A stretch of 24,580 nucleotides of DNA from a virus, in IMG/VR virus record IMGVR_UViG_3300028569_000166, positions 1 through 24,580 of that record; one strand, given 5' to 3'. Every line of letters starts with the position of its first letter. The first letter of the stretch is position 1. Positions 1-24,580 of this stretch are shown here, piece by piece. Below the pieces are notes generated by a model. That model saw only the letters and a program-made list of their open reading frames with translations. It searched no databases and was not told where the DNA came from. The position numbers and the translations under genes are program-made.

Positions 1-1
1 A

Positions 2-766
2 AATTGGGATGAATTAATAAATTATATTAATGAATACATCTCAGAACCTCGTAAGGAAAAATTAATTGAATTTTATGAACAGTACGCTAAACGTTTAATA
101 TTAATGCCTGCTTCATATAAAAAAGAATATCATAATGCATTCCCAGGAGGATATGTAGAACATATTCTTCGAGTTATTCGATGTGCATTTAGACAGGCAG
201 GATTATGGCAAAGTGAAGGAGCTGATATGTCTACTTTTACAACTGAAGAATTAGTATTTTCAGCTTTAAATCATGATTTAGGTAAAATGGGTGATGAGGA
301 AAATGAATCATATATTCCTCAAACTGATAATTGGAGACGTGAAAAATTAGGTGAAGATTATATGTTTAATGAAAAAGTGCCTTTCTCTTCTATTCCTGAT
401 AGAAGTTTATATTTATTACAATCATACGGTATTCAGTATTCATTTAATGAAATGTTAGCAATTCAGACTCATGATGGGTTATATGATGAAGGAAATAAAA
501 AATATTTAATTTCATTTCATCCAGGACAAAAACCAAGAACTAGTTTACCTTATATTTTACATCAGGCAGACTTAATGGCGTCTCGTATTGAATTTGAGCG
601 TGAATGGTTACCTAAATTTAAAGGAAATAAAAAATCCGTGGATACCGGAAAAGATAATTTTATATTGGGGAATAAACCAAACATGTCTAAAAAGACATCT
701 ACCAAAATAAAGGCGTTAGGTACATTTAAAAGTGAAGGTTTAAAAAATATGTTAGATAATTTATAA
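2..766 (+). CDS. HD-domain phosphohydrolase (5' end outside window)
   Basis: The frame is open from base 2, upstream of the first ATG (104), so the gene is cut by the window edge and the ATG at 104 is probably internal. HD-superfamily metal ligands are visible in order: a histidine in a YVEH motif (about 150-170), the paired His-Asp (HDLGK, codons 272-277), a later His-Asp in IQTHDG (about 470) and an aspartate in HQAD (about 570). This family hydrolyses phosphoesters, often of nucleotides or cyclic nucleotides, using bound metals. The substrate cannot be read from the sequence. The last 45 residues are basic and low in complexity and lie outside the usual HD core. The stop overlaps the next start (TAATG). 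Many marine T4-like phages carry an HD hydrolase among auxiliary genes. The fold call is firm; the role is open. Confidence 0.8.
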   Translation, partial: NWDELINYINEYISEPRKEKLIEFYEQYAKRLILMPASYKKEYHNAFPGGYVEHILRVIRCAFRQAGLWQSEGADMSTFTTEELVFSALNHDLGKMGDEENESYIPQTDNWRREKLGEDYMFNEKVPFSSIPDRSLYLLQSYGIQYSFNEMLAIQTHDGLYDEGNKKYLISFHPGQKPRTSLPYILHQADLMASRIEFEREWLPKFKGNKKSVDTGKDNFILGNKPNMSKKTSTKIKALGTFKSEGLKNMLDNL

Positions 767-1050
767 TGGGTATAATAATTACAATTTGTGTTTTAGTAGT
801 ATTAGTCGTAATTCTAGGATTTACGACTTTTAACCTCCTGAAAAAAACTGAAAAACAAGAGGATATAGTAGCAGGATATTTAATATATCTTGATCGTATG
901 TCTCGCACAATAGAAATTTCAGATAAAAAATTAAAAGAACTTGATCGGGGCGGTGTATTCAAAGCAGATGATGAAGTTGGGGTTATATTTAAATCAATTC
1001 TCCAAATTCAAGACATTCTCAATGAGTTCAACCTTAGAAAATTCAATTAA
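766..1050 (+). CDS. Small membrane-anchored protein of unknown function
   Basis: This is a 94-residue protein whose residues 1-23 form a strongly hydrophobic helix (Ile/Val/Leu-rich) followed by Lys-Lys, typical of an N-terminal membrane anchor. The remainder (about 30-94) is charged and probably helical, facing the cytoplasm or periplasm. It starts in a TAATG overlap with the HD hydrolase gene. Its 3' end overlaps the sigma-factor start by 29 bases, so the three genes are probably transcribed together and translationally coupled. I do not recognise a family. A link with the sigma factor is suggested only by position. Confidence 0.6.
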   Translation: MGIIITICVLVVLVVILGFTTFNLLKKTEKQEDIVAGYLIYLDRMSRTIEISDKKLKELDRGGVFKADDEVGVIFKSILQIQDILNEFNLRKFN

Positions 1051-1756
1051 AACTTTAAAAAAACCAGCTAGTAAAAATTATTTTACTCAGGAAACAGAAG
1101 ATGCTATAGTACTATATAATAGTACTACGGACTTTATTTTAAAAAGCAAGATATATGAAGAAAAAATTCATTATGCTTTTTTTAAGTTAACCCAAAATAT
1201 AATCCATACTTTTAAATTTTATCATACTGAGGTAGAAAATTTAGAACATCTACAACATGAGATTATAGTGTTTTTATTATCAAAAATTCATTTATTTGAC
1301 CCTAGTAAAGGTGCTAAAGCATATTCTTACTTTGGTACTATTATTAAACGTTGGTGTATATTATATAATGATAAAAATTATAAAAGTAAAACTAGTAAAA
1401 CTTCTGTAGATGAATTATTAAAAGATGATTCATATTCTTATACATTAGAATCAACTGAATTAGATGATAAATTATCTTTTTTTATAAATAAGTATGTTGA
1501 TTTTGTTAGTATTAATATCTATATTATTTTTCCTAAAGGAAATGATGCTAAAATAGCAGATGCTGTATTAGAATTATTTAGGAAAAGAGACAATATTGAT
1601 GTTTTTAATAAAAAAGCATTATATATCTACATGCATGAGATGATCCCTGATGCTAAAACACCTAAAATTACCAAAATAGCCGGAGTATTATATGGTGTAT
1701 TTAAAAAGAATTATTTATTCTATTTAGAACAAGGTTATATAACCTTCCAATTCTAG
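1022..1756 (+). CDS. 55: Late-transcription sigma factor, T4 gp55-like
   Basis: The protein is 244 residues when started at the ATG at 1022; the longer frame from 941 would overlap the previous gene by 110 bases and adds unlikely sequence. Residues about 75-115 look like sigma region 2: a helical stretch ending in FDPSKGAKAYSYF and an IIKRW segment, the pattern seen in region 2 of ECF-like and gp55-like sigmas ('FDPxKG...F..Y....'). The C-terminal part (about 195-244) is a basic helical segment (AKTPKITKIAGVLY) that could form a helix-turn-helix. In T4, gp55 directs host RNA polymerase, with the sliding clamp, to late promoters for virion genes. The virion genes begin just downstream, which fits. 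The family call rests on region 2 and context; a divergent ECF-type sigma is the alternative. Confidence 0.72.
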   Translation: MSSTLENSIKTLKKPASKNYFTQETEDAIVLYNSTTDFILKSKIYEEKIHYAFFKLTQNIIHTFKFYHTEVENLEHLQHEIIVFLLSKIHLFDPSKGAKAYSYFGTIIKRWCILYNDKNYKSKTSKTSVDELLKDDSYSYTLESTELDDKLSFFINKYVDFVSINIYIIFPKGNDAKIADAVLELFRKRDNIDVFNKKALYIYMHEMIPDAKTPKITKIAGVLYGVFKKNYLFYLEQGYITFQF

Positions 1757-1764
1757 TAAATTCC

Positions 1765-1776
1765 TATATTTATAAT
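1765..1776 (+). promoter_or_regulatory. Putative phage late promoter (ATATTTATAAT motif, site 1)
   Basis: TATATTTATAAT followed by AAAACA lies in the 30-base gap after the sigma gene, with the ATG ten bases beyond the motif. The 17 bases 1766-1782 recur exactly at 8409-8425 in front of another gene. No TTG-like -35/-33 element is visible at the right distance, as expected for a gp55-type sigma. The motif also partly matches the Bacteroidota -7 box TAnnTTTG. Promoter function is inferred. Confidence 0.5.
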
Positions 1777-1786
1777 AAAACAACAT

Positions 1787-2125
1787 ATGAGCAATTTAGA
1801 ATCAAATATCTTTGGTAAGAAAAAATTCTCAGATATTCTTAAAGAAATTTACGAAAACCAAAAGAAAAAAGAAACACAAATATCAGCTTTAATAGGTGAA
1901 TTAAAACCACTTATTAATGATATTGGTGATGCTACTTTAATTGTTCCTTTAATTAAAGAATATATGGAGTTAGGTATTAAAAATGATGAGCAATTAATTA
2001 AAATGGCTACCATCATTCAACGTGCTTTAGCTTCAGGTAAATCTGAAGAAGAAGGATTTGGGATGACTGAAGAAGAAAAAACTCAACTATTATCTGAAGT
2101 TAAAAAATTTAATTCTAAAGATTAA
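1787..2125 (+). CDS. Small helical protein, probably virion- or assembly-related
   Basis: This 112-residue protein appears almost entirely alpha-helical and charged (EIYENQKKKETQ near the N-terminus, a Glu-rich tail). It has no signal peptide or membrane segment and no motif I recognise. It is the first gene after promoter-like site 1 and overlaps the spike gene by one base (TAATG), so it heads the hub/baseplate gene block and probably serves in tail or baseplate assembly. A chaperone or small structural role is possible. The start is the only sensible ATG; there is no Shine-Dalgarno box. Confidence 0.55.
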   Translation: MSNLESNIFGKKKFSDILKEIYENQKKKETQISALIGELKPLINDIGDATLIVPLIKEYMELGIKNDEQLIKMATIIQRALASGKSEEEGFGMTEEEKTQLLSEVKKFNSKD

Positions 2126-3366
2126 TGAGTAATTCCTACGGAAAATTTGGCTTCCCAGCCATGACTAACAATGCTTTAGGTAATAAAGCTACAAGTAAAC
2201 CTACTAAATCTACTAATAATTCTTTTATAGTTAGAGTAATTAATGTTAATCTTGCAACTGATAAAGGATTTACCCAAGTTGGAGTTATTAGTGGAGAACA
2301 AATCAGTAGTACAGGAATACCAAATGGTAAAGTTATATCTAATATATTTCCTTCTGATCCATATAGAAAAATAATTCCTTTAGTTAATGAATTTGTAAGA
2401 GTATCTTATATTATAGCCCCTAATACAATTGGTGGGCAATTTGTTTATAGCTCTCCACTTTCATTATATGGAATAGCTGCAGTGAATGTTAACTCATCAC
2501 CATCACCATTAAATAACCCTACCCCAAACTCACAAATTGTAAATTATCTCCAATCATTTACTGGTGCTATTAATATAGTTCCTAATGGTAATGTAGAATT
2601 AAATTATAATTCCCCTAATCAATTAGAAAATTCTACATTTATAGAACGTAGTAATATTCATCCTTTATTACCTTTTGAAGGAGATATTTTATATGAAGGA
2701 AGATGGGGAAATAGTATTAGATTTGGAAGTACAGTTAAATCTAAAAATTCTTGGTCTGAATCAGGTACAAATGGTGATCCTATTCTTATTTTAAGAAACG
2801 GACAAGATCCTAATTTAAATGATTTTGGGGCTGAACCTGTTATTGAAAATATAAAACAAGATTTAGCTTCAATTTATCTAACTTCTACTCAACAACTAAA
2901 AAATTTTAGCTTAACTAATGAAAATTTTATTTCATATACTACCCCACCTATAACTCCTGCTTCTTATACTAACCCCCAAATAACCCTAAATTCTAGTCGA
3001 ATTATTCTAAACGCTAACTCAGATAGCATTTTAATTAGTGGAGAAAAATCAGTTGGAATATCTTCAAATTCTAGTATTAATATAGAAGCTAAACAAATAT
3101 ATTTAGATGGAACTGATATTCGATTAGGAAGAAAAAATGCTTCTCAAGCAGTTTTAAAAGGAAACGATACTGTAGATTATTTAAAAATTCTAATTACTGA
3201 ATTAAAAAATTTAGCAACAGCTTTAAAAACTATACAGGATTGGCCATCTGGTACTCCTATTCCTAATGCCGTACTTTTAACTACTGCTAATATTGCTTTA
3301 AGTACTTTTGAAGAAGTTTATAATAATATAGATAGTATTAAATCTAATTTTGTAAAAACTATTTAA
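2125..3366 (+). CDS. Baseplate central spike protein, gp5/VgrG-like, without lysozyme domain
   Basis: The protein is 413 residues. Residues about 33-125 form a beta-rich N-terminal domain. Residues about 180-225 contain LLPFEGDILYEGRWGNSIRFGS, resembling the OB-fold/gp5 region that precedes a spike. Residues about 284-338 are a run of short beta repeats rich in Ser, Asn and Ile (ITLNSSRIILNAN, SILISGEKSVGIS, SINIEAKQIYLDG), the pattern of a gp5-type triple-stranded beta-helix needle. The C-terminus (about 345-413) is helical. T4 gp5 carries a lysozyme domain between the OB fold and the helix; no lysozyme catalytic pattern is seen here. The neighbouring DUF5675-like gene may supply the wall-active enzyme separately. 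It should form the membrane-piercing tip of the tail. Confidence 0.72.
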   Translation: MSNSYGKFGFPAMTNNALGNKATSKPTKSTNNSFIVRVINVNLATDKGFTQVGVISGEQISSTGIPNGKVISNIFPSDPYRKIIPLVNEFVRVSYIIAPNTIGGQFVYSSPLSLYGIAAVNVNSSPSPLNNPTPNSQIVNYLQSFTGAINIVPNGNVELNYNSPNQLENSTFIERSNIHPLLPFEGDILYEGRWGNSIRFGSTVKSKNSWSESGTNGDPILILRNGQDPNLNDFGAEPVIENIKQDLASIYLTSTQQLKNFSLTNENFISYTTPPITPASYTNPQITLNSSRIILNANSDSILISGEKSVGISSNSSINIEAKQIYLDGTDIRLGRKNASQAVLKGNDTVDYLKILITELKNLATALKTIQDWPSGTPIPNAVLLTTANIALSTFEEVYNNIDSIKSNFVKTI

Positions 3367-3367
3367 A

Positions 3368-4258
3368 ATGGCTTATACTTTTACTGACATTACTAATCAA
3401 CCAACCCCCATAGGAGGAAATTTAAATGGAAGACATATAAACTTTGATTCCCTCCCAGAATCAATCCAAATATTAATTTCTAATCCTAAATATGTAGTAT
3501 TAGTTAGAGAATCAACAACCACAACATCTAATGGTGGAAGAACTACTGATACTCTATGGTATAATAAACAAATTTTAGGGTTTGCTGTTGAAGATGCTAT
3601 TAGAAGTAAAAAAATAGCAGGAAAAACTGCTATTCCTGATACAATAGGAGATGCTAGTAAATTTAATGGTATTCCCTCTAATGTATATAATATTATTTTA
3701 AGTACTTATACAAATAGTGACTTTATTAGATCATCATTTTATAATGGAAACGGAATGAGGGTTAGTTCTAAAGGTGATCCTAGTGGAGGAAATATATATG
3801 AATCTGATGTTTTTACTAATGATGATTTTGCTACTGATAGAGGAAAAATAGCTTTTGATGGTGTTTTTATCCATCAAGGAACATCAGAAGCCTCTTCTGC
3901 AGGATGTATAATTTTTAGTAGAACCAAAAATTCAGATGGAACTGTTAAATTAGATATTAATGGGGTTCAACAATTAAATAAATATTTATCACAATCAGCA
4001 AAATTAATAGGTAAAGGTAAATTCCAACAGTTTGCTATTATTAACCTATGGGATCTTCCAGAACCACCAGTTAAAACTAATACATCAGGAACAGTAATTA
4101 ATAGTGAAACTAATCAATTAATTAAAGGAATAACAATTAAAGAAACAAATTCAAATATACCTATCTCTATAAACCCTACAGGTTCATTTATACCTACCCC
4201 TATACCTACCCCTATAAATTCTACAGGAACCCCAACAAATATAATTGAAGAATTTTAA
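3368..4258 (+). CDS. DUF5675-like (YkuD-reminiscent) enzyme, likely tail-associated, with C-terminal beta domain remnant
   Basis: The protein is 296 residues. The N-terminal ~230 residues follow the DUF5675 pattern: an LVRE strand (about 45-48), GFAVED (71-76), IAGKTAIP (83-90) and, after an insertion, GVFIHQG (165-171) followed by SSAGCI (176-181). The His169...Cys180 arrangement recalls the HG...S-x-G-C active site of YkuD-type L,D-transpeptidases; wall activity is inferred, as DUF5675 is not characterised as far as I know. Residues about 240-274 (GTVINSETNQLIKGITI...NPTGSF) look like the first half of a CarboxypepD_reg-like beta domain. A Pro/Thr repeat tail follows. It starts one base after the spike stop, so it probably acts with the spike at the baseplate tip. 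Confidence 0.65.
   Translation: MAYTFTDITNQPTPIGGNLNGRHINFDSLPESIQILISNPKYVVLVRESTTTTSNGGRTTDTLWYNKQILGFAVEDAIRSKKIAGKTAIPDTIGDASKFNGIPSNVYNIILSTYTNSDFIRSSFYNGNGMRVSSKGDPSGGNIYESDVFTNDDFATDRGKIAFDGVFIHQGTSEASSAGCIIFSRTKNSDGTVKLDINGVQQLNKYLSQSAKLIGKGKFQQFAIINLWDLPEPPVKTNTSGTVINSETNQLIKGITIKETNSNIPISINPTGSFIPTPIPTPINSTGTPTNIIEEF
4189..4216 (+). repeat. 12-bp tandem repeat (about 2.3 copies) in the C-terminal coding tail
   Basis: The unit TATACCTACCCC occurs twice in a row with a partial third copy (TATA). It encodes the Ile-Pro-Thr-Pro repeat at residues about 275-283 of the DUF5675-like protein. It keeps the frame and is a likely slippage site; changes in copy number would alter linker length only. 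Confidence 0.8.
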
Positions 4259-4296
4259 TAAATTACACCTATTAAAAACCTCCTAATCTATAAAAT

Positions 4297-5796
4297 ATGA
4301 ATGAAGGACAATTTAAAATTAATTTAACCTCATTAACTAATGGGGAAGGCATACCAGTAACATACGAATATAAAGATGCTGGAAGTAATTGGGAAATTGA
4401 GGCTTATCGTGATGGTAAATTATTAGCTACTTTTATAGCAAATAAAGGTATAAAAGGTTCAATAGAAGGTCTTGTTGGTGGGGCTCGAGTATATGATTTT
4501 TCTAAATTAGATGATGTAAAATTTTATTTTGATTTGCAAATTAACCCTCCAACTATAGACTTACCAGCGGGAATGGAGGATTTTGGATTTAGTAATACTA
4601 TTACTAATAAATACTATTTTGATGAAAATGGAATATTAAGAGAAGAATTAAATGATCTAGAAATACGTTTAAATAAAAAACTAGGAAGAGATAATAAAGT
4701 AAATGAACTATCAGCCTTTAAAATTAAATATCCCCCACAAACTTCTATTACCACTCCTCAAACTGCTTCTCTCCCTGCTATTGAAATTTCTGCCCCTGGA
4801 TATGAATCAGTAGAAATAATCCCATATAAAGGGGATGGTACTGTAAAAACTGATTTAGGAATAATTCCATTAATCCCTACAAATGTTGCTTTAGAAAAAG
4901 ATAAAATAAAAGCATCTCAACTAAACCCAGACCAAATTAAAGAACTTTCTAAACCTAATAAAAATTCAGATTATTTAATTCAAGAACAATTATCAAATCA
5001 AATTTTAGATTTAAAAAAAACTTTAATCCCCTCTGTATTAACTATGACAGCAGCTTTTGGTATAACTGGGGCTTCTACATTGATTTTAAAAAATCAAAAT
5101 AAAATTTTAGATGTTATTAATAATAAATCTAATTGTCCTTCTGAAGAAAAATTAACTAGTTTAATCAATAAAAAAAATAAATTAGTTAAACAATTAAACA
5201 ATACTTTAAAAGTAATAGATATTACTACTAAATCTTTAGGAATAACAACAACATTAATAACTTTATTAGATAAAATAATTTTAACCCAAAAAACAACTCT
5301 TTTAACTATACCTACATCTACTGGTATTACTGGAGTTCCTGGAACTCCTGTAGGAGTAATTACTGAAATTGATGATATAAAAGATGATAATAAAACATTA
5401 ATTAAAAAATTAACTCGTATTAGTGCTGGGGTAACATCAACTTTATTTTTATTAAAACAAACCCTTACCCAAGCTACTCAATTATTACAACTACTTGACC
5501 AACTTGTACAAAAATGTTACCCCGATACTGAACAAGAACAAATATCTATTGAATTAACTAACCTAACTAAAAACCAATCCTCCCAACAATCCCCAGTAGT
5601 TATAAATGTAAATGGATTTAAAATGAGTGTTGAAACTGAAACAACCGATAAACCATTAAAACGTAGAAGAGCAACAGCAACTAATAAACAAAATGTTGTA
5701 ATGTTAAGAGGAGAATGGTCATTTAGTTCAATTGATCAGATATTGATTGATGAACTTGTATTTTATATTGAACAAAATAATTTAAAAACAGATTAA
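4297..5796 (+). CDS. Large putative baseplate/hub protein with hydrophobic helices
   Basis: I do not recognise this 499-residue protein as a named family. Residues 1-125 are a beta-rich N-terminal domain. Residues about 160-195 (IEISAPGYESVEII...DLGIIPL) match the second half of a CarboxypepD_reg-like fold. Residues about 225-410 are long helices containing hydrophobic stretches (245-265 LIPSVLTMTAAFGITGAS, 315-330, 376-405), a pattern seen in tape-measure or membrane-inserting phage proteins. Residues about 435-499 form a conserved-looking C-terminal domain with a basic LKRRR segment and RGEWSFSSIDQILIDELVFY. It follows the DUF5675 gene after a 38-base gap with no clear promoter. Its position between spike and wedge genes argues for a hub or baseplate component, possibly released into the envelope. 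Confidence 0.55.
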   Translation: MNEGQFKINLTSLTNGEGIPVTYEYKDAGSNWEIEAYRDGKLLATFIANKGIKGSIEGLVGGARVYDFSKLDDVKFYFDLQINPPTIDLPAGMEDFGFSNTITNKYYFDENGILREELNDLEIRLNKKLGRDNKVNELSAFKIKYPPQTSITTPQTASLPAIEISAPGYESVEIIPYKGDGTVKTDLGIIPLIPTNVALEKDKIKASQLNPDQIKELSKPNKNSDYLIQEQLSNQILDLKKTLIPSVLTMTAAFGITGASTLILKNQNKILDVINNKSNCPSEEKLTSLINKKNKLVKQLNNTLKVIDITTKSLGITTTLITLLDKIILTQKTTLLTIPTSTGITGVPGTPVGVITEIDDIKDDNKTLIKKLTRISAGVTSTLFLLKQTLTQATQLLQLLDQLVQKCYPDTEQEQISIELTNLTKNQSSQQSPVVINVNGFKMSVETETTDKPLKRRRATATNKQNVVMLRGEWSFSSIDQILIDELVFYIEQNNLKTD

Positions 5797-5799
5797 CCT

Positions 5800-5811
5800 T
5801 ATATTTATAAT
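5800..5811 (+). promoter_or_regulatory. Putative phage late promoter (site 2), nearly leaderless
   Basis: TATATTTATAAT lies in the 18-base gap and ends three bases before the ATG at 5815. If the same -10-only geometry applies as at site 1, transcription would begin at or within a few bases of the start codon. The match to site 1 is exact over 12 bases. Function is inferred from recurrence and position. Confidence 0.5.
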
Positions 5812-5814
5812 CAT

Positions 5815-6153
5815 ATGAAAACTGACGGATTTAAAAAATTAATTAAAGAAGCTGTACGAGAAGTAATTCAAGAAGAATTAAAAGATATTCTTTTAGAAGC
5901 TATTCGTACTCCAAAAACAATTGTTAAAGAATCATATAACCCAGTATCTGAGCGAACATCTATACCATTTACTCAACCAACAATGGATTTTAGATCAAAA
6001 TATGCTGAAGTATTGGGAGAAACCGCTTTGAGTTTTACATCTCAAGACGCTCAAGTTCCATTTAGACCACAAGTAAGTGATCCTATAAATGGAAGTTTAG
6101 GTACTGGAGAAGTAGGAATGGATCAAATTATGGCATTAATGAATAGTAAATAA
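5815..6153 (+). CDS. Small virion-type protein with N-terminal amphipathic helix
   Basis: The protein is 112 residues. Residues about 5-28 form a strongly amphipathic helix (FKKLIKEAVREVIQEELKDI). The rest (about 35-112) is polar and poorly structured, with Pro, Ser and Gln, and ends in a short helix. The N-terminal helix resembles segments in the proteins encoded at 22777 and 23567, a style frequent in marine T4-like virion and prohead proteins. It is the first gene after promoter-like site 2 and overlaps gene 25 by one base (TAATG). It is probably a small structural or assembly factor of the baseplate wedge; no enzyme motif is present. No alternative downstream ATG would leave a comparable protein. 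Confidence 0.55.
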   Translation: MKTDGFKKLIKEAVREVIQEELKDILLEAIRTPKTIVKESYNPVSERTSIPFTQPTMDFRSKYAEVLGETALSFTSQDAQVPFRPQVSDPINGSLGTGEVGMDQIMALMNSK

Positions 6154-6557
6154 TGGCTTTTAGTCCTCAACAAATAGCACCTATTGATTTTGATGCAAGT
6201 ACTGCAGTTGGGGTAAATCTTCCTTTAAGTGGTCCTGCAGTTTTTATATCAAATTATCAAACTAAAGATGCTATAAAAAATAATTTAATTAATTTTTTTC
6301 TTACTAACCCTGGTGAAAGGCCATTAAATCCTTTATTTGGAGGGGGTTTACGAATTTTTATATTTGAACAAATTACATTAGATAATTTATCTTCTTTAAG
6401 AGAAGATGTTAATGATAAACTTCAAATATATTTCCCTAATATTATAGTTGAAAGTCTTACTGTAACTGGAGATAATGATAGCAATCAAATAAATGTAACT
6501 CTTAAATACAGTGTTTTAAATACAAATATTAACGATACCCTAAAAATCGAATTTTAA
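6153..6557 (+). CDS. 25: Baseplate wedge protein gp25 (gpW/gp25 family)
   Basis: The protein is 134 residues, close to the T4 gp25 length of 132. The family hallmark is clear: a helix (about 37-50), then the loop NPGERPLNPLFGGGL (52-66) with the conserved Glu-Arg-Pro, then a helix and a C-terminal beta sheet (FPNIIVESLTVT about 95-107). In contractile tails gp25 sits at the inner baseplate wedge, contacts the sheath and acts with gp6 as the assembly trigger. It begins in a one-base overlap with the previous gene and is followed two bases later by gene 6, the usual gpW-gpJ order. The call is firm. Confidence 0.9.
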   Translation: MAFSPQQIAPIDFDASTAVGVNLPLSGPAVFISNYQTKDAIKNNLINFFLTNPGERPLNPLFGGGLRIFIFEQITLDNLSSLREDVNDKLQIYFPNIIVESLTVTGDNDSNQINVTLKYSVLNTNINDTLKIEF

Positions 6558-6559
6558 AA

Positions 6560-8404
6560 ATGGCTACAACAAATAGAGATATAAAATATATTAATCGTGA
6601 TTTTTCAGATTTCAGACAACGATTAATTGAATTTAGTAAAACCTACTTCCCGCAAACATATAATGATTTCTCAGAAGCATCCCCAGGTATGATGTTTATG
6701 GAGCAAGTATCATATGTTGGTGATGTTTTAAGTTTTTATTTAGATAACCAATTCCAAGAAACTTTTATTCAATATGCCCAACAAATTAATAATATATATG
6801 AATTAGCATATATGTTTGGATATAAACCAAAAGTAACAGGAGCAGCTCAAGTAACAATAGATTTTTATCAACAATTACCAGCTAAACAAATAGGAGTAGA
6901 TTATTTTCCAGATTATGATTATGCTTTAACTATTAATGAAAATACTACAATATCTTCAATTAATGGAATTTCTTTTTTAATCCAAGATAAAATTGATTTT
7001 TCAATATCTAGTTCTCAAGACCCAACAGAAGTAACTATATATCAAATTTCTAATAATACTCCACAGTATTATCTTTTAAAGAAAAGCAGAAATGCTATTT
7101 CATCTACAATTAATACAACTACTTTTAACTTTACTGATCCTATCCCATATAATACTGTTACTTTAAGTGTTAATGGATTTATTAAAATTTTAGATGTAAT
7201 AGATTCTGATGGAAATATATGGTATGAGGTAGATCATTTAGGACAAGAAATGGTATTAAATCCTATTAAAAATACTAATATTAATGATCCTAATAAAACA
7301 GATGATACTCCTTATTTATTAAGACTTAAAAAAGTAGCTAGACGATTTGCTACTAGAATAATATCTCCAACATTAATTACTATGCAATTTGGGGTAGGAT
7401 CTCCATCTGACATAACTGAAGAAATAACACCTAATGCTGATAATGTTGGTTTGGGTTTACCTTTTAAACAAGATAAATTAACAACAGCTTATTCTCCTGT
7501 TAATTTTTTATATACAAGTACATATGGTATAGCTCCTTCAAATACTACTTTAACTGTAAGATATTTAACTGGAGGTGGAGTATCATCAAATGTAAGTGTT
7601 AATACTTTAACCCAATTAAATACTACTAACACTAAATTTAATAATATTAATTTAAATCCTATAACTGCTAATTATATTTTTAATTCATTAGCAACTAATA
7701 ATGATGAAGCTGCTAGCGGAGGAAATTCAGGAGATACCCCAGAACAAATACGTCAAAATTCTCTTGCATTTGTAGCTTCCCAACAACGCTCAGTAACAGC
7801 TGATGATTATTTAATTAGAGCTTTAAGTATGCCCTCAAACTATGGCTCAGTTACTAAAGCATATATTGAACAACCTAAATTAACCGATAATCAAGTTTCT
7901 ACTATTGAAACTTTAAATTTATATGTTCTATCCCAAAATGCAGATGGGCAATTAGATTATGCTACTAAAACTCTAAAAAATAATTTAAGAACATATATTT
8001 CCCAATATAGAATAATTGGAGATAATATTGAAATTAGAGATGCGTTTATAATAAACATAGCTGTTGATTTTGAAATTATAATTCTTCCTGAATATAATAA
8101 TAATAAAGTATTACTAAGTTGTATCTCAGCATTACAAAATTATTTTAATATTTCTAATTGGCAAATTAACCAACCTATTCTATTAAAAGATCTTTACATT
8201 TTATTAGATAAAATTAAAGGAGTTCAAACGGTTAAAAATATTTCTATAATTAATAAAGCAGGAACTACTTTAGGTTACTCTCAATATGCTTATGATATAA
8301 CTGGAGCAATTCAAAATCAAGTAATATATCCTTCATTAGACCCAAGTATATTTGAAATAAAATATCCTAATCAAGATATTAAAGGTAAAGTAGTTCCTTT
8401 ATAA
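6560..8404 (+). CDS. 6: Baseplate wedge protein gp6 (Baseplate_J / gpJ-like)
   Basis: The protein is 614 residues; T4 gp6 is 660. Near the N-terminus, INRDFSDFRQRL (11-22) and DFSEASPGMMFMEQVSYVGD (36-55) match the conserved opening of T4-like gp6. In the second half, residues about 388-440 (GDTPEQIRQNSLAFVASQQR followed by SVTADDYLIRA) match the Baseplate_J motif, in which a string of substituted residues ends in 'xVTxxDY'. The C-terminal ~110 residues are a beta/alpha domain likely to bind the next wedge. gp6 dimers form the continuous inner ring of the baseplate and interact with gp25 and gp7/gpI, whose genes flank it here. The start is the only ATG near the preceding stop. Confidence 0.88.
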   Translation: MATTNRDIKYINRDFSDFRQRLIEFSKTYFPQTYNDFSEASPGMMFMEQVSYVGDVLSFYLDNQFQETFIQYAQQINNIYELAYMFGYKPKVTGAAQVTIDFYQQLPAKQIGVDYFPDYDYALTINENTTISSINGISFLIQDKIDFSISSSQDPTEVTIYQISNNTPQYYLLKKSRNAISSTINTTTFNFTDPIPYNTVTLSVNGFIKILDVIDSDGNIWYEVDHLGQEMVLNPIKNTNINDPNKTDDTPYLLRLKKVARRFATRIISPTLITMQFGVGSPSDITEEITPNADNVGLGLPFKQDKLTTAYSPVNFLYTSTYGIAPSNTTLTVRYLTGGGVSSNVSVNTLTQLNTTNTKFNNINLNPITANYIFNSLATNNDEAASGGNSGDTPEQIRQNSLAFVASQQRSVTADDYLIRALSMPSNYGSVTKAYIEQPKLTDNQVSTIETLNLYVLSQNADGQLDYATKTLKNNLRTYISQYRIIGDNIEIRDAFIINIAVDFEIIILPEYNNNKVLLSCISALQNYFNISNWQINQPILLKDLYILLDKIKGVQTVKNISIINKAGTTLGYSQYAYDITGAIQNQVIYPSLDPSIFEIKYPNQDIKGKVVPL

Positions 8405-8408
8405 CATC

Positions 8409-8419
8409 ATATTTATAAT
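8409..8419 (+). promoter_or_regulatory. Putative phage late promoter (site 3)
   Basis: ATATTTATAAT, followed by AAAACA, lies in the 27-base gap after gene 6 and 12 bases before the ATG at 8432. The 17 bases 8409-8425 are identical to 1766-1782. No -35 element is apparent. As at site 1, a short leader of roughly 5-10 bases would result. Confidence 0.5.
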
Positions 8420-8431
8420 AAAACATTATAA

Positions 8432-9631
8432 ATGGCTGTTTATAAGATATTCCCTACTCAAGATACTACTCTATATTCCTCATACCCTGTAATGAACACA
8501 GGTTTAGATGCTATATTAGAAATATCTAATAAATTAAATTCTTCAAATACTCCTTTTATATCTAGATATCTTGTTCAATTTGATGATCAAGAAATTCAAG
8601 ATATTATAACTAATAAAATTCAAGGAAATCTTTACGATATATACCTTAAAAATTTTATAGCTGAAGCTCAAGGAGTTAATCTCAATATAATCCTAGAAAT
8701 CTTACCAGTAGCACAATCTTGGAATAATGGTACTGGATATACTTTAGCTGCACCCCAAGTGACTGATGGAGCATCATGGATATACTCTAATTATAGCGGC
8801 TCAGGACCTTGGAGTCCTTTTGGATCATATTCAACTGTAAGTAGTTCTTTTAATTATACTAGTTCTTTTAATTTAAATTATGGACCCGCTGGGGGAGGTA
8901 ATTGGTTTTATGATACTTCAGGAAGTTTATATGTTGTATTTGGATATGTCCAATCTGGATATGTTGGAAACTCAGCTTTCCATGGGTCAAACACAATCAA
9001 TTTCCAATTACGAGACAATAAAGATATTGAAGCTAATGTAACTAAAACAGTTAAAGCTTGGTTTTCAGGATCTATCCCAAATTATGGATTTATAGTTAAA
9101 TTAACTGGATCCCAAGAATTTATACCTGATAAAAATATTCAACCTATATTTAAATATTATAGTGTTGATACTAATACTATATATCCTCCATGTTTAGAAT
9201 TTAGATGGAGAGATTATTCTACAGTCTTAACAGGATCAGCCACAGGAAGTATTATAAATACAGTTGATTTAAAAATGTCTTTATCTGAAAATCCAGGAGA
9301 ATTTTATCCAACTAGTATTAATAGATTTTATATAAATGTAAGTCCATTATATCCACCTAGAACTTACCAAACATCTTCATTATTTACTACTTTAAATTAT
9401 TTACCAACTACTTCATATTATGCTATAAAAGACTTGGCTACCAATGAATTTGTTGTTAGCTTTGATAACCTATACACTCAAATTAGTTCTGATATAAATG
9501 GGAATTATTTTGATGTTTATATGAGTGGATTAGAACCTGAAAGATATTATCAAATCTTAATTAAATCTCATATTAATGGCTCAACTATTATATATGATGA
9601 TAATTATTATTTTAAAGTTATAAATGGATGA
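8432..9631 (+). CDS. Virion structural protein with DNRLRE-like beta sandwich
   Basis: The protein is 399 residues and beta-rich. The start IFPTQDTTLYSSYPVMNTG (6-24) and the segment around residues 90-120 (ILPVAQSWNNGTGY, then a Gly-Ala-Ser-Trp turn) follow the DNRLRE/CBM96-like pattern 'P..DTT....P..N.G' ... 'P....W..G....'. Residues about 105-175 are a Gly/Ser/Tyr-rich insertion and the last third is a separate beta domain. Such domains occur in phage tail and baseplate proteins and in secreted bacterial proteins as adhesive or scaffolding modules. It lies between gp6 and the gp7-like gene, so it is probably a peripheral baseplate component or a fibre attachment protein. It overlaps the next gene by four bases (ATGA). 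The domain call is moderate. Confidence 0.6.
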   Translation: MAVYKIFPTQDTTLYSSYPVMNTGLDAILEISNKLNSSNTPFISRYLVQFDDQEIQDIITNKIQGNLYDIYLKNFIAEAQGVNLNIILEILPVAQSWNNGTGYTLAAPQVTDGASWIYSNYSGSGPWSPFGSYSTVSSSFNYTSSFNLNYGPAGGGNWFYDTSGSLYVVFGYVQSGYVGNSAFHGSNTINFQLRDNKDIEANVTKTVKAWFSGSIPNYGFIVKLTGSQEFIPDKNIQPIFKYYSVDTNTIYPPCLEFRWRDYSTVLTGSATGSIINTVDLKMSLSENPGEFYPTSINRFYINVSPLYPPRTYQTSSLFTTLNYLPTTSYYAIKDLATNEFVVSFDNLYTQISSDINGNYFDVYMSGLEPERYYQILIKSHINGSTIIYDDNYYFKVING

Positions 9632-9990
9632 GTGAAAATATAAATTTACAAAAACAAGTATATAATAAAGGAGATTATTCTAAAGTTATTGATACTTCTT
9701 TTACCCAATTAGGAGTAAAAAATATCCAACAAGAAATCGAAATCCAACCAACAGTAAATGATTTTTTTAATCTTTACAATGATTTATTCTATGATATCCC
9801 AGAATTAGGAAATACTAATTCACATGAATATTTAATTAAAAAAAGTAGTGAGTATATAAATTTTGAATTTAATCAAGAAATAATTTTAACACTTCAAGAT
9901 GAAATAGCTCAATTAAGAATTGATTTACTTAATACTCAAAAGCAAGTAGTAGAGTTACAAACAGGAACAATACTAGCTAACCCTCAATAA
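9628..9990 (+). CDS. Small baseplate-region protein with C-terminal coiled coil
   Basis: The protein is 120 residues. Residues about 45-80 (TVNDFFNLYNDLFYDIPELG then NSHEYLIKKSSEYI) form a compact helical region of a type I associate with T4-like marine phage virion proteins. Residues about 82-113 are a heptad-like coiled coil (IILTLQDEIAQLRIDLLN). It has no enzyme motif, signal or membrane segment. It starts in an ATGA overlap with the preceding gene and overlaps the giant gene by one base, so synthesis of the three is probably coupled. It is likely an oligomeric connector between wedge proteins. Confidence 0.6.
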   Translation: MSENINLQKQVYNKGDYSKVIDTSFTQLGVKNIQQEIEIQPTVNDFFNLYNDLFYDIPELGNTNSHEYLIKKSSEYINFEFNQEIILTLQDEIAQLRIDLLNTQKQVVELQTGTILANPQ

Positions 9991-12900
9991 TGGCCGCAGA
10001 AATTACCCAAATAGATATTGAAAATTTTACTTCACAAACTTATGAAGTACAAGATACAAATTTAATTCCTTCATTTGAAATTAATACATCTTTAACTTCT
10101 AGCAGTTATATTGAATTATTTATTTACGATAATAACCAAAATGTCTTAATATCTGAATATAATTTTTCCCAATATACAGTTCTAAATGACGGACAATCTG
10201 CAGGAAATAATAATGATATTTCTCAAATAGAAATAAACCCTGAAGAAATCCTCCTTAATTATGATTTTTTTCAAGGAGAATATGTTACATATTTTAATTT
10301 TTTAAATAAAAAAATAGGTTCTTATTTACAACAACTATATATATCTGAAATTTCATCTGATAGAACTGAAATAAGATTAAATAGTACTTCTTTAACAATT
10401 ATTGATTTAATCGAGCAAACAACAAACTTTGTTCAAGAAAGAGAAGATAGTTCTTATTTTTTAGATTTTTATCTTAATTTTGGAGATAATCAACTTATTA
10501 TAGCTAATAATATTCAATTAGATAATCAAGATCCAATAAATCCAACAGTTTTAGTTAAATTATATGAACCATTACCTGTTGATTTTATTTTAAATTCTAC
10601 ATTATGGATTATTACATCTATTGAAGAATCAATAGCTTATAAAGTAACATACCCTAATAATGTATTCATTATTAATGATACTATACCAGTTAATGGACCT
10701 AATTTTAATTTAAATATTAAAGATCAAGTAAATAATTCAACTTTAGAATTATCTTATATTGATTTAATATCTACTTCTTTAACCAGTTCCCAAACCCAAT
10801 TAAATAGTTTACTCGAAGAAAAAGAAATCGATATTAATATTGATTATTCTAATTTTTATAATTTTGTACATTTTAGCTCGGCTAAAACTCGTTTAGAAAA
10901 TTTCTATTATAAATTAGAATTAATCGAACAGTATTCATCTTTAATTTTATCATTAAATAATGTTGTAAATTCACCTTCTCAAATTAGTAGCAGTAAAATT
11001 ACATATGAATCAAGTATAAATAACATTATAACTAATTTTGATAATTACGAATATTATTTATATTATAATAGTAGTTCTTATGCTTGGCCTAAATCTAACA
11101 TAGAACCTCCTTATCAATTATATTCAACTATTAATCCTATATCTTTAACTTGGTTAGGTAGTGATAATATTAATAGTCCATATTATGGAGGTTTAATTTT
11201 ATCAGCTTCATCATTTGATAATAATAATCAAGATAATTTACTTTATACTATCCCTGAATATCTTAGAGATGATCCTGCTAATCAACAATATGAATTATTT
11301 ATTGAAATGGTAGGCCAATTTTATGATAATATTTGGATTTATTATAAAGACGTTACTGAAAAATACAATGCAGATAACCGCTTAGACTATGGTGTATCAA
11401 AAGATATAGTAGCGGATGCTATTAGAGAATTTGGTATTAAATTATATCAAAACAATTTTTCTAATGAGGATTTATACACAGCATTTTTAGGTTTAACTCC
11501 TGGAGGTGGATTATTTCCATTTTCTAATATTACTGGCTCACTCCCAACCCCTAGTGGATTTGAATATATTGATACTTTAATATCAGCCTCTAATGATTAT
11601 ATGCCGTTAGATGATGTAAATAAATCGTTATATAAACGCATTTATCATAATCTACCATACCTACTCAAGTCGAAAGGTACATTACCCGGATTACGCGCTT
11701 TGATTACCTCATATGGTATTCCTGATACTATATTAAGGATTAATGAATATGGTGGTAAAGATAAAATAAACTCAAATGACTGGGATTTCTGGCAAGATAC
11801 ATTTAATTATACCTTTACTACCCCAGCTAATAATTTTATTTCATCTGACTGGAATGTTAACCCAACTTGGAATACTTTAAATGGAGTACCTGACTCAATA
11901 TCATTTAGATTTAAAACCACAGGTCTCCCCCAAAATAACATCCCATATTCTCAAAGTCTATGGAATTTAGATAATGACAGAGCATTCTTAACCCTTAAAT
12001 ATACAGGATCAGGATATACAAGTGGTTCATATTTAGGATCAACTATTGATCCTTATTATCAATATGCTCATTTAGAGCTTTATCCTGGATATAATAATAC
12101 TCCTACAATATCTGCTAGTATTTATCTTCCATTTTTTGATGGTGGATGGTGGTCTGTAATGATTAATAGAGTACCAAGTACTTCTAGTGGTAATAGTGAT
12201 TTTACTTTATATGCTGGAAATAAAATATATGAAGGTGGAGATAATGGAACTTTACTTGGATTTTATTCATCCTCAACTGTTACCGTTGATGATACTGATT
12301 GGATTAATATTGGAACTTCTAATTTTGCATTAGGGGGGCATATTATAAACGGAGAATTATATGATTACTTCTCAGGATCACTTCAAGAGATTAGATATTT
12401 TAAATCTCCTTTAAATGAAACGGTATTTAAGGATTATATAATGAATCCTTATTCAATTGAAGGAAATACTATTAACTCATCACCTGATGAACTTATATTT
12501 AGAGCATCATTAGGGGGTGAATTATACACAGGATCAAATTCAATCCATCCTAAAGTAACAGGTTCTTGGACACCGGTAAATTCTTTTAATTTAAATAGTA
12601 ATTTTAATTTTTTCCAAACCCCTACTTTTATTCCAAATACAGAATATTTCTTTTATGATCAACCTGTAATAGGAATTAAAAATGCTATATCTGATAAAAT
12701 TAGATTAGAAGATAATATTTTACCCGCAGGTGATACTTTATCTCCATTTAAGATTATTTCCCAACAAACTAATGCTAGCCAAAGTTATACAGCTAATACT
12801 AATTTACTTGAAGTAGCATTTTCACCCCAAGATGAAATTAATGATGATATTACATCTCAAATTGGATACTTCAATATAGGAGAATATATAGGTGACCCTA

Positions 12901-15900
12901 GAGAAAGATTCACCCCAGATCAATCATACCCATCTTTAAATAAATTTAGAGATGATTATTTTCAAAAATACATTAAAAATTATGATTTAGTTGATTTTAT
13001 TAGACTAATTAAATTTTTTGATAACTCATTATTTAAAATGATTAAAGACTTTGTACCTGCTCGTACAAGTCTAGCTTCAGGTATTGTTATTAAACAACAT
13101 ATTCTTGAAAGAAATAAATATCCTCAACCTAAAGTTGATAATCATTCAACTATAGCTTATTATAAACTCAACCCATATAATACTCCTATTATTGTTCAAG
13201 ATATTTCAATATCTGGAACTGTAGCACCCCAATGGAATGACTACCAACCAGGTACTATAGAAAATTTTAGTGGAGGAACTGGAGGAACATTTGAACCATT
13301 TAATGGAATTAATACTTCTCCTTATGGTCCTAATGGTATTGGGCCTGAAAATATTTATTTTATTACTCAAAGTTGGACAAAAACAACTTCCACTACATTA
13401 GGACCAGTAACTATATTACATGATGCTCAAGATGAATTTTATGATGGAGAATTTAGTGGATCTATTGTAATTGTTACAACACAAAGTTTATTTGCTCCTT
13501 ACCCTTCTACATTTGAATCTATCCCTTATAAATTAGTTCAATATTATAGTACTTCTTCTACTGAAGAAAATATATTTAAAAATAATTTTTTAGACCCAAA
13601 TACAGCTCCTAGTAATGGTGAAATTTTATTCTTCAATGAACAAATTATTGGAATTAACCCCCCATTATTTGAAACTAAATATTTAAAAATAGCTAAAGTA
13701 GATTGTAATGGAGTAGACCAATCAAATCCTTTAGGACAAATTACTGACCTAAAAGTTTTTATCCCAATAGCTAATTATTATGCTCCATATGCAATATCTA
13801 ATATAACAGAATACTCTACTTATTATTTTTATACGGCTAATGAAACTGAATTTTTCACAGGCTCAATATGGCCTAATCAAATTTTAGATTATACTACTAC
13901 AGCTTCAATTACTACTTTACGACAAATACCATTTGCTAATTCTTACATAATAAATTCATGGGGTACTAAAACAGGAGATATTCCTAATTATTTTGATCTT
14001 AGTTCTGGGATTTATACTTTAAATAATACTCCTAATACTAAATTAACTATATCTGCTTCTATTGATACTTTTGGATATCTTCCAATAGGATCTACAGGTA
14101 AAGCTAGTTTAATACTTTTAAGAAATAATTCTGAAACTGCTTTAACTACTCAAACATATAATTTAAATGGATCTGATACTACTTTATTATCAACATCTAT
14201 CTATCCTATCCAACAAGATCAAATATATATTAAAATTACCCGTGGACTTTATTCTACAGGTATACTTGAAATTTTAAATACCCAATTACATCTAACACAA
14301 AGTAACCTCCCAATTATATCAAATTGCAACCCAGTAATTATAGAACCTTATTTAACAACACCTAATTATTATAATAGTGATTATAACCCATTATTAAATA
14401 ATATTGATACAGATAGATTAAGTACTATATATGAAGATATTGAATATTACCCTGGGATATTAACCCCTATAAACTTTGAACTTCTAATAAGTGGAAGTGC
14501 TTTAAAAGCAGCAATTCAAGACTCTAATTATACTACAAAACGCCATATTATACCAAGGTATGAAGGTAGTAAATCTACATCACAATTATTAAATACTTGG
14601 TCTCCACCTAACACTATAATCGGATATTCAGATCAAGGAACATATGGTCTTATTCCAACAGTAGAAAGCTTAAAAACCTCAGTTGCTTATGCGGTAGGTA
14701 TTGGGGGTTGGCCCCCTGAAAGAATGAATGCCTCAGCAGTAATGATTAAATATTTAATAAACTCTGATGGTAGTGTAACTATACCTAATATAACTGAGAA
14801 TTCATTAGCAGATGTTCAAAATAATTTTATTACTAATGAAAGAATTATCATCCAATCTACTAATATGGGATCTGGGGAAGCAATCCAATACAGAAATATA
14901 ATTAGAGGAGGATCAAGAATTGAACCTATTTTATATAATCAAATAGGAAAAATGCCTGGGGGAACTTTTGCTAATAGTATTGATTTAACTGATAATGGGA
15001 TTACAGGAAGTGTAGTAAATAACTTTCAAGCTCAATTAAGACCTTCTAGTTATACAATAAATACATTAGGTACTTCTTATTCTGAAGTTATATACGATAC
15101 TATTTCTTACCAAGGCAATGCTGCTACATTCTCACCCCAAACTATTTCAGGATATACATCATATAGATATAGAGTTAATACATCTTTAGTAAGTGAAGGT
15201 TCTGGTTTAGATGTGATAGCTGATATGAATTTTACCGATACTAATCCACAATATGGGGCAACATCAAAAGTTAACTGGAGAATAGTTAGATTAAGAGGAG
15301 GTATTAAAACAGTTTTAATTTCTAACGCTTCATGGCTTGTTGTAGGTTTTATATCTGGACAAGGAGTTAATTTTACCACTGTTGATAATGCTCAAAATAG
15401 CATCTATGTTTCAATCCCTTACAATGACCTTGTAAATAATGATGAATTATTCGTTGAAGTAGAATGGAATGGTACCGGAAATGTAGTAATAGAATCCAAT
15501 TCTAAATTTATTATTAACCAAACAGTTATCCCTAACTCTGCTATATCTACTAATGGATTATGGATTTCTTCCTCAGGAAACATCACATCAGAAATTAATT
15601 TATCTGGTTTTTCTGGAACAAATATAATATATACTCCATCATCATCATTAGTAACATATTATGATAATCCATATGTATTTCAAAAAGATATTTCAGGTTC
15701 AGGATTTAACCCAATAGCATTACCTTGGTCAATTAAATATGGTGATGAATTTAGATTTGAAGGATGGGAAAATAGAGTATTTCAAGTTGCTAAAGCTGAA
15801 ATAATAAATAATCCAAATATACCTGGGTCTCCAATATTAGCAGTTGAATTAAATCAACCTATCCCTATTTCAGGCTCTATGAATCTTGATCAATTTTTAA

Positions 15901-16061
15901 TTAGAAGATATATTGATGATGCTACTCAAATTTTAATGGAAGGATTTAGACCTATTAATTCCCAAGGACCATATATTATAAGACCTGAATATGTAGTTTC
16001 TGAATTAAATAAAAACGTTGATGAATTTATATTAGAACTTACACAGAAAGGTTTGATTTAA
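9990..16061 (+). CDS. Giant baseplate wedge/virion protein with gpI(gp7)-like and LamG-like regions
   Basis: At 2023 residues this is the largest gene in the window; T4 gp7 is 1032. Residues 1-400 are beta- and Asn/Ser-rich. Residues about 420-590 are helical (YELFIEMVGQFYDNIWIYYK, later LPYLLKSKGTLPGLRALITS) and resemble phage tail protein I (P2 gpI), the counterpart of gp7; the KGT-x-x-G motif is typical. Residues about 610-830 look like a LamG/concanavalin-like domain (GWWSVMINR, LQEIRYFKSPLN). Residues about 1000-1050 (FVPARTSLASGIVIKQHILE) form another segment I associate with related phage proteins. The C-terminal ~60 residues are helical. Gene order gp25-gp6-this protein supports a gp7 equivalent. 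The LamG module may bind glycans or connect fibres. Confidence 0.68.
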   Translation: MAAEITQIDIENFTSQTYEVQDTNLIPSFEINTSLTSSSYIELFIYDNNQNVLISEYNFSQYTVLNDGQSAGNNNDISQIEINPEEILLNYDFFQGEYVTYFNFLNKKIGSYLQQLYISEISSDRTEIRLNSTSLTIIDLIEQTTNFVQEREDSSYFLDFYLNFGDNQLIIANNIQLDNQDPINPTVLVKLYEPLPVDFILNSTLWIITSIEESIAYKVTYPNNVFIINDTIPVNGPNFNLNIKDQVNNSTLELSYIDLISTSLTSSQTQLNSLLEEKEIDINIDYSNFYNFVHFSSAKTRLENFYYKLELIEQYSSLILSLNNVVNSPSQISSSKITYESSINNIITNFDNYEYYLYYNSSSYAWPKSNIEPPYQLYSTINPISLTWLGSDNINSPYYGGLILSASSFDNNNQDNLLYTIPEYLRDDPANQQYELFIEMVGQFYDNIWIYYKDVTEKYNADNRLDYGVSKDIVADAIREFGIKLYQNNFSNEDLYTAFLGLTPGGGLFPFSNITGSLPTPSGFEYIDTLISASNDYMPLDDVNKSLYKRIYHNLPYLLKSKGTLPGLRALITSYGIPDTILRINEYGGKDKINSNDWDFWQDTFNYTFTTPANNFISSDWNVNPTWNTLNGVPDSISFRFKTTGLPQNNIPYSQSLWNLDNDRAFLTLKYTGSGYTSGSYLGSTIDPYYQYAHLELYPGYNNTPTISASIYLPFFDGGWWSVMINRVPSTSSGNSDFTLYAGNKIYEGGDNGTLLGFYSSSTVTVDDTDWINIGTSNFALGGHIINGELYDYFSGSLQEIRYFKSPLNETVFKDYIMNPYSIEGNTINSSPDELIFRASLGGELYTGSNSIHPKVTGSWTPVNSFNLNSNFNFFQTPTFIPNTEYFFYDQPVIGIKNAISDKIRLEDNILPAGDTLSPFKIISQQTNASQSYTANTNLLEVAFSPQDEINDDITSQIGYFNIGEYIGDPRERFTPDQSYPSLNKFRDDYFQKYIKNYDLVDFIRLIKFFDNSLFKMIKDFVPARTSLASGIVIKQHILERNKYPQPKVDNHSTIAYYKLNPYNTPIIVQDISISGTVAPQWNDYQPGTIENFSGGTGGTFEPFNGINTSPYGPNGIGPENIYFITQSWTKTTSTTLGPVTILHDAQDEFYDGEFSGSIVIVTTQSLFAPYPSTFESIPYKLVQYYSTSSTEENIFKNNFLDPNTAPSNGEILFFNEQIIGINPPLFETKYLKIAKVDCNGVDQSNPLGQITDLKVFIPIANYYAPYAISNITEYSTYYFYTANETEFFTGSIWPNQILDYTTTASITTLRQIPFANSYIINSWGTKTGDIPNYFDLSSGIYTLNNTPNTKLTISASIDTFGYLPIGSTGKASLILLRNNSETALTTQTYNLNGSDTTLLSTSIYPIQQDQIYIKITRGLYSTGILEILNTQLHLTQSNLPIISNCNPVIIEPYLTTPNYYNSDYNPLLNNIDTDRLSTIYEDIEYYPGILTPINFELLISGSALKAAIQDSNYTTKRHIIPRYEGSKSTSQLLNTWSPPNTIIGYSDQGTYGLIPTVESLKTSVAYAVGIGGWPPERMNASAVMIKYLINSDGSVTIPNITENSLADVQNNFITNERIIIQSTNMGSGEAIQYRNIIRGGSRIEPILYNQIGKMPGGTFANSIDLTDNGITGSVVNNFQAQLRPSSYTINTLGTSYSEVIYDTISYQGNAATFSPQTISGYTSYRYRVNTSLVSEGSGLDVIADMNFTDTNPQYGATSKVNWRIVRLRGGIKTVLISNASWLVVGFISGQGVNFTTVDNAQNSIYVSIPYNDLVNNDELFVEVEWNGTGNVVIESNSKFIINQTVIPNSAISTNGLWISSSGNITSEINLSGFSGTNIIYTPSSSLVTYYDNPYVFQKDISGSGFNPIALPWSIKYGDEFRFEGWENRVFQVAKAEIINNPNIPGSPILAVELNQPIPISGSMNLDQFLIRRYIDDATQILMEGFRPINSQGPYIIRPEYVVSELNKNVDEFILELTQKGLI

Positions 16062-16063
16062 TA

Positions 16064-16090
16064 ATATTTATTAGTATAATACATTATAAT
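16064..16090 (+). promoter_or_regulatory. AT-rich promoter-like gap with degenerate motif
   Basis: The 40-base gap before the gene at 16102 holds ATATTTAT (16064-16071) and two TATAAT hexamers (16075-16080 and 16085-16090). TATAAT and ATTATA (16083-16088) form a 6-base inverted repeat with a 2-base spacer. It is a looser relative of sites 1-3. In such AT-rich DNA these matches could be chance. Confidence 0.3.
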
Positions 16091-16101
16091 AGAAATAAAA
16101 C

Positions 16102-16761
16102 ATGGGATATTTAAATAATCAAGTCGTAACAGTTGACGCGATTTTAACAACTAAAGGTAGAGAATTATTAGCCAAAAATGATGGTTCATTCCGTATTACT
16201 CAATTTGCTTTAGCTGATGATGAAATTGATTATACTTTGTATAATCCTAACCACCCTTCAGGATCCGCTTTTTATGGAGAAGCAATTCAAAATATGCCTC
16301 TACTAGAAGCATTTCCTATCGAGACCCAAATTATGAAATATAAATTAGCTACATTACCTCGCGGAACAGCTAAACTACCAGTATTAAATTTAGGATATGC
16401 AGCAGTAACATTACAACAAGGAACTTCTTTAGCTATTACTCCTCAAACACTCAATTACCTAGGAAATAACCAAACATATGAAACTAGTGGATATGCTTGC
16501 ACTATTTCAGATGTAAGATTATTAAATACATTTACCGGTTTAGGAATTAATACTGAAACTGCTATATCTGCTAATACTGCAGCTACTACAACATTAGGTA
16601 CAAATGTTTCTAAAACTATTATTGGAACTCAATTTAATTTAAGAGGAACAACTATAAATACACTTTTTGGTACTAATACTCAAATCAACGGAACATTAAC
16701 TTTTGTTGGATTAGATAGTGGTGCTAGATTAACTATTCCTCTTACTATTAATTACGTATAA
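16102..16761 (+). CDS. Conserved T4-like virion structural protein (function unknown)
   Basis: The protein is 219 residues. The N-terminal segment VDAILTTKGRELLAKNDGSF followed by TQFALADDEIDY (about 11-45) is a pattern I associate with structural proteins of marine T4-like phages. The rest is beta-rich with Thr, Asn and Leu, consistent with a fibre or surface protein. It has no catalytic motif, signal or membrane segment. It is the first gene after the wedge block and precedes two paralogous structural genes, with which it probably forms a fibre or tail-surface group. The start follows an A-rich stretch without a Shine-Dalgarno box. Confidence 0.62.
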   Translation: MGYLNNQVVTVDAILTTKGRELLAKNDGSFRITQFALADDEIDYTLYNPNHPSGSAFYGEAIQNMPLLEAFPIETQIMKYKLATLPRGTAKLPVLNLGYAAVTLQQGTSLAITPQTLNYLGNNQTYETSGYACTISDVRLLNTFTGLGINTETAISANTAATTTLGTNVSKTIIGTQFNLRGTTINTLFGTNTQINGTLTFVGLDSGARLTIPLTINYV

Positions 16762-16782
16762 TAAAATTAAAACATTTAAATA

Positions 16783-17847
16783 ATGTCATTTAAAAGATTA
16801 GACCCAGAAGATTTTGTAGTAAGTAGTGATTCTATCACATCTACGTTATGGTCAAACAATGTTCCAATATTAAATTCCTTTTTTACATCTTCTGTTCAAG
16901 AAGCCGGATCATCAGGTAATTTTTATTTAAGCGTATACCAAACAGCTTCTAACTTATCAACAGCTGAAATCCAATTAGATATTGTCTATTGTGATTATTT
17001 AGGTAGTGGAAGCGAATTTTACAATAATATTGTACCTGGATATTCCCCTACTAGAACAATGTATGGACAATATCGCTCACTTATTTTAGAAGATGAAACT
17101 CAAAACTTTATTTTTGGTTCTTCTGCTAACTCAGGGTATAACAGTTGTGGGGTATTAGTATCAAGTAGTACATCTATTTTTGGAGATCGTTTCTGGGCAT
17201 TATCTATTGAAAGAGCTAGATATAAAGAATCATTATTCCCTGGATCTTGTAACTTAACACTTACAGGCCCTGGTGGTGCTGCTGGAACAACTATTAAAAT
17301 TACAGATAACTCAAATGATATTACAGTAACCCCATTCATAGGAGCTACTAGAGCTTACCAACTCGTTTCAGGATCAAATGGAAGTGGGATTAGTCTTAAT
17401 AGTGGTTACACTCAAACTTCAGGTTCATATGGTATATTATTCCCAGATTTAGGTATTATTATGTTAAATCCATATGCTTTAAGTGAATCTATAGGTTTAA
17501 CCCCTAACTTAACATATAATACTCCTGGATTTAATAATAGAGCAGTATATAATGCTCTAGTAGCAGGTAATTCATTTGGTTTAAACTCCCAAGAAACTAT
17601 TACTTCTGATTATATATTTGTTAGAGCCCGTAACAGTGAATTTAACTATTCAGAAAACCCATCTTTTATTTCAGGATCAACTGGTGAAGTTATATATAGT
17701 AGTTTTATAAATAACCCTCAAGTTTATATGACAACCATTGGACTTTATAATGATATTACAGATTTATTAGCTGTAGCTAAAATGTCAAGGCCTTTAATAA
17801 AAGACTTTACAAAAGAAGCTCTAGTTAGAGTAAAATTAGATTTCTAA
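16783..17847 (+). CDS. Virion structural protein, paralogue A
   Basis: The protein is 354 residues, beta-rich in Ser, Gly and Asn. The C-terminal ~75 residues hold VRARNSEFNYSENPSF then YMTTIGLYNDITDLLAVAKM and a basic tail. The same block recurs at the C-terminus of the next protein (SRENEFNSSQN ... VTTVGLYNNNYELLAVAKLS). A mid-region segment SYGILFPDLGIIMLNP parallels IGNIIYEHGIAIV in the next protein. The two genes therefore appear to be tandem duplicates that diverged. It is probably a tail-surface or fibre component. The next gene begins five bases after its stop. Confidence 0.62.
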   Translation: MSFKRLDPEDFVVSSDSITSTLWSNNVPILNSFFTSSVQEAGSSGNFYLSVYQTASNLSTAEIQLDIVYCDYLGSGSEFYNNIVPGYSPTRTMYGQYRSLILEDETQNFIFGSSANSGYNSCGVLVSSSTSIFGDRFWALSIERARYKESLFPGSCNLTLTGPGGAAGTTIKITDNSNDITVTPFIGATRAYQLVSGSNGSGISLNSGYTQTSGSYGILFPDLGIIMLNPYALSESIGLTPNLTYNTPGFNNRAVYNALVAGNSFGLNSQETITSDYIFVRARNSEFNYSENPSFISGSTGEVIYSSFINNPQVYMTTIGLYNDITDLLAVAKMSRPLIKDFTKEALVRVKLDF

Positions 17848-17852
17848 AATGA

Positions 17853-18968
17853 ATGAGTGTCTTCAAACCATTTTTAACTTCAGATATTACGGTATCACCA
17901 TTTCCAGTAAATAAATCTTTTACTTTTCAAGGTATAGATGGTTACGGATATGTTAATTATGGTACTACTGCTATTTATGGAGGAATTTTCAATTCACTTA
18001 ATGATGCTGGTATAGCACTATATGTAGGTGTTAATACATCTACTTTACCCTCTACCCCACCTCAAAATACAGGATACATTCCTTTTACTCAAAATAATTA
18101 TTTAGTTTATAAATCTATAGAACAATTATATTATTCTAATTATTTATTAAACCCATCAGGATCCCAAGCAGCTACAGCTTCTTTTAACCTAGATGGTACA
18201 ATAACAGGACTTCAAGCTACAACTAATTATTATAATTATTTAACTAACACTTTACCTCCTAATAGAAAATTCCCAACAGGTTCTAATGCTATGATTGGGA
18301 TTGTATCTATTCCTTCTAAAGTTTTTGGAGAGTATATTAAATTAGGAAGTTTTAAATTAGAAAACCATAGTGGATCCATATATGATGATGGACAAGGAAA
18401 TCTTTTATTTAGTAGCTCCATATACCAAGTTTCAGATTATCATATAGGGAATATTATTTATGAACATGGGATAGCAATAGTTATTAAAGATTCATTTTAT
18501 CCTATTGATGGGTATGCGTATTCTTCATATGGAACTTCATCTCTCTTTCCCGCAGCTATATATGGTGGATTATTTGCTACATTTTTCTTATCAAACACAA
18601 TTAGTTGTTCTTTTGAAAGTACTACTACTATATATGAATCTCAATATAAATGTACATCTAGAGAAAATGAATTTAATTCTTCTCAAAACCGTACACTTAT
18701 AGATTATAACACAGGGTATGATATTTCTGTTTATAATCAAGGAAATTATTATGATTCATTTCAACAATTTTTATGTCATTTAAATCAAACAACTCCATTT
18801 TATTCTACAACTTATAATTTTGTAACAGGATCATATTTTGCTCCTTATGTAACAACCGTAGGATTATATAATAATAATTACGAATTATTAGCTGTAGCAA
18901 AACTTTCTCAACCCTTACCATTATCACAAATAACTGATACAACTATATTAGTTAATTTAGACTTATAA
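17853..18968 (+). CDS. Virion structural protein, paralogue B, with internal repeat
   Basis: The protein is 371 residues. The C-terminal block matches that of the preceding gene. The segment IVSIPSKVFGEYIKLGSF, then YDDGQGNLL and IGNIIYEHGIAIV (about 150-210) resembles conserved T4-like marine phage structural proteins. An internal repeat is visible: IDGYGYVNYGTTAIYGGIF (residues 28-46) and IDGYAYSSYGTSSLFPAAIY then GGLF (from residue 218). A nearby ATG at 17849 is in another frame, so the ATG at 17853 is the start. A fibre, spike or tail-surface role is likely. Receptor contact is possible but unproven. Confidence 0.62.
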   Translation: MSVFKPFLTSDITVSPFPVNKSFTFQGIDGYGYVNYGTTAIYGGIFNSLNDAGIALYVGVNTSTLPSTPPQNTGYIPFTQNNYLVYKSIEQLYYSNYLLNPSGSQAATASFNLDGTITGLQATTNYYNYLTNTLPPNRKFPTGSNAMIGIVSIPSKVFGEYIKLGSFKLENHSGSIYDDGQGNLLFSSSIYQVSDYHIGNIIYEHGIAIVIKDSFYPIDGYAYSSYGTSSLFPAAIYGGLFATFFLSNTISCSFESTTTIYESQYKCTSRENEFNSSQNRTLIDYNTGYDISVYNQGNYYDSFQQFLCHLNQTTPFYSTTYNFVTGSYFAPYVTTVGLYNNNYELLAVAKLSQPLPLSQITDTTILVNLDL

Positions 18969-18973
18969 ATTTT

Positions 18974-19423
18974 ATGGGAAGTTGGATATATAAAGGTAAA
19001 ATAATAAATGATATTAATGATTTTAAACCTGAAACATTTGGTTTTATTTATGTTACAACTCATATTCCAACTGGAAAAAAATATTTAGGTAAAAAATCTC
19101 TACATCATAATATAAAGAAAAAATTAGGTAAAAAAGAATTAGCTGAACAACCCATAACTAGAGGTCGAACAGCAACTACAAAACAAATTATTAAAGAATC
19201 TGATTGGAAAACATATTACGGATCTGAAGAATTTATAAAACAACAAATCAAATTAGGTAAAAAAGAAGAATTTACTAGAGAAATTATTCAATTAGTAAAT
19301 AATAAAAAATTACTTACTTATTTTGAATGTAAGCATCTCTTTAATTTAGATGTATTAGAATCTGATAATTGGTTAAATTCAAATATTTTAGGTAAATTTT
19401 TTAAAAAAGACTTTACTATTTAA
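18974..19423 (+). CDS. SegE-like GIY-YIG endonuclease family protein
   Basis: The protein is 149 residues. The N-terminal core FGFIYVTTHIPTGKKYLGKK (about 22-41) has the shape of a GIY-YIG domain in its SegE-like variant, with a loosely matching F-x-Y...K-Y-L-G pair. It is followed by basic residues, DWKTYYGSEEFI (about 76-87) and a Glu-containing stretch FECKHLF. The family comprises phage homing endonucleases and related repair nucleases that cut DNA near target genes. It stands alone between virion genes and the primase gene, only five bases after the previous stop, as expected for a small inserted homing gene. Whether the active site is intact needs alignment. Confidence 0.6.
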   Translation: MGSWIYKGKIINDINDFKPETFGFIYVTTHIPTGKKYLGKKSLHHNIKKKLGKKELAEQPITRGRTATTKQIIKESDWKTYYGSEEFIKQQIKLGKKEEFTREIIQLVNNKKLLTYFECKHLFNLDVLESDNWLNSNILGKFFKKDFTI

Positions 19424-19446
19424 GAATAAGATTGTATCTTATAATT

Positions 19447-20376
19447 ATGGTAAATGAATTATTAGTTAATTTAGTTAATAATGTTTTAGGAACTAGTAAA
19501 CGAACCGCTAGAGGAAACCAAGCTTATACCTGTCCCTTTTGTAATCATCACAAACCAAAATTAGAAGTAAATTTTACTGAAAATAAAGAAGGATCTAATC
19601 CTTGGCAATGTTGGGTATGTGGTCAAAAAGGCAAAACAATAAAAAGTTTATTTAAAAACCTAAAAATCTCCTCAGACCATTTCTATGAACTAAGTAAGTT
19701 AGTCAAAAATGTTTCTTTAGAAGAAATAAAAGAAACCAAATCTGATTTACTTGAATTACCTAAAGAATATAAAACATTTATTAATAATAAAGATATTATA
19801 GCAAAACATGCTCTAGCATATTTAAAAAAACGTAATGTCACTAAACAAGATATTATAAAATACAATATAGGTTACTGCAACTCAGGCCAATTTGTAAATA
19901 TGATTATTATACCTTCTTATGATATTAATGGAAGATTAAATTATTTTACAGCTAGATCATTTGAAAAAACCCCATTTATTAAATACCGCAACCCAGATAC
20001 TTCTCGTGATATAATACCATTTGAGTTATTTATTAATTGGGATTTACCTATTATATTATGTGAAGGTCCATTTGATGCTATGGCAATTAAACGAAATGTT
20101 ATTCCATTATTTGGTAAAAATTTACAACCTAGTTTAATGAAAAAAATTGTTACTTCTAAAGTACAAAAAATATACATCGCTTTAGATAATGATGCTATTA
20201 AACAAGCCCTTGGCTTTTGTGAACAACTTTTAGATATTGGGAAAGAAGTTTATTTAGTTGAACTCCAAGGAAAAGATCCTAGTGATATGGGGTTTGAAAA
20301 TTTTACCAAATTAATACAAACGGTCCAACCATTAACACAATATAAACTAATGGATAAAAAATTATCTACAATATGA
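19447..20376 (+). CDS. DNA primase (zinc finger and TOPRIM, DnaG/gp61-like)
   Basis: The protein is 309 residues from the ATG at 19447; a TTG at 19432 would add five residues and is less likely. The zinc-binding site is clear: Cys29-x2-Cys32 (TCPFCNHH) and Cys55-x2-Cys58 (CWVCG). The TOPRIM core is also clear: LCEGPFDAMA (204-213, with Glu206) and IALDNDA (244-250, with Asp247 and Asp249). The primase synthesises short RNA primers for lagging-strand replication, in T4 together with the gp41 helicase, whose gene is not in this window. It overlaps the following nuclease gene by four bases (ATGA). A weak 7-base inverted repeat (19426-19442) precedes the start. The family call is firm. Confidence 0.87.
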   Translation: MVNELLVNLVNNVLGTSKRTARGNQAYTCPFCNHHKPKLEVNFTENKEGSNPWQCWVCGQKGKTIKSLFKNLKISSDHFYELSKLVKNVSLEEIKETKSDLLELPKEYKTFINNKDIIAKHALAYLKKRNVTKQDIIKYNIGYCNSGQFVNMIIIPSYDINGRLNYFTARSFEKTPFIKYRNPDTSRDIIPFELFINWDLPIILCEGPFDAMAIKRNVIPLFGKNLQPSLMKKIVTSKVQKIYIALDNDAIKQALGFCEQLLDIGKEVYLVELQGKDPSDMGFENFTKLIQTVQPLTQYKLMDKKLSTI

Positions 20377-21137
20377 CTATTAAAAAACAATACCAACGTA
20401 TTCTTCAAATCTCAGAAGATGCTAAACAAATTACATTACCTGATTCTCGTTATTATCGCCGTAATGGAGAGTATTACCCATCAATAACTTATATTTTACA
20501 ATATTATCCTAAAGGGAAACATTTTGAAGATTGGTTAAAACAAGTAGGAAACAATGCTGATTATATTGTTAGAAAAGCAGCTGATGATGGTACTCAAACT
20601 CATGGGTTATGTGAAGCATACTTAAATGGAGAAGAATTAAACTTCCTATCCCCCTCAGGTGACCCAAAATATGATGTTAACATATGGCAAATGTTTTTAC
20701 GTTTCGTTGAATTCTGGGAGACATTTAACCCTACACTTATTGAAACTGAAGTTCATTTATTCTCAGATAAATTAAAAGTAGCAGGTACTTGCGATTTAAT
20801 TATTGAGATTGATGGTGAATTATGGGTATTAGATATTAAAACATCTAACCATTTACACACATCATATGACTTACAAACAGCAGTTTATGGAACATGTTAT
20901 GAAGAATGTTTTAATAAATCTATAACACGTCGTGGTATTCTCTGGCTCAAATCAGCTAAACGAGGTCCTAAAAAAGATAAAATGCAGGGTAAAGGATGGG
21001 AAGTAGTTGAATCATCTCGCACTCATGAAGAAGATTTAAATTTATTTAAAACAGTAAAAACAATATTTGATTTAGAAAATCCTAACCATTCTCCATCATT
21101 TACTGAATTTAGAACTAGCATTAAACGAGAGTTGTGA
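20373..21137 (+). CDS. PD-(D/E)XK nuclease, RecB/Cas4-like
   Basis: The protein is 254 residues. The motifs of the RecB-like nuclease fold appear in order: GTQTHGLCEAYL (73-84, as in 'GTxxHxxxExYL'), Glu126 or Glu124 in ETEVHLF, Asp141 in GTCDLI, the Asp-x-Lys of LDIKTS (Asp154, Lys156), and Gln168 in DLQTAVYG. Such enzymes cut or resect DNA, using metals bound by the acidic residues. Position directly after the primase, with a 4-base overlap, places it in replication or recombination. The iron-sulphur cysteines of Cas4 are not evident. The start ATG lies within the primase stop region. The fold call is strong; the exact substrate (exo- or endonuclease) is not. Confidence 0.82.
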   Translation: MTIKKQYQRILQISEDAKQITLPDSRYYRRNGEYYPSITYILQYYPKGKHFEDWLKQVGNNADYIVRKAADDGTQTHGLCEAYLNGEELNFLSPSGDPKYDVNIWQMFLRFVEFWETFNPTLIETEVHLFSDKLKVAGTCDLIIEIDGELWVLDIKTSNHLHTSYDLQTAVYGTCYEECFNKSITRRGILWLKSAKRGPKKDKMQGKGWEVVESSRTHEEDLNLFKTVKTIFDLENPNHSPSFTEFRTSIKREL

Positions 21138-21148
21138 TATGTATAATC

Positions 21149-21577
21149 ATGACAAAGCTAATTAATTTACTTAATGAAATATACGCTGAACCTAGTAAAT
21201 TCAATTATCCTCCTTTAATCAAATCACTTACTGAATATATGTTAAGTAAAGGTATGAATATTAATCCTTTACCTAAAGTTAAATTTATAGATGATGATGT
21301 TGAGAATGCAAATAATTTCTTTGGTAAAACAGCATATTACGACCCGAATAACCGCATTATAGTACTTTATACAATGCATCGTCACCCTAAAGATATTATG
21401 CGTTCATTCACACATGAAATGGTTCATCATATGCAAAATTGCGAAAACAGATTAAATAATATATCTACTACTAATATAGCAGAAGATGATTACCTATATA
21501 AATTAGAAGAAGAAGCTAACCAGATGGGAACTATGACATTCAGAGAATGGACAGACTTAACCCAACAAACAAAATAA
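21149..21577 (+). CDS. Small zincin metalloprotease-like protein
   Basis: The protein is 142 residues when started at the ATG at 21149; the GTG at 21134 overlaps the previous stop and adds unlikely residues. The zinc motif HEMVH (89-93, in SFTHEMVHHM) is followed about 27 residues later by LEEEAN (119-124), a suitable third ligand for a gluzincin-type fold. The enzyme would hydrolyse peptide bonds. No signal peptide is visible, so it may act on a cytoplasmic or prohead substrate. It is not the T4 prohead protease gp21, which is a serine protease. Its neighbours are a nuclease and a zinc-ribbon gene. The fold is well supported; activity and target are unknown. Confidence 0.7.
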   Translation: MTKLINLLNEIYAEPSKFNYPPLIKSLTEYMLSKGMNINPLPKVKFIDDDVENANNFFGKTAYYDPNNRIIVLYTMHRHPKDIMRSFTHEMVHHMQNCENRLNNISTTNIAEDDYLYKLEEEANQMGTMTFREWTDLTQQTK

Positions 21578-21579
21578 TA

Positions 21580-22152
21580 ATGTCAGACTCAGTTTTAAAA
21601 AAAGAATTTCAAAAGAGAGACGTAGAACGTTTACGTAATTTAGTAGCAGGTAAACATGGCAGTAGAACAACTGTAGGTGTTGGTTATCAAACTGAACAAG
21701 AAGAAATTCATAAAGAAGGTGATGTTTGGGAGAATAAAGGAAAAACTTGGACTATTCGAGATGGAATTAGAGAAAATGTTACTAAATTAGATAAATTTAA
21801 GCAAGCGGCAGTTCCGTTATTTTGTCCAAAATGTAAAAATATAATGGATGGGCAATTAGATCCTTTTTATTATAAATCTTTTGGAGAATGTGTTAATTGT
21901 AGAGCTACTACTGAAACACGTTTAAAAATTGAAGGTAAATGGGAATCATATACTAATCAAACTTTCAATATGGAAATAGATCATTATATTAAAGAGCATT
22001 TAGATCATTTTGAAAATATTATTTCAAACGGAACTGAAGGCTATATTTCTGAAAATGGTGAAATACAAAAATGGGTTGGTGGAATTGATAAAGAACGTGC
22101 TAAACAATCTTTAGATGAAATAGTTAAATATTTAAATTCTCTTAAAAAATAA
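21580..22152 (+). CDS. Zinc-ribbon protein of unknown function
   Basis: The protein is 190 residues from the ATG at 21580; the longer frame from 21547 overlaps the protease gene. Residues 82-85 (CPKC) and 104-107 (CVNC) form a four-cysteine zinc ribbon. The N-terminal helix and the HGSRTTVGVG segment (26-35) precede a small beta domain (WENKGKTWTIRDGI). The C-terminal half is charged and helical. The four-cysteine ribbon suggests binding to DNA, RNA or another protein. It starts two bases after the protease stop and overlaps the GAF gene by one base (TAATG). I recognise its general appearance from T4-like marine phages but not a named function. Confidence 0.65.
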   Translation: MSDSVLKKEFQKRDVERLRNLVAGKHGSRTTVGVGYQTEQEEIHKEGDVWENKGKTWTIRDGIRENVTKLDKFKQAAVPLFCPKCKNIMDGQLDPFYYKSFGECVNCRATTETRLKIEGKWESYTNQTFNMEIDHYIKEHLDHFENIISNGTEGYISENGEIQKWVGGIDKERAKQSLDEIVKYLNSLKK

Positions 22153-22775
22153 TGGAAACTTTTGCAATGCTAACTACTATCTTAATAGCCCTAATTACTG
22201 CTATAGTAGGACCTATAATAGTTACTTGGGTTAAACTTAAAATGGAAAACCCAGATAAACATACTCCAATGAGGGAAGCCCTTGAAGCATCTACTTTAAT
22301 AGATAATCAACTAGAAGCTATAATGGATGAATTATATTGTGATAGAGTATGGCTAGCCCAATTCCATAACGGAGGGCATTTCTACCCTACAGGAAAATCA
22401 ATTCAAAAATTTTCCCTTTTCTACGAAAAAACTGCTCCAAACATCTCTCCAATCCAACATACATTTCAAAATATTCCCGTGTCTTTATTCCCTAGGGTAC
22501 TTTCCCAAATTTATAAGGATAGTGAATTATCTGTTGATGATATTAGTCAAATTGAAGATACCTATGGTTTAGAATATTTAACTACTCAATTCGGTACTAA
22601 ATCTATTTGTATGTTAGGTGTATATAGTTTAGATAATCATTTAATTGGGGTGCTAGGTATTTCATTTAAAGAATCACATCATATGATTAAAGATGAATGG
22701 TCTTTTATTAGACAAAAAGTAGGAGCCATAGGAACATTACTTTCCGAATATTTATACACAAATAATAAAAAATAA
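22152..22775 (+). CDS. Membrane-anchored GAF-like sensor-type protein
   Basis: The protein is 207 residues. Residues about 5-28 form a transmembrane helix (LTTILIALITAIVGPIIV) followed by positive charges, so the rest is probably cytoplasmic. Residues about 45-200 resemble a GAF domain: a helix, then DRVWLAQFHNGGHFYPTG (64-81), another helix, and a sheet (SICMLGVYSLDN, HLIGVLGISFKE) closing with a long helix. GAF domains bind small ligands such as cyclic nucleotides or form dimers. No output domain is attached. A one-base overlap couples it to the zinc-ribbon gene. A phage-encoded GAF protein at the host membrane could sense state or block entry of other phages; both are speculative. Confidence 0.62.
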   Translation: METFAMLTTILIALITAIVGPIIVTWVKLKMENPDKHTPMREALEASTLIDNQLEAIMDELYCDRVWLAQFHNGGHFYPTGKSIQKFSLFYEKTAPNISPIQHTFQNIPVSLFPRVLSQIYKDSELSVDDISQIEDTYGLEYLTTQFGTKSICMLGVYSLDNHLIGVLGISFKESHHMIKDEWSFIRQKVGAIGTLLSEYLYTNNKK

Positions 22776-22776
22776 A

Positions 22777-23349
22777 ATGGATAATTTTGACTTAAAAAAA
22801 TTCTTAAAAGATAGCAAAGCTCTTGAGAATTTAAACCCAACATTAAAATCAATTAATGAATCCACTGATAATTTAAAAGCAAAAATTAAAGAAATGATTG
22901 TTGCTGAATTAGAAGGTGCAGACCTTGATGATGCTACTAAACGTGCTGAGAAAGGAGATTCAACTGATTTAGCTCTTCATATGGCTGGAGTTAAAGAAGA
23001 AACAGATGTAGATCTAATGGACCCTTTAATGGAAAAAGATGAATATGATTTAGAAGAAGCTAAAAAGAAAAAAGACGAAGAAGTAGAAGATATTGATGTA
23101 ACTGATACTGAAGATATTTCTACTGAAGACATTCCTGCAGAAGATGAAATGCCTACTGAAGATGCCCCTGAAGCTACAGGTGGTTTAGAAGACATTGTCG
23201 CAGATATGAAAGGTACTGAAGCTGATCTTATGGATCACTTAATGAAATCATTCCAAATTGCTAAAGGAATGGGTAATGAAAAACTTGAAACACAAGTTGG
23301 AAACACACTTAAATTTTTCGTTAGCGAATATATTGGTGGAGGAGAATAA
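22777..23349 (+). CDS. Acidic, helical protein, possibly prohead core/scaffold related
   Basis: The protein is 190 residues, highly charged, with an acidic low-complexity middle (about 103-138: EEVEDIDVTDTEDISTEDIP). Residues 33-47 (LKAKIKEMIVAELEG) repeat the amphipathic motif found in the proteins encoded at 5815 and 23567. The C-terminal region (about 137-186) is helical. Acidic helical proteins of this size form the T4 prohead core (gp67, gp68, gp22) and are cleaved by the prohead protease. That analogy, with the nearby charged gene, suggests a head-assembly role. It starts one base after the GAF stop. No catalytic motif is present. Confidence 0.5.
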   Translation: MDNFDLKKFLKDSKALENLNPTLKSINESTDNLKAKIKEMIVAELEGADLDDATKRAEKGDSTDLALHMAGVKEETDVDLMDPLMEKDEYDLEEAKKKKDEEVEDIDVTDTEDISTEDIPAEDEMPTEDAPEATGGLEDIVADMKGTEADLMDHLMKSFQIAKGMGNEKLETQVGNTLKFFVSEYIGGGE

Positions 23350-23354
23350 TAAAC

Positions 23355-23384
23355 AATTAAATCTATATAATAATTAAATCTATA
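23355..23384 (+). repeat. 13-bp direct repeat before and into the H1-like gene
   Basis: AATTAAATCTATA occurs at 23355-23367 and again at 23372-23384, separated by TAAT (17-base period). The second copy holds both candidate non-AUG starts of the H1-like gene (ATT at 23373, ATA at 23382). The first copy contains TATATAAT (23364-23371), a promoter-like hexamer region. The repeat suggests slippage or duplication near the start. Confidence 0.8.
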
Positions 23385-23552
23385 AACACAACAGAAATTT
23401 TAAACACAATTAAAGAACAATTAGCTATTTTAGAAACTGAGCATGGTAAAACATCAAAAGCTGCTCGTGGTAGAGCACGCAGTATAGCAAACACAATTAA
23501 AAAATTAGCAGCTGAATTTAAAAAGACTTCAACTGCTGAAGATAAAGTTTAA
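23373..23552 (+). CDS. Histone H1-like (Hc1-type) protein with no AUG start
   Basis: The open frame runs from 23361 to the stop at 23552, but contains no ATG, GTG or TTG that would give the protein. The best starts are ATT at 23373 (59 residues, starting M-K-S-I-N if read as Met) or ATA at 23382 (56 residues, starting M-N-T-T-E). The body is a basic helical hairpin: EILNTIKEQLAILE, then KTSKAARGRARSIANTIKKL and EFKKTSTAEDK. This matches the small Bacteroidota histone H1-like proteins ('KAA..RARK......KEFRK.S'), which bind DNA nonspecifically. It lies between two probable virion-assembly genes. It may be translated from a non-AUG codon, be a decayed copy, or reflect a sequencing or assembly error. 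Family call good; expression uncertain. Confidence 0.62.
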   Translation: MKSINTTEILNTIKEQLAILETEHGKTSKAARGRARSIANTIKKLAAEFKKTSTAEDKV

Positions 23553-23566
23553 TAAAATAACTACCG

Positions 23567-24472
23567 ATGAAAAAATTTGATTCCGAAGAATCTCAAAATA
23601 TAATGAAGCAATTCAAATCTATCATCAGTAGCCGTTTAGATAAACTTTATGACCGATTTGGGCCTACTGCTGACGGCGAATTATATGCTTATAGTATCGC
23701 TGTCAACAGCCAAAGACAAAAACAAGAAAAAGAACCAACAACTGAAGAACCAATGAATAAGGAAACCAAATTAAAAGAAATGATTCAAGCGGCTTTATCT
23801 AAACCATTAGATGAAAAGAAAAAATCAGCGGCTTTTACACCCCAATATGATGATAAATTTGATGACAAACGTAAAGATTTACCTGATGGTTTGCAAAAAT
23901 CTATCTTAAAAAAACAAGGTAATTTAGATGAAGATCTTGATTTGGGTCATGAAGATAATGAACCACATATGATTAAAGCTGAACTTTACCGAATTGGTAA
24001 ATACGCTATGGAATTATATAAAATGGTTAATCAATTTGAAGGCGAACAAGAAGTTGATTTCCCCGCTTGGTGGCAAGCAAAAATTACCACTGCTAAAAAC
24101 ATGATATCCTCAGCAAAACACTATCTTCAATTTGAACTTGAAGAACCAAAGATTGATGCTATGGTAGGTGTTGCTAGTGAAGAAGGTGTAGTTGATGAAG
24201 GTAAACTTAATAAAAAAGAAGAAAAAATAGTTAAAGGTCTTAAAAAATCAGGATTTAAAAAAGATGATCCTGAAATGTATGCTATTGCAAGATCAAAAGC
24301 TAAAAGTAAAATCAAAGAAGCTATTTTAGCTAAACTTCAAGAATCTGAAGGCGAATATGCTAAAATAGAAAAAGAAATTCATGATCTTAAATTAAAAGGA
24401 AAAACCTTAAGAGACCCAGAAATGGTAAAATTGGTTAAAAGAAGAGGAGAACTAGAAAAATCTAAAAAATAA
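23567..24472 (+). CDS. Charged helical virion/head-assembly protein
   Basis: The protein is 301 residues, Lys/Glu-rich and almost entirely helical. Two amphipathic segments, TKLKEMIQAALSKP (67-80) and KSKIKEAILAKLQE (246-259), match the motif in the acidic protein encoded upstream. Residues about 127-198 are a more conserved-looking core with GHEDNEPHMIKAELYRIGKY (127-146), DFPAWWQAKI (164-173) and SSAKHYLQFELEEPKID (181-197); this resembles proteins I associate with T4-like marine phages. Residues about 224-248 (GLKKSGFKKDDPEMYAIARSKAK) resemble a short element common in marine phages. The stop overlaps the next start (TAATG). A structural or prohead role is inferred; no enzyme motif is seen. 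Confidence 0.58.
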   Translation: MKKFDSEESQNIMKQFKSIISSRLDKLYDRFGPTADGELYAYSIAVNSQRQKQEKEPTTEEPMNKETKLKEMIQAALSKPLDEKKKSAAFTPQYDDKFDDKRKDLPDGLQKSILKKQGNLDEDLDLGHEDNEPHMIKAELYRIGKYAMELYKMVNQFEGEQEVDFPAWWQAKITTAKNMISSAKHYLQFELEEPKIDAMVGVASEEGVVDEGKLNKKEEKIVKGLKKSGFKKDDPEMYAIARSKAKSKIKEAILAKLQESEGEYAKIEKEIHDLKLKGKTLRDPEMVKLVKRRGELEKSKK

Positions 24473-24580
24473 TGACTCGCGACCAACTAATAGATAGAAT
24501 TAAGGGCTTAGCTAAACAAGTTTACTCAGCAGCAACTATCACTCCTGAAGAAGCTCTTGAGTATGATGAATTAACTAAAT
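24472..24580 (+). CDS. Start of an unidentified gene (3' end outside window)
   Basis: The ATG at 24472 overlaps the previous stop (TAATG) and 36 codons are open to the window end. The visible residues begin MTRDQLIDRIKGLAKQVYSA, a charged helical start, and continue TITPEEALEYDEL. No family can be named from so little. The junction and codon pattern match the neighbouring genes, so it is a real gene of the same transcription unit. Confidence 0.6.
   Translation, partial: MTRDQLIDRIKGLAKQVYSAATITPEEALEYDELTK

Follow-up and report, generated by a model that had tools for sequence, protein, structure and literature searches.

Gene layout and copies of the motif

The window, that is, the whole stretch of DNA analysed, spans a virus record of 24,580 bases from end to end, and the + strand carries nearly all genes. 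Its products include a sigma-like protein and one with an HD domain, and it also has a baseplate module and a region of primase/exonuclease genes (Table 1). The ATG at 1022 is used as the start of the sigma-like gene as it agrees with the relatives; the list of open reading frames has a TTG at 941. Genes for gp25-like and wedge proteins come after the gene behind site 2, and positions 9990-16061 in the baseplate/tail module hold an ORF of 2023 aa that matched no Pfam family. The best PHROG label for the product of 18974-19423, and likewise for its immuto homologue, is 'NAD synthetase'. The window product also matches homing endonuclease families, and the label looks wrong.

The window was compared with G001, a 166 kb relative that looks complete and whose end sequence recurs near its start, with 7 other relatives, with the cultured Flavobacterium phage immuto (host Flavobacterium sp. 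LMO8) and with Microcystis phage Mel-JY01. Genes were called simply as ORFs, and the related genomes are not independent of each other.

A sequence-only reading of the window had pointed to a recurrent word in short gaps just before genes and to a 17-base identity between two of its copies. Both observations hold. The word ATATTTATAAT is found at 1766-1776, 5801-5811 and 8409-8419, with 3 copies on the + strand and 0 on the - strand, and bases 1766-1782 and 8409-8425 are identical at 17/17 positions (ATATTTATAATAAAACA). The gaps between the end of TATTTATAAT and the ATG are 10, 3 and 12 nt at sites 1-3. Site 4, which was absent from that reading, is a degenerate copy upstream of the gene at 16102. 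By itself the count of ATATTTATAAT in the window is only mildly surprising, with 3 exact copies against 0.66 expected and 3 of 100 shuffles reaching 3. One-mismatch copies in the window are not in excess (12 vs 12.9 expected). All 3 exact copies, however, fall within the 1.4% of the window that lies upstream of starts (p=3e-6); the signal is placement and conservation, not raw count. The window genes starting at 2125, 3368, 6153, 6560, 9628 and 9990 belong to the same gene runs and start without the motif, therefore the motif is not needed for translation.

Table 1. Coordinates of the genes and motif sites discussed in the text (window positions unless another genome is named)
Feature	Position	Strand	Remarks
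Candidate gp55-like phage sigma factor	1022..1756	+	244 aa; directly upstream of site 1
Putative late promoter core ATATTTATAA, site 1	1766..1775	+	exact motif; extended block 1766-1782
First gene of unit behind site 1	1787..2125	+	112 aa, no assigned function; orthologue of immuto gp117
Putative late promoter core ATATTTATAA, site 2	5801..5810	+	ATG starts 5 nt past TATTTATA
Gene behind site 2	5815..6153	+	112 aa, no assigned function; orthologue of immuto gp114
Putative late promoter core ATATTTATAA, site 3	8409..8418	+	extended block 8409-8425
Gene behind site 3	8432..9631	+	399 aa virion-module protein, no assigned function; homologue of immuto gp111
Putative degenerate late promoter ATATTTATTAG, site 4	16064..16074	+	conserved; TATTTATT to ATG 29 nt
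Gene behind site 4	16102..16761	+	219 aa; orthologue of immuto gp107
J-domain-like gene	L092:2131-2679 (G001); L097:8172-8729 (G003)	minority strand	motif both ways in gap
TTG-N20-TATATTTAGR examples	immuto (L121/L124) record positions 71038, 71308, 76244		

Conservation of the motif in relatives

Downstream of the sigma gene, [AC]TATTTAT is present in the gap of 70/70 distinct relative contigs, with sigma proteins that are 57-91% identical to that of immuto. The gap before the 5815 gene was compared in 42 relatives. Every distinct one whose sequence extends into this gap has ATATTTATAA unchanged and exactly 4 bases before the ATG, and the eleventh base, the last T of ATATTTATAAT, is free. Site 3 lies in the gap that follows the gene for the 614-aa wedge protein, where nearly all of 80 relatives keep [CT]ATATTTATAATAAAA and the neighbouring bases vary. 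The orthologue of the gene behind site 1 has the motif in immuto and in 7 uncultured relatives. For site 4, nearly all relatives listed have ATATTTATTA or near forms before the gene at 16102 and immuto gp107 is preceded by an exact ATATTTATAAT; the site 4 word is absent in the distant huge phage L123. The bases kept in the homologous gaps of relatives give [A/C]TATTTATAA as the true core, and nnAA often comes after it. The T at the head of TATATTTATAAT (positions 1765 and 5800), which had been counted as part of the motif, is not conserved among relatives.

Placement, orientation and motif discovery

The earlier suggestion that copies upstream of starts be weighed against copies inside genes has a clear outcome: the copies cluster in the 40 nt before starts rather than within genes. 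This zone makes up about 2-3% of the sequence in G001, immuto and G005. It holds 22 of the 23 coding-strand copies of TATTTATAA in G001 (2.6% of the sequence, p=4e-34), 15 of 17 in immuto and 18 of 19 in G005. Unsupervised motif discovery yielded TATTTATAA when run on the immuto virion modules, on the outer parts of G001 and on the whole of G005, with scores well above those of shuffled controls. The same procedure applied to the T4 late region gave a word containing TAAATA with a score of 48.5 vs 33-44 for the controls, which makes it a weak positive control. In Mel-JY01 the motif word is enriched, but unsupervised discovery did not yield it. Mel-JY01 (L128-L130, L122) has a sigma homologue and carries ATATTTAT in gaps with a strand bias of 12:0, and several of these stand 33-36 nt before the ATG, a wider spacing than in the other phages.

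The orientation of the motif follows the orientation of the genes. In G001 and G003, the short gap between two divergent genes (50 bp and 39 bp, respectively) has copies of the motif in both directions. One gene of the pair, on the minority strand, is small and J-domain-like (HPDK), and the other is a virion-module gene. One minus-strand match in G008 has no called gene downstream. Single cases in which a strong terminator, the motif and an ATG follow each other directly are found at G001 58835, G001 162461 and G003 79281; intrinsic terminators before the motif are not enriched overall (12/124 vs 33/275). The first reading had seen no -35 or -33 box, and this agrees with the comparison between genomes. 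In immuto, G003 and G005 (22-27 sites per genome), the stretch from -45 to -2 ahead of the motif has no strongly conserved position, and G001 has just a weak T at -7.

Genes behind the motif and a second promoter class

In immuto, 19/28 motif genes lie in virion modules compared with 40/187 other genes (p=1.8e-6), where the module borders were drawn by the author of this analysis according to the product annotations in the immuto record and 9 motif genes fall outside the modules as drawn. Tail sheath, tail tube, tape-measure and baseplate-module genes that have the motif in immuto are matched by orthologues with the motif in G001 or G005. A pair of neighbouring tail-sheath-like genes, both with a motif copy of their own, is present in G001 (6017 and 7830) and in G005 (76063 and 78218; coding-strand coordinates). 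The proposal that the motif may be the late promoter of this phage lineage thus gains support from its placement upstream of starts and from the virion modules, and expression from it would be late.

In other parts of immuto and G001, unsupervised discovery gave a different word. The second class in immuto is TTG-N20-TATATTTAGR, which has an exact 20-nt spacer at 17/17 sites outside the virion modules. None of the 17 genes with this host-like promoter is in a virion module, as opposed to the 19/28 motif genes (p=4e-6). The word is close to the Bacteroidota -33/-7 promoter (PMC6847099), and the class is probably early and host-read. A related class, TTTCGTATATT, was observed in 27 gaps of G001 at 60-105 kb in coding-strand orientation (L086-L089 region). 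It often has GGAATA 18 nt upstream, and the stop codon of the gene before seems to fall on GGAATAG/A.

The candidate sigma factor

The sequence-only reading had placed a gp55-type sigma factor just upstream of the first site, and structure prediction gives this protein a sigma-region-2 fold. Z scores against sigma region 2 reach 10.1 for residues 20-120 of the predicted fold, and the fold-match rows listed are sigma factors or RNA polymerase complexes, except for one cross-linking model titled RPSH-RPOB. The region 2 fold is clear in the predicted model, which is of medium confidence (mean pLDDT 69) and for which the Foldseek E-values are not significant (best 0.19). A helical C-terminal part of about 100 residues is predicted beyond region 2. 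Pfam Sigma70_r2 is matched by 19/27 members of the sigma family with a best E of 0.003, below the cut-off, and T4 gp55 is likewise under the cut-off for this family. Weak matches to phrog_234, the late sigma factor, were obtained for 12/27 members (E 0.008 in immuto). The candidate and T4 gp55 align collinearly for about 115 residues, and hhalign to gp55 gave an E of 0.076. A PDB sequence search with the sigma alignment returned just one unrelated enzyme (E 0.21), and the Mel-JY01 sigma, used as the query of a scan, gave no relatives. From the region 2 fold matches and the weak profile matches, the 1022-1756 protein is the natural candidate for reading the motif. The RNA polymerase beta-prime domain PF04997 was not found in G001, immuto and Mel-JY01 and the controls were positive. 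The search for a T7-type RNA polymerase (PF00940) gave no match, but no control gave a match either and it is uninformative.

Spacing to the ATG and the predicted start

The distance between TATTTATA and the ATG was compiled for 117 sites in 50 gene families, with some paralogues merged into one family. Distances of 3, 4 and 5 nt are found in 3, 5 and 8 families, giving 16 family entries at 3-5 nt compared with 1 at 0-2 nt and 2 at 6-8 nt, and a broad second group begins at 9 nt. Other A/T words in the same gaps have a flat background without the peak at 3-5 nt. The distance from the motif to the ATG ranges overall from 1 to 36 nt. In F. johnsoniae promoters, a spacer of 4-5 nt separates the 8-nt box from +1 (PMC6847099), and in T4 the distance from the 8-bp late box to the start downstream is about one helical turn (PMC2988020). 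The short-spacing group is predicted to be leaderless because the ATG follows TATTTATA by 3-5 nt, where +1 should fall. In the window, +1 of site 1 is expected near 1779-1780 with a leader of about 7-8 nt, the site 2 mRNA is predicted to be leaderless, and a leader of about 9-10 nt is expected for site 3.

Two other registers were tried and rejected. The TATAAT end of the motif does not serve as a Pribnow box, as its last T is variable and an ATG 1-3 nt later leaves no room for a start. The T4 octamer in a TATAAWWA register is ruled out by the same variable T and lack of room.

Proposed mechanism and alternatives

It is highly probable that [A/C]TATTTATAA(nnAA) is a -10-like late promoter element, read by a gp55-like sigma, of a large clade of T4-like phages, most of them uncultured. 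The hosts of the clade are Flavobacterium and probably other Bacteroidota. The host core RNA polymerase together with the phage sigma would melt the octamer TATTTATA without need of a -33 box, and RNA would start about 4-6 nt downstream of the octamer. At about a quarter of the sites the ATG would be exactly at the start, giving leaderless late mRNAs, and most other sites would give a leader of about 5-20 nt. A further proposal is tentative and may well not hold: gp55-type late transcription would operate without a T4-type clamp, the promoter would be fused to the start codon and many late mRNAs would begin at AUG, in phages of Bacteroidota whose host mRNAs mostly have leaders.

The sequence-only reading had considered the motif closer to the Bacteroidota -7 box TAnnTTTG, and a host-type sigma-A promoter used without a phage sigma is favoured by the similarity of ATATTT to that box and by some immuto sites in which the two words are joined (TTTCGTATATTTATAATAA at 128591). 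The closeness does not hold among relatives, where the first T of the box is not conserved and its G is A. There is also no TTG at -33, and the promoters that do look host-like form the distinct class outside the virion modules, which makes a host sigma-A promoter unlikely. An RNA-level signal, either a translation-initiation enhancer or the binding site of a regulator on late mRNAs, is slightly less likely still. The motif is always near an ATG, and adenines before the ATG are known to stimulate initiation in Flavobacterium (PMC6847099), but a signal of this kind is difficult to reconcile with genes that start without the motif in the same runs, with an ATG distance that varies so widely despite a strictly conserved core, with copies in either orientation in short gaps between divergent genes, where two promoters have to fit, and, in single cases, with a motif directly after a terminator. 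Chance, as a product of AT-rich gaps and shared ancestry, would fit the window counts, which alone are just mildly high. It is refuted by the placement, by motif discovery in which shuffled controls scored far lower, and by the 70/70 conservation across divergent sigma proteins with variable flanks; the strand asymmetry and the strength of the enrichment also argue against it. The phage late promoter is the preferred reading.

In the open literature searched (on TATTTATA, Mel-JY01 and immuto; subscription journals mostly uncovered) there is no earlier account of this promoter, and no mapped promoters for this phage clade were found. The motif would allow late genes to be read off in this aquatic phage clade, a common one with hundreds of contigs that match its sigma. 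It also makes the co-evolution of phage sigma factors and promoters testable and predicts leaderless late mRNAs in a phylum without Shine-Dalgarno signals.

Comparison with known promoters

The Bacteroidota sigma-A promoter (-33 TTG / -7 TAnnTTTG) has an AT-rich -7 region in common with the clade motif, and the core polymerase is probably the same for both. However, the leading T of the -7 box is variable in the clade motif and its G is replaced by A, and the -33 TTG is absent before the clade motif and present in the separate host-like class.

T4 late promoters resemble the clade motif in that one -10-like octamer stands before virion genes without a -35 box and that the phage encodes a divergent sigma, in the clade a candidate one. 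The start is expected at a similar distance from the octamer. The consensus of the window and the clade is TATTTATA and not the T4 octamer TATAAATA read by gp55. The difference noted in the first reading stands for the two central bases, AA in T4 and TT in the clade, but 6/8 positions agree on the coding strand. The statement that TATAAATA occurs on the opposite strand only does not extend to several relatives, which carry TATTTATAAATA and thereby TATAAATA on the coding strand. Unlike T4, the clade sigma has the extra predicted helical C-terminal part and many predicted leaders have zero length. T4 has a gp45-type clamp, whereas the clamp family PF02916, found in T4, was not found in G001, immuto and Mel-JY01, where divergent clamps could escape the search.

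A late consensus has been derived in silico for the T4-related phages KVP40, 44RR and S-PM2, with a variant in Aeh1, and these octamers are highly similar to the T4 consensus or vary at -13/-12 (PMC2988020). The clade octamer has its change in the centre, unlike the variation at -13/-12, and like the octamers of KVP40, 44RR, S-PM2 and Aeh1 it can be seen as a lineage-specific form of one octamer.
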